A stretch of DNA of 64,000 nucleotides from Chromohalobacter moromii. GTDB lineage: Bacteria > Pseudomonadota > Gammaproteobacteria > Pseudomonadales > Halomonadaceae. The notes under the pieces are model-generated. The model had not been told where the DNA came from, made no database searches, and worked only from the letters and a program-made list of their open reading frames with translations. Position 1 is the stretch's first letter; every line of letters starts with the position of its first letter. This document shows, piece after piece, positions 1 to 64,000 of this stretch. The DNA lies in assembly GCF_023091865.1 (NCBI RefSeq), contig NZ_JAHXDI010000002.1:248001-312000 (forward strand). Direction: 5' to 3'. Both the position numbers and the translations under genes were made by a program.

Positions 1-15
1 CGCAAGCTGACCTCC

Positions 16-210
16 ATGACGTTCAAACGCCCCTGGCATCGTTATACGAAAGGCGACCGCGCCGGGTTCGAGCCTGAGCGTGCCAAGCAACTGGAAGAGC
101 GGAAGATCGCCGTACCGACTGCCAGCCTCAAGAAAGACGCTGGCGGCGAGACCAAAGCCAGCAACAGCAACAGCAACAGCAAAAGCGAAAGCGCCGCCGA
201 TAAGGCCTGA
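16..210 (+). CDS. Small phage protein in head gene cluster, unknown function
   Basis: This 64-residue reading frame lies just upstream of the head-tail connector gene, where many siphoviruses keep a small head protein or decoration-type gene. The first half is basic and aromatic; the tail is a low-complexity run of Ser, Asn and Lys (residues about 45-60). A TGA at 8-10, only a few bases before the ATG, may be the end of an upstream gene such as the major capsid gene, but too little is present to say. I do not recognise a family. The position and phage-like spacing make a real gene likely. Confidence 0.55.
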   Translation: MTFKRPWHRYTKGDRAGFEPERAKQLEERKIAVPTASLKKDAGGETKASNSNSNSKSESAADKA

Positions 211-272
211 CGCCCTTAACACGGCCGCCGTATAGCGGTGGTCGTGATTCCGAATTCTGAGCGAGTGCCCGC

Positions 273-833
273 ATGATCGAACTTGCCGATGCCAAGCTCC
301 ACCTGCGATTGATCGACAGTCGTGACGACGCGGATAGCTACACCGCCGAGGACACGCTGATTCAGGCGTTGATCGATGCGGCCGTTCGCTACGCCGAGAA
401 CCACACGCAAGCACGGATCGCATCGCCCACTGTTTCAAAGGTGCTCGACGGGTTCCCCGCCCAGGATGGGGCTATTGAGCTTCCCTGGTCGCCGGTGATC
501 GCCATCGAGAGCCTCGAATATGTCGACCCCGAGGGCGTGGAACAGACGCTCGACGCCTCGACGTTGCGTCTCGACACCCGGCCGATCATGCCAACGCTGT
601 CACCTCAGTATGGCAGCGACTGGCCACGAACGATCGACGAGCCCGAGTCGGTGACAATCAGCGCCACCGTGGGATACGAAACCATCCCGCCCGATATTCG
701 TGTCGCGCTGCTGTTGCTGGTGGGGCACTGGTACGAAAACCGCGAGCAGGTCATCACCGGGACCATCACCAGCGAGGTGCCGATGGGGGTCGCCGCGCTG
801 CTGGCGCCGTACCGCATTCACGCCGTGGGGTGA
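273..833 (+). CDS. Phage head-tail connector protein (gp6-like)
   Basis: This 186-residue protein resembles the gp6-like head-tail connector family (HK97 gp6 / SPP1 gp15 type), which forms a ring under the portal and joins the head to the tail. The N-terminus (IELADAKLHLRLI, then an acidic stretch and TLIQALIDAAVRYAE) is typical of the family's helical start. A helical C-terminal part (PPDIRVALLLLVGHWYENRE) follows. The ATG at 273 follows a short spacer, and the stop at 831-833 lies next to the start of the head-closure gene, so the two are translationally close. Assignment rests on sequence character and gene order. Confidence 0.8.
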   Translation: MIELADAKLHLRLIDSRDDADSYTAEDTLIQALIDAAVRYAENHTQARIASPTVSKVLDGFPAQDGAIELPWSPVIAIESLEYVDPEGVEQTLDASTLRLDTRPIMPTLSPQYGSDWPRTIDEPESVTISATVGYETIPPDIRVALLLLVGHWYENREQVITGTITSEVPMGVAALLAPYRIHAVG

Positions 834-835
834 CC

Positions 836-1171
836 ATGAGAGCTGGACGACTACGCCATCGGGTGACGCTTCAGCGACCCGTCGATGGCGCTAAGGACCA
901 ATACAACCAACCGACGGAAAGCTTTGAACAAGTCGCCACGGTTTGGGCGTCGGTCGAGCCCCTTCGGGGCCGTGAGTTCTTCGAAGCGCAGCAGGTCAAC
1001 TCCGAGATCACTACCCGCATTCGTTGCCGTTACCGTCGGGACCTGGCCGGCGTAGAGGTGAACGAGTGGCGTATTGAATATCGCGGCCGCACCTATGAAA
1101 TAGACGGCCCGCCTATCAATTCCCGCATGGAAGATCGCCAACTGGAGTTCATGTGCCATGAACGGCTTTGA
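836..1171 (+). CDS. Phage head closure / head-tail joining protein
   Basis: At 111 residues this matches the SPP1 gp16-like head-tail joining family: it begins RAGRLRHRVTLQRP, has the usual central VWASVEPLRGREFFEAQQV, and ends with a beta-rich segment. Such proteins plug the connector after DNA packaging. A GTG at 830 would add two residues and overlap the preceding stop; the ATG at 836 is taken as the start. The end overlaps the start of the next gene (1158), the tight packing expected of a head-tail module. Confidence 0.82.
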   Translation: MRAGRLRHRVTLQRPVDGAKDQYNQPTESFEQVATVWASVEPLRGREFFEAQQVNSEITTRIRCRYRRDLAGVEVNEWRIEYRGRTYEIDGPPINSRMEDRQLEFMCHERL

Positions 1172-1700
1172 GATCTCAATCAGTGAAGAGGGCGCCGAAG
1201 CAATCCGTAAGCGGCTCGCAGGGCTCGAGGCAGAGCTTCAAAGCCGAGCCGTTCGTGCAGGCCTCAACCGTGCCGGCAAGCCGATACTCCAGACCATGCA
1301 GCAGCTGGTGCCGGTCAGTCAGGGCGAGGATGGCGGGGAGCTTAAGCAATCCCTGGCCCGTCGGTCACTATCCAAGAACGCGCGCGGCCGGCTCGGTCTT
1401 GCCGAAGGCACGGTCGCTGTGCGCATCGGGCCGATCAAGAAGGTCAACAGCTATAGCCAGGCTTACGTCGGCCGCCTCGTCGAGCACGGCGTAGAACCCA
1501 GCACGCGCAAGGTATTTCGGCGCATCGGAGGCACCCACAACCTCAAGCGCCGCTACGCCCATATCCGCGCCTACACCTATAAGCACCCGGGGCAAAAGGC
1601 CCAGCCGTTCATGGCGCCCGCATTGAAGCGCAACGCTTCACAATTCCAGAGCCGCTTCTACGACGGCATGGCGGCCTACCTCAAGCGTAAGGGGGTTTGA
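1158..1700 (+). CDS. HK97 gp10-like tail completion protein
   Basis: This 180-residue protein starts with a short beta segment (GFEISISEEGAEAIRKRL). It continues with the RAVRAGLNRAGKPILQTMQQLVP helix found in HK97 gp10-family proteins and ends in a basic tail (MAAYLKRKGV). The family acts at the neck or tail-completion step. It overlaps the head closure gene by 14 bases and the next gene by four (ATGA-type junction around 1697-1700), consistent with translational coupling. Confidence 0.8.
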   Translation: MNGFEISISEEGAEAIRKRLAGLEAELQSRAVRAGLNRAGKPILQTMQQLVPVSQGEDGGELKQSLARRSLSKNARGRLGLAEGTVAVRIGPIKKVNSYSQAYVGRLVEHGVEPSTRKVFRRIGGTHNLKRRYAHIRAYTYKHPGQKAQPFMAPALKRNASQFQSRFYDGMAAYLKRKGV

Positions 1701-1702
1701 TC

Positions 1703-2422
1703 ATGCTGCAGGCCATCATCGACCGGCTAACTGCCGAGGGCATCGACGCCAACTTGTCGAGCAAAGCGGACCCCAGCCTCGCCGACACCGCCGTCACCAT
1801 GGTCGAGCTGCTCAATCCGCTGGTGTCATCCCGCGCCTACCCGCTGACGCTTCCGGAGAAAGAGCCGTTGCCGAATGCGGTGTACCAGCCCATGGCGCGA
1901 AACTTCCTCGATGCTGATGGCTACCTGGTAGGGCGCGTCGATATCTACATGGTCACGCTGCGCGGCGAGCGTTTCGCCGATCTGCAGGACCTCAGCGCCG
2001 GGCTGGACACCGCCGTTTCACAGCACACCGGTGTCGACTCCATCGAGATCACCGACGCCGCCCAGGAGTACGAGAACGAACAGCAGCAGTATCAGGCGCA
2101 CTTCGAGATCCAGGTCGCCACGCTCTCGACACAAGCCCCCGCGCTGCCTGCCGCGTTCGTGTACACCGTATCCAGCGAGGCCGACCCGCCCCGCACGACC
2201 TGCCGCCACCAGACCGTGACCGAGTACGTCGCCGTGGTGCTGGTGGCCAACCAGCAGGAGATCGAAGCGCTGAGCAAGCAGGCCGTTAGCGCGTTGATCG
2301 GCCTGGAGCAGCCTGGTGCCATCACCCCGCTTGAAGACGTCGGCGGCCAGCAGGTCGCCGTCTCCGGGCGGCACGTCTACTGGCGCGAGCTGATGCGGTG
2401 GCAGCGCCGCATCCCAACCTGA
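1703..2422 (+). CDS. Tail terminator-like protein, possibly two domains
   Basis: Gene position between gp10-like and tail-tube genes points to a tail terminator or minor tail U-type protein, which caps the tail tube and sets its length. The ATG at 1703 (MLQAIIDRL) is preferred; an ATG at 1697 overlaps the previous stop. At about 239 residues it is longer than usual terminators. Residues about 1-145 read like one terminator-type fold. Residues about 150-239 carry a second segment with a similar pattern (TVTEYVAVVLVANQQEIEA..., ALIGLEQ). A duplication or fusion is therefore possible but unproven. Confidence 0.65.
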   Translation: MLQAIIDRLTAEGIDANLSSKADPSLADTAVTMVELLNPLVSSRAYPLTLPEKEPLPNAVYQPMARNFLDADGYLVGRVDIYMVTLRGERFADLQDLSAGLDTAVSQHTGVDSIEITDAAQEYENEQQQYQAHFEIQVATLSTQAPALPAAFVYTVSSEADPPRTTCRHQTVTEYVAVVLVANQQEIEALSKQAVSALIGLEQPGAITPLEDVGGQQVAVSGRHVYWRELMRWQRRIPT

Positions 2423-2438
2423 AACCTCGGAGGTCACT

Positions 2439-2624
2439 ATGCCCGCACGTAAAGGCGGCAGCTATGTCATGAAGAACGGTGCGCCGACGCTGAAGCAACG
2501 TACGAAACCAGCGTCGCGCAAACCGAAAACCGGGGCCGACAGCGGGAAGAAAGCGAAGCCGGCCAAGCCCAATACCGCGCCGAGCGCGGACGTGAAGAAG
2601 GAGAGCGACAATGCTGACGCGTAA
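2439..2624 (+). CDS. Small lysine-rich phage protein
   Basis: This 61-residue, very basic and low-complexity protein (repeated KPK, KKAKPAKP) sits between the tail terminator and tail tube genes. Its ATG is preceded by CGGAGG a few bases upstream, a strong ribosome-binding site, and its end overlaps the next start at 2611. I do not recognise a family. The good RBS and tight spacing support translation; a role in tail assembly or nucleic-acid contact is only guesswork. Confidence 0.55.
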   Translation: MPARKGGSYVMKNGAPTLKQRTKPASRKPKTGADSGKKAKPAKPNTAPSADVKKESDNADA

Positions 2625-3552
2625 GACGTTCGCGCTCGTTAAGATCGAAGAGGAATACGGTGTCGACCCGGGCCTGACGGTCGACGACATGCTGGCGCTG
2701 ACCGACGTCAGCGGCACCCGCTACGGCGGCAACACCACAGACCGCACGCGCATGCGGCCCTCGCTCGGCGGGTTCGCTCAGATCAACACCGGCCCCAACG
2801 CCCAGGTCACGTTGACGGCACCCCTCAAGGGCGCCGGCACCCCCGGCGACGTGCCGGAAAGTGGCGCCTTGCTGCGCGCTTGTGGCCACTCCGAAACGAT
2901 CACTGCCGACGATGGATCCGGCACCGGCAATGTGGTCTACCAGCCCGTTTCCGAGGATTTCGAATCGGTCACGGTCTACTGGATCACCGATAACCAGGTC
3001 CAGCGCATCACCGGCGCTCGCGGTACCGCAACGCTCAACCTAACGGCCGGTAGCGATCCCACAATCGAAGTGGCGCTGACCGGTGCTTACACGCGCCCCG
3101 AGGAATTCGAACTCACTGGCGAGTACGAGGAAACTCTGACTGAAGTGCCGGTGAACGAGCAGAACACCAGCGACTACTCCGTTCACGGCTACGAGGGGTG
3201 TGGTCAGTCCCTGACGGTCACGCAGAACAATACCGTCACATGGCGCAACCTCATCAACTGCGTGGGCGCCCACATCACCGACCGGCAAAGCACCGGCCAG
3301 GTGAATATCGAAGCCCCGGATCTCGCGACCAAGGACTATTTCGCCGAGATCGAATCGCATCAAGCGGTGAAGACCGGTGCCATCGCGCTCACGCACGGGA
3401 CAGCCGCCGGCAATATCTTCGAGTTCAACGCGCCCGCCGCGCAGCTCTCGTCAATCAGTGACCAGGACCAGGACGGCTACGTCCACTACCAGATGGACGC
3501 TCGGTTCCTGCCCGTCAACGGCGACGACGAGTACACCCTCACGTTCCGTTGA
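2611..3552 (+). CDS. Phage major tail tube protein
   Basis: The 313-residue product is a tail tube subunit by size, order and character: a short basic start, then a beta-rich body with an N-terminal region (YGVDPGLTVDDMLALTDVSG) common in siphovirus tail tube proteins. It polymerises around the tape measure to form the tail lumen. It is preceded by the terminator-like gene and followed by a terminator hairpin and the assembly chaperone, the classic siphovirus order. An RBS AAGGAG sits about 8 bases before the ATG. Confidence 0.8.
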   Translation: MLTRKTFALVKIEEEYGVDPGLTVDDMLALTDVSGTRYGGNTTDRTRMRPSLGGFAQINTGPNAQVTLTAPLKGAGTPGDVPESGALLRACGHSETITADDGSGTGNVVYQPVSEDFESVTVYWITDNQVQRITGARGTATLNLTAGSDPTIEVALTGAYTRPEEFELTGEYEETLTEVPVNEQNTSDYSVHGYEGCGQSLTVTQNNTVTWRNLINCVGAHITDRQSTGQVNIEAPDLATKDYFAEIESHQAVKTGAIALTHGTAAGNIFEFNAPAAQLSSISDQDQDGYVHYQMDARFLPVNGDDEYTLTFR

Positions 3553-3588
3553 TCTCATCCACCCTTGGATAGCAGACCCTTTTGCGCA

Positions 3589-3622
3589 AAGCGTCGCCGG
3601 CCCATCCGGCGGCGCTTCTTTT
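3589..3622 (+). terminator. Intrinsic terminator/attenuator after tail tube gene
   Basis: A 12-bp stem (3589-3600 paired with 3606-3617, one G-T wobble) closes a 5-base loop and is followed by CTTTTT. It lies between the tail tube and tail chaperone genes. This probably lowers expression of the genes downstream of the abundant tube protein. Confidence 0.8.
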
Positions 3623-3646
3623 TGCCCCATAAATCAGGAGACCAAC

Positions 3647-4003
3647 ATGGGCATCGTGATCGTCAAGCAACCCACTGCCACCGTCGAGATGGACGTCGAC
3701 GTTCCCCAGGTCGGACAGCTCGGCTACGACGTCACCTGGACACTGCTGACCGCCGATGAACTCAAGGCGCTCGAAGAGAGCAAGCGCGACATCGTCGACG
3801 TGATCGTCGAACACTGCAAAGGCATCGAAGGCCCTCGGGGGCTCGACGAAAGTGATGCCCCGAAGAAACACCAAAGCACCGTGGCAAAAATCGACGAAGA
3901 CGGCCTTCGTGAGATCCTCCAGATCAACTACTACCGCCGCGCCCTCGCGCAGAGCTTCTTCGCCACCCAGCAGGGCCGGGCAGTCTACGCGGCAAAAAAC
4001 TGA
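3647..4003 (+). CDS. Tail assembly chaperone, short form (gpG-like)
   Basis: The 118-residue zero-frame product starts at ATG 3647 behind AGGAG (3638-3642). It holds a beta-rich N-terminus, then a helical region (LTADELKALEESKRDIVDVIVEHCKGI). It ends AAKN at a TGA directly following the slippery heptamer at 3994-4000. By position between tube and tape measure it is the gpG-type tail assembly chaperone that coats the tape measure during tail assembly. A fraction of ribosomes should shift into the -1 frame and make the longer form ending at 4332. Confidence 0.82.
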   Translation: MGIVIVKQPTATVEMDVDVPQVGQLGYDVTWTLLTADELKALEESKRDIVDVIVEHCKGIEGPRGLDESDAPKKHQSTVAKIDEDGLREILQINYYRRALAQSFFATQQGRAVYAAKN

Positions 4004-4332
4004 AAGACCTCGGTGCCAGCTGGGCTGGCGGCGGGCACCGGGGGAGTCTCAAGGAAAAGGCTGCGCTGATCGGCATCAAGATCAAGGAGCGCTACGCGCG
4101 CTCCAACGATACTGAGCTATGGCCGGAGCACCGCGAGGCGTACGAGACGTTCTGCGCATGTGCCACCCAATGGCGCGTGATCGCGGGCATGGGCGGCGCC
4201 ATCCACCAAGGCATCGACTACACCGCCTTGGAATCCGTCATGCGCATGCGCGGCATCGAAGATCAAGCGTCCCGCCTCGACCAGATCCAGCACATAGAGA
4301 GCGGGGCGCTTGGTGTGATCAACAAGCGTTGA
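3647..4332 (+). CDS. Tail assembly chaperone, -1 frameshift extended form (gpGT-like)
   Basis: After the slippery site A AAA AAC at 3994-4000, the -1 frame is open for about 110 codons to TGA at 4330-4332. Its translation reads KDLGASWAGGGHRGSLKEK, later ELWPEHREAYETFCACATQWRV, then GGAIHQGIDYTALESVMRM. This is the pattern of the DUF1799-type T domain that follows gpG in many siphoviruses. The T part has no good start of its own, so it is most simply read as a frameshift extension. The long form recruits tape measure and tube subunits. A G+C hairpin lies downstream of the slip site. Confidence 0.8.
3994..4040 (+). promoter_or_regulatory. Programmed -1 frameshift site with downstream stem
   Basis: The canonical heptamer A AAA AAC occupies 3994-4000 in the zero frame and is followed immediately by TGA 4001-4003. 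Downstream are two alternative stems: 4015-4020 with 4024-4029 (6 bp, loop TGG), and the wider 4011-4017 with 4034-4040 (7 bp). Either could act as the stimulatory structure for slippage. Confidence 0.85.
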
Positions 4333-4395
4333 CAGAAAACCCTTCCACACCTTCGACACGCTGGCCGCTCCCTCGGCTGGCATCTTTTGTGAGCG

Positions 4396-4499
4396 CCATT
4401 CACACGGCGCGTAAACCATGGAGCCCTTGCGGGATGAGTCCATTGGGGTCGGCAGTGGTGTCGAGCTCCATGGTCTGCCTGTACCCGTGTGAACAATGG
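4396..4499 (+). repeat. Imperfect inverted repeat upstream of BRO-N gene
   Basis: Arms 4396-4407 (CCATTCACACGG) and 4415-4424 (ACCATGGAGC) are matched in reverse complement by 4465-4474 (GCTCCATGGT), 4485-4491 (CCGTGTG) and 4495-4499 (AATGG). As RNA this would fold into a long interrupted stem ending 25 bases before the ATG at 4524. It may control translation of the antirepressor, or be a target of the nearby structured RNA. It is not a coding region; nothing else is seen between 4333 and 4523. Confidence 0.55.
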
Positions 4500-4523
4500 G
4501 CTCATCGCCAGAAGGACGACATC

Positions 4524-5018
4524 ATGCAAACGATGGTATTCGACGGTACCGAGATTGACCTGATCACTTGCGACGGCGAGGTCTGGGCAAGGGGTCCCCA
4601 AATTGGGGATGCCTTGGGCTACAAGGACAGCAGCGCAGTGAGCCGAATCTACTCTCGCAACAAGGACGAGTTCACCGACACCATGACCTGCACGGTCAAA
4701 TTGACCGACCAGCATGGGCAGCTCAAGGAAGTCCGAGTCTTCTCCCTGCGAGGCGCACACCTAGTCGCCATGTTCGCCCGCACGCCGAAAGCCAAGGCCT
4801 TCCGGCGCTGGGTGTTGGATGTGCTCGACACCATCACCCAGGGTGGCGAGTACGTGCGTCGCAAGTGGGAGGCAGCGAGTCAGGCGCTTGAAGACCGGCG
4901 CGAGCAAGCAAGCGCGGAAGGACGCGGATTGGCCGCCTGGCGCTGGGAAAAGCAGCCGATGGAATGTGCCGAGCGCTATTGGCGCGAGCGGACGCAGCTT
5001 TGCCTGGCACTGCACTGA
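4524..5018 (+). CDS. BRO-N domain phage antirepressor
   Basis: The 164-residue product begins TMVFDGTEIDLITCDGEVWARGPQIGDALGY, the start of a BRO-N (Bro/ant) domain. It continues with a typical GAHLVAMFARTPKAKAFRRWVLDVLD segment. Such proteins inactivate or replace phage repressors and are common in temperate phages. The ATG 4524 follows a short leader with AAGGACGA. A longer in-frame extension to 4119 is rejected because it overlaps the T domain of the chaperone in another frame. A gene for an antirepressor inside a late tail operon suggests moron-like acquisition or its own regulation. Confidence 0.75.
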   Translation: MQTMVFDGTEIDLITCDGEVWARGPQIGDALGYKDSSAVSRIYSRNKDEFTDTMTCTVKLTDQHGQLKEVRVFSLRGAHLVAMFARTPKAKAFRRWVLDVLDTITQGGEYVRRKWEAASQALEDRREQASAEGRGLAAWRWEKQPMECAERYWRERTQLCLALH

Positions 5019-5093
5019 ACATTTATACACCGCCACCAGGCGGGCCCCATTGGCCAGGCGGTTCTGGTATCGTGCACACGGTCGCGTTCTTGA

Positions 5094-5202
5094 CGCCTGC
5101 GCCTGGCTGGGCCACTATTCTCGTGCCGCTGCAAAATCAGTGGCCGGGTGTGGAAGCCCGATGAGGTAATCGCAGGCGCACGGCGCCCTAGGCGCTTTTT
5201 TT
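5094..5202 (+). ncRNA. Candidate C4-like antisense/immunity RNA
   Basis: The 337-base gap between the two antirepressor genes contains nested complementary segments. An outer stem pairs 5094-5101 with 5171-5178 (8 bp). An inner stem pairs 5110-5116 with 5139-5145 (7 bp), and a small hairpin CGGG...CCCG lies at 5145-5160. A perfect intrinsic terminator follows (5183-5202). The layout, a short structured RNA ended by a terminator directly before an antirepressor, matches the C4 RNA of P1/P7 and the CI RNA of P4, which pair with antirepressor leaders to silence them. Its 5' end and promoter are not identified. A covariance-model search would settle it. Confidence 0.6.
5183..5202 (+). terminator. 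Intrinsic terminator of the antirepressor-leader RNA
   Basis: Stem GCGCC (5183-5187), loop CTA, stem GGCGC (5191-5195), then seven T. The stem is short but perfect and the T run is strong. It would end the structured RNA before the antirepressor message. Confidence 0.8.
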
Positions 5203-5291
5203 GTGTTTGCCCGTTATGGCGGGCCGTGCGCGGGAGGCCTTCGGGCCTGCCGGGTTTCCCTGTGATTCCCCCGGTCTTCCACCCCGCGTAC

Positions 5292-5348
5292 GGTCCGCCC
5301 CCAATCATGTGGAAGTGAGGTGGCGGACCCTGAATCAAATCCAGGGAG
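5292..5348 (+). promoter_or_regulatory. Alternative hairpins in antirepressor leader
   Basis: GGTCCGCC (5292-5299) pairs with GGCGGACC (5322-5329). The last bases of that arm also begin CCCTG (5328-5332), which pairs with CAGGG (5342-5346) and would bury the ribosome-binding site GGGAG (5344-5348). The two hairpins cannot form together, so the leader looks like a translational switch. This is a structure inference only. Confidence 0.5.
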
Positions 5349-5355
5349 CTACACC

Positions 5356-6309
5356 ATGACTGCTATCACCGCTTCACCCGTTACCGTTGATTTCCACGGC
5401 ACCGCCATCCCGACCTTCAACGTCGAAGGCATTGTGCGTGTGGCCATGAAGCCGATCTGCGATGGCATTGGCCTTCAATGGCAAGCCCAGTTCAACCGCA
5501 TCAAGCGCCACCCGGTGCTCTCCAAAGGGGTATCCATGATGGATATACCTTCGAAGGGCGGCATCCAGAAGTACCTCACGCTGCCGTTGAACAAGCTCAA
5601 CGGCTGGCTGTTCGGCATCGACACCAACCGGGTCAAGCCAGAAATTCGCAAGCTCCTCGTCGCGTATCAGGCCGAATGCTTCGACGTGCTGGCGGACTAC
5701 TGGCAGAAGGGCGAAGCGGTCAACCCGCGCGCCACCACCATCGCCGAGCGTCGTCCGCTCAATCGTGCCGTGCGCACCCTGGCCAATCTGCGCAGTGTGC
5801 GCGGCCAGTCCGCCGACTACGCCGGCATGTGGAAACTGGTCAACGGCTACCTGGGCATCGAGCATATCGACGAGGCCACCCAGAAACAGGTTGAGCACGC
5901 CATGGCATTCGTGCAGGAAGGTATCGAGCGCGAGACCTCACGCATCGTCGAGGGCGAATGGCTGGGCCGAGACGCTGCCCCGGCGCCCGCCGCGATCACG
6001 CTCGACTACCCGCTCACGCGGCAGTGGAACGAGTGGCAAGAGCATCAGCTGATCGGCGGCGATGCCATGTATCACTCCGACCTGCGGCGCTTGGTCCAGC
6101 AACTGCTGGAAGCATCGCGCACGGGTGCCATGGTGCAGGTGGGGCGAGTCGATAACATCCAATCGGAACTGAAAGCGCTGGCCAACCTGTGTGAGGTGCA
6201 GGGCATCCAGAAGCGAGCTGCGCAATCCCGGCTTGCCCGTGTCGAGAACTTCGTCGGCGCGCTGGCCAAGACCACACAGTGCATGCAAAGCGCGGTGTCG
6301 GGCCGGTAA
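5356..6309 (+). CDS. P22-type antirepressor (P22_AR_N domain)
   Basis: The 317-residue product opens with a P22 antirepressor N-terminal domain over residues about 5-120: VDFHGTAIPTF, then VAMKPICDGIGLQWQAQFNRI, PLNKLNGWLFGIDTNRV and a helical YQAECFDVLADYW. The C-terminal half is helical and variable, as in other antirepressors. In P22 this class of protein binds and inactivates repressor. The ATG at 5356 has GGGAG seven bases upstream; an upstream extension to 5320 is rejected because it runs through the leader hairpins. It is probably silenced by the structured RNA just upstream. Confidence 0.8.
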   Translation: MTAITASPVTVDFHGTAIPTFNVEGIVRVAMKPICDGIGLQWQAQFNRIKRHPVLSKGVSMMDIPSKGGIQKYLTLPLNKLNGWLFGIDTNRVKPEIRKLLVAYQAECFDVLADYWQKGEAVNPRATTIAERRPLNRAVRTLANLRSVRGQSADYAGMWKLVNGYLGIEHIDEATQKQVEHAMAFVQEGIERETSRIVEGEWLGRDAAPAPAAITLDYPLTRQWNEWQEHQLIGGDAMYHSDLRRLVQQLLEASRTGAMVQVGRVDNIQSELKALANLCEVQGIQKRAAQSRLARVENFVGALAKTTQCMQSAVSGR

Positions 6310-6350
6310 CGGCCCCGCCCTCTAGATTGTCGGCCGTTTCCCCTGCTATG

Positions 6351-6380
6351 TTGCTTTGGGTAAACATAAAGCAATATACG
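6351..6380 (+). promoter_or_regulatory. Putative promoter of the low-GC moron
   Basis: TTGCTT at 6351-6356 and TATACG at 6375-6380 are 18 bases apart, in an AT-rich patch just before the moron start at 6392. The -10 box is imperfect, so confidence is moderate. Confidence 0.4.
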
Positions 6381-6391
6381 CAGGGGGCGGC

Positions 6392-6787
6392 ATGGCCAAA
6401 ACACCACTAGACCCACACGGGCAACCTGTCACAAGGCAACTGAGCTTGCCGCGTAAAAAATTAATATCAATTTTGATTCTTATGATTGTATCTTCTGTCT
6501 CATATGCTAAAGATTGCAATCAGGAAGAAGCGAAAGATGAGTGGCGAAATCTCGAACAAAAAAAAGTGGTTGGAGGTGTTGGTTTTATAAACAAACTGCC
6601 TACCGTGTCAGTAGATGAATCAACATGGCGGCAGGTTTCCTATGGAGCAAGAGTCGGTTTGGTGGAACTCCTGGATTGCATCGTGATGGGTCCGGAAGAA
6701 AGCTTCACTAAAATTCAGGTTGTTAATTTTGGTGGTAGGCCATTGGCCGTTTGGGATGCAATATCCAGAGAGTTCGATTTTAAATAG
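6392..6787 (+). CDS. Moron: small secreted or membrane-anchored protein, unknown
   Basis: This roughly 131-residue protein starts at ATG 6392 behind CAGGGGGCG. It has a basic N-terminus, then a hydrophobic stretch (LISILILMIVSSVSYA, residues about 23-38) that reads as a signal peptide or anchor, and a soluble remainder with two cysteines. Its base composition is strikingly AT-rich (runs of A and TTTTA) against GC-rich tail genes on both sides. It has its own likely promoter and a strong terminator. That is the classic moron layout: a late-added gene that can be expressed from the prophage and may alter the host. I do not recognise the family. Confidence 0.7.
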   Translation: MAKTPLDPHGQPVTRQLSLPRKKLISILILMIVSSVSYAKDCNQEEAKDEWRNLEQKKVVGGVGFINKLPTVSVDESTWRQVSYGARVGLVELLDCIVMGPEESFTKIQVVNFGGRPLAVWDAISREFDFK

Positions 6788-6801
6788 CAAGATGAAAAAA
6801 T

Positions 6802-6828
6802 AAAAACCCCGCCTCAGCGGGGTTTTTT
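6802..6828. terminator. Strong terminator after the moron
   Basis: AAAACCCCGC pairs with GCGGGGTTTT around the loop CTCA, followed by T7 in all; the upstream A-run makes it work on both strands. It isolates the moron from the tape measure gene. Confidence 0.9.
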
Positions 6829-6845
6829 TATGCCTGGAGGAAAGT

Positions 6846-9800
6846 ATGGCGCGTAAATATGAATCGGCCGTCTTGCTGACAGGCGATGCTACCGGCGCGG
6901 TCAAGGCCATCGATCTGACCGATGATCATCTGCGGCAACTCAATGCGCGCCAGCAGCGTAACCAGAAGACGACCCGCAATCAGGGGCAGTCCTGGGAGCA
7001 ATTTTCCGGCACGCTCAAGGGCGCCGCCGCTGCGATGGGGCTTTCGGTGGCAGGGTTGACGGCGCTCGGCCAGCGTCAATTGAATGCAGTGGCCGAGACG
7101 GATCGCCTGGCGAAATCTATTGGCGTGCAGACCAGCCAACTCCAGGCCATGCAGTATGCCGCCCAGTTTGTGGGTATCGAACACGACAAGATGGGCGACA
7201 TCCTCAAGGATGTCAGTGACAAGATCGGTGATGCCTACGCTAACGGTGGCGGCGAAGCAATCGACGTCATCAATAACTTGGGGCTATCTGCCGAGAAGCT
7301 CGTCCAGATGGACCCCGCCGAGCAGATCATGACGATCGGATCGGCCCTCGGTCAGTTGCAGTCCCAGTCTGAGCGCGTCACTGCGATGGAGGCGATCTCC
7401 GACAACGCCACTCGGCTGTTGCCGCTGCTAGAGGACAACTCCGCCGAGATGCGCCGCCTGATGCAGGAAGGTCGCGATCTCAATGTGGCCATGAGCGATT
7501 CGGATATCGAATCGTTCGTTGGCGCCAATAACGCCATCGAGACAATGACCTCGACGGTGGATGGCCTGACAAATTCGTTATTGATCGAACTCGCGCCGGC
7601 GATCACGCAGAGCGTGGAAGATATTCAGGCTTGGGTCGATGAAATGGGCGGCATGGAAGTTGTCGTCGACCGTATATCAAATGCCTTTAGCGTGGCTATT
7701 GATGTGGCCGAAGTGCTGTTCTCTGTTTGGCTAGGGCGTAAAGCATTCGAGGTCATTGATAAAAACAAAGGACTATTTCGAAGCCTGGGCACCGCTGGCA
7801 GTGCTGCCATGGTGGCGATGCAGCGCGATAGCGTTGGTCTGAATCGTGCCCTGGTTATCACTCAAGGACGCATTGCGGCCACGGCGGCCGCTGGCCGCGC
7901 CCTGTCTGGCGCCATGGGGCTTCTAGGTGGCCCGGCCGGTACGGCCATTGTGGCGGCGGGTGCAATCTACACATTTCGCGAAGAGCTGGGCCTTGTGCCG
8001 ACCGAGGCACGCTCGGCGACCGAGATACTGAGTGATCTCCAGGGGCGCATCGAGGGTGTTACCCGAGCATCCATTGATTCGGAGGTCGCGGGGTTCACCG
8101 CCGAACTGGTGCGTCTTCAATCCCAGGCGGGGCAGGCGCGGGATGCCATCGACACCCTGGAGAAAGCCAAGAGCCAGCCCACCTCGTACGGGCAGGGGCA
8201 GCAGGCGGACCTGAGCTACGGGATCACCCGGCATCAGTCTGAATTGAATGAGCTGGACTCGGAAATCGAGGCCCGGCAACGCGCCGTCGAGCAACTGCTC
8301 GACATGCGGCGCGATCTTGATAATGAAAGCAGCGAAAACCCGGGAGAGGTCTCCAACACTAAAGAGTTGGTCGAGACCTACGACCAGCAGCACCAGAAGT
8401 TACAGCAGCTTCGCGCGGATCGCGCCGAGCTTCAACAGTTGGTTAAGGACGATCCCGAGCATGCCGACCAGTATCGGCGGATGCTGGAAGAGAACGCGCA
8501 GCAAATTGAAAAGGCCACGGAATCCACCAAGGATAACAGCGCCGCTAAGAAAGCCGCCAAGGAAGCCGAACGCGAGCACGAGCGCGCCCTGGAAGAATCC
8601 GCTAGCGCCTATGCCGATCTGTTCGCCGAACTCTCCCCGGTAGGGAATGCCCAGGCCGAGTATCAATCCACCCTGGCGCAGCTGCAGCTACAGGTGGAAG
8701 AGGGCACGAAGAGCGAGCTTGAATACTACGCCGCCGTGGGCATGGCCGCGCAGGTCTACAACCAGGCTGCCAAGGCAGCGGACCCGTACCATCAGCGTCT
8801 TGATGAACTCGAGTCTACCTACGGCGGCAGCCAAGCCAAAGCTCGCCAGCTCAGCAGCGACATCGACTTTCTTCGCCAGGCAATCGAGCGGACCGGCGAC
8901 CCGACCGGGCGCCTGACCGAGCAACTCCACAACGCGCAGGATGAAATGCGGGGTGTGGGTGGTGAATCAGAAGCCATGGCCGAGCTATGGGAGAACTCGC
9001 TAGACCGCATGGACGACGCGGCCGTCGATATGTGGCGCTCGTTTCTCGATGGCAGTGAAGACGCGTTCAGCTCGTTCAAGAACCTGGCACTCGATACGCT
9101 GGCCGAGGTGATCCACGCCTACACCACGCGACAGATCACGGCATCTCTCGGGGCGTCGCTGAGCGTTGCAGGCTCAGGCAGCGCGGCTGCGGGACAGGCC
9201 GGCGGCATGGGAAGCACAGGCTCGATCAGCGACCTGGCAAGCGTCGGAAGTAGCCTCTACGGCGGTGGGATGCAGACGGCGGGTAACGCCTATCGTGCGT
9301 TCGCGGGTACTGGCTCTACCTATGGTGGCCAGTTTGGTTCAAGCCTCGCCGCGAGCAGCGGCGGTGGCGCGACTCAAGGTTTTCAGTCGTTTGCAGGCAG
9401 TGGTATTGGCAACGCGGCTCTCGGTATTGGCGGCGGTCTCGCGGGCGGTTATCTCGGCAACGAGGTATTCGGCGGCGGTGAGTATTCAGGTATCGGCGCT
9501 ACGTTAGGCGGTGTGGCTGGGCAGGCGTTAATCCCGATCCCCGGTGTCGGGGCTGCTGTCGGTTCATTCCTCGGGTCTGGCATTGGTTCGCTGTTTGGCG
9601 GCTCCGGCGTCGATCCCAACACTATTTTCAAAACCGAGGGAGAATACGGCAGTAGCGGCCGCGATGGCTTCGAGCGCGAAATCTATGCTGATAGCTCGCT
9701 CGGTCGCGTAGGCTTTGCACGCGAGTCGCAAGACCTAGACTACGCGTTCGATTCGTTCGACGAAGCCCAGCAGTTCATCGATCAAGTAGCACAGCTTGAC

Positions 9801-11093
9801 AACGCATTCGCCCAGGCGGCGGGGTCGGATAGCGGCCTCGCGAAGATGCAGGAGGCTGTTCAGAACCAGGGTCTTCTTGATCGCTCGGGCGATGAGTTCC
9901 TCGAGCAGCGCTATCGCACTGCGTTCGATACGCTCGATTCGCGCTTCGAAGACCTGGTCATGGGCATCAACGGCGATGCCCAGGGATTCGTTCAGGCGGC
10001 GGTGGCGGTCTCTCAAGTCGAGCCGATGCTCGATGAGTTCAGCAGTGCCGTGCAAAACGAGGTCGTGTCACGCATCACAGGCGGCGCTGAACAGATCGTA
10101 CAGAGCGCTGGAGAAATGCAGACGGCGTTGCAGTCGCTGGCGGTGCTCGACGGCAGCGTTGATCGCCTCAACCTGCGCTTCGACGAGACGTCGGCAGCAG
10201 CGGTCACCGCCGCATCAGACCTGCAGCAGCTGATGGGCGGTGTCGACTCCCTCGCCAGCGCTCAGCAGTCCTATTACGACGCGTTCTACTCCGAAGATGA
10301 GAAGCTCGCGAACTTGGAGGACGACCTGCAGGAGCGTTTCGGGGAGCTTGACCTGTCCATGCCGGACACCGCCGAGGGCTTCCGCGACCTCGTCGAAGCC
10401 CAGAATCTGATGACCGAGGCGGGGCGCGAGCAATACGCCGCGCTGCTCAACCTGGTGCCGACCATGTCGGACTACATCAGCGTCACCGAGCAGGCCGCCG
10501 ACGCGCTCGAGCAGCAGATGTCACGGCTGCAGGGATGGATCGACAGCTTGCTGTTGTCCGATCAGTCCACCCTCGACCCCGGCGAGCGCTTCCAGGAGGC
10601 GCAAAGCCAGTACGCCTCCGTGCTGGTGCGCGCCGAGGAAGGCGACCTGGATGCCATCGGCAACCTGGGCAGCGTGGCCGACCAGTTCCTCCAGGAAGCG
10701 GCCAGCTACTACGGTCAGGCGTCCGGCCAGTACGGCGATCTGTTCGAAGAGATCCTCGCGGATGCCCGCGGCATCGACGGCTCGCACGCCGACGGGCTGG
10801 CCTCGGTGCCGTTCGACGGCTACCGCGCCGAGCTGCACGCCGCCGAAACGGTGCTCCCCGCGTCCATCGCTCAGCTCTACCGCGACTCCGCCCCGGGTAG
10901 CAGCACCAACCGGGAAATGCTCGCCGAGCTGCAGGCCCTGCGCCGCGAGTCACAGCAGCTCCGTGAGGAAGTGCGCCAGCTGCGCGGCGAACGTTCGCAA
11001 GACGCGGCACGTGCCGCTGGCCAGCGCGCCGATCAACTGCGCGAGCAGCAGCGCATCAACCGCAACACCAAGACGAGGCCGACCACCGTATGA
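6846..11093 (+). CDS. Tail tape measure protein
   Basis: At 1415 residues this is the longest gene and sets tail length. It has a helical N-terminal third and long charged coiled-coil stretches at residues about 420-640. A Gly/Ala/Ser-rich hydrophobic block lies at about 775-925 (for example GIGGGLAGGYLGN and PIPGVGAAVGSFLGSG), of the kind implicated in membrane passage of the genome. A late DGSHADGLASVPFDGY motif sits at about 1311, common near the end of tape measures, and a C-terminal coiled coil at about 1355-1390. The RBS GGAGG at 6836-6840 precedes ATG 6846. It overlaps the next gene by ATGA at 11090-11093. Confidence 0.93.
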   Translation: MARKYESAVLLTGDATGAVKAIDLTDDHLRQLNARQQRNQKTTRNQGQSWEQFSGTLKGAAAAMGLSVAGLTALGQRQLNAVAETDRLAKSIGVQTSQLQAMQYAAQFVGIEHDKMGDILKDVSDKIGDAYANGGGEAIDVINNLGLSAEKLVQMDPAEQIMTIGSALGQLQSQSERVTAMEAISDNATRLLPLLEDNSAEMRRLMQEGRDLNVAMSDSDIESFVGANNAIETMTSTVDGLTNSLLIELAPAITQSVEDIQAWVDEMGGMEVVVDRISNAFSVAIDVAEVLFSVWLGRKAFEVIDKNKGLFRSLGTAGSAAMVAMQRDSVGLNRALVITQGRIAATAAAGRALSGAMGLLGGPAGTAIVAAGAIYTFREELGLVPTEARSATEILSDLQGRIEGVTRASIDSEVAGFTAELVRLQSQAGQARDAIDTLEKAKSQPTSYGQGQQADLSYGITRHQSELNELDSEIEARQRAVEQLLDMRRDLDNESSENPGEVSNTKELVETYDQQHQKLQQLRADRAELQQLVKDDPEHADQYRRMLEENAQQIEKATESTKDNSAAKKAAKEAEREHERALEESASAYADLFAELSPVGNAQAEYQSTLAQLQLQVEEGTKSELEYYAAVGMAAQVYNQAAKAADPYHQRLDELESTYGGSQAKARQLSSDIDFLRQAIERTGDPTGRLTEQLHNAQDEMRGVGGESEAMAELWENSLDRMDDAAVDMWRSFLDGSEDAFSSFKNLALDTLAEVIHAYTTRQITASLGASLSVAGSGSAAAGQAGGMGSTGSISDLASVGSSLYGGGMQTAGNAYRAFAGTGSTYGGQFGSSLAASSGGGATQGFQSFAGSGIGNAALGIGGGLAGGYLGNEVFGGGEYSGIGATLGGVAGQALIPIPGVGAAVGSFLGSGIGSLFGGSGVDPNTIFKTEGEYGSSGRDGFEREIYADSSLGRVGFARESQDLDYAFDSFDEAQQFIDQVAQLDNAFAQAAGSDSGLAKMQEAVQNQGLLDRSGDEFLEQRYRTAFDTLDSRFEDLVMGINGDAQGFVQAAVAVSQVEPMLDEFSSAVQNEVVSRITGGAEQIVQSAGEMQTALQSLAVLDGSVDRLNLRFDETSAAAVTAASDLQQLMGGVDSLASAQQSYYDAFYSEDEKLANLEDDLQERFGELDLSMPDTAEGFRDLVEAQNLMTEAGREQYAALLNLVPTMSDYISVTEQAADALEQQMSRLQGWIDSLLLSDQSTLDPGERFQEAQSQYASVLVRAEEGDLDAIGNLGSVADQFLQEAASYYGQASGQYGDLFEEILADARGIDGSHADGLASVPFDGYRAELHAAETVLPASIAQLYRDSAPGSSTNREMLAELQALRRESQQLREEVRQLRGERSQDAARAAGQRADQLREQQRINRNTKTRPTTV

Positions 11094-12532
11094 CAGACGC
11101 CGAATACGAGGCCTGGCTGGCGGATCTCTCGGCGCCACGCATCGTGCTGTGTGAACTCGACTATGCCGGCGGTACCGAGTACATCGCGTCGCGCCCGTAC
11201 ATCTCGCGGCCCACTGACAGCGACCCGAACCGCGCCTACGACGACCTGCTCGTCGAAGCCATCGACATCGAGACGCGTACCGATGGGCTGATCTCATTCG
11301 GTGAAATCACGCTGGTCGATGACGGTTCTCTGTGGCGCTGGGTCTCCCGGGCGTGGAAAGGGTTTCCCGTGCGGCTGTACCTCGGCGGGCCGGAGTGGTC
11401 GCGGGACGATTTTCGGCTGCATGCCCGGGCCCTGAACGGTGGCGTGTCGGAGTCACGGCGGGGCACGCTGGCGTTCTCGGTCACTGACGAATCAGCGCAG
11501 CTCGACGAGCCGATCGATACTGGCTCGCTGCCCGAGGACGCCGGGCCGGTGCCGCTGGCCCTGGGCTCGGTCTTCAATGCGCCACTGGTGCGTGTCTCCA
11601 CGAGTGAGCTGACCTACCGTGCGTCGTATCTCGCGGTCAGCTCACTATCGCCCAAGGATGCCGGGGCAGCTGCGCCGCACACAGCGGATCTCGCCGGCGG
11701 CACGGTGACACTCGACAACGCCCCGGGCGACACCCTCACGGTCGATATCGAGGAATCGCACAACACGCCCGCGGCCATCGTGTCCTGGGTAGCAGATCAA
11801 TACGGACTGACGCTCGGTACGCTCGAGCTGCCCGCCTACACCGTGGGGCTCTACTACGGCAGCGAGGTGACGGGGCGCCAGATCCTCGATGAGCTGTGCC
11901 AGGGCCTCGGCGCCTACTGGTACCTCGACGCCCTGGGGCGGCTCGTCGCGCGCCAGCATGACATCCCCGGCGAGGCCGACATCGTGCTGAGCATCGACGA
12001 AATCGAGGATGGCCAGATAGCGCTGGTGGAGACCGAGCAGCCCTGGCACTCGCTGACGCTGCGCTGGCGGCGCAATTACGCCCCGCTGCGCAGCGTCGCC
12101 GGCGTCATCGACGAGAACAACGCCACGCTGGCGGCCAGGCTCCAACGCACCTGGACCGAGACCAAGGGCACTCAGGACACCAGCGATCACCCGCTGGCGG
12201 AGACGCCGACACGCGATAGCTGCATCCAGATCGAGGCCGACGCCGTCACCGAGCGCGATCGCCTGCTGGGGCTGCGCACTGTGCGCGCGGACGTGTTCGA
12301 GATCGACGCGTTCCTCGCCCCTGTGGCGCTCGGCCAGCGTATCGAGGTCGAACACCCGGCCACCGAGCGCATGATCGGCCGCGTCATCTCCGTCAGCCGC
12401 TCGCCGACGCGCAGCACCACCACGCTCAACGTCTGGTTTCCGACGCCGTGGCCACCCGGCGAGCTCGGCGATGCCGTCGACGCCCTCGATATCGCCGTCA
12501 ATGAAACCATGCCCGCATTACTCGAGGACTGA
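11090..12532 (+). CDS. Phage tail hub/baseplate-type protein
   Basis: This 480-residue, beta-rich acidic protein directly follows the tape measure, where tail hub and distal tail proteins lie. The middle region (PAAIVSWVADQYGL..., GRQILDELCQGLGAYWYLDALGRLVARQH) is typical of hub proteins of phage baseplates, in which a short helical segment is followed by beta strands. It would join the tail tube to the fibre proteins. It starts in the ATGA overlap with the tape measure and ends just before the fibre gene. The precise family is not certain. Confidence 0.6.
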   Translation: MTDAEYEAWLADLSAPRIVLCELDYAGGTEYIASRPYISRPTDSDPNRAYDDLLVEAIDIETRTDGLISFGEITLVDDGSLWRWVSRAWKGFPVRLYLGGPEWSRDDFRLHARALNGGVSESRRGTLAFSVTDESAQLDEPIDTGSLPEDAGPVPLALGSVFNAPLVRVSTSELTYRASYLAVSSLSPKDAGAAAPHTADLAGGTVTLDNAPGDTLTVDIEESHNTPAAIVSWVADQYGLTLGTLELPAYTVGLYYGSEVTGRQILDELCQGLGAYWYLDALGRLVARQHDIPGEADIVLSIDEIEDGQIALVETEQPWHSLTLRWRRNYAPLRSVAGVIDENNATLAARLQRTWTETKGTQDTSDHPLAETPTRDSCIQIEADAVTERDRLLGLRTVRADVFEIDAFLAPVALGQRIEVEHPATERMIGRVISVSRSPTRSTTTLNVWFPTPWPPGELGDAVDALDIAVNETMPALLED

Positions 12533-12534
12533 GC

Positions 12535-13503
12535 ATGCCCACGATTCCGCAGGAAATCGCCGAGTCGACCGAGAAGCTGACTACCAATACCGACATCGTC
12601 GACCAGTTCGTCCACGGCCCGGCCACGATCTATATCCCCGTGCGCGGCGGCACGCTGCGCCCGCTTCTCTACTGGCAAGGGACCTTTCAGGACAAGGTCG
12701 TCGAACTCGCGGGGCCCTATGTGCAGCAGGCCGAGGACTCGGCCAGCGCCGCCGCGCAGTCCGCGCAGACGGCTGCTGAAAAACGCGACCAAACCGCACT
12801 TGATGCACAGGCCACCGCCGCCGATCGGCAGCAGACGGGGATAGATCGCCAAGCCGCCGCCGATTCAGCCACTGCCTCGAGCGAAAGCGCCACCACGGCC
12901 GGCGAGGCGCAGGTGGCCGCAGAAACGGCGCGGGATAAATCGAAGGCCTGGGCCAGTCAGGAAACGGGAGAGGTTGAGCCAGGCCTCAAGTCCGCCAAGC
13001 AATATGCGGAAGAAGCCGCTTCATACGGTGATCCCAACGCATTCAACATCACCGCCGATCAGACCAGCGACACGCGGCGACTGGATGAATGGGCGGGGCA
13101 GGCTAGGGCCAACCAGCAGGAGCTCTCATCACTTGTGGCAGGCGGTAATTTCACGGCAATGCCCACCATTAATGGTGATCCCATTGTTGAGAGTGGCAGT
13201 AACAGTTTTGGTGACTGGGTTCGATTTTACGGCGGTAGAGTGTTCATGAATAGAGAGGTCGAGCCGAACTATAACGAAAGTAGTTTTCAAAATTATGCTA
13301 TGCCCTTAACTGGCGATAACAGGAGGGTTAGTGGCGGCTTTGCAAAGACTAACCATGAGGGGAATGGGCCGGGTAATGATGCCCTAGATGTCTTGAGGGA
13401 TGCGACCATGACTATTACTGATAGTCAATGGAAAATTGCATTTAGAGGGATCACTAGTTCAACTGCCGAAGCGCGTTTGAATTTATGGGCAATGTTTTAT
13501 TGA
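12535..13503 (+). CDS. Phage tail fibre protein with coiled-coil shaft
   Basis: This 322-residue protein has a small N-terminal anchor (residues 1-60). A long Ala/Gln/Thr-rich repeat-like stretch follows at about 62-165 (SASAAAQSAQTAAEKRDQ and similar), typical of trimeric coiled-coil fibre shafts. The distinct C-terminal domain at about 190-322 is Asn/Gly-rich and probably contacts the host. DNA encoding the C-terminal part is clearly lower in GC than the N-terminal part, a sign of tip-domain exchange. Downstream are two small chaperone-like genes. Confidence 0.75.
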   Translation: MPTIPQEIAESTEKLTTNTDIVDQFVHGPATIYIPVRGGTLRPLLYWQGTFQDKVVELAGPYVQQAEDSASAAAQSAQTAAEKRDQTALDAQATAADRQQTGIDRQAAADSATASSESATTAGEAQVAAETARDKSKAWASQETGEVEPGLKSAKQYAEEAASYGDPNAFNITADQTSDTRRLDEWAGQARANQQELSSLVAGGNFTAMPTINGDPIVESGSNSFGDWVRFYGGRVFMNREVEPNYNESSFQNYAMPLTGDNRRVSGGFAKTNHEGNGPGNDALDVLRDATMTITDSQWKIAFRGITSSTAEARLNLWAMFY

Positions 13504-13519
13504 GTACTTGGAGGTGCTT

Positions 13520-13888
13520 ATGAAGATCAATATGCTAGCAGGCCCCGGTCCTGACTATTACAAAATAATAGGTGATGTCATCACTGCCTACGTCGGCAGC
13601 GAGTCAGAAAATTATGATCTATCAGTTATCGAAGAAGGTGACACGGTTACCGATGTCTCCTCAATAGGTGGCATCCAGCCTATTCATTATGCAACTCGCG
13701 AAAATGGCGAGCTGAAAGTCAACCTTTGCCAGCGAGTAGGCCCCGGCTATTGGTCGGAATCCGGCTGGTTCGATGCGAGCGAGTATGACCCCGATGCCGT
13801 TCATGTTGTATTCGATGGGTCCAAGGCTTTTTGGGGCACGCCCGTCGTCTACACGCGCCAGGGCGCGATAACACCGGAGGCTTCCTGA
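13520..13888 (+). CDS. Small protein following tail fibre gene
   Basis: The 122-residue product starts at ATG 13520 with GGAGG at 13510-13514. It is acidic with a beta-rich pattern (AYVGSESENYDLSV..., CQRVGPGYWSESGWF). The 5' half is AT-richer, like the preceding fibre tip, suggesting the two moved together. It may be a fibre partner or tip protein. I do not recognise a named family. It overlaps the next gene by one base at the TGATG junction. Confidence 0.55.
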   Translation: MKINMLAGPGPDYYKIIGDVITAYVGSESENYDLSVIEEGDTVTDVSSIGGIQPIHYATRENGELKVNLCQRVGPGYWSESGWFDASEYDPDAVHVVFDGSKAFWGTPVVYTRQGAITPEAS

Positions 13889-14322
13889 TGGGATCGCTAA
13901 CGATCAAGAAAGCGCCTACCGCCGCTGAGCAGTTGCATAAGGCCCAGCGCCAGCAACTACGCCAATTCAACGACGACTATGATGCCGCTGCGAAACCTCT
14001 CATCAAAGATTATCCCGAGGCCGAGCGGTTGAGCTGGGCCAAGCAGCTCGACGAAGCGTCGCGGTACCGTGAGTGGCAAGAAGCCGGAGAGAATGGGACC
14101 GCGCCGCCGACGCCCGCGCTGAATGCGATCCTGAAAGGGCGCAATAACGGCGACGGCACGGAGACGCTGGCCGATCTGGTTACTGCAGTCCTGACGCGCG
14201 CTGACGCGTTCATCCAGTGGCAGGAGTACACCGGAATCCGCCATCGCGGCGAGCGCCTGATCCTCAACGCCGAAACGATCGAGGACGTACAGGCCGTGAC
14301 CTGGGAGTCACTGACGTCATAG
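13888..14322 (+). CDS. Tail fibre assembly chaperone-like protein
   Basis: At 144 residues it has a helical, charged N-terminus (TAAEQLHKAQRQQLRQF), a middle YREWQEAGENGTAPPTPALNAIL segment and a C-terminal VQAVTWESL motif. This resembles small tail-fibre-associated chaperones, including DUF4376-type proteins, that follow fibre genes. The coupled start (TGATG with the previous stop) supports expression together. Fibre chaperones help fibre trimers fold; the exact partner is presumably the fibre at 12535. A fragment with a similar ending occurs at 16182-16259. Confidence 0.55.
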   Translation: MGSLTIKKAPTAAEQLHKAQRQQLRQFNDDYDAAAKPLIKDYPEAERLSWAKQLDEASRYREWQEAGENGTAPPTPALNAILKGRNNGDGTETLADLVTAVLTRADAFIQWQEYTGIRHRGERLILNAETIEDVQAVTWESLTS

Positions 14323-14368
14323 CGCCCACACCACGCCTGCCCGCCATCACCTGGTCACCGAGGCGCCC

Positions 14369-15184
14369 ATGCCCAATCTCCGCTTCATTATCAACAACGC
14401 CCACGACGGCACGCTGCTGAACGCTACCTCCAATGCTCTCCCTATCACCAACACGCAACGCAGTGAGCGCGTGAAGGTGTGGCGTTCGACCAATACCAGC
14501 CAGCAGGTGATCGATGCCACGCTGCCGACGCCGACCTACCTCGGGGCGGTGGTGCTGTATCGGCACAACCTGTCATCGGGCTCGCGCGTGCGCCTCGAAC
14601 TGTTGGTCGATAACGACGTCATCTATGACTCGGGCAGCGTCAATATCAGCGGGCTGATCCCCCTCGGTGAGTTCGCGATAGGCGTAGACCCCTGGGGCGC
14701 GACAAGTACCGATAGTATCCCGACGCAACAGGCGGCTTTCTGGCTGCCCGTGCTGCTTGCCACGCGGTACCGCATCACCATCGATGACCCCGACAACCTG
14801 GATGGCTACATGGAAATCGGCCGCATCATCAGCGGCCAGGTGATCTCGCCAAAATTCAACGCGAGCTATGGGCTGACTCTCGAGTGGCAGGACGCCGGGG
14901 AGCATCGGCGCACAGAGGGCGGATCTCTCCGCACCGTCGGAGAGGGGCTGTCGCGACGGTTGCCGATCGACCTCGACTGGCTCGATGCCACCGACCGCGC
15001 CCGGTTCACCGCCGCGATCCTGAAAAGCGGCAAGAACCGGGACATCTACGTCAGCGTTCTTCCCGAAGAGGGCGGCATCGACGAGGCCGAATACGCGTTT
15101 CTCGCCCGCCGCGAGAACAACTACGCGCACACGCACAATCAGTTCAACAACTGGCGTAGCCAGCTGATTTTCTTGGAGGTCTGA
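14369..15184 (+). CDS. Phage tail protein, probably distal-tail/host-contact
   Basis: The 271-residue product is beta-rich throughout (RVKVWRSTNTSQQVIDATL, RVRLELLVDNDVIYDSG, ATRYRITIDDPDN). Its mid-section resembles phage proteins with jelly-roll or galactose-binding type folds, so a role at the tail tip contacting the surface is plausible. No catalytic motif is visible. ATG 14369 is the first start after the chaperone gene; the RBS is weak (GAGGC). The next gene begins 3 bases after its stop. Confidence 0.55.
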   Translation: MPNLRFIINNAHDGTLLNATSNALPITNTQRSERVKVWRSTNTSQQVIDATLPTPTYLGAVVLYRHNLSSGSRVRLELLVDNDVIYDSGSVNISGLIPLGEFAIGVDPWGATSTDSIPTQQAAFWLPVLLATRYRITIDDPDNLDGYMEIGRIISGQVISPKFNASYGLTLEWQDAGEHRRTEGGSLRTVGEGLSRRLPIDLDWLDATDRARFTAAILKSGKNRDIYVSVLPEEGGIDEAEYAFLARRENNYAHTHNQFNNWRSQLIFLEV

Positions 15185-15186
15185 CC

Positions 15187-16188
15187 ATGGCCCACGTCCC
15201 GACAGTCCCGAATTTCGCGCAGTGGGATTTCGAATACGGCGACACCGACGCCGCGATCATCAAAGACAACGCCCGCAATGCCGCCCTGGTTCAGTTCGGT
15301 GGCCAGCTGCGGCAGATGACCCAGACATTCAACGATGATCTGGAAACTGTCGCCGAAGACAAAGCCGCCGCCGCACAGTCAGCGAGCGAGGCGCAGACAT
15401 TCCGCGACGAGGCGCAGGAGATCAGCGAAACCGGCCTGCCGCCTAAGGCGGGCAATGCCGGCGCGATCCTGCGTGTTGCGGATGACGAAAGCGGTTACGT
15501 GCTCGACGCACTGCTGCGCCATTTGCTCCCGGTAGGCGAGATCAAGATGTTCCCGGCGACGGTCGCTCCGGAGGGTTTCCGGAAGGCCAATGGAGATGAA
15601 GTCTCCCGCACGGAATACGCCGATCTGTGGGCTTTCGCCCAGGCCAGCGGCAACCTGGCGGCCAGCGAGGCCGAGAAAGACCCCGTGCAATTCGGCCCCG
15701 GCGACGGCTCGACGACGTTCACGCTGCCGGACTATCGCGGCCTACACCCACGTTTCTGGGATGACGGCCGTGGCATTGATCCTGGTCGCGAAATGGGTAC
15801 GACCCAGCAGAGCCAGAACAAGGCACACGACCATGGCGGCAACACGCGCAACGACACCCACGGCCACGGCGGCAGCATTGGTCAAGGGGGGCTCCACTCC
15901 CATGCTGGCCGCACCGCTGAGGACGGCAATCACCGTCACCCGTATACAGCGCGAGGTAACGCGAGCACCGACACAGGCGGCAGCGCTCGGCAAACGCAAA
16001 CCACAGAAGAGAGCAATTATACCGAATACGCTGGCCTGCACTGGCACTACCTGCAAATCGAAAACGCCGGCTTGCATGGTCACTCACTGACCATCAACAA
16101 CAACACCCACGCTCACGGCATCAACAGCGACGGCGGCGCCGAGGCTCGAGGCATCAACGGCCCGCTGCTCGCGTGTATTCGGTGCTGA
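15187..16188 (+). CDS. Phage tail collar fibre with seven HxH motifs
   Basis: The 333-residue product has an N-terminal anchor (1-60) and a short coiled coil (about 55-85). A phage tail collar domain lies at about 110-190 (VGEIKMFPATVAPEGFRKANG, then FTLPDYRGLHPRFWDDGRG). A Gly/Asn/His-rich C-terminus at about 213-315 carries seven His-x-His motifs: HDH, HGH, HSH, HRH, HWH, HGH and HAH. Such motifs line metal sites in other long tail fibres, for example T4 gp37. RBS GGAGG precedes ATG 15187. It is the likely receptor-contact fibre. Confidence 0.8.
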   Translation: MAHVPTVPNFAQWDFEYGDTDAAIIKDNARNAALVQFGGQLRQMTQTFNDDLETVAEDKAAAAQSASEAQTFRDEAQEISETGLPPKAGNAGAILRVADDESGYVLDALLRHLLPVGEIKMFPATVAPEGFRKANGDEVSRTEYADLWAFAQASGNLAASEAEKDPVQFGPGDGSTTFTLPDYRGLHPRFWDDGRGIDPGREMGTTQQSQNKAHDHGGNTRNDTHGHGGSIGQGGLHSHAGRTAEDGNHRHPYTARGNASTDTGGSARQTQTTEESNYTEYAGLHWHYLQIENAGLHGHSLTINNNTHAHGINSDGGAEARGINGPLLACIRC

Positions 16189-16259
16189 GGGGGCGCATCG
16201 AGCAGGCTGAGTCCGTGAAAGAGGTGCGCGCGGTGGTGTGGGAGAGTCTGGCGGGGTGA
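16182..16259 (+). pseudogene. Remnant of a second tail-fibre chaperone
   Basis: In the frame ending at TGA 16257-16259 the text reads VLRGRIEQAESVKEVRAVVWESLAG. Its end resembles the end of the chaperone at 13888-14322 (ETIEDVQAVTWESLTS). There is no start codon or N-terminal part. I read it as the leftover C-terminus of a duplicated chaperone downstream of the collar fibre. It overlaps the last few codons of the collar gene in another frame. Confidence 0.5.
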
Positions 16260-16288
16260 GCGCTAGCACAATCCGCACGCAGAACAAT

Positions 16289-16313
16289 GCCCCGGCTCCG
16301 GCCGGGGCTTTTT
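16289..16313. terminator. Terminator of the tail operon
   Basis: GCCCCGGC (16289-16296) pairs with GCCGGGGC (16301-16308) around the loop TCCG, followed by TTTTT. It separates the rightward tail operon from the leftward HEPN-like gene. Confidence 0.9.
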
Positions 16314-16321
16314 GTATATAT

Positions 16322-16858
16322 TCAGCCGTGTTCAGTATCTGAGAATTTAAAAGGAAGTCCATCGGTCGTGTCATGTATCACAAGAAGTGATTTCATGTTG
16401 TCAATTTTCTCTGGATGTTCTTTTTTTAGCCAATGTATCCAGTTGCGGCATGCTTCAATTATTTCCCGGCAAAAAATATCGACCTGTAGTTGAAGCACGT
16501 TATCTATAAGGTTTCTATGAATCAAAGCTCCCTTTTGAGGTGTTATGAAGTGAAATCGTTCAAGGGTGTGCTTCGCTTGCTCATCTAATTCTCCACCTCC
16601 CTCGTGTAGGTAGCTGCATCTGAGCCCATAGCAATCTTCAGGCGTTAGTAAAACTTTTACCGCTTTATCTGCACCGTATTGAACGGTATAGGTTGGGAGT
16701 ACCCATTGTTCATACCATTTTTTATAGCGTGATCGACCGCGAGTATCCGGATCCTCTATCTTTCCGCAAATGTCGGGGATGGTAAGGGCAGTGGAGAGTG
16801 CACCGTACCAGTCTTCATGGCGGAGGGCCGTTTCGATGGATTGCAGAAAACGTTCCAT
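16322..16858 (-). CDS. HEPN-like hypothetical protein, candidate prophage moron
   Basis: The 178-residue product is AT-richer than its neighbours and transcribed against the tail genes. It is mainly helical and has the segment GLRCSYLHEGGGELDEQ, in which R80 and H85 are spaced like the Rx4-6H site of HEPN nucleases. HEPN proteins include phage-defence and toxin RNases, so a role in host protection is possible. The start ATG is the complement of 16856-16858. A longer frame running up to 17356 overlaps the SRAP gene and is rejected. The whole-family identity is uncertain; the HEPN link rests on the one motif. Confidence 0.5.
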   Translation of the reverse strand: MERFLQSIETALRHEDWYGALSTALTIPDICGKIEDPDTRGRSRYKKWYEQWVLPTYTVQYGADKAVKVLLTPEDCYGLRCSYLHEGGGELDEQAKHTLERFHFITPQKGALIHRNLIDNVLQLQVDIFCREIIEACRNWIHWLKKEHPEKIDNMKSLLVIHDTTDGLPFKFSDTEHG

Positions 16859-16888
16859 AATGACAAAAACCCCAATATGTGAATTGTT

Positions 16889-17542
16889 ATGTGTGGACGC
16901 TTTGCTTTCTACTCCCAGCTCGCTGCGGTGGCCAAGCGGCTCAAAGCCCAGCTGCCGGCCGATACGCCGTCGCCTCGCTACAACGTGTCTCCGGGGACAT
17001 GGATCACCGGCGTAGGCCACCCTGCGCCTGATTCGGAGCCTACCATCGATCGGTACTGGTGGGGCTACCACCCGGCCTGGGCCGGTGAGTCGGCGCCGTC
17101 GCCGATCAATGCCAAGGTCGAGAAGGTCGCCACCAGCAATTACTACAAGGGTGCCTTTGCTCGCCATCGCATCCTGATCCCCGCTGATGGCTGGTACGAG
17201 TGGCTGCCTGTCGATGGGCGCAAGCAGCCGCATTTCATCTGCCGTGAGGACCGTGAGCCGATCTACTTGGCGGCTATCTGGGCCGAACGCGCCGACGGCT
17301 CGCCGGGCTGCGCGATCCTCACCGAGCCGGCTCGTGGTATTGCCGCCGAGATTCATTCACGCATGCCTGTGGCACTCGACGACGAGAGCCTAGAACCTTG
17401 GCTCGACCCACACCTGACCGACCGCGAATCGATCCGCGGGGCAGTGGGTCACTTGCCCGCAAAGCTGCTCACCCACTGGGCTGTTGATCGCCGCGTCGGC
17501 AACGTGAAGAACGACACGGCCGATCTGCCCAATCCGGCGTGA
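16889..17542 (+). CDS. SOS response-associated peptidase family protein (YedK/HMCES-like)
   Basis: The 217-residue protein is a SRAP-domain enzyme. It starts MCGRF, where Cys2 becomes the catalytic residue after Met removal and forms a covalent crosslink with abasic sites in single-stranded DNA. Other signatures are NAKVEKV (about residue 74, the conserved Asn/Glu region), LIPADGWYEW (about 97) and EIHSRMPV with its conserved His (about 155). It shields abasic sites during replication. The gene is transcribed divergently from the HEPN-like gene with only 30 bases between starts, and convergently with umuC. No LexA-type box was seen upstream. Confidence 0.9.
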   Translation: MCGRFAFYSQLAAVAKRLKAQLPADTPSPRYNVSPGTWITGVGHPAPDSEPTIDRYWWGYHPAWAGESAPSPINAKVEKVATSNYYKGAFARHRILIPADGWYEWLPVDGRKQPHFICREDREPIYLAAIWAERADGSPGCAILTEPARGIAAEIHSRMPVALDDESLEPWLDPHLTDRESIRGAVGHLPAKLLTHWAVDRRVGNVKNDTADLPNPA

Positions 17543-17655
17543 GCCTTTGGGGTAGGCATACTCGTACACTCGTTGTCGGCAATCACTTACAAGCTAAGAG
17601 GTTCCCTTGCGCTACAGTCGGGCCTAGGGAGGAAGTCTGCCAGGGATGGCTTCCA

Positions 17656-18930
17656 TCACCGCATCCTCGCGATTGGCAGCTCATCCCAGCTGGTCGTGTA
17701 CCGCCCCGTCAAATACTCCCGCCGCAACTGCCACGCCGCGCGTTTGCGTTGGCCGCCCAGCCTGACCGTGTCTCTCCCCATCTGCTGGTTCAGCGTGTCC
17801 ATCACGCTCATGAGGGATTCGCTTCGGCGGCGCTGTTCCTCGCTCATTTCCTCGTCGAATAGATCAGACTGCAGCGTGCCCTTGTCGGTCAAGTCCATCA
17901 TCATCACACCCGCTTTCATGTAGCGCGGTCCTGATCGATAGCATTGCTCGAGCGCATGCTGCGCCGTGGCCACGATGGTTCGCGAGTCATCGGTGGGGCG
18001 GGGCAGTTGCACGACCAGGTTCGGATTGTGCTGAGGCAGATCCGGGCGGTGCCGGTTCGTTCGCAGCAGAATCATGATCGCGCGGGCGACCGACCCCTGT
18101 TTGCGCAGTTTCTCTGCGCCGCGTGCCGCGTGGACGCGCAGCGCCTCGCGGATCTCGACCAGCGAGCCGGTGGCCTGTCCAAACGATCGCGAGGTCATGA
18201 TGTTCTTTTTCGGCTCTCCGTAATCATCGGTCTCGATGCACGACACGCCGCGCAGCTCGTAGACCAGCCGTTCTTGCACAACGCTGAAATGGCGCCGAAT
18301 TCGTTTTGGGTCAGCAGTGCGCAGGTCCCACGCCGTCTCGATCCCCAGCTCCATCATGCGAGCGGCCAGGCGCCCGGAAACGCCCCATATCTCCGTCAGC
18401 GGTAAACGCTCGAGGATGAAACGTGTCGGCGTGCTGTCGGCATCAAGCCGGCACACGCCTTCATACGCTGCCTGTTTCTTCGCGAGGTGGTTGGCAATCT
18501 TCGCGAGCGTGCGGCTGGCGGCCAGGCCGACGCTCACCGGGATGCCCGTATTGCGGCGCACTGTGGCGCGCAGCCGGTGGCAATGCGGCTCGAGCTCGGT
18601 CTGCGCGAACATGCTCAGGTCGAGGAACGACTCATCGATGCTGTAGATCTCGACGCTGGGGGAGAACTCGCGCAGCGTCTGCGTCACGCGCCGGCTCATG
18701 TCGCCATACAGCGAATAGTTAGAGCTGAGAAGCGTCACGCGGCGCTTTATGTCCGGTGGGATCTGGTACAGCGGCATGCCCATCGGCACCATCGGTTTGA
18801 TCTCGTTCGAGCGAGCGATCACGCAGCCGTCGTTGTTCGAGAGGATGCCCACCGGCTGGCCTTCGAGCCGGGGATCGAACACTCTCTCGCAGCTCACGTA
18901 GAAATTGTTGCAATCGACCAGGGCAATCAT
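17656..18930 (-). CDS. umuC: DNA polymerase V catalytic subunit UmuC-like
   Basis: This 424-residue Y-family polymerase performs error-prone lesion bypass. It begins [19 protein letters not shown], the catalytic Asp of motif I, and has [11 protein letters not shown] (about residue 98) with the second acidic pair. It also has [24 protein letters not shown] and a helix-hairpin-helix region ([17 protein letters not shown]), and ends with a C-terminal little-finger region. Its start overlaps the umuD stop by ATGA at 18927-18930, so the two are coupled. It is the last gene of the LexA-boxed operon. Confidence 0.93.
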
Positions 18931-19373
18931 CGTCCCACCCCGCAACGCAGTGCGTGCACGTTGTGTGTGACCACGCCCCACACGTGACACTCGACGTTTT
19001 CCAACGGGATGGGCTGGTAGCTGGGATTGCCCGGCAGCAGGTAGGGGCGGTTGCCGATCCGGCCCAGGCGCTTGCACGTCAGCTCACCATCGACGGCGAT
19101 GATGAGCACGTCGCCGTCGCGTGGTTCGAGCGAACGATCGACGATCAGCAGGTCGCCATCGTAGATCCCGTACGTCTCCATGCTGTCGCCCTTGGCGCGC
19201 ACAAAAAACGTCGCGCTGGGGTGCTGCACCAGGTGCGCCACCAGGTCCAGCTCGGTTTCAACGTAGTCATCCGCCGGAGAGGGAAACCCTGCGCGGACTG
19301 CATCGGCGGCAAGCGGGAGTGGTGTTGGCGCCGCCGATTCATCGACTCTGCCGAGATATTCCGTGCGCATCAT
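18927..19373 (-). CDS. umuD: UmuD-like SOS mutagenesis protein, S24 peptidase
   Basis: The 148-residue product has the LexA/UmuD self-cleavage layout: cleavage site Ala28-Gly29 (VRAGFP), catalytic Ser64 in KGDSME and Lys101 in ELTCKRL. RecA-stimulated cleavage gives UmuD', the accessory subunit of Pol V. The start at 19373 is supported by GAGG seven bases upstream on the minus strand. It overlaps the upstream DUF1654 gene by four bases and umuC by four, forming one transcript. Confidence 0.93.
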
Positions 19374-19621
19374 TCGCTCACCTCGGCAGGGTTCCAAGAG
19401 ACAAGGTAGCTCTCGCCGGTGCGCGTGACCTCGACACCGTCGAGCGTGGCGAACTCATCGGCGAGGCGCTCCCAATCCTCGGGCGAGTCATCCGGCTCGG
19501 GCGTGAGTTCGATCTGACGCTGTTTGCGCGCGTTTGCCGACGCCACCAGGCGCTGCACACGCTGGCCCAGCAGCTCATAGGACGAAGGTGGCGTGGGGGA
19601 TGAGGGGCGTTTACGGGCCAT
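19370..19621 (-). CDS. DUF1654-like protein, first gene of the SOS operon
   Basis: The 83-residue product contains SSYELLGQRVQRLVASANARKQRQIEL, then SPEDWERLADEFATLDGVEV. This looks like the DUF1654 family found with prophages in pseudomonads and relatives; the assignment comes from memory of its pattern. The start at 19621 is chosen because GGAG lies eight bases before it; a start at 19639 lacks an RBS. The LexA box is at 19641-19660, so it heads the umuDC transcript. Function unknown; a link to SOS control is suggested by position only. Confidence 0.65.
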   Translation of the reverse strand: MARKRPSSPTPPSSYELLGQRVQRLVASANARKQRQIELTPEPDDSPEDWERLADEFATLDGVEVTRTGESYLVSWNPAEVSE

Positions 19622-19640
19622 AAACCATGCTCCATGCAAA

Positions 19641-19660
19641 TACTGTTTATATATACAGTA
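19641..19660 (-). promoter_or_regulatory. LexA (SOS) box
   Basis: TACTGTTTATATATACAGTA differs from the E. coli SOS consensus TACTGTATATATATACAGTA at one base. It lies 19 bases before the DUF1654 start and should place the umuDC operon under LexA. Confidence 0.92.
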
Positions 19661-19763
19661 TCTGCATGGGCAGGTACGTAAGGCAAGTGCTGATATACCT
19701 TGGATAGGTGCTCGGATCGCGCCGGGACCTGGCGGGGAGCGACCTTAGGTGCCCATGGAGCCG

Positions 19764-20063
19764 CTATTTTTTCGGTTTACCGTACCGCGCGAGGCACGCG
19801 TCTCGTTTGCGTTTAACCACCCACCACACAGTCAGCCCGACCACAACTGGCATGATCATCGCTACCAGCAAACCAGACGCCATGCCACTGCCAGCACCCA
19901 TCATGTTGAGACCGTGGGTTGTTTCAGAAGCGCTATTGCCACTGAAGGCGAGAAATACGATACCGACTGGTAGGCTCCCCACAATGAGGGCGCATCGCAC
20001 TGGCGTTAGAACGGAGACAGCTCGGTAGCGCGCTCTGTCAATTGTTCGCTCGATTATCTTCAC
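19764..20063 (-). CDS. Small two-helix membrane protein
   Basis: The 99-residue protein has two likely transmembrane helices at about 25-42 (CALIVGSLPVGIVFLAF) and 60-83 (MASGLLVAMIMPVVVGLTVWWVVK), with basic ends (KRKRDACLARYGKPKK). It lies in the prophage accessory end between umuDC and the nuclease. I do not recognise a family. It is transcribed toward the SOS operon's upstream region. Confidence 0.5.
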   Translation of the reverse strand: MKIIERTIDRARYRAVSVLTPVRCALIVGSLPVGIVFLAFSGNSASETTHGLNMMGAGSGMASGLLVAMIMPVVVGLTVWWVVKRKRDACLARYGKPKK

Positions 20064-20155
20064 CCTGCCCCCACTAATTGCCCATCAGGAATGACTCATT
20101 CGTTTATATCGAGTAGGTTGCCGCCAGTAAATCGCTCATACGGTGGAATTTTCTA

Positions 20156-21235
20156 ATGTCAAATAGCCTTATATCTCTCAGTGCACTCATTGCGGCTCTT
20201 TCACTGCCCGTCACTGCAGTAGCAGACATGACCATTGGCACTTGGAACTTGAAGCACTTGGGGTGGGACAACGGCAAGAGGATGGATCTCGTTGCTCACA
20301 TCGCCCAAGGCGCCGATCTCTGGGCTCTAACTGAGGTGATGGACGAGCCTGCGGTCGCGCAGCTCGAGAGTGAGTTGGAGTCGCTGACAGGCGAGCCGTG
20401 GAGCTCTATGACATCTCACGAGGTAGGGCGGTCATCGTACCAGGAGAGCTACAGCTATCTCTGGCGCGAGAGCCAAGTCGAGTACACCCAGGGCGCCGTC
20501 GTCTACCTGGATCCCGGCGACAATTTCGCGCGGGAGCCGTATCTGGCCGAATTCCGCGACACGGAAACAGGGCAGAAGGTGGCGCTAGCCACGGTGCATA
20601 TCCTATATGGCGACAACCGCTCCGATCGCACGCCTGAGATTCGGCAGTTGGCTGAGATCTGGAGCTGGATGTCTGAGGTCTACTCCGAGACGCCGCGGAT
20701 TATAGCCGGTGACTACAACCTGGCTCCGGAGCATGAGGCTTGGCAGCTGCTGCGCGACCAAGGGGCCGCCCCGGCGATTACATCAGGGGCGACGACACTC
20801 AGCACGACAGACGGCCAATACGCCAATCTCTACGACAACCTTTGGCTTGATGCTGATGCGCTCGAAGTTACCGGTAGTGGCATCGTGCAGTTTCCGGAGC
20901 TTATGGGTCTTACGCACGAGTAGGCGAGGGACATCGTCTCAGATCATGCACCCATCTACATAACTGTCGGTGATGCCGACCCCGAATTCGTAGCCTTAGA
21001 TGGAGTGTCTGTCGTCGAGAGTACAGGCAGCAAAAGTGCGGGGAGCGAATGCGTCAACATCAATAAGGCTACGCTCAAGCGGTTGGATGAATTGCCGCAC
21101 ATTGGTCCTGCTAGGGCAGAAGCCGTCATTAATGCCCGCCCGTACCAGGGTGTTGAGGGACTGACCCGGGTGAGTGGTATCGGCCCGTCGCGGCTTGAGG
21201 ACATCAAAGCCAGCGGCATGGTTTGCTCCTTGTAA
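20156..21235 (+). pseudogene. Secreted EEP-family nuclease with helix-hairpin-helix tail, split by an amber codon
   Basis: The first 255 codons (20156-20920) encode a signal peptide (about 1-23), then TIGTWNLKHLGW and, at about 182, IIAGDYNLAPEHEAW, both signatures of endonuclease/exonuclease/phosphatase enzymes. TAG at 20921-20923 interrupts the frame. The same frame continues with DIVSDHAPIYITVGD, the essential C-terminal SDH motif. It then gives two helix-hairpin-helix DNA-binding motifs (LPHIGPARAEAVI and VSGIGPSRLEDI) up to TAA. All active-site parts exist, but one stop splits them. A one-base change from CAG or GAG would restore 359 residues. It is most likely a recent nonsense pseudogene; amber suppression is less likely. 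Confidence 0.8.
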
Positions 21236-21251
21236 AGCTTTGCTTTACAAG
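21229..21251 (+). terminator. Hairpin at the end of the nuclease gene
   Basis: CTTGTAAAGC (21229-21238) pairs perfectly with GCTTTACAAG (21242-21251) across a TTT loop. It overlaps the stop codon. There is no T run, so it may protect the 3' end instead of ending transcription. Confidence 0.45.
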
Positions 21252-21357
21252 ACCCGAGGTGGAGATCTTCACGGCACATTCACTCCACTCGCCGACTCTT
21301 TAGCAGGTGCTAAAGGGTAAATTGCTCGGACGGAGTACGCAGGGTGAGGTGCCCCCA

Positions 21358-21377
21358 CCAGCGGATTTCTCCGCTGG
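21358..21377 (+). repeat. Perfect 8-bp hairpin in prophage end
   Basis: CCAGCGGA (21358-21365) pairs with TCCGCTGG (21370-21377), loop TTTC. No T run on either strand. It lies downstream of the small minus-strand frame. Confidence 0.4.
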
Positions 21378-21392
21378 GAGGGGCGGTTGCCA

Positions 21393-21542
21393 TCACAGAC
21401 GATATAGCGCGATGACCACCGGTAGAGACACGGTTACAGCCGCCCACAACGGCAGGGAAGCTGCTAGCGTCGTAAACACAATGGCCCACGCGCCGGCTCG
21501 AGCCGTAATGTCAACTGAGCGTGTTGATTCGGGTGCGAACAT
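21393..21542 (-). CDS. Candidate small single-helix membrane protein
   Basis: On the minus strand an ATG (complement of 21540-21542) opens a 49-codon frame ending at 21393. It reads MFAPESTRSV, then GAWAIVFTTLAASLPLWAAV, and ends VVIALYRL. A GAGGGA sits about six bases before the ATG. The hydrophobic run of about 30 residues fits one or two short membrane helices. The plus-strand frame at 21307-21579 shows no protein-like pattern. Candidate only, at the prophage right end. Confidence 0.4.
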   Translation of the reverse strand: MFAPESTRSVDITARAGAWAIVFTTLAASLPLWAAVTVSLPVVIALYRL

Positions 21543-21732
21543 TCAGTTCCCTCGTCAACAGTTCTCCCCAGGCTCATGAAGAGTCGGGAGGGGAGGCCCA
21601 GCCCTGCTGCCTATTTCGATTTAAATGCAGTCTCAGATGGTGGCAGCCCCCGACTGCACAACGTGGCAATTGCCAAAGCCCTTGTGGGTAAACCGAATGT
21701 AACCTAGTGGTTCAGGAATGGAAAGGGATAGC

Positions 21733-21753
21733 TTGGTCGCAGTTTGGTCGCAG
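21733..21753 (+). repeat. Direct repeats, candidate integrase arm sites
   Basis: TTGGTCGCAG occurs twice (21733-21742 and 21744-21753), 11 bases apart, about 105 bases before the attachment core. Paired direct repeats at this distance are typical of arm-type sites bound by tyrosine integrases. The rest of 21543-21857 shows no convincing gene. Confidence 0.5.
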
Positions 21754-21857
21754 GCTGGGCGCGACCGGTGGTCTAGGTGGGAGTGGCGGACGGCTCTAAC
21801 GTCCTGATTTTACGGGGCAGGCCCGGTGCAAGCGCGGCCGTGGTTACCGTGTAAAAC

Positions 21858-21915
21858 GGATTCAAAATCCCCCGGTGGCGACACCGTGTCGGTTCGAGTC
21901 CGACCCCGGGCACCA
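21858..21915 (+). other. attR: displaced 3' fragment of tRNA-Leu(CAA)
   Basis: The 58 bases from GGATTCAAAATCC to ACCA match the anticodon loop, variable arm, T arm and acceptor 3' half of a tRNA-Leu with anticodon CAA. The 5' half (acceptor, D arm, 5' anticodon stem) is absent: bases upstream do not pair with it. This is the mark left when a phage integrates into a tRNA gene and carries a replacement 3' end to the other side. A short hairpin at 21926-21940 just downstream is probably the old tRNA terminator. The intact tRNA should lie left of the window. Confidence 0.85.
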
Positions 21916-22204
21916 ACCTTCCTTCATGACCTCTGGTCATTTCAGCAAGACCATTTTCTAGCGATCGCCTTTACCTGATGGTGTCGATGAGACATGCGTC
22001 CTTTTTCGTGCGCGCATGCCAAGCGTTTTGCCTACCTTTCTTTTTTATATCTTTTATTAATCAATTATGTAAAACGCTTTGATTGCTCTATCCTGGGGGC
22101 GAGCCATCAAGACGGCAGGGCGCATCGATAACGTGCCTAAAGCCGCATGGCGCGTCGCTTTCACCGGCGATGCAAGGGATTACGGGCATTCAAGGAGAAA
22201 TGTT
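21916..22204. other. Intergenic region between attR and gcd
   Basis: It contains the old tRNA terminator hairpin (ATGACC/GGTCAT, 21926-21940) and an AT-rich stretch (22040-22070). A 9-bp inverted repeat, AAGCGTTTT at 22021 and AAAACGCTT at 22071, brackets that stretch. The AT-rich patch is a plausible promoter and operator area for gcd. No gene is seen. Confidence 0.4.
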
Positions 22205-24652
22205 TTGGCTACTAATGCATCTTCCCGCAGGGCTGGCGGCATGTTCGCCAAGCTCGTGGGTATCATCGTTGCCCTCGCCGGCCTCGCGCTGGGCGGCGGC
22301 GGGCTTTATCTAGCGTCACTGGGCGGTTCCTGGTATTACGCGATCGCGGGCATTCTGATGCTCGTCTCCGGCGTTCAATTGGTGCGTGGCCGTGTTTCCG
22401 GTGCCTGGCTTTATGGTGTGGTGTTCATCGGCACGCTGGTCTGGGCCGCTTGGGAATCCGGGTTGAATTACTGGCGCTGGATTCCGCGCCTCGACGTCGC
22501 GTTGATCCTGGCCATTCTGGTTGCGTTGGTCATGCCGAGCCTCCGGGGCGGGCCCTCGCGCAAGGCGAGTTTCTCGGTGGCAGGCGTGTTGTGCCTGGGC
22601 CTGATCGTCGCCGGGGCCTTGGCGTTCGTGCCGCGCGGGTATCAACATCTCGAGGACGTGCCGGACGTCGCCGATAGTTCATTGGCGACCGATGTCGGCG
22701 ATGCACAGCCCGCGGATACGCCTGCTGACGAAGACTGGGTCGCCTACGGACGCGACAGCGCCGCGACGCGTTACTCGCCGCTCGATCAAGTTACCCCGGA
22801 GAACGTCGGCGATCTCGAAGTAGCGTGGCAGTACCGCACCGGCGATTTGCTCGATCACCGCTGGGGCGCAGAGACCACGCCGCTCAAGGTCGGTGACGAT
22901 GTGTTCCTGTGTACGTCGCGCAACATCCTGATCTCGCTCGATGCCGATAGTGGTGAAGAGAACTGGCGTTACGATCCACAGGTATCCGAAGACGCCATTC
23001 CTTATACCGCCGCCTGCCGTGGCGTCACGTATTATGAAGTGCCGGATGACCGTCTCGACGATCTGGCCAGTAGTGATGATGGCGATTCGCAGCGCTGTCG
23101 CGCCCGCATCATTTCCGGCACGCTCGACGGCCGTATGCTCGAAGTCGATGCCGCAACTGGCGAACCGTGTACCGGTTTCGGAAATAACGGCCAAGTCGAT
23201 ATCAAAAAGAACATGGGCGAGACGCCGGACGGTTACGTCTCCATCAACTCCGCGCCGGTGGTGGTGCGTGATGTCGTCGTGACGGGGCACCAGGTGCTCG
23301 ATGGCCAGCGGCGTTATCCGCCCTCCGGTGTCATCAAGGGCTTCGATGCCGTGACCGGTGAACTCGAGTGGGCCTGGGACGCAGGGCGCCCCGAGCAGAG
23401 CGAACCGCTTAGCGGTGACGAAACGTATGTACGTGGCTCTCCCAATATGTGGACGACGGCCGCCGGCGATAGCCAGCTCGGTCTGGTGTATCTGCCGATG
23501 GCCAACAGCGCCGCCGATTACTGGAGTAGTTCGCGCACGCCGGCTGAAAACGAGTGGGCCAGCTCGATGGTGGCGCTCAACGTCGAGACCGGTCTGCCTG
23601 AGTGGCACTTCCAGACTGCGCACAAGGATGTCTGGGATTACGACCCCGGTTCGCAGCCGTCATTGATCGATTTCCCCACCGATGAGGGAGAAGTGCCGGC
23701 ATTGGTGATGCCCACCAAGCAGGGTGAGATCTACGTCTTCAACCGTGAAACCGGCGAGTTGCTAGGCGGTGGTGCCGAAGAACGCCCCGTGCCGCAAGGC
23801 GGTGCCGAGCCGGAAGAACGCAGCGAGACACAGCCGTTCTCGCGTTACGCGACCCTGCGTCAGCCCGACATCAATGAGAAGGACATGTGGGGCATGTCGC
23901 CTTTCGATCAGCTTTTCTGCCGTATCCAGTACCAGCAAGCCAGTTGGAAGGGCATGTATACGCCGCCCACCGCCGATCAGCCGTGGATCCAGTACACCGG
24001 CTATAACGGGGGCTCCGACTGGGGCAGTGTTTCCATCGACCCTCGGCGCGGGGTGATGATCGCCAATTACAATGACATGCCCAACTACAATGAGCTGGTG
24101 CCGCGCGAGGTGGCCGATGCCAAGGGCTGGAAGCCCCGCGAGGAGCAGGAAAGCGATAGCGGCGGTGCCGAAGGTGCCGGCGATCCGCAAGCCAACACGC
24201 CATACGCGATCAACGTCAACGCCGGCTGGCGTGTGCCCTACACGGGCATGCTGTGCAAGCAGCCTCCCTATGGCCACATCCGCGCCATCGAACTGGCCAG
24301 TGGCGATACGCTGTGGGATCGCCCGTTGGGTACCGCGCGCGCCAACGGTCCTTGGGGAATCCGCTCGGGGCTGCCCATCGACATCGGCACGCCCAACAAC
24401 GGTGGCTCCGTGGTCACGGCCGGAGGACTGATCTTCATCGCTGCGGCGACGGATGATCTGATCCGCGCGATCGACATCGAGAGCGGCGAGACCGTGTGGC
24501 AAGCGCCGTTGCCGGCGGGTGGTCAGGCCAACCCGATGGTCTACGAGGCGAACGGACGTCAGTATCTGGTGATCGTCGCTACGGGGCATCACTTCATGGA
24601 AACCCCTAGCGGTGACTACGTGATCGCCTATGCGTTGCCCGACGGTGCCTGA
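22205..24652 (+). CDS. gcd: Membrane-bound PQQ-dependent glucose dehydrogenase
   Basis: This is a quinoprotein dehydrogenase of the membrane Gcd type, oxidising aldoses such as glucose in the periplasm and passing electrons to ubiquinone. Five hydrophobic helices occupy residues about 14-150, followed by a propeller domain beginning WVAYGRDSAATRYSPLDQVTPENV. Propeller repeats include GLPEWHFQTAHKDVWDYD and the closing SGDYVIAYALPDGA. A TTG at 22205 with AAGGAG seven bases upstream is preferred (815 residues); the open frame extends to 22079 without family support, and ATG 22241 is another option. The exact sugar cannot be read from sequence. Confidence 0.88.
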   Translation: MATNASSRRAGGMFAKLVGIIVALAGLALGGGGLYLASLGGSWYYAIAGILMLVSGVQLVRGRVSGAWLYGVVFIGTLVWAAWESGLNYWRWIPRLDVALILAILVALVMPSLRGGPSRKASFSVAGVLCLGLIVAGALAFVPRGYQHLEDVPDVADSSLATDVGDAQPADTPADEDWVAYGRDSAATRYSPLDQVTPENVGDLEVAWQYRTGDLLDHRWGAETTPLKVGDDVFLCTSRNILISLDADSGEENWRYDPQVSEDAIPYTAACRGVTYYEVPDDRLDDLASSDDGDSQRCRARIISGTLDGRMLEVDAATGEPCTGFGNNGQVDIKKNMGETPDGYVSINSAPVVVRDVVVTGHQVLDGQRRYPPSGVIKGFDAVTGELEWAWDAGRPEQSEPLSGDETYVRGSPNMWTTAAGDSQLGLVYLPMANSAADYWSSSRTPAENEWASSMVALNVETGLPEWHFQTAHKDVWDYDPGSQPSLIDFPTDEGEVPALVMPTKQGEIYVFNRETGELLGGGAEERPVPQGGAEPEERSETQPFSRYATLRQPDINEKDMWGMSPFDQLFCRIQYQQASWKGMYTPPTADQPWIQYTGYNGGSDWGSVSIDPRRGVMIANYNDMPNYNELVPREVADAKGWKPREEQESDSGGAEGAGDPQANTPYAINVNAGWRVPYTGMLCKQPPYGHIRAIELASGDTLWDRPLGTARANGPWGIRSGLPIDIGTPNNGGSVVTAGGLIFIAAATDDLIRAIDIESGETVWQAPLPAGGQANPMVYEANGRQYLVIVATGHHFMETPSGDYVIAYALPDGA

Positions 24653-24678
24653 CGGCTCGATAGGGTAAGAGAAGCACA

Positions 24679-24712
24679 GCAGCGACCCCGGCATGCGTGT
24701 CGGGGTCGCTGC
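24679..24712. terminator. Hairpin between convergent gcd and EAL genes
   Basis: GCAGCGACCCCG (24679-24690) pairs with CGGGGTCGCTGC (24701-24712). The T run is weak, but the 12-bp stem between convergent genes suggests a shared terminator. Confidence 0.7.
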
Positions 24713-24721
24713 ATTTAGGGG

Positions 24722-25483
24722 CTAGGAAGCCGCGAAGCCATGAATCGGGGGCAGTGCTTCGAACGCGGGACGCGCATAATAGAAGCCTTGGTGCTGCACG
24801 ATACCGGCCTCCTCATGGAGCCAGCGGGCTTCTTCCCGGCGCTCGATGCCTTCGGCCACGAGGTCGATTTCCAATTGCCTGGCGATATCGACGACCGCCT
24901 TGAGCAATACCTGGCGGCGTGTGTCTTGATGGCAGTCCATGACCAGTGCGCGGTCTATCTTGAGCTTGTCGGGACGTAGGTCGACGAGCAGGTCGAGATT
25001 GGCGTGGCCCTTGCCGAAGTCGTCCAGGGCGGTGGTGAATCCCATTTGCCGATAGGTATCGATGATGCTGCGCAGGTGTCCGCGATCGCTCACGCTCTCG
25101 ACTTCGGTGATTTCGAAGACCAGGCGCTCGGTGGGCCATCCGACGCGTCTGGAGACATCCAGCGTGGCCTGTATGCAAGCTTCGGGTTCATAGACGGCAT
25201 TGGGCAAGAAGTTGATCGACAGTGCGCTGGTCATGTCCAACTGACCGGCCAGTTCGATGGCCTTGACGCGACAGGCCTGATCGAAGCGATACAGCAGTGC
25301 GTTCGAGACTTGGGACAGCACTTGATAGGCCGACTCGCCATTGATGCCGCGTACCAGGGCTTCGTGGGTAACGATGCGTTGCGTCGCGACATCGACGATG
25401 GGCTGGAATGCCATGCTAAACGCGAATGGCAACGAGCCTTCACAACGCTGGCAATGATGGTCGTTTCGCGCGCAATTCGGCAT
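24722..25483 (-). CDS. EAL-domain cyclic-di-GMP phosphodiesterase
   Basis: A stand-alone EAL protein of 253 residues that hydrolyses cyclic-di-GMP. Visible signatures are HEALVRG (E41), LSINFLPN, FEITEVE, TALDDFGKGHANLDLLVDL, LKIDRALV and LVAEGIE, so the metal and catalytic acids appear intact. The extreme N-terminus, MPNCARNDHHCQRCEG, has three Cys and two His that might bind metal or sense redox state. No GGDEF or membrane segment is present. It is transcribed toward gcd and away from the MliC-like gene. Confidence 0.9.
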   Translation of the reverse strand: MPNCARNDHHCQRCEGSLPFAFSMAFQPIVDVATQRIVTHEALVRGINGESAYQVLSQVSNALLYRFDQACRVKAIELAGQLDMTSALSINFLPNAVYEPEACIQATLDVSRRVGWPTERLVFEITEVESVSDRGHLRSIIDTYRQMGFTTALDDFGKGHANLDLLVDLRPDKLKIDRALVMDCHQDTRRQVLLKAVVDIARQLEIDLVAEGIERREEARWLHEEAGIVQHQGFYYARPAFEALPPIHGFAAS

Positions 25484-25695
25484 GCCTGACCTCCGTGTGA
25501 TGGACTGAGAACACCGTCATGATGCCCGATAAATATTCCGATGCGTATTGGGTGCGGCATGCGTCGTTTAAGATAGGATGTCTGCGATATTATTGTACGA
25601 TCATAAATTAGCTGCGCTACGCCTTCGGGCACGTCGCATCGTATTGCGCTTCCATCATGATATTCCTGGATAAAGATCCTGGATAAGGAGTTCCG

Positions 25696-26070
25696 ATGAA
25701 ATCTGTGAGTCTTACCCTGTTGGCGCTCGCGACCTTAATGACGGGGTGCGCCATGCAAGGTGGCGATGCCGATCGCGTCGATCAGCATACCCAGATTTAC
25801 CAATGTGAGGGAGAGACATCGCTGTCGGTGACCTATTTCCAATATGGCGCTGATACCGATCGCGCCATGCTGAGCTATGGTCACGACTCCATTCCCATGC
25901 ATCAAGTAGCCTCAGGCTCCGGTGCGCGCTATGCCAGCGACGACGAACAGCTTGCCTACGTATGGCACACCAAAGGCGACAACGGCATGTTGTATCGCGA
26001 GAACGACGAGGGTGAACGCAACGTCCTCGAGCGCGATTGCCAGGGCCGCATGAAGGACGCCGACCGCTAA
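25696..26070 (+). CDS. mliC: MliC-family lysozyme inhibitor lipoprotein
   Basis: The 124-residue precursor has a lipoprotein signal with lipobox LMTGC (Cys18). The mature domain carries YQCEGETSLSVTYFQYG, a membrane-bound C-type lysozyme inhibitor fold, with a second Cys near the end (LERDCQGRM) for the usual disulfide. It would sit on the outer membrane and protect peptidoglycan from lysozyme. RBS AAGGAG lies seven bases upstream. Confidence 0.75.
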   Translation: MKSVSLTLLALATLMTGCAMQGGDADRVDQHTQIYQCEGETSLSVTYFQYGADTDRAMLSYGHDSIPMHQVASGSGARYASDDEQLAYVWHTKGDNGMLYRENDEGERNVLERDCQGRMKDADR

Positions 26071-26121
26071 GTTGAGCGCTGATTTTAAGTTGTACGCTCA
26101 TTTCATGACGGGGCCTGTGCG

Positions 26122-26730
26122 ATGTCTCTGAGTTTGTGGCTGTCGCTAGCGGCCGTTTGTGCCATGGGAGCGATGTCGCCGGGGCCGAGCCTGGCGATGG
26201 TGCTGCGCCATACGCTAGGGGGCGGACGCATGCCGGGCGTCATTGCGAGCGTTTGCCATGCGGCAGGCGTGGGCTTCTACGCGGCGTTGACCGTGTGGGG
26301 CCTGGGTGCGGTCATCGCTCATCAGCCGGTGTTGTTCAAGGCGATTACCTGGGGCGGGGCAGCGTATCTGGCCTGGCTGGGCGTGAAGGCGTTGCGCGCC
26401 GGGCGCGGCGGTGCCCTGGAGGCGGGCGATATAGCGAGCCACTCCGGAGCGGCAGCGCGAGACGGCGTGCTGGTGGCGTTAGCCAATCCCAAGCTGATTC
26501 TCTTCTTCGTGGCCTTGTTGAGTCAGTTCGTTAGCGCCGACATGGGCGCGGGGGCCAAGACGACGATCGTGGCGACCGCGTCACTGATCGATGCTGGCTG
26601 GTACGTGCTGGTGGCGTTGGCGCTCTCGCATTCGGCGGTTTTGCCCTGGCTTCAGGCGCGTGCGCATTGGATCAATCGGGCGACGGGCGTCCTGCTGTTG
26701 GGGCTGGCGCTGCGCATCGTCATCGGTTGA
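26122..26730 (+). CDS. LysE/RhtB-family amino acid exporter
   Basis: The 202-residue, multi-helix membrane protein starts SLSLWLSLAAVCAMGAMSPGPSLAMVLRHTLGGGRM, which contains the SPGP motif of the LysE/RhtB family. It has about six hydrophobic helices, including GVLVALANPKLILFFVALLSQF. Members export amino acids or homoserine-type metabolites. The substrate is not predictable. It converges with the acyl-CoA dehydrogenase gene, with 19 bases between stops. Confidence 0.85.
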   Translation: MSLSLWLSLAAVCAMGAMSPGPSLAMVLRHTLGGGRMPGVIASVCHAAGVGFYAALTVWGLGAVIAHQPVLFKAITWGGAAYLAWLGVKALRAGRGGALEAGDIASHSGAAARDGVLVALANPKLILFFVALLSQFVSADMGAGAKTTIVATASLIDAGWYVLVALALSHSAVLPWLQARAHWINRATGVLLLGLALRIVIG

Positions 26731-26749
26731 TGGGCCGTTGAAACCGCTG

Positions 26750-28402
26750 TCAGGTCTCGATTCGCTCAAGAATGGCGTCCAGCGGTGCGTGTGACGGCAA
26801 GACACCGAACAGCGGCGAAGCCTCCTCACCGAGGCGGGCAGCACAAAAGGTCTCACCGATGGCGATGGGCGCATGACGCAATAGCAATGCGGCCTGTAGG
26901 CATTGTGCGAGGCGCTGGGTCAACCAGCGCGCCTGCGCTTCCAGTACGTCCGGCGTGGCCTTGAGGCATCGTTCGAGGGCCTCGAGCGCCCGGTCAAAAT
27001 CGGGATGCGCGCCGCGTGCCAGAGCGAGCTCCTGGCGCAGGGCGGCGATGCTTTCCGGATGGCGGGCCAGTACGCGCATCACGTCCAGGCACATGACATT
27101 GCCCGAGCCTTCCCATATCGAATTTACCGGCGCCTCGCGGTAAAGCCGCGCGAGCGGCGCCTCCTCGACGTAGCCGATACCGCCGAGACATTCCATGGCT
27201 TCAGCCATGAACGCTGGACTACGCTTGTTGTGCCAGAACTTGGCCAGCGCGGGGAGCAAGCGCGCCAGGGCGTGCTCATGCGGGTCTCGGGAGGCGCCAT
27301 CGAAGGCACGCGCCGTGCGTAGGCAGAGTGCCAGGCTGGCCTCGGTTTCCAGCGCCAGGTCGGCGATCACGCGCTGCATCAGCGGCTGGTCGGCGAGGCG
27401 TTTACCGAACGCTTCGCGGCCCTGAACGTGGCGCCAGGCTTCGAGCGTCGCCTGGCGCATCATGCCGGCGGGTGCGGTAGCGGCATCGAGCCGGGTCTGC
27501 TGGACCATCTCGAGAATGGTGGCGACGCCGCGCCCTGGCTCGCCGATAGGGTGCGCCCAGGCATCGGCATACTCGATTTCCGCCGAGGCGTTGGCGCGGT
27601 TGCCGCACTTGTCCTTGAGGCGCTGCAGTTGAATGCCATTGCGTTCGCCATCGGGGCGAAAGCGTGGCACCAGGAAGCAACCGAGGCCGGCGTCGTCTTG
27701 TGCGAGGGTCAGGAAGGCATCCGACATCGGGGCGCTGCAGAACCACTTGTGGCCGGTGAGGCGCACGCTGCCATCCGATTGGTGTGTCGCGTGGGTGGTG
27801 TTGCGGCGCACGTCGCTGCCGCCTTGTTTCTCGGTCATCGCCATGCCGAAGGTTGCCGCACGCTTGTCGCCGGCGGGCAGAGCACGCGGATCGTAGTCGT
27901 TTGCCAGCAGGCGCGGTCCCCAGGTCTCGAGTATGGCGCTGTCGTGGCGTAGCACCGGATACGCGGCGTGGGTCATGGTGATCGGGCAGCAGAATCCCGG
28001 CTCGACTTGGGTCAAGAGATACAGCGCGGCGATATGCGCTTGATGACCGCCATTGCCTTCATGTTCCCAGGCCACCGCCTGCCAGCCGCCATCGCAGGCG
28101 AGATGCATCAAGCGATGATAGGCTTCGGTGTAGTGCACTTCGTCGAGCCTGCGCCCGTGCCGGTCGAACAAACGTAGCTCGGGAGAATGGCGATTGGCCT
28201 CGTCGGCGATGGCTTGCCAGGTATCACGCCCGGCCTCGCGGGCGAGTGGGGCAAGGCGCGTCGCGACCCAAGCCGGGGCTTCGCGGGCCAGAGTCTCACG
28301 CAGGGCGATGTCCTCTGCCAGGAGGTCATGGTCGCCACCGAGCAACGGCTGGTTGGTGACCTCGTGCGTGGCGAGATGAGTGCGAGCGGCATGATCGACC
28401 AT
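26750..28402 (-). CDS. AidB-like acyl-CoA dehydrogenase family protein
   Basis: The 550-residue flavoprotein follows the AidB layout: an N-terminal extension (TNQPLLGGDHDLLAEDIAL), then the acyl-CoA dehydrogenase body with AMTEKQGGSDVRRNTT and GHKWFCSAPMSDAFL. A C-terminal part (VMCLDVMRVLARHPE and LGGIGYVEEAPLARLYREAPVNSIWEGSG) corresponds to the helical domain. AidB in E. coli belongs to the adaptive response to alkylation. Start 28402 is chosen because AGGAG lies about eight bases before it on the minus strand; a longer start near 28474 is less likely. It follows the TetR gene on the same strand. Confidence 0.83.
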   Translation of the reverse strand: MVDHAARTHLATHEVTNQPLLGGDHDLLAEDIALRETLAREAPAWVATRLAPLAREAGRDTWQAIADEANRHSPELRLFDRHGRRLDEVHYTEAYHRLMHLACDGGWQAVAWEHEGNGGHQAHIAALYLLTQVEPGFCCPITMTHAAYPVLRHDSAILETWGPRLLANDYDPRALPAGDKRAATFGMAMTEKQGGSDVRRNTTHATHQSDGSVRLTGHKWFCSAPMSDAFLTLAQDDAGLGCFLVPRFRPDGERNGIQLQRLKDKCGNRANASAEIEYADAWAHPIGEPGRGVATILEMVQQTRLDAATAPAGMMRQATLEAWRHVQGREAFGKRLADQPLMQRVIADLALETEASLALCLRTARAFDGASRDPHEHALARLLPALAKFWHNKRSPAFMAEAMECLGGIGYVEEAPLARLYREAPVNSIWEGSGNVMCLDVMRVLARHPESIAALRQELALARGAHPDFDRALEALERCLKATPDVLEAQARWLTQRLAQCLQAALLLRHAPIAIGETFCAARLGEEASPLFGVLPSHAPLDAILERIET

Positions 28403-28490
28403 GGAAGCGACTCCTGAAGACGGCAAGGGGATGCGTCGTGCTTCGAGCATGGTCAGACGTCGTGCCGGGGTCAATGCGACCCTGGTGGAG

Positions 28491-29060
28491 TTAGTCGGGC
28501 GAGTCGGTGCTTGGCAGTGTCTGCGCGATCCAGCGGCTGAGGCGCGCGGGCGTCGCTGTATCGAGGTCGTAGAGTAGCCGGTACGTCATCGGCGCGATCA
28601 CGCCGTCCATCAAGTCCTCGACCGATGGCGTGGCTTCGCCGCGCTTCACGGCACGTTCGCGCAAGCACGTCATGATCGTTTCACTGTAACGGCAGCAGCG
28701 TTCGCGTCGTTCGCGTTCGGCGCTGGCCATGATATCGCTGAGCATCCACTGGCCGGCCGGCGAGGTCATCTCGTCGAGATATTGCTCGCCCCAAGCCTGT
28801 AGATCACCCGCCAAGGAACCGGTCTGCGGCGGCTCGACGTCGGGACGCAGGCGTTCGAGCGACACGTCCGCCAGCAACTCGGCGAGATTTCCCCAGCGCC
28901 GATAGATCGTCGACGGCGTCACGCCGGCCTTGTTCGCGATCTGGGGCACGCTGAGTTCTTCGCGGGATTTGGTGATCTGCAGCTCGCGGACCGCGTGATG
29001 CACGGCTTCTTGCACCCGCGCGCTGCGTCCCCCGGGACGAACGGCTTCTTTGATGGCCAT
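28491..29060 (-). CDS. TetR-family transcriptional regulator
   Basis: The 189-residue protein has an N-terminal helix-turn-helix (LSVPQIANKAGVTPSTIYRRWGNLAELL, residues about 36-65) with the TetR signature and a C-terminal ligand domain. It is transcribed divergently from the MFS exporter next door, a common arrangement for local repression of an efflux pump. It is also upstream of the AidB-like gene on the same strand, with 88 bases between. ATG 29060 is taken; a GTG six bases upstream is also possible. Confidence 0.85.
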   Translation of the reverse strand: MAIKEAVRPGGRSARVQEAVHHAVRELQITKSREELSVPQIANKAGVTPSTIYRRWGNLAELLADVSLERLRPDVEPPQTGSLAGDLQAWGEQYLDEMTSPAGQWMLSDIMASAERERRERCCRYSETIMTCLRERAVKRGEATPSVEDLMDGVIAPMTYRLLYDLDTATPARLSRWIAQTLPSTDSPD

Positions 29061-29071
29061 GGTCACCTAAC

Positions 29072-29084
29072 GCAAAATATTTGC
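29072..29084. promoter_or_regulatory. Candidate TetR operator
   Basis: GCAAA-ATA-TTTGC is a short palindrome in the 75-base gap between the divergent regulator and exporter starts. It is a plausible binding site for the TetR protein. The inference is positional. Confidence 0.45.
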
Positions 29085-29135
29085 TTTATGAGCCTGCTAA
29101 GTTCAGACTGCCTTTAACGCACAATCTTAGCATTA

Positions 29136-30380
29136 ATGGATTTCATCATGACACCGCCTTCATCCACGGGTACGACGGATGCCTACCCGACGCCGCGCCT
29201 CGGGCAACTGACTTATTATGTCATCCTCATGATCACCTTCCTGGCGGCATCCAGCGCACCGACGCCGCTGTATCGCCTCTATCAAATGACGTGGCACTTC
29301 TCGGCAACGATGCTCACGCTGGTGTTTGCCAGCTACGTGTTTGCCTTGTTGGTGGCGCTACTGGTGTCCGGATCGTTGTCGGATCATATCGGTCGGCGGC
29401 CCGTGGTGGCCGGTGCGATCGTGGGCGAACTTCTATCGTTAGGAGTGTTCTTCTGGGCCGATAGCCTGGCGTGGCTCATGGTAGCGCGTATTCTGCAGGG
29501 CATCGCCACTGGTGTGGTGACCAGCGCGTTGGCGGCGGCCATGCTCGATAGCGATCACCGACGTGGGCCCGTCATGGCGAGTATCGCGCCGCTCTTCGGT
29601 ATGGGCATCGGCGCCCTGATTGCGGGCATCTTGGTAACGTATGCGCCCGCGCCGCTGCATCTGGTGTACGCGTTCTTGGCCGTGGCGCTGGTAGTTCAAG
29701 GTTTGCTGCTAGGGCGAGTTCGCGAAAGCGTGACGCCGCGCCCGGGCGCATGGGCCTCGTTGCGGCCACGCGCCTATATACCGCCGCCTGTCCGGGGGCC
29801 GCTGATGCGCGTGGTGTCAGCGGTGATCTCGTCCTGGGCACTGGGTGGTTTCTCGCTTTCGCTGGGTCCCTCGCTCGTGGAGACCGTCAGCGGTATTCAT
29901 AACCCGCTGGTGGGGTGTCTGATTACGTTCCTGCTGCCCTGCGTGGGCGCGATCAGTGTGTTGACGCTGCGGGCCAAGCCGCCTCGTGTGGCCGTGCTCA
30001 TCGGGACGGGGTGCTTGATCGTCGGGATGAGCGTGCTGTTGTTGGGGGTGCATTGGCGCAGCGTGGCGGTGCTGTTGAGCGGCACAGCCTTTGCAGGGAT
30101 CGGCTTCGGCGCGGCGTTCATGGGCGCCATGCGTACGGTGATGCCATTGGCACCGCCCACCGAGCGCTCGGCGTTGATGGCGGCGTTCTACGTCATTTGC
30201 TATTTGTCTGCCAGCCTTTTGGCCATGGTCGGCGGCGTGGCGACACAGCACATGGGGTTGCTGCCGACGACGTACGTATATGGCGGTGTCGTGGCGGCGT
30301 TGTCGCTCATCGCCTTCATCGGTGCGCTGACGCAGCGCGCGACGTCATATCGTTGCCAAGCTTGCGATAGCCCAGCGTGA
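29136..30380 (+). CDS. MFS transporter
   Basis: This 414-residue transporter has about 12 hydrophobic helices. The first cytoplasmic loop has the MFS motif GSLSDHIGRRPVV. The family is drug:proton antiporter-like, and the divergent TetR gene suggests inducible efflux of a toxic compound. ATG 29136 gives a short soluble start; ATG 29148 is an alternative and neither has a strong RBS. The end shows a Cys-containing tail (SYRCQACDSPA). Confidence 0.85.
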   Translation: MDFIMTPPSSTGTTDAYPTPRLGQLTYYVILMITFLAASSAPTPLYRLYQMTWHFSATMLTLVFASYVFALLVALLVSGSLSDHIGRRPVVAGAIVGELLSLGVFFWADSLAWLMVARILQGIATGVVTSALAAAMLDSDHRRGPVMASIAPLFGMGIGALIAGILVTYAPAPLHLVYAFLAVALVVQGLLLGRVRESVTPRPGAWASLRPRAYIPPPVRGPLMRVVSAVISSWALGGFSLSLGPSLVETVSGIHNPLVGCLITFLLPCVGAISVLTLRAKPPRVAVLIGTGCLIVGMSVLLLGVHWRSVAVLLSGTAFAGIGFGAAFMGAMRTVMPLAPPTERSALMAAFYVICYLSASLLAMVGGVATQHMGLLPTTYVYGGVVAALSLIAFIGALTQRATSYRCQACDSPA

Positions 30381-30483
30381 GGTGCGCTGCCTTGTGCATG
30401 TCCATTAGTGTATTCGACATGACGCGATGCGCGGGCTCTGGCATGCTGACGCCTTCCCGCATCGATACGTCACAGGACACACC

Positions 30484-31041
30484 ATGTTCACGCCGTCGCC
30501 TTCCGCAACGCTTGGGGCGCTGCCCGAGCCGATCATCAAGGATGAGCGCATCCAGCTGGTGGATGCACGCAATCGTCCTTGCGGCAGCGCCTCGCGTCGG
30601 CTGATGCGGCGCTTTCGCTTCTGGCACCGCGCGACGTACGTGTTCGTGCGCAATGGTCGGGGCGAGCTATGCGTGCAGCGCCGCACGCTGACCAAGGAAG
30701 TGTTTCCTGGCTATCATGATTTGGCCACCGGTGGCGTGGTCGGTGCGGGTGAAGCGGAGCATGTCGCCGCGCGTCGCGAGCTGGCCGAAGAACTCGGCAT
30801 CGAGGGCGTGTCGTTGACGCCGTGTTTCACGTTCCGTTATACCGATGGCGGTAACTTCATTCATGGCAGCGCCTTCTTGGCCGATTACGATGGGCCGCTG
30901 GTGTTGCAAGCGGACGAAGTCGCCGACGCCACCTGGTTGACGGTGGAGGCCGCGCTGGCTCTGGAAGACGCCACGCCGGATAGCCGCGTCGCGCTGGAAC
31001 ACATGCTCGCCCAAGGCTGGTTGACGGCACAGGATGATTGA
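30484..31041 (+). CDS. NUDIX hydrolase
   Basis: The 185-residue enzyme carries a complete Nudix box: GGVVGAGEAEHVAARRELAEELGI (about residues 81-104), preceded by the RRFRFWHRATYVFVRN strand. It is similar to YfcD-type Nudix proteins, which have a short N-terminal region and hydrolyse nucleoside diphosphate derivatives. The substrate is not readable. ATG 30484 is preferred over the open frame from 30427 because the family begins at about this point. Confidence 0.85.
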   Translation: MFTPSPSATLGALPEPIIKDERIQLVDARNRPCGSASRRLMRRFRFWHRATYVFVRNGRGELCVQRRTLTKEVFPGYHDLATGGVVGAGEAEHVAARRELAEELGIEGVSLTPCFTFRYTDGGNFIHGSAFLADYDGPLVLQADEVADATWLTVEAALALEDATPDSRVALEHMLAQGWLTAQDD

Positions 31042-31106
31042 AGCTCTGCCGCAGGCGGACGACAATGAAAAGGTATCCCCGACGATGAATGCGATGCGCG
31101 ACCGCC

Positions 31107-31601
31107 ATGACGCTATATAGCCAGGATTGCCATACCAACCGGATGGAGCCCTTCAATCTACGCGCGCTGCGCGGGCAAGTGTTGTTGATCGTCAATGTCG
31201 CCAGCCGCTGCGGTTATACGCCGCAACTCAAGGAACTCGAGTGGCTGTATCGCCGTTATCACGATCAGGGCTTTACCGTGCTGGCGTTCCCCTGCAATCA
31301 GTTTGGCCGCCAGACGCCGGAGTCGGCCGAGGGGTTCGGCGCGTTTTGCACGCGTGAATATCGGGTCAGTTTTCCGGTGATGGAAAAGGTCCACGTCAAC
31401 GGGCGCGATGCCCATCCGCTGTTCGTCCTGCTGCGCCGCCAGGCGCCGGGCGTGCTGGGAAGTACTCCCATCAAGTGGAATTTCACCAAGTTCCTGGTGG
31501 GGCGCGATGGCCATGTGATCCGACGTTTCGCGCCGCGCGTCTCGCCGCGCAGCATGGCGGTAGATATCGAGCAGGCGCTGGACATCCCGTTCTCGGCATG
31601 A
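31107..31601 (+). CDS. Glutathione peroxidase family protein
   Basis: The 164-residue protein is a Cys-type glutathione or thioredoxin peroxidase. It has NVASRCGYTPQ with peroxidatic Cys35, LAFPCNQFGRQ with the conserved Gln, and IKWNFTKFLV with the conserved Trp/Asn. It reduces hydrogen and lipid peroxides. An ATG at 31089 would add six residues. No signal peptide is visible, so it is probably cytoplasmic. Confidence 0.88.
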   Translation: MTLYSQDCHTNRMEPFNLRALRGQVLLIVNVASRCGYTPQLKELEWLYRRYHDQGFTVLAFPCNQFGRQTPESAEGFGAFCTREYRVSFPVMEKVHVNGRDAHPLFVLLRRQAPGVLGSTPIKWNFTKFLVGRDGHVIRRFAPRVSPRSMAVDIEQALDIPFSA

Positions 31602-31613
31602 CGCTCTTATGGC

Positions 31614-32003
31614 TCATGATGCGGTCGCATGCAGACGCTCGATCAAGATGTCGAAACGTGGCCGGCTCATCATCGTGGTCAACCCGGAAAACAGTAGCCA
31701 AAAGCCCTTGCGCCAGCCATGTAGACGACGCGTGTGGCGTGCCAGGTCGAGCAGCAGGCGGTCCTCGTCGAAGTGGCGCCACTCGCCAGCCACCGACATC
31801 TGGCGACGCGACATGACCGGCGCCATCTCCAGCCGATATATCATTTCCAGTTCCTGAGGCGTATGGCCTTGGGCCTCGACCACCTCGAGCATGCGGGTAT
31901 ATTCGCGCTCCCGGGGCTCGCGCTCGAGCCACAGGGGCGAGAGCGCGAGCCACAGGGCGCCACGGCGTTCCAATAGGGATTCAAGCTCGTTGGGGTCGTG
32001 CAT
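31614..32003 (-). CDS. Conserved hypothetical protein
   Basis: The 129-residue, strongly charged and helical protein has a central ALWLALSPLWLEREP and a C-terminal GFWLLFSGLTTMM. There is no membrane signal or catalytic motif that I recognise; a small DUF7079-like domain is possible. Start 32003 (MHDPNELESLLERR) is chosen because upstream frame text shows no family pattern. It is convergent with the glutathione peroxidase. Confidence 0.55.
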   Translation of the reverse strand: MHDPNELESLLERRGALWLALSPLWLEREPREREYTRMLEVVEAQGHTPQELEMIYRLEMAPVMSRRQMSVAGEWRHFDEDRLLLDLARHTRRLHGWRKGFWLLFSGLTTMMSRPRFDILIERLHATAS

Positions 32004-32187
32004 GTTGTAGGCCTTCGCTGTGAAGGGGCATCTTCGGCCACTGGGCCATGACGAGCAAGGGGGTGCGGACATGGACGCCTTCACCCGCTAGAATGCCCCA
32101 CAATAAAGAAACCGTGCATTGGCGCGTGTTTCCCCGTGGCGGTTGCGACCGCGATCAACGAATGACGTCAGCAAAGAGGTTTCCTCT

Positions 32188-33393
32188 GTGATCATCAAAC
32201 CCAAGGTTCGTGGCTTCATCTGCACTACGACGCATCCCAAGGGCTGCGAGCGCAATGTTGCCGAACAGATTGCCACCACGCGTGCGAACATTCCGCAAAG
32301 CGAACAGGAAAATGGCCCGAAGAAGGTGTTGGTGATCGGCGCCTCCAGCGGCTATGGCCTGGCCGCACGTGTCACTGCGGCCTTCGGTTACGGGGCGTCG
32401 ACACTCGGTGTTTTCTACGAGAAGCCGGGCACCGAGAAGAAGCCGGGCACGGCGGGTTGGTATAACGCGGCGGCGTTTGACAAGTTCGCCAAGGAAGAAG
32501 GCCTTTACAGCAAGGCGATCAATGGCGATGCCTTCTCGCACGAAGCACGCGCCAAGGCCATCGAGTTGATCAAGCAGGACTTGGGCCAGATCGACTTGGT
32601 GGTGTACTCGCTGGCCTCGCCGGTACGCAAGATGCCCGATAGCGGCGAGCTCAAGCGCTCGGCCCTCAAACCCATCGGCGAGACCTATACCGCCACGGCC
32701 ATCGATACCAACAAGGATGCCATCACCGAAGCCTCCGTCGAGCCGGCCACCGAGCAGGAAATCGCCGATACCATCACCGTCATGGGCGGTGAGGACTGGG
32801 AGCTTTGGATCGATGCCCTGGACGAGGCGGGCGTTTTGGCGCCGGGCGCGCGTAGCGTAGCGTTCAGCTATATCGGCACCGAGATTACCTGGCCGATCTA
32901 CTGGCATGGCGCGCTGGGCAAGGCCAAGGAAGATCTGGACCGCGCCGCCGGCGAAATCGACGCGCGCCTGTCCCAAGAGGGCGGCAGCGCCAATGTGGCG
33001 GTGCTCAAGTCGGTGGTGACTCAAGCCAGCGCGGCAATCCCGGTGATGCCGCTTTATATCTCGATGGTCTACAAAGTCATGAAAGAGAAGGGCCTGCACG
33101 AGGGCACCATCGATCAGCTCAATCGCCTGTATGCCGAGCGCCTTTATTCATCTCAAGCGCAGGACACCGACGAAGCGGGCCGCCTGCGTCTCGACGACTG
33201 GGAGCTACGCGACGACGTGCAACAGCCGTGCAAGGAGCTATGGTCGCAGGTGACCACCGATAATCTCTTCACGCTGACCGACTACGCCGGTTACAAGCAT
33301 GACTTTCTCAAGCTGTTCGGCTTCGAGCGTGAGGATGTCGATTATGAGGCGGACGTCGACCCCGTAGCGGAGTTCGACGTCGTGCAGTTGTGA
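32188..33393 (+). CDS. fabV: FabV-type trans-2-enoyl-ACP/CoA reductase
   Basis: This 401-residue enzyme completes the last reduction of fatty acid elongation with NADH, a triclosan-resistant alternative to FabI. Its start is GTG 32188 ([20 protein letters not shown]), a match to FabV N-termini. NAD-binding [23 protein letters not shown] follows at about residues 48-70. The catalytic Tyr/Lys region is [12 protein letters not shown] (Y-8x-K spacing). The stop is overlapped by the next gene's GTG (GTGA at 33390). An ATG at 32119 in the same frame is rejected, since FabV proteins begin at the GTG. Confidence 0.93.
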
Positions 33394-34070
33394 TCGTCGC
33401 GTCCGAGCGCCTCCAGCGCGCATGGCGCTGGGGGGTGTGCGTCGTTTTGTTGGGCCTGATCGCTGGGTGCCAGAGTTCGCCGTATTACGCCTCGATGGAG
33501 CGCCTTGGCGTATCGCGGGGCGAGGTGCTGGCGGAGCGTGTCGACGCTGCTCGACAGGCCCAGAAACGTGCCCGGGAAGCACTGGATAGCGCCTTGTCGC
33601 GTCTGGAACTGGCGCTTTCTGCCTCGCCGAGCACCTTCTCGCGTGAGCGTGAGGCATTGACGCAGGCGTTGGAGAAAAGCGACGACGCACAGCGCGACCT
33701 GGCCTGGCGGCTCGATGACGCCGATGAGGCGGCCGAGGCGGTATTCACCGAATGGCACGATGAGCTCGATGACTACCACGATGAGCGTTATCGCGAACTC
33801 AGCGAGCGGCAATTGGCCGAGTCCCGAGAACGCTATGCAGACATCCGCCAGGCGCTTGCTGCCTCGCGCGAGCAGATGCGGCCGGTGACGGAGACGCTCA
33901 ACGATACCGCGCTACTGCTCGAACACGAGGAAAAGGCCCGCGATCTAGCCGCGCTGGGTGACCGGATGCCCGAGATGCGCGACACGCTGGATGAACTCGC
34001 CACGCGCGCCGCGCAGATCGATCGTGAGACGGACGCGCTGGTGGAGGCGCTGCTCGATGCCAGGGAGTGA
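33390..34070 (+). CDS. DUF2959-like lipoprotein
   Basis: The 226-residue protein has a hydrophobic signal (residues about 13-26) with lipobox LIAGC (Cys27). A helical, heptad-rich remainder ([21 protein letters not shown]..., [19 protein letters not shown]) looks like coiled coil. This resembles the DUF2959 lipoprotein family. It starts inside the fabV stop (GTGA). The final codons overlap the start of the AraC-family gene, suggesting cotranscription. Confidence 0.75.
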
Positions 34071-35031
34071 AGAGCGCCGCGATGCACCGCGCCAGGTGGG
34101 ATTTCTGCTGTTGCCGGGATTTTCGCTGCTGGCGCAGGCCTGCGCCATGGAGCCGTTGCACGTCGCTAATTTGCTGGCCGAGCGTCGGCTCTATGTGCCA
34201 CGGACTTTCGGGCTCGATGGGCGCGCGGTGAAAAGCGCCGCCGAATTGTCGCTAACGCCGGAAAGCGTGGCAGGCAGCGATGTCCAGCCTCTGGATATGC
34301 TCATGGTGTGCGGCGTGAGTCCGTCACCTGCCAGCGAACCCCCGAACTTGCATGGCTGGCTGCAACGGCTGGCGTCACGCGGGGTCATGCTGGGCGGCAT
34401 CGCCGGTGGCACCCAGGTGCTGGCTCGCGCCGGTGTGCTGGAGGGCTATCGGGTCACGTTACACGTAGCCGGGGCCGATGCGTTCACGCGGGATTTTCCC
34501 GGCGTGCATGTCTCGCATCAGTTGTTCGAGATCGACCGTGATCGCTTGACTTGCGGGGGCGGCACGGCGGCGATGGACATGATGATGACGTTGATCGCGC
34601 AGCAGCATGGCGCGCGGCTGGCCGAACGCGTCTCCGAGCATTTCGTTTGCGAGCGCATTCGCATGGCGGACGAACCTCAGCATGTACCCCTTCGTGCGCG
34701 TCTCTCGCACGCACCGCAGAGCCTTGTCGATGCGGTGACCCTGATGGACTCGAACATCGAGGAACCGCTGACCACCCACGAGCTGGCGGAACATCTGGGA
34801 ATTTCCCGACGACAGCTGGAGCGGTTGTTCAAGAAGTACCTGCAGGCGGTCCCCAGTCGTTATTACCTGGAACTGCGCCTGCAGAAGGCCCGTCAGTTGC
34901 TGCGTGACAGTGAACAGGCTGTCGGCGACATTGCCCTGTCTACGGGCTTTTCCTCCGGGGCGCATTTCTCTACGGCGTACCGTAACCATTTCGGCATCAG
35001 TCCGCGCGACGAGCGCATTCCACGCCACTGA
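34057..35031 (+). CDS. GlxA-family AraC-type transcriptional regulator
   Basis: The 324-residue protein combines an N-terminal DJ-1/PfpI-like (glutamine amidotransferase-like) domain at about 7-190, with VGFLLLPGFSLLAQACAMEPL and GGIAGGTQVLARAGVL, and a C-terminal AraC helix-turn-helix pair. The latter reads HELAEHLGISRRQLERLFKKYL and VGDIALSTGFSSGAHFSTAYRNHFG. This is the GlxA/CdhR/ArgR2-type layout. The start is ATG 34057 with GGAGG ten bases upstream; the open frame from 33958 overlaps the lipoprotein gene. The effector is not predictable; related proteins control carnitine, choline or arginine catabolism. Confidence 0.85.
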   Translation: MPGSEERRDAPRQVGFLLLPGFSLLAQACAMEPLHVANLLAERRLYVPRTFGLDGRAVKSAAELSLTPESVAGSDVQPLDMLMVCGVSPSPASEPPNLHGWLQRLASRGVMLGGIAGGTQVLARAGVLEGYRVTLHVAGADAFTRDFPGVHVSHQLFEIDRDRLTCGGGTAAMDMMMTLIAQQHGARLAERVSEHFVCERIRMADEPQHVPLRARLSHAPQSLVDAVTLMDSNIEEPLTTHELAEHLGISRRQLERLFKKYLQAVPSRYYLELRLQKARQLLRDSEQAVGDIALSTGFSSGAHFSTAYRNHFGISPRDERIPRH

Positions 35032-35051
35032 AGGCAGCTTTCGTACAAAGC

Positions 35052-36497
35052 CTAGAAGTCCTGGAGTGCCTGTCGATACCCCAGATATGCCTTGCGGCGT
35101 TCGACCAAGCGGCTGGCCATGGTGAAGTCGCCCTGGTTGCGCGCCGTTTCTTCGGCGATGTCGAGCTGTTTGATGGCGCGGTCGATATGGCCGGTCAGTT
35201 GCAATTGCTCGGCGCGAGCGAGCATGCCCCACAGGTCGCGGTCGCTGCGTCCGGCGGCCTCAGCGAGCAGAGAAAAGACCTGCGGATCCTCGGGATATTG
35301 ATCGCTCATGCGGCGTAAAATGTCGTATGCCTGGCGCGGGGCTTGCTGCAGCAGGACTTCTGCCTCGATGAGCTGTGCCGGGCGGTAGTCCGGTTGCAGG
35401 CGTAAGATCCGCCGGGCGCGGGCCAGTGCAACATCGCGCTGGCCGGCGTCGAACGCTACCTGGGCTGCGCTGGCCGGCAGCATCGAGAGATTCGGCTGCG
35501 CCGCGCTTAACTGGTCGATGGTCTCGAGTGCCTGTGCGGTATTCCCGTTATGGGCAGCGATCAGCGCTTGCAGGTAGCGTATCGCGGCGTTAGGCGGGTC
35601 GTCCTGACGTAGCTGAGTCATGGCCTGGTCGGGATTATCGCGGTTGAGCGCGAGCAGGGCGCGGGCGCGAATCAGGTCAAAGGCCGTGCTATCGTGCGGT
35701 GCGGGCGAGGGCATCTGGTCGGCGCGGGCCTGGGTGTCGGCGATGCGGGCTTCGGTGACCGGGTGTGTGAGCAGGAATTCCGGCGGGTTGCCGCCCTGGA
35801 GGCTGGACAGGCGTTGCATGGCGCGAAAGAGCTCGGGCATGGCTTGCGGGTCGAAGCCGGCATCGGCCAGTGCCTCCAGCCCGACGCGATCCGCTTCCTG
35901 CTCGAAACGCCGGGAATAGGCGAGCTGATCCTGAATGAACGCGGCTTGCGAGCCGACCATGGTGGCCAGCCCCGCATCGCCGGCGCCGCCCGCAGCGAGG
36001 ACCATGCCGATCAGCATGGCACCCATGGTAGGTAGCTGCGTTTCTTCCACGCGCTGCATGCGGCGCGCGAAATGATGCTGTGACAGATGACCGAGCTCGT
36101 GGGCGATCACCGAGGCCAGAGCATCCTCGCTCTCGGTGAAGGTGAACAGGCCGCTGTTGACGCCGACCACGCCGCCCGGCACGGCGAAGGCATTGAGAAG
36201 CCGGCTGTCGACCAGGGTGATGACGATGTCGTCATGAACCCCGGCATACGGTAACAGGCGCGCCACCAGGCCATGAATGTAATCCTGCGCGATAGGGTCT
36301 TGCCATTCGTCGGTCTGGGCGCGGAACTGGCGTAGCCAGGCGCGTCCCAGGCGGTGTTCCTCACCGCTTGAGACGGTGGCGCTCGAGCCACCCAGCTCGG
36401 GAAGGCCGTAATCGTTCTGCGCCAGGGCATTCGGCGCGAAGGCGCAAAATGTCAGGGCGAGGCATAGGGCAGGAAGCAGCGTCCAGCGACGTGGCAT
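35052..36497 (-). CDS. bepA: BepA-like periplasmic M48 metalloprotease with TPR repeats
   Basis: The 481-residue precursor has a signal peptide (residues 1-26, ending ALA). Its zinc protease core has ASVIAHELGHLSQHH (133-137 HELGH) and the second ligand in EADRVGLEAL. The helical C-terminus (TPR-like; residues about 280-481) matches BepA, which edits LptD and BamA assembly at the outer membrane. Length agrees with E. coli BepA (487). ATG 36497 has AGAGG at good spacing. It is divergent from tusA. Confidence 0.92.
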   Translation of the reverse strand: MPRRWTLLPALCLALTFCAFAPNALAQNDYGLPELGGSSATVSSGEEHRLGRAWLRQFRAQTDEWQDPIAQDYIHGLVARLLPYAGVHDDIVITLVDSRLLNAFAVPGGVVGVNSGLFTFTESEDALASVIAHELGHLSQHHFARRMQRVEETQLPTMGAMLIGMVLAAGGAGDAGLATMVGSQAAFIQDQLAYSRRFEQEADRVGLEALADAGFDPQAMPELFRAMQRLSSLQGGNPPEFLLTHPVTEARIADTQARADQMPSPAPHDSTAFDLIRARALLALNRDNPDQAMTQLRQDDPPNAAIRYLQALIAAHNGNTAQALETIDQLSAAQPNLSMLPASAAQVAFDAGQRDVALARARRILRLQPDYRPAQLIEAEVLLQQAPRQAYDILRRMSDQYPEDPQVFSLLAEAAGRSDRDLWGMLARAEQLQLTGHIDRAIKQLDIAEETARNQGDFTMASRLVERRKAYLGYRQALQDF

Positions 36498-36640
36498 GGG
36501 CATCCTCTTGAATGGCGCGACGGAGCGGGTAGGCCGACGGCATGGTGCGCGCCATGCTACCGTTGTCTTCGACATTGAACTGACTGGCAAAGTGCCTTTA
36601 AATCGTTGCGTTTTCAACTACCGAACCGCTGGGGGCGCAG

Positions 36641-36892
36641 ATGGCGTTGCAACCCGATCATATGCTCGATGCACGTGGCCTGCATTGTCCATTGCCGCTA
36701 CTCAAGGCCAAGCAGGCGTTATCGACGCTCGAAGTGGGCGCGTTGCTTGAGGTTCAGGCGACCGATGTCGGTTCGTGGCCGGATTTCGAGACCTTTGCCG
36801 CGCAGGGGCCGCACTGCCTCGAGGCGCGCGAAGAAAGGGACGGTGTCTACTTTTATTGGTTGCGCAAGGGCGAACGAGGAAGCACGGCATGA
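36641..36892 (+). CDS. tusA: TusA-family sulfurtransferase
   Basis: The 83-residue protein has the family motif ARGLHCPLPLLKAKQAL with the persulfide Cys16. It donates sulfur to tRNA thiolation or other pathways. It overlaps the next gene by ATGA at 36889-36892. GGGGGCG is the RBS. The partner membrane protein downstream is not a known Tus factor. Confidence 0.88.
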   Translation: MALQPDHMLDARGLHCPLPLLKAKQALSTLEVGALLEVQATDVGSWPDFETFAAQGPHCLEAREERDGVYFYWLRKGERGSTA

Positions 36893-37980
36893 CGATGAAA
36901 GGCCTCTTCAAGGGGTGGATGGAGCGCTATTTCTCGGACGAGGAAGCGGTCGTCTTGCTCATTGTGCTGGTGTTGGGCTTTGCCGCCGTCATTTGCCTGG
37001 GCCGGATGCTGGCGCCGTTTTTCACCGCCCTGGTACTGGCCTTCCTCCTTGAAGGCGTGGTCGCGTGGCTAGAGCGGCGCGGCTTGCCACGCCTGCTGTC
37101 GGTACTGGTCGTGTTTCTGATCTTTCTGGGCGCATTATTGGCGCTGGCCCTGGTGATCATGCCGCTGGTCTGGAACCAGATGGTGGAGCTGGTGCAGGAG
37201 GCCCCGCGCATGTTCGCCAGTGGCCAAGCGTGGCTGGATACCTTGCAGTCGCACTATCCGACCTTGATCACCCCCGACCAGGTCGAACAGTGGATCGCCA
37301 CCGCCGGGCGCGAGGCTACCCAGCTCGGTCAACGGGCGCTGACGCTGTCGCTGGCATCGTTGGGCAATTTATTGGGAGTGATCGTCTATCTGGTATTGGT
37401 GCCGATCCTGGTGTTTTTCTTGCTCAAGGACCGGGAGCGCCTGACGCTGTTCTTACTGTCCCTGCTACCCAAAAAGCGTGTCCTGATGACGCGCATCTGG
37501 CATGAGATGGACGATCAGATCGCCAACTATATTCGCGGCAAGGCGATCGAGATCCTGATCGTGGGCGTAGTGGCCTTCATTACCTTCTGGACGTTCGGGT
37601 TGCCTTATTCCACCTTGCTGGCACTGATCGTCGGCTTGTCAGTGCTGGTGCCGTACATCGGTGCGGCGGTGGCAACCTTGCCGGTGGCGGCCGTCGCAGG
37701 TTTCCACTTCGGTATCGGCGACCAACTCGTCTACGTACTGCTGGCCTATGCCGTTATCCAGGCGCTGGATGGCAACGTGCTGGTGCCGGTGTTGTTTTCC
37801 GAGGCAGTCAACTTACATCCGGTTTCGATCATCCTGGCGGTGTTGTTCTTCGGCGGTATCTGGGGCTTTTGGGGCGTATTCTTTGCGATTCCGCTGGCGA
37901 CCTTGATCAAAGCGCTGGTGTACGCCTGGCCGCGCGGTGTGCGCGAGCCAGGCCTGCGGTCTCCCCCGGCGGAGCAATGA
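36889..37980 (+). CDS. AI-2E-family (PerM-like) permease
   Basis: The 363-residue membrane protein has about 8 hydrophobic helices and typical family patterns: VFFLLKDRERL (residues about 177-187) after the first helices, and GLSVLVPYIGAAVATLPV plus VLFFGGIWGFWGVFFAIPLAT in the second half. The family includes PerM and transporters of small signals or sodium-type antiporters. Substrate unknown. The end converges with bcp, with 0-1 bases between. Confidence 0.88.
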   Translation: MTMKGLFKGWMERYFSDEEAVVLLIVLVLGFAAVICLGRMLAPFFTALVLAFLLEGVVAWLERRGLPRLLSVLVVFLIFLGALLALALVIMPLVWNQMVELVQEAPRMFASGQAWLDTLQSHYPTLITPDQVEQWIATAGREATQLGQRALTLSLASLGNLLGVIVYLVLVPILVFFLLKDRERLTLFLLSLLPKKRVLMTRIWHEMDDQIANYIRGKAIEILIVGVVAFITFWTFGLPYSTLLALIVGLSVLVPYIGAAVATLPVAAVAGFHFGIGDQLVYVLLAYAVIQALDGNVLVPVLFSEAVNLHPVSIILAVLFFGGIWGFWGVFFAIPLATLIKALVYAWPRGVREPGLRSPPAEQ

Positions 37981-38457
37981 TCAGGAGGCCGCATTGAGCT
38001 CGCGGGCGGCGTCGAGCACTTCCTCGACGTGGCCCTTGACCTTCACCTTGCGCCATTCGCGCGCCAGCTTGCCGTCAGTGTCGATCAGGAAGGTGCTGCG
38101 CTCTATCCCCAGGTGCTCTTTGCCGTAGAGTTTCTTGAGTTTGATGACATCGAAGAGTTGGCATAACGCCTCGTCCTTGTCGGAAATCAGCTCGAAATTG
38201 AACCCTTGCTTGGCCTTGAAGTTCTCATGGGCACGCAGTCCGTCCCGCGAGACACCGAGAATGACGGTGTTGGCGGCCTCGAAGTCGGCCTTATGGTCGC
38301 GGAAGTCACCCCCTTCGGTGGTGCAGCCCGGGGTACTATCCTTGGGGTAGAAATAGATCACGACCTGTCGGCCACGGTAGTCGGAAAGTGTGATCTGCGT
38401 ATCGCCCGTTGCCGGGGCGCTGAAATCGGGGACGTGTTGGCCGATGCTGACGCTCAT
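37981..38457 (-). CDS. bcp: Peroxiredoxin Bcp, 1-Cys type
   Basis: The 158-residue thiol peroxidase has peroxidatic Cys45 in PKDSTPGCTTEGGDF and the conserved Arg (IERSTFLID). The second Cys that many Bcp proteins have five residues on is absent here (TTEGG). It should therefore act with one active Cys and an external thiol donor. It is divergent from dapA across 261 bases that hold both promoters. Confidence 0.92.
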   Translation of the reverse strand: MSVSIGQHVPDFSAPATGDTQITLSDYRGRQVVIYFYPKDSTPGCTTEGGDFRDHKADFEAANTVILGVSRDGLRAHENFKAKQGFNFELISDKDEALCQLFDVIKLKKLYGKEHLGIERSTFLIDTDGKLAREWRKVKVKGHVEEVLDAARELNAAS

Positions 38458-38718
38458 GGAAGGGTTCCTCGAGTACTGACGTGAAAGATGTCGTTGCCTG
38501 AATGTGGACGGTTAAGATTACATTGCAGCCAGGCGTGCGTGTCAAAGCACGCCGCTTCTGTACAGGATGAAGCTGGCTGAGTACCATTTGAGATTGATCG
38601 ACATCATGACAGGAAAGGCCGGTCCGGCGCTCGAAACGCCCGGTTGGCGATACGCGCATTTTTATCGCCCGCGCATGCCGGTGGCACGCTGGCCCGATTC
38701 ACAGGAGAGCACTGCAGG

Positions 38719-39603
38719 ATGATCACAGGCAGCATCGTCGCTTTGGCGACACCGATGAAGGCCAGTGGCGATATCGACTGGGAGGCGCTGCGTCGCCTGG
38801 TGGAGTTCCATCTCGACAACGGCACCGATGCCATCGTCGCGGCGGGCACCACCGGTGAGCCGACCACCATGTCGTTCGCCGAACATTTCGACGTCATCCG
38901 CTGCGTCGTCGAGGAAGTCGACGGCCGCGTGCCGGTGATCGCCGGTACCGGCGCCAACGCAACCTCGGAAGCGGTCGAGCTGGCGCGTTACGCACGCGAA
39001 GTAGGCGCGGACCTCTGCTTGTCGGTGGCCCCTTACTACAACAAGCCCACCCAGGAAGGGCTTTACCAGCATTTCAAGGCCGTCGCCGAGGGCGGCGGGT
39101 TGCCGGTCATTCTCTACAACGTGCCCGGCCGTACCTGCTCGGATATCTACAACGAGACGGTGTTCCGTCTTGCCGAGGTCGAGAATATCGTCGGACTCAA
39201 AGACGCCACCGGCAATCTCGAGCGTGCCGAGGAGTTGGTCGAGCGTCTCAAGGACACCGGCTTCGCGCTCTATTCCGGCGACGACCCCACGGCGTGCGAT
39301 TTCATGCTGATGGGTGGCCATGGCGATATCTCGGTATGCGCCAACGTCGCGCCGGGCGCCATGCATGAGTTGTGCGAAGCGGCCGTGGCCGGCGATACCG
39401 AAAGAGCGCATCAGATCAATTCACGCCTCATGTCGCTGCACACCGCGTTGGGCGTCGAGGCTAACCCGATTCCGGTGAAATGGGCGCTCAACCGCATGGG
39501 GCTGGCGGAGCAGGGCATCCGCCTGCCGATGACGTGGCTCTCCGACAAGTATCACTCCACGGTGAGTGAAGCCCTGCAGCTCGCGGGTGTGACCGAAGGC
39601 TGA
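38719..39603 (+). CDS. dapA: 4-hydroxy-tetrahydrodipicolinate synthase
   Basis: The 294-residue enzyme condenses pyruvate with aspartate semialdehyde for lysine and peptidoglycan synthesis. It has [11 protein letters not shown] (about 43-53), [18 protein letters not shown] with Tyr133, and [10 protein letters not shown] with the Schiff-base Lys161. The RBS AGGAT(GA)-type context follows AGGAGAG upstream. It precedes bamC, the conserved gammaproteobacterial order. Confidence 0.95.
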
Positions 39604-39692
39604 CCAACTGTCGAAAAGCGTCGAGGAGCCGGACGTTTATCGGCGTTAGCGGTATTCCTCTACGCCGATCAACGCATAAAGAAGGTGTATGC

Positions 39693-40643
39693 ATGAAACC
39701 CGTCCTTAAATGGATGCCGCTGATCATCGGCGCCACTCTGATCGTAAGTGGCTGTAGCCGTTCCGGTTTTTATTACGACCGCAACGCTGAATACGCCGAT
39801 GCCGAGATGGTCGAGCCCTTGACGCTGCCGGATTCGCGCGATTCGTCACAGTACCAGAACGCCATGCCGGTGCCCGATGCCGAGAGTGATTTCGTGGCTA
39901 CGGACGAAGACTTCGACGTGCCGCGCCCACGTCCGCTGGCCTCTAGCCAGGAAGCCGAGACGGCCTTCGTCGAATCCCGCGAGGCCGGTGACGAGCGTTG
40001 GTTGGTCGTCAATGCCGCTCCGGGGGGTGTCTGGCCGATGTTGCAGGGATTCGCATCCGCGCAGGGTACCAATGTCGCAAATACCGATGTTGATGCTGGG
40101 CGTCTCGAGACCGATCTGGGGACGTTGAGTATCCGTCAGGGGTTGCGTGAAGGCTCCAGCGAAGTGCGTTGTGAAGACAGCGGCAACGAAGCCCGGTGCC
40201 TCGATGCGCTGCAGCGCTACCTGAGCGACAACGTCGATGATCAGGAAGGCGTTTCTCTGGCGGCACAACCGCTGGCGAGCAATGAGCGCGTACGCTTGTC
40301 GAATCACGATGGCGAGTGGCAGCTCGAGCTGGCACTGAATCTTGAACGTGCCTGGCCGGAACTGCGTTATCAGCTGGAGAACAACTTCGAGGACCAACGG
40401 GGCACCTTGGTCGATCAGAATCGTAGTGCCGGTCAGTTCGTGATCGATTACACCGCCCGCGATGACGATTCCGGCTGGTTCGATTGGTTCGGCGGCGACG
40501 AGGCGACCCAACGCTACCGCCTCAATGTCAGCGCCAACGCTCGTGACACCACGCAGGTGCGTGTCAGTGACGAAGACGGCGACTCAGTGGATTCGGGCGA
40601 TGCCCGTGAAGTGCTCGACGCCGTGGCGGCGACCTTGCGCTGA
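39693..40643 (+). CDS. bamC: Outer membrane assembly lipoprotein BamC
   Basis: The 316-residue lipoprotein has a signal with lipobox LIVSGC (Cys21) and the unstructured N-terminal region (residues about 22-95) that binds BamD. Two helix-grip domains follow (about 97-195 and 205-316). The order dapA-bamC-MBL-purC matches E. coli and relatives. It joins the BAM complex that inserts beta-barrel proteins. Confidence 0.88.
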   Translation: MKPVLKWMPLIIGATLIVSGCSRSGFYYDRNAEYADAEMVEPLTLPDSRDSSQYQNAMPVPDAESDFVATDEDFDVPRPRPLASSQEAETAFVESREAGDERWLVVNAAPGGVWPMLQGFASAQGTNVANTDVDAGRLETDLGTLSIRQGLREGSSEVRCEDSGNEARCLDALQRYLSDNVDDQEGVSLAAQPLASNERVRLSNHDGEWQLELALNLERAWPELRYQLENNFEDQRGTLVDQNRSAGQFVIDYTARDDDSGWFDWFGGDEATQRYRLNVSANARDTTQVRVSDEDGDSVDSGDAREVLDAVAATLR

Positions 40644-40644
40644 G

Positions 40645-41448
40645 ATGCCGGACGGCATGACAGATCAGCCTACGGCGTCGCCGGCCCTGCGTTTCGCATC
40701 GCTGGGTAGCGGCAGCAAGGGCAATGCCACGTTAGTCAGCGACGGTGAAACGCACGTGCTGGTGGATTGCGGCTTTGGCATGCGCGAGGCGGAGCGCCGT
40801 CTCGCGCAGTTCGGTCTGCATCCTCGTCAGCTCGACGCCGTGCTTCTCACCCATGAGCACGGCGATCACATTCGTGGCGTGGGTCCCTTGGCGCGGCGCT
40901 ACGCGATCCCGGTCTATTTGACCGCAGGCACCTGGCTATCGGGACGCCTGGGCGAGGTGCCGCGCCATGAGTGGGTGGTGCCTCAATCACGCTTCGCGAT
41001 CAAGGGGCTGGAGATCGAGCCGGTGACGGTGCCGCACGATGCACGCGAGCCGGTGCAATTTCGGTTTCGCGCGCATGGCCGCCATCTGGGGGTGCTCACC
41101 GATCTCGGTCACCCCAGTGAACATGTCATCGATGCGTTTCGGGGCTGTGATGCGCTGATTCTCGAGTGCAATCACGATCGCCACATGCTCGATGTCGGCC
41201 CCTACCCGCCGCGCCTCAAGCGGCGGGTAGGCGGTCACTGGGGACACTTGGCCAATGTCCAGGCCGCCGAACTCTTGTCGCGGCTGGGGCTGGATCGCCT
41301 GCAGCGTATCGTGTGTTCGCATATCTCGGAAGAGAACAATCGCCCCGAACTGGCGCTGGAAGCGCTGACGCCATTGTTGTCCGGCGATGAGTCGCGTTTG
41401 CTGGTATCGGCGCAGGAACATGGCTTCGCCTGGCAGAGCATCGCGTGA
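40645..41448 (+). CDS. MBL-fold metallo-hydrolase, YycJ/WalJ-like
   Basis: The 267-residue protein has the metal-binding motif LLTHEHGDH (H70, H72, D74, H75) with GSGSKGNATLVSDGETHVLVDCGFG before it, typical of the YycJ-like 5' exonuclease group. Later ligands include EPVQFRF...LTDLGH and CSHISEENN. ATG 40645 follows the bamC stop by one base; ATG 40657 is the alternative. It is probably part of the dapA-bamC operon. Confidence 0.88.
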   Translation: MPDGMTDQPTASPALRFASLGSGSKGNATLVSDGETHVLVDCGFGMREAERRLAQFGLHPRQLDAVLLTHEHGDHIRGVGPLARRYAIPVYLTAGTWLSGRLGEVPRHEWVVPQSRFAIKGLEIEPVTVPHDAREPVQFRFRAHGRHLGVLTDLGHPSEHVIDAFRGCDALILECNHDRHMLDVGPYPPRLKRRVGGHWGHLANVQAAELLSRLGLDRLQRIVCSHISEENNRPELALEALTPLLSGDESRLLVSAQEHGFAWQSIA

Positions 41449-41572
41449 GTGGAAGCCGTGCGTCGTTGGCACCGTAGAGACGCCTTGAATAGCCTTTGAA
41501 TACGTCGCGGGTCGTGCGATCCGCGCTCAGACAAGAGCCAGCCGGCCCCGCGAGGGCCATTGTGGAGATCCC

Positions 41573-42283
41573 ATGGAAAAACGTGACGAGCTGTACGCGG
41601 GCAAGGCCAAGTCCGTCTACCGCACCGATGATCCGCAGCGTTTGATCCTGCACTTCCGCGACGACACCAGCGCCTTCGATGGCAAGAAGAAGGAGTCGCT
41701 GGCGCGCAAGGGCATGGTCAACAATAAGTTCAATGCCTTCATCATGGAAAAGCTCCAGGCGGCGGGCATTCCCACGCATTTCGAGACGCTGCTCTCCGAC
41801 GACGAGTGTGTGGTCAAGAACCTCGAGATGATTCCCGTCGAGTGCGTGGTGCGCAATGTCGCCGCGGGCGGGCTGGTACGCCGTCTCGGTGTCGAGGAAG
41901 GCCAGACGTTGATGCCGCCGACCTTCGAGTTGTTCCTCAAGGACGACGCCAATGGCGACCCGATGATCAACGAGTCGTTGGCCGAGACGTTTGGCTGGGC
42001 GACGCCTGAGCAACTGGCGACCATGAAAGCGTTGACCTTCCAGGTCAACGACGTCCTCAAGCAGTTGTTTCTCGATGGCGACATGCTGCTGGTCGACTAC
42101 AAGCTCGAATTCGGCATGTTCGACGGCCAGGTGACGCTGGGCGATGAGTTTTCGCCGGATGGCTGCCGCCTGTGGGACGCCAACACTCGCGAGAAGATGG
42201 ACAAGGACCGCTTCCGCCAGGGGCTGGGCGGTGTCATCGAAGCCTATGAAGAAGTCGGGCGGCGGATCGGCATCACGTTCTGA
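41573..42283 (+). CDS. purC: Phosphoribosylaminoimidazole-succinocarboxamide synthase
   Basis: The 236-residue SAICAR synthetase catalyses step seven of purine synthesis, joining aspartate to CAIR with ATP. It has [20 protein letters not shown], then [38 protein letters not shown] and [31 protein letters not shown]. Length is as expected. It is separated from the MBL gene by 124 bases and has its own RBS. Confidence 0.95.
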
Positions 42284-42306
42284 CTGCCGTGCGTTTTCGG
42301 CTATGC

Positions 42307-42334
42307 CATCGGGGCGCCCACGGGCGCCCCGATG
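42307..42334. terminator. Bidirectional hairpin between purC and trmO
   Basis: CATCGGGGCGCC pairs perfectly with GGCGCCCCGATG (loop CACG) between convergent genes. The T run is weak, but the 12-bp stem favours termination on both strands. Confidence 0.75.
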
Positions 42335-42338
42335 TCGT

Positions 42339-43097
42339 TCACGCGGGGGAAGACGCCACGACGATGTCTTCCACATGCATCGCCTCGATGCCGTTGGACG
42401 CACTCGGGTGAAAGCGCACGTCCACATCGCGTAGGCGCACACCATAGCGGCGTTCGAACGTGTTCTGCGCGTTCTTGTGGTACGCGGGGCGCGGGTCCTG
42501 GGCCAACACCTGGCGTATCAATTCACGCAATGAGTCGCCGTCACGACGCCTCAAAAGAGCCGCTTCGGCGGTCGCCGAAAACGTTACCGGCAGCGATGGC
42601 GGTGGCGCGGGGGCGAAGCCACTGCGTGCCTCGGGGAGTGCTTCGGCCCAGGCCAGATAGGGTTTGATGTCGAGCACCGGCGTGCCGTCGACGAGATCGT
42701 GCCCGCGCAGGTGAAGCGTCACGCCGTGGTGCGTCTCGATCTTCACTAGCTCGACCAGCGACAGCCCCAGGCGGTTGGGGCGATGGGTGCTGCGCGTGGC
42801 GAAGACGCCGTGTTTGGCATTGCCACCCAGACGCGGCGGACGCACCAATGGCGTCCAGCGCGTGGGGCTTTGGTGGAAGATGAAGGTCAGCCACAGATGG
42901 CTGAACGCGTCCAGGCCGCGCACAGTGAGTGGATCGTCGAACGGTGGCGCCAGCGTTAGCGTCGCCCGTGCGGCACTGGCAAGCCCCGGTTGGCGCGGAA
43001 TGCCGAACTTGTCCGGGTAGTCGCTGGAGATACGTCCGATGGGCGTGAGCGTGAAAGCCGTCGACGCCTCGGACGAAGGAAAATCATAATCGGTCAT
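42339..43097 (-). CDS. trmO: tRNA (N6-threonylcarbamoyladenosine37-N6)-methyltransferase TrmO-like
   Basis: The 252-residue protein has the TsaA/TrmO pattern: GRISSDYPDKFGIPRQPGL near the start, then LTVRGLDAFSHLWLTFIFHQ and KHGVFATRSTHRPNRLGLSLV. The later DGTPVLDIKPYLAWAEALP is also typical. It adds a methyl group to t6A37 in tRNA. Start 43097 is chosen as the family begins near here; a longer open frame runs up to 43241. Confidence 0.9.
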   Translation of the reverse strand: MTDYDFPSSEASTAFTLTPIGRISSDYPDKFGIPRQPGLASAARATLTLAPPFDDPLTVRGLDAFSHLWLTFIFHQSPTRWTPLVRPPRLGGNAKHGVFATRSTHRPNRLGLSLVELVKIETHHGVTLHLRGHDLVDGTPVLDIKPYLAWAEALPEARSGFAPAPPPSLPVTFSATAEAALLRRRDGDSLRELIRQVLAQDPRPAYHKNAQNTFERRYGVRLRDVDVRFHPSASNGIEAMHVEDIVVASSPA

Positions 43098-43243
43098 CGT
43101 GACATTATGCCCAATGCCGTCACGTGCAGCGAGACATGCTGGCGTGGCATGCAGGCCTTGTGTAGGCTGCGCGATGCCCATCACCATGGCGGCCTGGGCG
43201 CTCGCGGAGCGTCCGCCAGGCATGCCATTTCCAGGAGGCAACG

Positions 43244-43723
43244 GTGACCGAACGAATCGTCTATCGCGAGGCTACGCCGCGTGATGCCGCCGATCAGGCG
43301 GAAGTGTTTCACCATGCCGTAATGCAGGGTGCCGCCGGTTATTACACGCTGGCGCAACGCGAGGCGTGGACCATGGCCCTACCGCGCGATGCCGAGGCTT
43401 GGGCGGCGCGCCAGGTGCTCTATCCTACGTTGGTGGCGGTCTGCGACGGGCGCTGCGTGGGATTCTGCGAGCTTGACCCCGGCGAAGGGCGCATCGAAAC
43501 GCTCTATGTGTGGCCCTCGCTGGCCGGTCGAGGCGTGGGCGGCCGCTTGCTGGAGCACGCCGAAGGGGAGATGCGCCAGCGTGGCGTGGCGTGCATGCGA
43601 ATCGAGGCCAGCCTGGTGCTGGCGGATGCCCTGGTACGCCGTGACTGGCGTCACGAAGGGGAAGACTGGGTCGAGCGTGCCGGTGAGCGAATGCCCCGTG
43701 TTCGGCTCAGCAAGGCGCTCTAA
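43244..43723 (+). CDS. GNAT-family acetyltransferase
   Basis: The 159-residue protein has the acetyl-CoA loop in LYVWPSLAGRGVGGRLLEHAE (about 86-106), and an N-terminal FHHAVMQGAAGYYTLAQREAW helix typical of YafP-type GNATs. Start is GTG 43244 with AGGAGG upstream. Substrate unknown. It ends before the tandem repeats at 43735. Confidence 0.85.
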   Translation: MTERIVYREATPRDAADQAEVFHHAVMQGAAGYYTLAQREAWTMALPRDAEAWAARQVLYPTLVAVCDGRCVGFCELDPGEGRIETLYVWPSLAGRGVGGRLLEHAEGEMRQRGVACMRIEASLVLADALVRRDWRHEGEDWVERAGERMPRVRLSKAL

Positions 43724-43734
43724 GCTTTTTTGTT

Positions 43735-43788
43735 AAAAGCCGGCGTGTCTGATGAAAAGCCGGCGTGTTTGATGATAAGTCGGCGGGT
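43735..43788. repeat. 20-bp tandem repeat, about 2.7 copies
   Basis: Two near-identical 20-base units (43735-43754 and 43755-43774; one base differs) and a partial third (43775-43788) share AAAAGCCGGCGTGT-TGATG. They lie between the convergent GNAT and methyltransferase genes. No spacer, so not a CRISPR. Confidence 0.6.
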
Positions 43789-43796
43789 CGCTCCGA

Positions 43797-44414
43797 TTAC
43801 GCCTTGCGGGCCAGCAGGGCGCGGAACAGCGAGCCCATCATCACCGGCGTGTCGTGTTCGACGATGAAGCCGGCGCCTTCCAGGAGTGGCCGCGCCTGAC
43901 GCGTGATGTCGGTAGCCAGAAAGGAGGTCACCATATTCACCAGGCGCCTGCCCAGGCCGGCGGGGCGAGCATCGCTCTGGAACTTGTCCATCACGCACAA
44001 TTGGCCGTCTTCCGCCAACACGCGGTGCGCCTCGCTCAGCCCTGCCTTGGGGTCAGGCATGACGGCGACGATCAAGTGCATCACGACGACATCGAAATGC
44101 GCATCGGGATACGCCAGTCGCGCGGCATCCATCGTCGCGGCGATGACGTCCAGCCCGTGGCGATCGGCACGTGCCTCGAGACGCGCGATCATCACCGGTG
44201 AGATATCGATGGCATGTACTTCGATGTCGCGTGGCAGGCAGGGCAAATCGAGCCCCGTACCGGCGCCCACCAGCAGAACGCGCTGGCCCTGCCGCCAATG
44301 CACGGCCTCCAGAGCGAGGCGGCGCGCGCGTCGGAACGCCCGTGCGGCCACCAAGTCGTAGACCGGTGCGTAAAGCGAATAGCGCAGTCGGTTCCAGGCG
44401 GTCGTGTTGAGCAT
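43797..44414 (-). CDS. Class I SAM-dependent methyltransferase
   Basis: The 205-residue protein has the SAM motif VLLVGAGTGLDLPCL (about residues 46-60), acidic EVHAIDISPVM and a later VVVMHLIVAVMPDPKAGLSEAHRVL. It resembles PmtA/UbiE-type phospholipid or ubiquinone methyltransferases, but the substrate is not readable. The ATG 44414 with GGAG nine bases before it is preferred to the longer start at 44438. Confidence 0.85.
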   Translation of the reverse strand: MLNTTAWNRLRYSLYAPVYDLVAARAFRRARRLALEAVHWRQGQRVLLVGAGTGLDLPCLPRDIEVHAIDISPVMIARLEARADRHGLDVIAATMDAARLAYPDAHFDVVVMHLIVAVMPDPKAGLSEAHRVLAEDGQLCVMDKFQSDARPAGLGRRLVNMVTSFLATDITRQARPLLEGAGFIVEHDTPVMMGSLFRALLARKA

Positions 44415-44503
44415 CACATGGCGCTCCGGCAAGGGCATAACGCCGTCTTAGCACGTTGCCGGCGAGGCGTCCATGTAGGAATGGATTCGTGACACGCGCT
44501 CGA

Positions 44504-44528
44504 CACGGCCCGGGGATGCCGGGCCGTG
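44504..44528 (-). terminator. Hairpin downstream of SDR gene
   Basis: CACGGCCCGG (44504-44513) pairs with CCGGGCCGTG (44519-44528). It lies between the SDR stop and the methyltransferase start, both on the minus strand; no T run. Confidence 0.55.
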
Positions 44529-44537
44529 CGAGTGCGG

Positions 44538-45332
44538 TTACGCCATGCTGTCGACGATGCCGCCTTCTACGCGCAGTGGCGCGCCGGTGGTGGCGCTGGC
44601 TTGCGGTGATGCCGCGTAAACGCACATGTTGGCGACTTCCTCGGGGGTGGCGAGACGGCCGATGATCGAGCTGGGGCGGTTCTCCTTGACGAAGCGCGCT
44701 TCCATTTCCTCCTGGGACACGCCTTCCTGTTCGGCCAGTTGAGCGATCATGCCGACCACTCCTTCGGAACGCGTCGGCCCGGGCAGTACCGCGTTGACGG
44801 TAACCCCAGTGCCGGCCAGTACCTTGGCCAGCCCGCGCGAGATCGACTGCACGGCGGATTTGGTCATGCCGTAGTGGACCATTTCGGAGGGGATGTTCAG
44901 TGCCGATTCGCTGGACAGGAACTGGATACGGCCCCAGCCGCGTGATTTCATTCCCTGGGCGTAATGGCGCGATAGCCGCACGCCGCTCATCACATTGACC
45001 TGGAAGAACTGCTCCCACGTCTCGTCGTCGGTCTCGAAGAAATCCTGCGGGCCGAAGATTCCCACGTTGTTGATCAGAATATCGGTATCCGCGCGTGCGT
45101 CGATCAGCGCCTGGCAGCCTTCGGCGCTTCCCAGGTCGGCGGCGACGCCGGAAACCCGCGCGCCCGAGACCGCAGCTTTCAGGTCGCTCACCGCTGCGTC
45201 GACGCGTGCTTGAGTGCGGCCGGTGATCGTGACCTCGGCGCCGGCCTCGGCCAGTCCCTGGGCGATGGCGAAGCCGATGCCGGCGGTGGAGCCGGTGACA
45301 ATGGCGGATTTGCCGCTGAGATCGATCTGCAT
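44538..45332 (-). CDS. Short-chain dehydrogenase/reductase
   Basis: The 264-residue enzyme has the classical TGSTAGIG cofactor motif (14-21), NNVG (about 89-92), catalytic SSES (about 140) and YGMTK (about 155-159), plus the PG motif (LPGPTR). SDRs reduce ketones or oxidise alcohols with NAD(P); substrate unknown. It is divergent from astC, with 219 bases between for promoters. A long minus-strand frame spanning this gene and the methyltransferase is a shadow. Confidence 0.88.
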   Translation of the reverse strand: MQIDLSGKSAIVTGSTAGIGFAIAQGLAEAGAEVTITGRTQARVDAAVSDLKAAVSGARVSGVAADLGSAEGCQALIDARADTDILINNVGIFGPQDFFETDDETWEQFFQVNVMSGVRLSRHYAQGMKSRGWGRIQFLSSESALNIPSEMVHYGMTKSAVQSISRGLAKVLAGTGVTVNAVLPGPTRSEGVVGMIAQLAEQEGVSQEEMEARFVKENRPSSIIGRLATPEEVANMCVYAASPQASATTGAPLRVEGGIVDSMA

Positions 45333-45473
45333 GGTGCGTCTCCTTGTAGCGCCTCGTGTGTCCTAGGTGGCTCTTCGCGTCATGGTGACGCGACCATGAG
45401 CCTGCAAATAAATGAATCGGGGCGTAGACGACAAAACTCAACCTCTTTTCATAATTCGTCGTCACATCGCTGA

Positions 45474-46766
<1,293 letters not shown>

Positions 46767-46789
46767 ACCCGCAACCGAGAGACATTGCC

Positions 46790-47854
46790 ATGCTTGTCGT
46801 TCGTCCCGTTCAACCCCGCGACTTGCCGGCACTGGAGCGTCTGGCGGGCAGTGCCACGCCGCGCCTGACCAATCTGCCGGCGCATCGTGACCGCCTCGAA
46901 GAGCGTATTGCACGCTCGACGCGGGCCTTGGCACGCGAGGTCGATTTTCCCGACGACGAGGCCTATACCTTCGTGCTCGAGGACCTCGAGCTTGGCGAGG
47001 TGGTGGGGACCGCCAGCATTCGTGCCCAGGCGGGCGCCATGGATGCCTATTACACCTATCGCCAGGAAACGTTGATTCACGCCTCGCAGCAGCTCAACGT
47101 GCGCCGCGAGGTGCAGACGCTTTCGTTGTCGCATGAGACCTCCGAAACCACGCTGCTGTGCGCGCTGTCGCTGGATGCCCGTTACAAGGGCACCAGCGCC
47201 GAGAGTCTGTTGCGGCGTGCGCGGTTGATGTTCATCGCGCAATATCCCGAGCGCTTCGCATCGATTCTGGCCGTGGCCTTTCCGGGCTATCTCGATGCCG
47301 AGGGAGAATCGCCGTTCTGGAACAGCGTCGGGCGGCACTTCTTCGCCCGCGGCTTTCAGGAGATCAACCTGCTGGCGGGCGTGCGCTCTAAGAGTTTCAT
47401 CGCCGAAGTAATGCCGCAGTTCCCGCTCTACCTGCCCTTGCTCACGCCCCAGGCACGTGCCGCCATCGGTCGCGAGCATCCCGATCACGAAGGAGCGCTC
47501 GAGGAAATGCTGGGTGAAGGCTTCGTGCGCTCGCGGCATGTGGATATCTTCGATGGCGGACCCGTGGTGCGCGGCGAGCGCGACCGCCTGCAGAGCGTAC
47601 GCCAGGCCAGTTGGCATCCGGTACGCTTGCGACCCGGCAATGTGCTGCCGGATGCCGAACCGGCGTTGATCGCCAATCAGCAACTGGGCGACTTTCGCTG
47701 TCTGGTGGCGCGCTATGCGCTGTCGCCCACAGGACAGTTGATGCTCACGCCCGAACATGCCGAGTTGCTGGGCGTCGAGGAAGGCCGCGCGGTGCTGGCT
47801 GCGCCATTGGCGTTGCCCACCGTCCTGGATGAGTTCGACGAGGGAGAAACCTGA
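46790..47854 (+). CDS. aruF: Arginine N-succinyltransferase subunit AruF-like
   Basis: The 354-residue protein is one of two paralogous subunits (with the next gene) of the two-subunit arginine/ornithine succinyltransferase found in pseudomonads and Halomonadaceae. It transfers succinyl from succinyl-CoA to arginine, step one of AST. It begins LVVRPVQPRDLPALERLA and has SLSLDARYKGTSAESLLRRARLMF and VDIFDGGPVV. ATG 46790 is preferred (family N-terminus) over ATG 46763. It ends in an ATG overlap with the next gene. Confidence 0.9.
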   Translation: MLVVRPVQPRDLPALERLAGSATPRLTNLPAHRDRLEERIARSTRALAREVDFPDDEAYTFVLEDLELGEVVGTASIRAQAGAMDAYYTYRQETLIHASQQLNVRREVQTLSLSHETSETTLLCALSLDARYKGTSAESLLRRARLMFIAQYPERFASILAVAFPGYLDAEGESPFWNSVGRHFFARGFQEINLLAGVRSKSFIAEVMPQFPLYLPLLTPQARAAIGREHPDHEGALEEMLGEGFVRSRHVDIFDGGPVVRGERDRLQSVRQASWHPVRLRPGNVLPDAEPALIANQQLGDFRCLVARYALSPTGQLMLTPEHAELLGVEEGRAVLAAPLALPTVLDEFDEGET

Positions 47855-48870
47855 TGCGCATTCGACCCATCGAACGCCGCGATATCGACGAGCTGCAAGC
47901 TCTGGCTTGGCAGACCGGCGTGGGGTTCACCTCGTTGCCCGACAACCGCGACTTCCTGGCCGCCAAGATCGAACATGCGGTCAGCGCCTTCGAGGAACGC
48001 AGCGCCATCGACGACCGGCTGTATTTCTTCGTGCTCGAGGACGATACCAACGGCGAGCTGGCCGGATGCTGTGCCATCGAGGCGCAGGTCGGTCGTGAAG
48101 TACCGTTCTACAATTATCGCCTGGGTACCCTGGCGCATTCGTCGGTGCAACTCGACTTGCATCGCACCATCGATACGCTGTTTCTAAGCTCCGATCATAC
48201 CGGCGATGCCGAAGTCTGCTCGCTGTATCTGCGTCCCGAGTATCGCCGTGACCGCAATGGCGCCTTGCTGTCCAAGGCGCGCTGGCTGTTCATCGCCGAG
48301 TTCCGCGACCGCTTCCCCGACAAGGTACTCGCCGAAATGCGCGGGCGCTTCGACGAGAACGGCACCAGTGCGTTCTGGGAGTGCCTGGGCAGCCACTTCT
48401 TTCCCATGAACTTCAACGAGGCCGACCGCCTGACCGGCCTCGGGCAGAAGAGCTTCATCGGCGAGCTGATGCCCAAGTTCCCGATTTACACGCCGTTTCT
48501 TTCCGAAGAAGCGCGGGCCTGTATCGGCGCGGTTCACGAACACACCCGTCCGGCGCTGGAAATGCTCAAGAAGGAAGGCCTGCGCTGGGAGGGCTACATC
48601 GATATCTTCGACGGCGGTCCCACGGTGGAGGCCTATATCGATGATGTCAGCGCGGTGCGCGACTCGGCGTCCTATCCCGTGGAGATCGTGGACGAGGCCG
48701 TCAGCGTTGAACGCCCCACCTGGTTGGTCGCGACGTCGAAGATTAGCGACTTCCGGGCCGCCTGGATCGGACGCGGGCCCAGCGCGGATGGCGTGCTCAC
48801 ATTGACCGTAGATGAGGCTCGGCGTCTCGACGTCGCTGCGGGCGACCGCTTGCGCCTGCTCGAGACGTAA
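47854..48870 (+). CDS. aruG: Arginine N-succinyltransferase subunit AruG-like
   Basis: The 338-residue second subunit is clearly paralogous to the preceding protein. Shared segments include RIRPIERRDIDELQALAW, CSLYLRPEYRRDRNGALLSKARWLFIAEF, a KSFIGELMPKFPIYTPFL stretch and VDIFDGG-like YIDIFDGGPTVEAYIDD. Its start overlaps the previous stop. The stop is followed by 158 bases with a tandem repeat before astD. Confidence 0.9.
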   Translation: MRIRPIERRDIDELQALAWQTGVGFTSLPDNRDFLAAKIEHAVSAFEERSAIDDRLYFFVLEDDTNGELAGCCAIEAQVGREVPFYNYRLGTLAHSSVQLDLHRTIDTLFLSSDHTGDAEVCSLYLRPEYRRDRNGALLSKARWLFIAEFRDRFPDKVLAEMRGRFDENGTSAFWECLGSHFFPMNFNEADRLTGLGQKSFIGELMPKFPIYTPFLSEEARACIGAVHEHTRPALEMLKKEGLRWEGYIDIFDGGPTVEAYIDDVSAVRDSASYPVEIVDEAVSVERPTWLVATSKISDFRAAWIGRGPSADGVLTLTVDEARRLDVAAGDRLRLLET

Positions 48871-48963
48871 CCCGGCTGCGCCGGGAGTGAGAAGTCATAA
48901 GCTGTAAGCGACGGGCTTCGGGAAAAGGATGGCGAACTTTCGGCGTGACCGAATACTGCTTTT

Positions 48964-49005
48964 CGTAGCTCGTAGCTCGTAGCTCGTAGCTCGTAGCTCG
49001 TAGCT
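48964..49005. repeat. Heptanucleotide tandem repeat CGTAGCT x6
   Basis: Six perfect copies of CGTAGCT fill 48964-49005 in the gap between aruG and astD; the last copy ends 23 bases before the astD ATG. Seven is not a multiple of three, but the repeat is outside coding DNA. Copy-number change would alter leader spacing. Confidence 0.9.
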
Positions 49006-49028
49006 TACAAATGAATCAGGAGCGAACT

Positions 49029-50498
49029 ATGCACGCCAAGCAGCAATTGCTGATCGACGGCGCCTGGGTCGAGGGTGACGCAGCGCGTTTCGACAAGACT
49101 GATCCCGTCTCCGGCGAGACGCTATGGAGTGCCAGTGCGGCCAGCGCGGCCCAGGTCGACGCGGCGGTGGCCGCCGCACGGCGGGCGTTCCCCGTCTGGG
49201 CGCGTCACAGCTTCGAGGAACGCCAGGCCGTAGTCGAGCGTTTCCGCGAGCGTCTGGAAGCCAATCGCGAGGCGCTGGCGACGAGCATCGCGCATGAAAC
49301 CGGCAAGCCGCTTTGGGAAGCGCGTACCGAGATCGGTGCGATGATCGGCAAGGTCGCCATCTCGATTACCGCTTATCACGAGCGCACTGGCGAGCGTTCG
49401 CGGGATGTCGGCGGCAGCCGCGCGGTGCTACGCCATCGCCCGCATGGCGTGCTGGCGGTGTACGGCCCGTACAACTTCCCCGGGCATCTGCCCAACGGGC
49501 ATATCGTCCCGGCACTGCTGGCCGGCAACGCGGTGGTCTTCAAGCCCAGCGAGCAGACGCCAATGACCGCCGACCTGACGCTTCAATGCTGGCTCGAGGC
49601 GGGCCTGCCCGCCGGCGTGATCAATCTGGTGCAGGGCGCGGCCGAGGTCGGCCAGGCGCTGGCCGGTAGCGCCGACATCGATGGCTTGCTGTTCACCGGC
49701 AGCGCCAAGATCGGCGGGCTGCTGCATCGCCAGTTCGGCGGTCAGGTCGACAAGATCCTGGCGCTGGAACTGGGCGGCAACAACCCGCTGGTGGTCAAGG
49801 ATGTACCCGACCAGGAAGCGACGGTATTGTCGATCCTGCAGTCGGCGTTCGCCTCCGGCGGCCAGCGTTGCACCTGTGCGCGCCGCCTGATCGTGCCTCA
49901 CGGCGCAGCGGGGGATGCGCTGCTCGAAGCGCTGGTGCGTGCCATTGGGGCGCTGCGTGTGGCGGGGCCGTTTAGCGAACCGGCGCCATTCTATGCGGGG
50001 CTGGCCAGCGTCGAGGCGGCGGATGGCTTGCTGGCCGCCCAGGACGATTTCGTCGCACGCGGCGGCCGGGTGTTGAGCAGCATGCGCCGCCTGGAAGAGG
50101 GCACTAGCCTGCTGTCGCCGGGGCTGATCGACGTGACGGGCTGCGAGGTACCTGACGAAGAGCATTTCGGACCGCTGCTCAAGGTGCATCGTTATCACGA
50201 CTGGGACGAGGCCATCGCCCTGGCCAACGATACCCGTTATGGCCTGTCTGCGGGTTTGATCGGCGGTGAGCAGTCCGACTGGGACGACTTCCTGCTGCGC
50301 ATCCGTGCCGGCATCGTCAACTGGAACCGCCAGACCACCGGCGCCTCTAGCGACGCGCCCTTCGGTGGTATCGGCGACAGCGGCAACCATCGCCCGAGCG
50401 CCTATTACGCCGCCGATTACTGCGCCTATCCGGTGGCCTCGATGGAAACCGAGACGCTCAGCCTGCCCGATACTCTGCCGCCGGGGGTGGTGCTATGA
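49029..50498 (+). CDS. astD: Succinylglutamate-semialdehyde dehydrogenase
   Basis: The 489-residue NAD-dependent enzyme makes succinylglutamate, step four of AST. It has [35 protein letters not shown], the conserved Glu in [12 protein letters not shown] and the catalytic Cys in [11 protein letters not shown] (about residue 280). The ATG 49029 with AGGAG six bases upstream is chosen; an ATG at 49011 lies beside the tandem repeat. It overlaps astB by ATGA at 50495-50498. Confidence 0.95.
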
Positions 50499-51871
50499 GC
50501 GAAAGTTCTATGAGTGAAGAGGTACGCGAGGTCAACTTCGACGGTCTGGTGGGGCCGACCCACAACTATGCCGGACTGGCGCATGGCAACGTGGCCTCGA
50601 TGCGCCACGGCGGGCTCACGGCCAACCCGCGTGAGGCGGCGTTGCAAGGGCTCGACAAGATGAAGTCGTTGATGGAGGCCGGCTACGCGCAAGGCGTGTT
50701 GCCGCCCCAGCAACGCCCGGATCTAGGCGCGCTGCGCGATCTCGGCTTCACCGGTGACGATGCCAGCGTGCTGGCACGGGCGGCCGAGGAGGCACCGCAG
50801 CTCTTGCGCGCGGTGTGCTCGGCCTCATCGATGTGGACGGCCAATGCCGCGACCGTGACGCCGAGTGCGGATGCCCCGGATGGCCGTGTTCATTTCACCG
50901 CCGCGAACCTGCAATCGAGCTTTCATCGCTATCTCGAACCGCGCACCACCGCGCGCGTGCTGGCGGCGATGTTTCGCGACCCCGCACACTTCGCGCATCA
51001 TCCAGTGCTGCCGGCGACGCCGGCCTTCTCCGACGAGGGCGCGGCCAATCACACCCGGCTGTGCGCTGGGTCTGGAGATAATGGTCATGGCGAGCCCGGC
51101 GTTCACCTGTTCGTCTACGGTCGCCAGGCGTTCGGCGGGCAACACGGCCCCACGCGCTATCCCGCGCGCCAGACGCTGGAGGCGAGTCAGGCGATCGCCC
51201 GCCAGCATGGCTTGAGTGACGCGCAGACGGTGTTCGCTCAGCAGAATCCCGACGCCATCGACGCCGGTGTCTTCCATAACGACGTCATCGCCGTCGGCAA
51301 TGGCCCGGTGCTGCTCTATCACGATATGGCGTTTCGCGACGAGACGGCCACGCTGGACGCACTGCGCGCCCGCATGTCGACGCCGCTGATCCCGGTGCGC
51401 GTGCCGAGCGAGGCGGTCAGTCTCGAGGATGCGGTATCGACGTATCTGTTCAACTCGCAGTTGCTCTCCAACCCCGACGGCAGCATGACGCTGGTCGTGC
51501 CCGGCGAGTGTCAGGAGAACGAAACCGTGTGGCGCACGATTCAGGACCTGCTGCTGGCAGGGTACAACCCCATCAGCGAGGTGCTGGTCAAGGACGTCAA
51601 ACAGAGCATGCGCAACGGCGGTGGCCCGGCGTGCCTGCGCCTGCGCGTCGCGCTCTCGTCGGCCGAACGTCAGACGCTGGGCGGCCGCGTGTTGCTCGAC
51701 GAGGCGCTGCATGGCGACCTGACAGCCTGGGTCGAGCGGCATTACCGCGATCGACTAGCGCCCGAGGATCTCGCCGATCCGCAACTCGCCCAGGAATCGC
51801 TGACAGCCCTGGACGAGCTGACGCAGCTATTGGGCATCGGCGCGGTATATCCGTTTCAGTTAGAGGCCTGA
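50495..51871 (+). CDS. astB: N-succinylarginine dihydrolase
   Basis: The 458-residue enzyme performs step two of AST, cleaving succinylarginine to succinylornithine, ammonia and carbon dioxide. It has [19 protein letters not shown] near the start, the LCAGSGDNG region, and the catalytic Cys in [11 protein letters not shown] (about residue 379). ATG 50510 is a possible inner start. astE (desuccinylase) is not seen downstream, where a GNAT and TA module follow. Confidence 0.95.
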
Positions 51872-51931
51872 GACCATCCAGGCGACGCCAGATAGGGCTG
51901 AGTCTCGCTGAAAGCGATCAGGAGCATGTGC

Positions 51932-52417
51932 GTGATCGAGAATATCGCTATCGTCAGGCTGCAAGCCGACTCACCTCACGCGAGAACCGTGGCGGGCTGG
52001 ACTCATGACGCCTGGGGGCATCTGCACCCCGATACCTCGGCGACGGAGTATCGTCGGGCATTCTATGCGCAGTGCGGCGAGGGCGGCGTGCCCTCGGTTT
52101 TCGTGGCAATGCACGAGGCGTCGCCGGTGGGCACGGCGAGCCTGGTCGCCGACGACATGAGCATTCGCCGCGAGCTGACGCCTTGGCTGGCCTCGGTCTT
52201 CGTGCTGCCCGAATGGCGCGGCCATGGTATCGCTTCGCGCCTGGTGCAGCGGGTCGAGGCGGAAGCGCTGGCCCACGGCATCCGCCACTTCCACCTCTAC
52301 ACGCCCGATCAACAGGCGCTGTATCGTCGCCTAGGATGGGAGGATCGCGAGGCGCTGACCTATCGCGGCGAGTCTGTGACCGTCATGAGTCGGCGGTTGG
52401 ATGCCTCTACGATCTGA
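51932..52417 (+). CDS. GNAT-family acetyltransferase
   Basis: The 161-residue protein has the acetyl-CoA-binding LASVFVLPEWRGHGIASRLVQRVEAEAL (about 81-108) and a C-terminal HLYTPDQQALYRRLGWEDRE motif. It is close to small-molecule GNATs of the RimI-type shape. Its start is chosen as GTG 51932: AGGAG (51920-51924) is seven bases before it, but only one base before ATG 51926. Substrate unknown. It follows astB by 60 bases. Confidence 0.85.
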   Translation: MIENIAIVRLQADSPHARTVAGWTHDAWGHLHPDTSATEYRRAFYAQCGEGGVPSVFVAMHEASPVGTASLVADDMSIRRELTPWLASVFVLPEWRGHGIASRLVQRVEAEALAHGIRHFHLYTPDQQALYRRLGWEDREALTYRGESVTVMSRRLDASTI

Positions 52418-52472
52418 GTCAGCTACTGCTAGCAGCGCCGCCGACCATGCGGCAAGGTCTCGACCCGGTAGC

Positions 52473-52814
52473 TCAAGACTCTGACCTTTTTTCGAGCATG
52501 TCCTCGAGGCACTTCTCAAGAGGACGCAAGTGCTGGTCCATAACCTTGATAATCGTTAACGGGTCGATGTTGCCCAGATAGTTATGCACCAGAATATTGC
52601 GGAAGCCGCTAATTTCTCGCCAAGGTATCTGCGGGTATTCCTGCTTTAAATCATCGGGCAGCATTTGTGTGGCTTCGGATAATGTCTGCAGGTTTCGCAG
52701 TGCTGCGTCGTACAGGATTTCGTCGCACGCAAGGTCACCGCGTGATTGGATACGCCGCAGCTTGGCAATGTTATCGAGGATATGCTGAGCATAGGATTGC
52801 CAAGGCTTGTTCAT
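52473..52814 (-). CDS. hepT: HepT-like HEPN toxin (DUF86)
   Basis: The 113-residue helical protein has the HEPN signature RNILVHNYLG (R72, H77, Y79; R-x4-H-x-Y), and the DUF86-type HepT shape. In known HepT/MntA systems the toxin is an RNase or is adenylylated on this Tyr by MntA. Its start overlaps the upstream mntA stop by ATGA. It ends in charged residues (EDMLEKRSES). Confidence 0.9.
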   Translation of the reverse strand: MNKPWQSYAQHILDNIAKLRRIQSRGDLACDEILYDAALRNLQTLSEATQMLPDDLKQEYPQIPWREISGFRNILVHNYLGNIDPLTIIKVMDQHLRPLEKCLEDMLEKRSES

Positions 52815-53101
52815 AGTTCTACCGCCTCGTTCAGTATCTGCTGGCGGAAATGACGGTTCAGTTCATGCTCGGGCACAAGGTCGACCCGGCGCCCGACCAA
52901 GGCCGCCAAGCGTTCCGCCAAAGGCAGGCGCTGGGTGAACAGATCGTATCCCGGCGGAAAGTCGACGAGAAAGTCGACATCACTTTCCGGCTTTTCCTGC
53001 TTGCGGGCGACCGACCCGAACACCCGGATTCGGCGAGCCCCGTACTGACGGGCCATGTTATCGATGGCTGCCTTCTGATGATGTAGGTCCTCAAGTAACA
53101 T
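52811..53101 (-). CDS. mntA: MntA-like minimal nucleotidyltransferase antitoxin
   Basis: The 96-residue protein has the nucleotidyltransferase motif VFGSVARKQEKPESDVDFLVDF (G29, S30; D41, D43) that transfers AMP to HepT. It is the antitoxin of the HepT/MntA pair and precedes the toxin by an overlap. There is no sign of truncation. It sits between the AST operon and the CynX-like transporter. Confidence 0.9.
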   Translation of the reverse strand: MLLEDLHHQKAAIDNMARQYGARRIRVFGSVARKQEKPESDVDFLVDFPPGYDLFTQRLPLAERLAALVGRRVDLVPEHELNRHFRQQILNEAVEL

Positions 53102-53207
53102 GGCGCCTCCTAAGGGCTAACTACCGTGTCCCGTATAATCGGTGCCTTTCTTCTTGCAGAGCAAGTATAGGCTGCTATAGACGCAAATTAGTCACAAGAG
53201 TAGCGAG

Positions 53208-54413
53208 TCAACCCTCGCGCACCGTGACCAGTTTGGGCCGGCCGATCATGACCCCGGCGACGGTCTGCACGCTGAGCAGTCCCATCAGCAGCCACAACGA
53301 CAGCCGCCAGTCGCCGGTGATGCCGTGCAGGGCGCCGAACACCAGCGGGCCACCGGCGGCCATGAGGTAGCCGAGGCTCTGAGCCATGCCGGAGAGCATG
53401 GCGGCGTGGTTGGCCCGCCGGGTGCGCATCACGATCATGGTCAACGCGAAACTGAAACAGCCGCCCTGGCCGGCGCCGAGCAGGATCGCCCATAGCGTGG
53501 GCGACGCCGTGGGCGCCAGCCACAACCCGACAAGCCCCAGCGCGATCAACGTGCAAAGTCCCAGTACCAGTAGGCTGTGGTGATGCAGTCGCGCGGCGAG
53601 GCGCGCGATCACGTAGCTGGCGGGAATGGTGGTCAAATTGATGATCGATAGCATGCCACCCGCGGCGGCGCTGGGAACCCCGGCGGCCGAGGCCACGGCG
53701 GGCACCCAAGTCTGCAGGGTATAGAAGCCCAGCGACTGCATGCCCATGAACAGCGTCAGGGTCCAGGCGGTACGGCTCTTGAACAGCCGCGTGATCCGTG
53801 TCGATTGACCGTCGTCGCTTGCCTTGGGTTGCCGCCAGGCCATCCACATCCAGAGTGCCGTCGTGACCAAGCCAATGCCCGCCCACATCAGGATGGGAAC
53901 CGACCAGGAACCGCTGAGATTCATCAACGGCACGGCGGTGCCCGCGCCGAGAGTGGCACCGATCCCCATCACCACTGTGTAGAGCCCCATGGTCTGGCCG
54001 ATGCGCTCGGGGCGGTCGCGCTTGACCAGGCTGGGCATGAAGACGTTGCCGAAGGCGATGCCCAGGCCGGCGAAGAATGTCCCGATGAGCATTACCGGCA
54101 GGCTTTCGATGCCACGCAGCAGCCCGCCGAGCGCAATGGCGCCGAGTGCCAGCGCGATGGCGCGGTCCAGCCCCATGCGTGCGGCGACGCCGGGCGCCAG
54201 CGGTGAGAGCACGCCGAAGCACAGGATCATGCCGGTGGTGAACAGGCTGGCGACGCCGGCACCGATGGCCAGTGTCTGCATGATCGATTCCAGTACCGGC
54301 CCCACCACCACGATGGGCGCGCGCAAATTGATGGCCGCCAACGCGAAGGCGACGAGCCATAGCGCAGCGGGTAGGGGAGCGGTTGGGGAAGCGGAACGCG
54401 CGGACATGGACAA
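53208..54413 (-). CDS. CynX/NimT-like MFS transporter
   Basis: The 401-residue protein has about 12 hydrophobic helices and the CynX-like early segment AINLRAPIVVVGPVLESIMQTL. Other patterns include the charged loop WRQPKASDDGQSTRI between halves and GYLMAAGGPLVFGALHGITGDW. CynX-family members export or import small anions or nitroimidazole-type drugs; substrate unknown. ATG 54407 is an alternative start. No regulator is adjacent. Confidence 0.87.
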   Translation of the reverse strand: MSMSARSASPTAPLPAALWLVAFALAAINLRAPIVVVGPVLESIMQTLAIGAGVASLFTTGMILCFGVLSPLAPGVAARMGLDRAIALALGAIALGGLLRGIESLPVMLIGTFFAGLGIAFGNVFMPSLVKRDRPERIGQTMGLYTVVMGIGATLGAGTAVPLMNLSGSWSVPILMWAGIGLVTTALWMWMAWRQPKASDDGQSTRITRLFKSRTAWTLTLFMGMQSLGFYTLQTWVPAVASAAGVPSAAAGGMLSIINLTTIPASYVIARLAARLHHHSLLVLGLCTLIALGLVGLWLAPTASPTLWAILLGAGQGGCFSFALTMIVMRTRRANHAAMLSGMAQSLGYLMAAGGPLVFGALHGITGDWRLSLWLLMGLLSVQTVAGVMIGRPKLVTVREG

Positions 54414-54588
54414 AGCCTTCCTCTCGAACGGGCGCGCTATCTTAGCATCTCGTTGAAAAGCTTGCCGTGCGTCGAAAGGTGCAACGTCAGAGGGTGAGGC
54501 AGGTCACGCGCGGGGCCGCCACCGTGATGCGGCGGCGGCCCGGAGGCCGGTTCAGGCGCTGGCTTTAGCGTTCAGGCGTGGGCTTCGT

Positions 54589-55173
54589 TCAACTGATGGA
54601 AAAATGTTCGCGCAGATGTGCACGATAGGCGTCGATATGGCCGTCGATGTCGGGTGCCTTGATGACGTCGTTGGCGATGTAGGTTGGCATGGCGTCCAGA
54701 CCCACGAATGCCTGGGATTTGTGGAACGGGAAGTAGACGCCGTCGACGCCCTGGCCTTCGAAGAAGTTGCCGGGCTCGTCGAAGGCTTCGACGGGCGCGT
54801 TCCAGGTCAGCGAGAGCATGTAGCGCCGCCCTTGCAGCAAGCCGCCGCTGCCGTACTGACGGCTGGGATCCTGGCGTGAGCGTCCGTCGCTGGCATAGAG
54901 CGATCCGTGGCCGGCGGTGAAGACTTCGTCGATATAGCGCTTGACCGTCCACGGTGTGCCCATCCACCAGCCGGGCATCTGATAGACGATGACATCGGCC
55001 CACAGGAATTTCTCGACTTCGACGTCGGTATCGTAGCCGTCGTCGACGCGGGTCTCGCGGATCTCGTGGCCCATTTCGGCGAGTTCGCCGCGTGCCACGT
55101 CGTGCAGTGTGTCGTTGTAACGGCCGCCGGAATGCGCGAAGGCCTTGGCGCCGTTGATCAGCAGAATCTTCAT
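54589..55173 (-). CDS. mdaB: NAD(P)H:quinone oxidoreductase MdaB-like
   Basis: The 194-residue flavodoxin-fold enzyme has KILLINGAKAFAHSGGRYNDTLHD at the N-terminus, a VIVYQMPGWWMGTPWTVKRYIDEVF segment around residues 61-85 and RYMLSLTWNAP. MdaB reduces quinones by two electrons, protecting against oxidative stress. It lies downstream of a LysR gene on the same strand, with 159 bases between. ATG 55173 has a weak RBS. Confidence 0.92.
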   Translation of the reverse strand: MKILLINGAKAFAHSGGRYNDTLHDVARGELAEMGHEIRETRVDDGYDTDVEVEKFLWADVIVYQMPGWWMGTPWTVKRYIDEVFTAGHGSLYASDGRSRQDPSRQYGSGGLLQGRRYMLSLTWNAPVEAFDEPGNFFEGQGVDGVYFPFHKSQAFVGLDAMPTYIANDVIKAPDIDGHIDAYRAHLREHFSIS

Positions 55174-55332
55174 GGTGTCGTTACCACTTTCGTAGGCATG
55201 TGAATGCAAAAGGTGGGGCAGTCTGCCGAGTCGCGGTCTTGCGATAAAGATGCCTAATTGCAAAACATTCTTGCATTAATCACAAAGATTGCGGCGCGCA
55301 TGTTCCGGCGTGAGGGAATCGGCGTGAGGGAA

Positions 55333-56208
55333 TCAGAGTGTCAGGCGGTCGGCGAAGAAGTCCAGGAAGGCATTGATGCGGCCGTGGAGTGCCGTATTGC
55401 GGTAGTAGACCGCCTGAATGGGCTCGTGGCGCTCGTGGGTAGCGTCGTCGAGGACTACCGTCAAGCGCCTGGCTTGGCGAGCGCCGCGCGTCAGGAAGTC
55501 CGCCAGGCAGGCGATGCCCACGTCGGCTTCTGCCATTTGCAGTAACGCTTCGCCACTGCTCGAGGCGAGAGTGGGCTGGATGGTACGACCGTCGCCGATG
55601 GGCCAGCGGTTGAGTTGGGTCAGATGCGTGAAGCCCAGCAGCACGTGATGCGCCAGGTCCTCGACATGGCGCGGCGTGCCGTAGCGTTCCAGGTAAGCGG
55701 GGCTGGCCACCAGGCGACGCCGGCTATGACCGAGCGGTCGGGCATGCAGGGTGGAGTCCTCCAAACGACCGATGCGAATGGCGACATCGGTGCGTTGCTC
55801 GATCAGGTCGATGTTGGTCTCGTGGGTGGTCAGTTCCAGGCGCACCTTGGGATAGGCGGCATGGAATTCGGCGAGGTGGGGCACGATCTGGTGCAGCAGA
55901 AACGGCGTGGCGGCGTCGACGCGCAGGCGTCCGGCCGGCTCGCGACGGCGCACGGTGAGCGCTTCCTCGGCGGTTTCCAAGGTGCCCAGCGCTTGGCGAG
56001 CCTGGGCGATGAACGCCTCGCCTTCCTCGGTGATGTCCAAGCGTCGCGTGGTGCGGTGCACGAGGGTCGTCTCGAGCCGCTTCTCCAGGCGCGAGACGGC
56101 TCGCGAGAGCCGCGCGGTGCTGGTGCTCAGACGCTCGGCGGCGGCGGTGAAGCCACCGGCGTCGACCACGGCGAGCAGCGCCTCGAGATCGTCCCAGCGG
56201 CTTTTCAT
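55333..56208 (-). CDS. LysR-family transcriptional regulator
   Basis: The 291-residue protein has the N-terminal winged helix (DLEALLAVVDAGGFTAAAERLSTSTARLSRAVSRLEKRL) and the effector domain from about residue 90. It is upstream of mdaB on the same strand and may control it. The effector is not known. Confidence 0.88.
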   Translation of the reverse strand: MKSRWDDLEALLAVVDAGGFTAAAERLSTSTARLSRAVSRLEKRLETTLVHRTTRRLDITEEGEAFIAQARQALGTLETAEEALTVRRREPAGRLRVDAATPFLLHQIVPHLAEFHAAYPKVRLELTTHETNIDLIEQRTDVAIRIGRLEDSTLHARPLGHSRRRLVASPAYLERYGTPRHVEDLAHHVLLGFTHLTQLNRWPIGDGRTIQPTLASSSGEALLQMAEADVGIACLADFLTRGARQARRLTVVLDDATHERHEPIQAVYYRNTALHGRINAFLDFFADRLTL

Positions 56209-56265
56209 GATGCCTCGCGAGGTGCGGGGGTAATGGCGGGGACGATCATCCGTCGGTGCGGCGCG

Positions 56266-56613
56266 TTATAGCTTGGGCGCGTCGAAATCGGCCGGCTCAT
56301 CGGTATACACGCAGACGTTGGCGTCTTCGACATCGCCGTCCTCGGCTTCGACGTATTCGGCGAAGAAGGCCTGCACTTCGCGGCGTTGGCAATGGGCTTC
56401 GAAGGAGGCACGGTCGGCCCAGATCTCGTGAAAGACGATGGGATAGCTGGTGCCATCGGCGAACGGGTTGTCGATCTTCCGGGTCACGGTGTACTGGATG
56501 CAAGCGTCTTCGCGATGCGCGTTGGGTTCGAGCGCCTGCAGCGCCTGGAAGACGCTTTCTTCCTTGCCGGGTTTGGGCTTGAACTGGGCAGTGCAATAGA
56601 TCTTGCTGGACAT
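56266..56613 (-). CDS. Antibiotic biosynthesis monooxygenase (ABM)-domain protein
   Basis: The 115-residue protein has the small dimeric ferredoxin-like ABM pattern: KIYCTAQFKPKPGKEESVFQALQAL and CIQYTVTRKIDN, then VFHEIWADRASFEAHCQ. Such proteins include YgiN quinol monooxygenases. It lies next to the LysR/mdaB quinone genes, which fits a redox link. Start 56613 is chosen by family length. Confidence 0.8.
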   Translation of the reverse strand: MSSKIYCTAQFKPKPGKEESVFQALQALEPNAHREDACIQYTVTRKIDNPFADGTSYPIVFHEIWADRASFEAHCQRREVQAFFAEYVEAEDGDVEDANVCVYTDEPADFDAPKL

Positions 56614-56787
56614 GGGCGACCTCTTGAATGCATGCGAATGAATGCGAAGACGATACCATCTCGGCACCTAGTATCGGTAGCATCGGGCCATGACGTGGGA
56701 CGCGGGACCGCTTGGCTTGCCGTCTAATCCAAAGGTGTATTGAGCGCGGCGACGGAATCGCTTATCAAGGAGTTTCGAGCCACTGTC

Positions 56788-56907
56788 ATGCGAGGTCGCC
56801 CCATGCGCGTCATGAAACCCGATACCCTGCGCCACGCGCTCATCGTCGCCTTGATGGGTTCCGCCACCTTGTTGGTCTCGGCGTTGAGCTACCAACTGCT
56901 GATCTGA
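56788..56907 (+). CDS. Candidate 39-residue membrane protein
   Basis: A short frame opens at ATG 56788 (also 56803 and 56812) and ends at TGA 56905. The C-terminal part reads HALIVALMGSATLLVSALS, a single likely membrane helix. A GGAG lies about 16 bases upstream, a rather long spacing. Many bacteria have such one-helix proteins, but no family is clear. Candidate only. Confidence 0.4.
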   Translation: MRGRPMRVMKPDTLRHALIVALMGSATLLVSALSYQLLI

Positions 56908-56969
56908 TGGCGATGGCGCTCGGGCCGCCGAGCGGTTAGGGTCTGGGCATTGTCCCGGGAGCTTTCGTC

Positions 56970-57821
56970 ATGTCGCTGTCTTCTCGCATGCCGCCTTCTC
57001 GCATGCCCCATTGCCGCTGGGCGGTGGCGGCGTTATCGATCTTGGCGCTGGTATCGTGGCTTGGCGTCACGCATGACGTAGCGCTGTCCACGCTGGATGA
57101 CGCTCTCGCCACGGCGTTCAGGAGCTTTGCCTTGGCCAAGGCGCTCAATGCGGCCATTTCGGTGATGCAGAGCGTCACTGCCGACGCCATGGTCTTTCAG
57201 GTGCAATTCGGCCAGGCGCTGGACCCCGCCAATGACCTCGTCGAGCGTTTTTCGTGGATCATGTTCGCCTCCACGGCCTCGCTGGCGATGCAGAAAGTCT
57301 TGATCCAGATGGCCAGTCACGCGGTCATCAAGGCGCTTTTCTCGTTAAGCTGCCTGTTGCTGGCGGTGTCGCTCGTCTGGGGGCGTGGTGTTTGGCGCGA
57401 ATGGGCCCGTCGGGCGTTCTTGCTGATGGCGTTCCTACGTTTCGCGGTTCTCATCGCGGCGCTGGCCAGCACCTGGATGGGCGATGCACTGATTGGCGAC
57501 CAGCGTGAGGGGCTTTATACGGCGTTGGACCAAGATCGTGCGGTGTTCCAGGACGTCGCCGAGACGCAGGCCGGCATTCGTGAAGAAGACGACGGCGTGT
57601 GGCAACAGCTCAAGGATAAATGGGAAAGTGCCGTGGGCCATCCGGTGCGCGACCTGCTGACACGTCTGGATAGCATGACCGAGAACGTGGTGGCCTTGTC
57701 GGCGGTGTTCATCGTCCAGACGATTTTATTCCCCCTCGGTTTTCTCTATTTGAGCTGGCGCCTGCTCGGCACGCTGACCGCCCCGTTGGCGGGGCGTTAT
57801 CCCGTTGCTCGCGGCGCCTGA
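56970..57821 (+). CDS. Hypothetical multi-pass membrane protein
   Basis: The 283-residue protein has a signal-like helix (residues about 16-33), two helices about 115-160 and one near the C-terminus (VVALSAVFIVQTILFPLGFLYLSW), with an acidic, soluble middle stretch (about 170-240). I do not recognise a family. It is separate from its neighbours in orientation and converges with the DUF924 gene. Confidence 0.65.
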   Translation: MSLSSRMPPSRMPHCRWAVAALSILALVSWLGVTHDVALSTLDDALATAFRSFALAKALNAAISVMQSVTADAMVFQVQFGQALDPANDLVERFSWIMFASTASLAMQKVLIQMASHAVIKALFSLSCLLLAVSLVWGRGVWREWARRAFLLMAFLRFAVLIAALASTWMGDALIGDQREGLYTALDQDRAVFQDVAETQAGIREEDDGVWQQLKDKWESAVGHPVRDLLTRLDSMTENVVALSAVFIVQTILFPLGFLYLSWRLLGTLTAPLAGRYPVARGA

Positions 57822-57844
57822 TCTCACGTACAGCGTCATCAGGC

Positions 57845-58399
57845 TTAAAAGGACGATCCCGGCTGGCGTAAGAAGTCGCGTTCTTCCGGCGTCGATTCCC
57901 GGCCCAGAACCGCATTACGGTGCGGATAACGGCCGAAGCGTTCGATAATCGCCCAATGGCGCTGCTCGAAATCCAGGTTGCGCTCCAGCCCCGGTTGATC
58001 GAAAAGCCGCAGGGCCTCTTGGTGGATCACGGGCGATTCGCTGTGCATGTACGGCATATACACGAACGCGCGCTGTTCCGGCGGCAGTTCCTTGTCGCCC
58101 CCTTGCGCGACCAGATGCTGGGCGAGGCTCAGTGCTAGCGGGTCCTGAGCGAAGGCCAGGGCCTGATCGCGGTAGATATTGCGCGAGAACTGATCCAGCA
58201 GCAGTATTTCCGCCAAGGCACCGTGACTACTTTGCCGCCAAGCATAAAGCTCGCAGCGACATGCCGCGTCATATAGTGCCCCGAAGCGTTCGGCGAGCGC
58301 CTGGTCGAACGCCGGGTCCTTGTTGAACCACTGTTTGGGGCCTGCCTCCACGAACCAAAAATCCAGCACTTGCCGTGCCTGCTCAACATCTTGCGTCAT
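57845..58399 (-). CDS. DUF924 family protein
   Basis: The 184-residue helical protein shows the family's FWFVEAGPKQWFNKDPAFDQALAERF, ILLLDQFSRNIYRDQALAFAQD, AFVYMPYMHSE and HWAIIERFGRYPHRNAVLGRESTPEE. DUF924 proteins are widespread TPR-like proteins of unknown function. Start 58399 gives the typical N-terminus. It shares the strand with the alkylation repair genes. Confidence 0.9.
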   Translation of the reverse strand: MTQDVEQARQVLDFWFVEAGPKQWFNKDPAFDQALAERFGALYDAACRCELYAWRQSSHGALAEILLLDQFSRNIYRDQALAFAQDPLALSLAQHLVAQGGDKELPPEQRAFVYMPYMHSESPVIHQEALRLFDQPGLERNLDFEQRHWAIIERFGRYPHRNAVLGRESTPEERDFLRQPGSSF

Positions 58400-58424
58400 G
58401 GCGCACCTCCGTTGATTGATGCGA

Positions 58425-58925
58425 TTAACGTGTTGAATGGTGTTTGATGTGCGTGCGCTCGAGCTCGAGTAACCAAGCCTTGCGCTCGAGCCCGCCAGCA
58501 TAGCCGGTGAGCGTACCATCACGCCCGATCACGCGATGACAAGGCACCACGATGGGCAACGGGTTGCGGCCGTTGGCGGCGCCCACCGCGCGCATTGCCT
58601 TGAGGTTGTCGATATCCCGGGCGATCTCCGCGTAGCTGCGCGTCTCCCCAAACGGAATGCGTGCCAATGCCTGCCATACGCGCTGCTGAAAGGGCGTGCC
58701 TTGCGGGTCGAGCGGCACGTCGAAGTCGTGCAATTCTCCCTTGAGGTAGGCGTTTAACTGCTCGCGGCAGGCCTTGGTGAGCGGCGAGGGCGCTGCCGGT
58801 GTCTCGGCACTGTCGACGAAGGTGATCTCGCGAATCCCGTGCTCGCTGGCGAGGATGCGTAGCGTGCCCAGCGGCGAGGTCGGTTCGGGCGTGACGTAAT
58901 CGAGAGCGTAGGCGGAAGATGCCAT
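58425..58925 (-). CDS. ogt: Methylated-DNA-protein cysteine methyltransferase (Ogt)
   Basis: The 166-residue suicide repair protein has the acceptor motif IVVPCHRV (Cys129), preceded by ARIPFGETRSYAEIARDI and followed by GYAGGLERKAWLLELE. It removes O6-methylguanine and O4-methylthymine damage. It follows the Ada-AlkA fusion by one base between stop and start, forming one transcription unit. Confidence 0.95.
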   Translation of the reverse strand: MASSAYALDYVTPEPTSPLGTLRILASEHGIREITFVDSAETPAAPSPLTKACREQLNAYLKGELHDFDVPLDPQGTPFQQRVWQALARIPFGETRSYAEIARDIDNLKAMRAVGAANGRNPLPIVVPCHRVIGRDGTLTGYAGGLERKAWLLELERTHIKHHSTR

Positions 58926-58926
58926 A

Positions 58927-60291
58927 TCAGCGACTCCAGAGTTGTAGGGTGAGATAACTGCGCCACGGCGCGGCAAGATCCGGCTCGATCGCGTCCAGCG
59001 ACGTCAGGGCCCGCTTGACGCCCAGGTCGCCGCCCAGCCAGATATCGGGATGGCTGGTGCCGCGCAAGGCGGCGTAATCGGCACTCCAAGGGCCGATGCC
59101 TTTGAGTGCGGTCCAGCAGCGAGGGTCGTCGTCGAGGCACTGCTCGCATGCGGCGTGCGCCAGGCCACGTAGACAGTCGCGGCGCGCCTGGGGCATGCGC
59201 AGAAACGTGAGATCGCTGTCGGCGACCTGCGCAGCCGTGGGGAAGTGGCGCCCGCCCTCGGCGGTCGGCTCGCCGAGCGCTTCGACCAGATTGGTCGTAT
59301 GCCCGCGCGCCGCCGAGATCGAGACCTGCTGGCCGAGAACCGCGCGAATGCCGGCCTCAAAAGGACTCCACAGGCCGGGCAAGCGCAGGCCTTCGACGAG
59401 GGGGAACGTCTCCGGGAGCGTCTTTTGCAGCTGGGCCTCGATCAGGGCCGTGTCGGCGTCCAGGTCGAGAACACGGCGGATGTTGCGTACCACCGGTGAG
59501 AGTGCCCCGAGGTCATCGAGATTCAGCGTGACACGAAAACAATGCTGATCGGGCATGTGCTCGGCCGTGAAATGGCCACGCGCTGACCCCCACTGAATGT
59601 AACGACCGTAACGATGCGCGTCTCCCCATTCCAGTTTGTCGATCCGCCGCACGGCGAGGAAGTCACGCAGCCATTCCCAGGCGTAAGGCGGGCGATAAGC
59701 CAGCGTCAGCGTGAGATTCTCGCTGGGTGGCCGGGGCGTGCGCCGCAACTCGCGCGGTGCGTGTCCCACTTGGCGACGGAACGCATCGTTGAAGCGACGC
59801 AGGCTGGTGAAGCCGCTGGCGTAGGCGATATCGGCCACCGGCAGCGCGCTCTGGTGCAGCAACTGCTTGGCGAACAGGCACTGGCGATGCAGGGCGTAGG
59901 CCTTGGGCGAGACGCCCAGGTGCTGCTTGAAAAGCAGGCGCAGGTAGCGCTCGCCGATACCGAGGCGGTCGCACAGCGCGCCCAGGGAAGCTTGGCTCAG
60001 GGCGCCTTCATCGATCAGCCGCAAGGCGCGGCGTAGCGTGGTGTGATTGCCATGCCAGGCGGGCGATTCCGGGGCGCTGTCCGGGCGGCAGCGCAGACAA
60101 GGGCGAAAGCCCGCCTGGGCGGCGCTTACAGCGCTGGGGAAATAGCGCACATTGTCATCACGCGGCGGCCGGGCAGGGCAGATCGGGCGGCAGTAGATAC
60201 CGGTCGTGGTCACGCCGACGAAGAAACGCCCATCGAAGCGAACATCCCGCGATAAACGGGCCACGCGGCAGCGGTCGGGATCGAGCAGCAT
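58927..60291 (-). CDS. Ada-AlkA fusion: methyl-phosphotriester sensor with 3-methyladenine glycosylase
   Basis: The 454-residue protein joins three parts. The Ada-type zinc domain has C34, C38, C65 and C68 (GIYCRPICPA and PCLRCRP), where one Cys takes methyl groups from phosphotriesters. An AraC-type helix-turn-helix lies at about 85-185 (LGALCDRLGIGERYLRLLFKQHLG and DIAYASGFTSLRRFNDAFRR). The AlkA part runs from about 195, with an HhH (LKGIGPWSADYAAL) and the catalytic Asp422 (WLGGDLGVKRAL). It would both sense and repair alkylation damage and may activate itself and ogt. Start 60291 matches the Ada start. Confidence 0.93.
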   Translation of the reverse strand: MLLDPDRCRVARLSRDVRFDGRFFVGVTTTGIYCRPICPARPPRDDNVRYFPSAVSAAQAGFRPCLRCRPDSAPESPAWHGNHTTLRRALRLIDEGALSQASLGALCDRLGIGERYLRLLFKQHLGVSPKAYALHRQCLFAKQLLHQSALPVADIAYASGFTSLRRFNDAFRRQVGHAPRELRRTPRPPSENLTLTLAYRPPYAWEWLRDFLAVRRIDKLEWGDAHRYGRYIQWGSARGHFTAEHMPDQHCFRVTLNLDDLGALSPVVRNIRRVLDLDADTALIEAQLQKTLPETFPLVEGLRLPGLWSPFEAGIRAVLGQQVSISAARGHTTNLVEALGEPTAEGGRHFPTAAQVADSDLTFLRMPQARRDCLRGLAHAACEQCLDDDPRCWTALKGIGPWSADYAALRGTSHPDIWLGGDLGVKRALTSLDAIEPDLAAPWRSYLTLQLWSR

Positions 60292-60427
60292 GATGGGGAT
60301 TCCTCGAAGCGGCAACGCTACCAGTGTAACGCGCTGACGGCACCGGACTCGCCGGATTCGGCAGTGATATACGCGGCGATGCGCTCGTGGTAGCTGCAGC
60401 GAGAAGTACTGCGGAAAGTCCTTAGCT

Positions 60428-60436
60428 TGCTATAAT
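60428..60436 (+). promoter_or_regulatory. Extended -10 promoter of the AbrB-family gene
   Basis: TGCTATAAT is a perfect -10 (TATAAT at 60431-60436) with the extended TGn element. The -35 region is weak. It would start RNA near 60443. Confidence 0.7.
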
Positions 60437-60460
60437 GCGTCCCTTTTGTGGAGTACTTCC

Positions 60461-61567
60461 TTGGCCCCTTCCCCGACCCCAGCGCCTTCTCGACCGTCGT
60501 CTCCCCGCATGCACCGTGCCGGGCTGTGGCTGGCGCTATTCGTGGCGTGCTGCGTGGCGAGTGGCGTGCTAAATCATTGGCATATGCCGGCGGGTGGCTT
60601 CATCGGCCCGATGCTGGTGGGCATCGCCTTCGGTATCGGCGGCAGCGGTCTGCGTCTGCCGAGACGCTGCTTCAAGCTCGGCCAAGGCACGGTCGGCGTG
60701 TTGATCGCGCATGCCATGACGATGAGCGTGCTGATGACGATCCTCGATGGCTGGCTGGTGATGCTTTTGGCCACGGCCATTACGCTGTTGCTTAGTCTGC
60801 TGGTGGGGATCGTTCTAGTGCGTTACGGCGGGCTTCCGGGCAGCACGGCGGCCTGGGGCACCACGCCGGGCGCGGCAGCGGCGATGGTGGCGATGGCTGA
60901 GGAGCGCGAAGATACCGACCCGCGTATCGTGGCGGCGATGCAATACGTGCGAGTGGTGTGCGTGGTGCTCGTGGGGGCCCTGGTGAGCCATTGGCTGGGG
61001 GTGAGCGATACGCCATCGCGTGGCGGGGGCGGCTTTCCTGACGACCTGGCGGGAACGGTCGATTTGGCGATCACCTTGGCGGTCATCGTCGGCGGGGTCT
61101 GGCTGTGCGATCGCCGCTTGCCTGCGGGCGCCTTGCTGGGGCCGATGCTCATCGGCACAGTGCTGCATCTCGCCGGTTGGGCGACGCTGTCGATGCCGGC
61201 ACCCTTGCTGATGCTGGCTTACGGCTTCATCGGTGTCTATGTGGGGCTGCGCTTCGACCGCGACGCGCTGGCGACTGTGGCTCGCTCGCTGGGCAAGATG
61301 GTCATGGCGTCGATAGTGCTGATTGGGTTATGTGCGCTTTCCGCGCTGTTGATGGTAGGGCTCATGGACACGAGCTTCATCACCGCTTACCTGGCGACCA
61401 GCCCTGGCGGGCTCGACTCGATGACCATCATCGCCATCGACACGCATGCCGATTTGGGTCTCGTGGTGGCGCTACAGACATTGCGGCTCTTCACGGTGGT
61501 GCTACTGGGGCCGGCAATGGCGCGTTTCATCGCGCGTTTCGCCCCGTCCGCGAAAGGTACGTCCTGA
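60461..61567 (+). CDS. AbrB-family membrane protein
   Basis: The 368-residue protein has about 9-10 hydrophobic helices in two similar halves, each with a PAGGFIGPMLVGIAFG-like or PAGALLGPMLIGTVLH motif, as in the AbrB (ammonia monooxygenase-type) family of transporter-like proteins. The substrate is unknown. TTG 60461 with GGAG seven bases upstream is taken as start, because no ATG with an RBS occurs before the first helix; ATG 60510 is the alternative. It converges with the binding-protein gene. Confidence 0.82.
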   Translation: MAPSPTPAPSRPSSPRMHRAGLWLALFVACCVASGVLNHWHMPAGGFIGPMLVGIAFGIGGSGLRLPRRCFKLGQGTVGVLIAHAMTMSVLMTILDGWLVMLLATAITLLLSLLVGIVLVRYGGLPGSTAAWGTTPGAAAAMVAMAEEREDTDPRIVAAMQYVRVVCVVLVGALVSHWLGVSDTPSRGGGGFPDDLAGTVDLAITLAVIVGGVWLCDRRLPAGALLGPMLIGTVLHLAGWATLSMPAPLLMLAYGFIGVYVGLRFDRDALATVARSLGKMVMASIVLIGLCALSALLMVGLMDTSFITAYLATSPGGLDSMTIIAIDTHADLGLVVALQTLRLFTVVLLGPAMARFIARFAPSAKGTS

Positions 61568-61582
61568 GCGTTTGCCGTAACG

Positions 61583-61612
61583 CAAAGGGGCGACCCGTAG
61601 GCCGCCCCTTTG
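61583..61612. terminator. Bidirectional terminator between convergent genes
   Basis: CAAAGGGGCG (61583-61592) pairs with CGCCCCTTTG (61603-61612), loop of 10. The A/T arms give short U tracts on both strands. Confidence 0.8.
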
Positions 61613-61640
61613 GCGTGACGTTGGTTGTATCGACGCCGTC

Positions 61641-62408
61641 TTACTTGGCTTCTTCAGAGAAATACTTGTTGTAGAGTTCCTGATAGGTGCCGTTGTCCTT
61701 CAGGGTCGCCAGCGCCTCGTTGAACTGGTCTGCCAGCTCCTGATCGCGCTTGCGGAATGCAATGCCGAAGCCTTCGCCGAAATACTTCTTGGGTTCGGTG
61801 ATCATCTCGCCGACGACTTTATAATCGCCTTCTTCGCTATCCAGCAGGGTGGACTTGCCGACCGGGAAGTCCAGGAAGGCGATGTCGACACGACCGGCGT
61901 CCATGTCGAGGACGAGGTCATCGGCGGTGGAGTAACGGCTGATCTCGGCCGCGTCGCCGAACATATCGGTGACGTAGTTGTCCTGCAATGTGCCGCGTTG
62001 CACCCCGATGGTCTTGCCTTCGAGCGTTTGCTTGGCCGGGAAGTCGATGCTGCTGTCTTGCGGTGTGAACCACGCGGAGGGCGGCTGGAAGTACGGGTCG
62101 GAGAAGAGCACGGTTCCCTTGCGTTCTTCGTTGATGGTCATCGAGGACATGATCGCGTCGTACTTACGCGCCATCAGGCCCGGAATGATGCCGTCCCACG
62201 CCTGCACGACCCACTCGCACTTCCTGTCGATCTCTTCGCAGATGGCGTTGCCGAGCTCGATGTCGAAGCCGGTGAGTTCACCGTCGGCCGTGCGGTATTC
62301 CATCGGCTCGTAAGGCACGTCGACGCCGATACGCAAGGTGTCCTGAGCGACGGCGCTGCCAGCCAGCAGGGCGCTACCGAGAAGGGTGATGGTCAGCAAT
62401 TTTTTCAT
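61641..62408 (-). CDS. Amino-acid ABC transporter substrate-binding protein (HisJ/ArgT-like)
   Basis: The 255-residue precursor has a signal peptide (residues 1-21, ending AVA) and the SBP family-3 fold: TLRIGVDVPYEPMEYRTADGELTGFDIEL, MSSMTINEERKGTVLFSDPYF, GKTIGVQRGTLQDNYV and FLDFPVGKSTLL. Such proteins bind basic or polar amino acids in the periplasm. The permease and ATPase are not adjacent here. Start 62408 is clear. Confidence 0.92.
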   Translation of the reverse strand: MKKLLTITLLGSALLAGSAVAQDTLRIGVDVPYEPMEYRTADGELTGFDIELGNAICEEIDRKCEWVVQAWDGIIPGLMARKYDAIMSSMTINEERKGTVLFSDPYFQPPSAWFTPQDSSIDFPAKQTLEGKTIGVQRGTLQDNYVTDMFGDAAEISRYSTADDLVLDMDAGRVDIAFLDFPVGKSTLLDSEEGDYKVVGEMITEPKKYFGEGFGIAFRKRDQELADQFNEALATLKDNGTYQELYNKYFSEEAK

Positions 62409-62716
62409 GGAAAGCTCTCTACGGAATTTGCAGTGTGTTGTTATGGAGCCGCCTCGTGAGCAGCCCTGAGTTTCACGTCTTGCAGCATATCGAAGCGCTG
62501 CCGCCATGCCTAGCGTCGCGTGGCTGGTAGAGGAAGCGGGTGTGGATGTCTGTAGGTAGCCGCTGGTCATCTTCTGCCAACGCCACGTCCCCTCTGTGTT
62601 AACACCATAGGGTGACGGGGTTCATGGATCTGCTTTACAAACGGGGCAACGTCCGCCCGCAACTCAGACAGCGGCTGGATATATCTTCATCGACGCGAAC
62701 TCTTGCCATGAGAATT
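62409..62716. other. Intergenic region left of the cassette array
   Basis: I see no convincing gene here. It should hold the promoter of the binding-protein gene (minus strand). A plus-strand frame at 62612-62833 is rejected. Towards its right edge the sequence joins the IS3-family remnant; the remnant's exact far end is unclear. Confidence 0.4.
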
Positions 62717-62817
62717 ACCTGTGTACGAATACAGGAGTGTAACGTTGGTTGCTCATGGCGCTCCCTCCTATGCACTAATCATAGGCCAGAAGTGTCCACT
62801 AGAGTGGGGGAAGTCCA
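62717..62817 (-). mobile_element. IS3-family insertion sequence remnant
   Basis: On the minus strand the end TGGACTTCCCCCACTC (from 62817) is an IS3-type terminal repeat. It is followed by a frame starting at ATG 62756 that reads MSNQRYTPVFVHR, the hallmark start of IS3 orfA (MSNQRYTPEFK) broken soon after. Only the left end and the first codons survive. Its tip abuts the attC fragment at 62818, so the IS apparently inserted into that attC and then decayed. Confidence 0.75.
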
Positions 62818-62843
62818 GCGTCGGCTTGAATGAATTGTTAGGT
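62818..62843 (-). other. Truncated attC site of integron cassette
   Basis: Read on the minus strand this is ACCTAAC followed by AATTCATTCAAGCCGACGC, the typical start (R'' and L'') of a 59-base element. The stop codon of the adjoining gene lies inside ACCTAAC. The L'/R' half is missing because the IS remnant starts at 62817. Confidence 0.8.
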
Positions 62844-63512
62844 CTCAAAGTCGTATTCCTCATCCATTTCCCGCTTGACGATTCGACTGAACATTTCTTT
62901 CAGCTTGACGTCGACATGAGATACAAACTCTTGGGATGCCATGCAGTACGCCAGATCGGGAGAGTCTTCATAGCGGATCTTTATGCGTGAAAAGTGCTCG
63001 CCACCGGCAATGTATGTCAGCACTCTTGCATTCGAAGACGAAAGATAAGCTTCTCTATCTGTCGCTGATGATGCTTTGTCATATAGATCGAACCTCGATA
63101 GAATGGCGTTCTCGATTTCATCTGTGTTGAGCAGTGACATTTGATTGAAAGATGGCACTATCGACTGTCTGGAATCAAGCAGCAACTCGTACTCGTCGCT
63201 TTCTGGATTGACTCCGTTGCATACAACAGACGACGCAAATGCTAAGCACTCAAGCAAAATAGGTTCTTCGCCTGCAATGTCGACAAGCCGCTTATCTTTG
63301 GCCGCGATAATGTCAAAGTATTCTACCGCCAGCAGCGAGTATGAACTTGCAACGGCGGCTTCCAGCGCCGCATCGATGCTCTGTTTGCGCAAGGTAGGGT
63401 GCGTGGTTTTTGGCCTGAACTCAAGCTGCTTCCAGACCACGTCCCATGACTCTTTGGCCGCTACAAATCGACGAAAGTGCGCTAGAGGCGGTAAATTCTT
63501 CTTGAAGATCAT
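62838..63512 (-). CDS. Hypothetical protein in integron cassette
   Basis: The 224-residue protein is AT-richer than the chromosome. It is helical and charged, without membrane or signal segments and without a motif that I recognise. It begins MIFKKNLPPLAHFRRFVAA and ends EEYDFET. The start ATG (63512) lies 17 bases after the core site on the minus strand and the stop overlaps the attC at the other end: exactly the compact, promoterless layout of a gene cassette. Cassette genes commonly encode proteins with no known function. Confidence 0.7.
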   Translation of the reverse strand: MIFKKNLPPLAHFRRFVAAKESWDVVWKQLEFRPKTTHPTLRKQSIDAALEAAVASSYSLLAVEYFDIIAAKDKRLVDIAGEEPILLECLAFASSVVCNGVNPESDEYELLLDSRQSIVPSFNQMSLLNTDEIENAILSRFDLYDKASSATDREAYLSSSNARVLTYIAGGEHFSRIKIRYEDSPDLAYCMASQEFVSHVDVKLKEMFSRIVKREMDEEYDFET

Positions 63513-63529
63513 AGTGAGCCCAGATTAAG

Positions 63530-63613
63530 ACCTAACGCCAACAGCACGCGCGGCTACGGAATGGAGGCGAAGCCGCAATGTAGTAGACGTCGCTGTGACT
63601 GTAATTGTTACAA
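63530..63613 (-). other. attC site between two cassettes (84 bp)
   Basis: The site is bounded by ACCTAAC (63530-63536, complement GTTAGGT) and GTTACAA (63607-63613). Inside, ACAGCACG (63541-63548) pairs with CGT-C-GCTGT (63588-63596), leaving one extrahelical C at 63591. GCGGCT (63550-63555) pairs with AGCCGC (63571-63576) to form the central stem with a loop. Paired outer and inner arms with an unpaired base are the structural identity of an attC recognised by integron integrases. Confidence 0.82.
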
Positions 63614-63634
63614 GGATAGTATAAGGAATGGAAA

Positions 63635-64000
63635 TTACTGAACTGCATTGTTGTTGGCTTTGCAATCAATATCGGAACTCTTTAGTCTACAGTCATTTTT
63701 CTCCAACACTAAAAAATCTTTATTTCCAATAACAAATTGAACTAACTTTCCATAGTTAGAATCAGGGCTCGCAACTGAAAAAAGTATGGAAACAATGATG
63801 GCGAGTGTCGCAAAAAATAAGGAGCCAAATGCTCCCTTTACTCCAGAGACCCACCAGCCGTCTTTTTGAGATTTTACTTGAGCCAGCAAATCGCTTTCTA
63901 GAGCTTCTTTATAGGCTTCTTCTACTCGTTTTTCTGCGTAATGCTCTGCAAAAACATATAGCACTTCTTCTGCATCGCCGCGCAATTTATCCAGCTTGCC
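63635..64000 (-). CDS. Hypothetical membrane protein in integron cassette (partial)
   Basis: The frame is open to the window edge, so the start is outside. The visible part is helical and charged, then a single hydrophobic segment (GSLFFATLAIIVSILFSVAS) and a soluble tail with two Cys. The DNA is strongly AT-rich. The stop at 63635 lies 22 bases from the attC, as expected for a cassette gene. Function unknown; one membrane helix suggests a membrane-anchored protein. Confidence 0.65.
   Translation of the reverse strand, partial: GKLDKLRGDAEEVLYVFAEHYAEKRVEEAYKEALESDLLAQVKSQKDGWWVSGVKGAFGSLFFATLAIIVSILFSVASPDSNYGKLVQFVIGNKDFLVLEKNDCRLKSSDIDCKANNNAVQ

Follow-up and report, generated by a model that had tools for sequence, protein, structure and literature searches.

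Chromosomal integrons, as described for Vibrio and Xanthomonas, share with the locus analysed here an attI site, cassettes with attC sites in one orientation, proteins of unknown function and decay of the integrase (PMC12444791 and PMC11023631, both in excerpt). A further likeness is to CALIN, arrays of attC sites without an adjoining integrase, for which a usual default is a call from two attC sites upwards (PMC12444791, in excerpt). Integrons with duplicated or pseudogene intI are alike in that more than one integron-like place is present per genome, along with decayed intI copies (excerpt of PMC2426708). Concerning the sites themselves, the excerpted part of PMC8946536 states that two attI sites can recombine with each other and that non-cognate attI/IntI pairs generally recombine poorly.

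The window, by which we mean the whole 64-kb stretch of DNA that was analysed (C2:248001-312000 of the 3.47-Mb genome G000, which is in six contigs), ends on its right in an integron array of two cassettes; the attI platform to which it belongs has no integrase and is termed platform B. Read along the minus strand, the order is attI (right of the window), cassette 1, attC, cassette 2, an attC cut by an insertion sequence and the chromosome (Table 1). The GC content of the two cassette coding stretches is 39.6% and 48.0%, compared with 61.9% for the window, in agreement with the low GC reported for both genes in the initial annotation. The locus is unremarkable as an attC array. Its setting is unusual, in that it lies behind a conserved attI that has no integrase and has several counterparts in the genome. 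Two more low-GC stretches were seen in the window at 13001-14000 (0.508) and 16001-17000 (0.513; window 0.619). The minus strand at 62600-62720 carries what is left of a short gene (starting MARVRVDED), of which a longer frame was seen at the same flank in locus L048.

Table 1. Coordinates of the integron features and of the related insertion sequences. Plain numbers are window positions; C2, C3 and C4 are contigs of G000.
Feature	Position	Strand	Evidence or remark
Cassette 1: last 121 codons of 196-aa ORF	63635..64000	-	no Pfam match above cut-off
Whole 196-aa ORF	G000:C2:311635-312225		start right of window
attC of cassette 1, 84 nt	63530..63613	-	model R1: 61.6 bits, E 3.6e-11
Cassette 2: 224-aa ORF	62838..63512	-	97% DNA identity over 722 bp with array in another genus, from crossover
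Left half (26 nt) of cassette 2 attC, cut by IS end	62818..62843	-	whole site in G119
IS3-family left-end remnant, 91 bp, with start of orfA-like frame	62727..62817	-	
Chromosomal flank: solute-binding protein family 3 gene	61641..62408	-	Pfam SBP_bac_3, E 3.8e-42
attI block, ~155 bp	C2:312520-312680		85% identity over 155 bp with region beside intI fragment, C2:146254-146466
Second integron (platform A)	G000:C2:146254-150787		intI fragment, attI, four attC, IS end in further attC-like site, NUDIX gene
Fourth attI of the genome	G000:C4:35316-40346		six attC sites behind
IS3-group loci	62727-62817; C2:150725; C3:310436-310500; L048, L066, L187, L200, L201		

The initial annotation had the array continuing to the right of position 64000 and proposed a search there for attI, intI and more cassettes. 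The attI was found; no intI adjoins it and no long further array is present: after the rest of cassette 1, the array ends at the attI block within about 0.5 kb and chromosomal genes follow, with ORFs that by inspection resemble a succinylglutamate desuccinylase-type gene and an amino-acid ABC transporter. By its sequence, this attI adjoins the first cassette as in a complete integron; integrase homology was not detected beside it in 1.45 kb. A scan of the entire 3.47-Mb genome gave no match over the cut-off of the integron integrase model, and the two best sets of sub-cut-off matches resemble XerC/XerD. Each of the genome's four attC clusters has an attI at its head. Among the other platform-A proteins that were scanned, Pfam matches above cut-off were obtained for DUF6082 (a cassette), NUDIX and Phage_int_SAM_4, the latter in the intI fragment. 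Since the integrase in this genome is only a fragment, the array is probably in a frozen state that would last until integrase is provided anew.

For attC detection, candidate sites were collected at attI places of the genus, of which 33 were chosen and 26 aligned, and covariance model R1 was built from these 26 sites, all of which come from other genomes. The seed alignment revealed two-sided, pairing-preserving changes in 14 of its 15 consensus pairs. On the minus strand, R1 matched the attC of cassette 1 with exactly the bounds given in the initial annotation and far above background, the next best match in the window reaching 24.3 bits (E 0.003; R1 E-values are rough). This marks the site as genuine, with the conserved boxes and the covarying bottom-strand stem of an integron cassette array. 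The second attC-type start that had been noted is likewise real; it is a left half-site, which reads ACCTAACAATTCATTCAAGCCGACGC and stops where the end of the IS3-family element begins at 62817. Locally, the attC cluster without neighbouring integrase thus consists of one whole and one cut site. Over the whole genome, R1 found at least ten attC sites (E up to 0.1), which form four clusters; 150 of the 1544 candidates from the first look were scored. With other attC sites present and the covariance score well above background, the outcome named in the initial annotation as refuting it did not arise. Folding energy proved to be weak evidence for attC when taken alone, with 16 of 200 shuffles folding equally well or better (z -1.41). 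At the gathering cut-off, Rfam gave three matches in the window, none of them at the attC. Rfam matches to C4 antisense RNA, isrK and c4-a1b1 were seen at 5115-5304 on the plus strand, a phage-immunity-type RNA module.

Cassette 2 has a close counterpart in G119, a genome of another genus, where 700 of 722 bp of DNA match those of the window. The match begins at GGCGTTAGG, the GTT crossover, as is characteristic of cassette exchange, and finishes at GCCGACGC, which is where the IS end begins in the window. In G119, it is preceded by a different attC and followed by a whole second attC, and the 12 kb around it gave no match to the attI core. Judged from this alignment, the 224-aa gene is a real cassette, and the bounding GTT crossover, together with the R1 match, supports the reading of the right edge as integron gene cassettes with attC sites. 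Among 275 family genomes, 3 contain the 224-aa protein or a relative, its own genome included, with identities of 94% in G119 and 35% in G062. The plasmid collection held no match to this protein and one distant, partial match to the 196-aa protein (29% identity over 62%). A single-sequence structure model of the 224-aa protein reached a mean pLDDT of 41, too low to serve as a query for a fold search.

The cassette proteins had been described as unknown, and indeed neither the 224-aa nor the 196-aa protein matches a Pfam family above cut-off. Otopetrin was considered for the 196-aa protein and rejected, the Pfam match being sub-cut-off only (E 0.008-0.024). The suggested anti-phage role was not borne out: neither protein is matched by a PADLOC family of known anti-phage defence genes, and the 63-aa ORF, which precedes the 196-aa ORF in cassette 1 and overlaps with it, gave one weak match (E 0.012).

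Each of 10 Chromohalobacter genomes proved to contain 2-7 places with a homologue of the attI. Stretches with 45 attI matches were taken from these genomes and grouped by their leader-side flanks, resulting in groups of 10 (A), 9 (B, that of the window), 8 (C), 8 (D) and 4 (E) members, one pair and four singletons. Group A carries intI or pieces of it at 7 of its 10 places. Group B has one member in 9 of the 10 genomes, and the SBP_bac_3 flank is common to 6 of the 9 loci, the window's own counted. In the one-contig genome G002, the attI places are spread between 535 and 1820 kb. Within the family, the attI core was detected in 137 of 275 genomes and 15 of 24 genera, with copy numbers to be taken as lower bounds, since scoring covered only about three candidates in each genome. 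No match to the core was obtained in the plasmid and phage collections.

For a closer comparison, 74 attI places were compiled, namely the 45 from Chromohalobacter, 28 from other genera and the fourth attI of this genome. Conservation amounted to 1.31 bits per position in the 56-nt core, partly as a selection effect of choosing the places by their core, and to 0.10 bits in the 40 nt after G^TTA. The G^TTA edge is less open to this effect, since most matches end at query position 153, although the query itself extended 8 nt beyond the edge. With R1 matches at E up to 0.05, attC was found within 5 kb in the expected direction at 60 of 71 places (34/42 plus 26/29); the three remaining places of the 74 were set aside, as their array side extended over less than 1.5 kb. 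Counted from attI, 157 attC sites at the 74 places lie in sense orientation and none in antisense; attC sites upstream, six in number, are confined to tandem attIs. The succession of attI and same-sense attC was also evident on three named contigs, from Halomonas, Modicisalibacter and Salinicola. On sequence grounds, we conclude that the conserved block is an attI family, which occupies several fixed, different chromosomal places in Chromohalobacter and is widespread in Halomonadaceae.

The platform-B leaders align in all 36 pairs, with a mean identity of 87.1%, and in the first 400 bp after the crossover none of the 36 pairs shares sequence (one member providing only about 100 bp). Pairs sharing sequence after the crossover numbered 0/45 in group A, 1/28 in C, 0/91 in D, a count that takes in the pair and the singletons, and 0/6 in E. 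With 0/36 in B and 0/45 in A, the integrase-less platform therefore varies as much as the intI-bearing one. In G203, the intI-bearing attI and another attI, 0.38 Mb distant, are followed by first cassettes of 91% identity. A cassette extending from GTT to attC is 96% identical at attIs of G009 (Chromohalobacter) and G140 (another genus), at neither of which integrase homology was found in 1.45 kb. Platform-shared DNA initially resembled cassettes in common. Since several of the 11 segments of it that were translated are insertion sequences, only these two cases were kept as cassettes shared between attIs. Identities of 3 kb at tandem attIs (L052, L058, L071) represented the same DNA from two starting points and were dropped.

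The integrase model scored above cut-off in 63 of the 275 family genomes. Of these, 25 genomes with intact intI were picked by hand, 24 of which contain the attI core, 18 at two or more places (in G202 and G041, one attI place is listed once per strand, leaving the count of 18 unaffected). The 1.45 kb on the leader side of attI showed integrase homology at 14 of the 74 places and none at the other 60, the examined leader being shorter than 1.45 kb at some of them; for the platform-B loci, the count was 0/9.

With a probability of roughly 0.7, we read these data as the work of one integrase that loads cassettes in trans at several attI platforms which are fixed in place and have no integrase of their own; platform B, at the right edge of the window, would be one of them. 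The integrase, encoded at platform A in genomes still having intI, would insert cassettes at all attIs in trans. We infer this trans action of one integrase from what the sequences show: where the sites lie and how they are oriented, flanks that are shared, cassettes that differ and no integrase homology beside most attIs. More broadly, we consider it reasonably likely that Halomonadaceae possess distributed integrons, in which one integrase would reshuffle cassettes at vertically inherited attIs and an IS3-family group would insert in attC. Several observations speak against trans loading. The integrase model exceeded the cut-off in 1 of the 10 Chromohalobacter genomes, so the arrays in most of them may now be inactive; 11 of 71 attI places are without attC within 5 kb; most of the platform-shared DNA is insertion sequence, not cassettes; and G214 has an intact intI and no match to the attI core.

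An outer motif, GACTACCGCA...GCGGTAGCGTG, is common to intact integrons and integrase-less platforms; it was seen on the leader side, for example, at 212 and 246 bp before the crossover in L014. In six intact integrons, GCGGTAGCGTG lies beyond intI, 1184-1224 bp from the crossover, and for 30 of the 46 attI places in Chromohalobacter, belonging to groups B, C and D or being the C4 site, the distance is 203-229 bp with no intI between; in group E and at most places of other genera, no GCGGTAGCGTG was found at that distance. This short distance without intI suggests, from motif spacing, that the B, C, D and C4 places derive from complete integrons by intI loss. It allows a reading in which each platform is a former complete integron that was filled by its own, later lost, integrase, the arrays being fossils without any trans action. 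The step from about 1.2 kb to the short distance looks as if intI had dropped out, and the intI fragments of several sizes at platform A fit as well. Still, we regard this reading as rather unlikely: integrase homology is missing from all nine platform-B loci, which places the loss before the genomes split, yet all first cassettes differ, and genomes with one intact intI carry arrays at additional attIs without integrase homology.

That the cassettes arrived without attI, through insertion at non-classical sites or homologous recombination as in ordinary CALIN, is already unlikely, to the point of being hardly credible. Integrase-less arrays are common in other bacteria (PMC12444791 and PMC7923331, in excerpt), but here and elsewhere the conserved attI block, with its sharp G^TTA edge, stands directly before the first cassette. 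Very improbable, too, is that the block is a promoter or regulatory element of the cassettes and no recombination site, as the inverted repeats in its consensus (TTGAACG...CGTTCAA; CTCGTT...AACGAG) might indicate: it adjoins intI in intact integrons, ends at G^TTA and is followed by differing cassettes, as expected of attI; both roles may coexist.

The IS end that cuts the attC of cassette 2, TGGACTTCCCCCACTNNAGTGG, has 24 occurrences in 15 of the 275 family genomes. It follows TAAC after exactly 19 nt in 19 of the 24 and after 20 nt in two, the spacing of one end being taken from the separate TAAC-spacing scan. For the remaining three, there is no TAAC within 60 nt; one of these comes second in a tandem pair and another lies, by eye, behind an attC-like stretch. 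A variant-end copy at C2:150725 stands 4 nt after TAAC. Scanning for TAAC and TGGACTTCCCCCA with a gap of 10-34 nt yielded 36 matches, spread over 20 genomes; the gap was 19 nt in 30 of these, and the reversed pattern was matched 5 times. Judged by this spacing, the group inserts at one fixed attC position. Three copies have both ends, 1270 bp apart, and the one in G075, a full copy, codes for a transposase of the IS3 family (OrfB against NF033516, 212 bits, cut-off 160); the window holds the left end only. With this IS3-type OrfB, the element falls outside the IS1111-attC group, IS1111/IS110 transposases being of the DEDD type (PMC11187229, in excerpt). By eye, no consistent target duplication was seen at the insertions. 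The IS3-group copies found in this genome were all seen at attC or, once, in tandem.

Another insertion sequence with a long transposase ORF was seen to abut the 3' end of attC-like sequence, with its start at GTTGAGGCTGTAGAAAAAC. It was found at L057 and L194 and, by alignment, also at L047, L058, L066 and L069; its transposase we take to be IS1182-like.

No paper on several attI platforms per Halomonadaceae genome or on IS3-family insertion into attC was found among the open-access listings and abstracts searched, which is no proof of novelty in either case. If one integrase does serve several fixed sites in trans, parallel cassette arrays would exist in different neighbourhoods of one cell and cassette capture would not be tied to a single array. 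The natural paralogous attIs of one genome would then make the question of whether integrase-less arrays are dead or alive directly testable. The usual search for integrons relies on integrase and attC and would take attI platforms that lack integrase for integrase-less clusters. With an IS3-family group that targets attC, there would be a second type of transposase, unrelated to the first, that recognises attC.

Set against the known systems, the single intI-attI platform of Vibrio and Xanthomonas contrasts with several homologous attIs in separate places here, most of them without integrase. From CALIN, the arrays differ in being headed by a conserved attI, which is invisible to a search by integrase and attC alone. 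Compared with the duplicated-intI integrons in the excerpt of PMC2426708, it is attI, not intI, that is multiplied and conserved. The IS1111-attC group likewise comprises insertion sequences targeting attC, and the element described here differs from it in its IS3-family transposase (NF033516).
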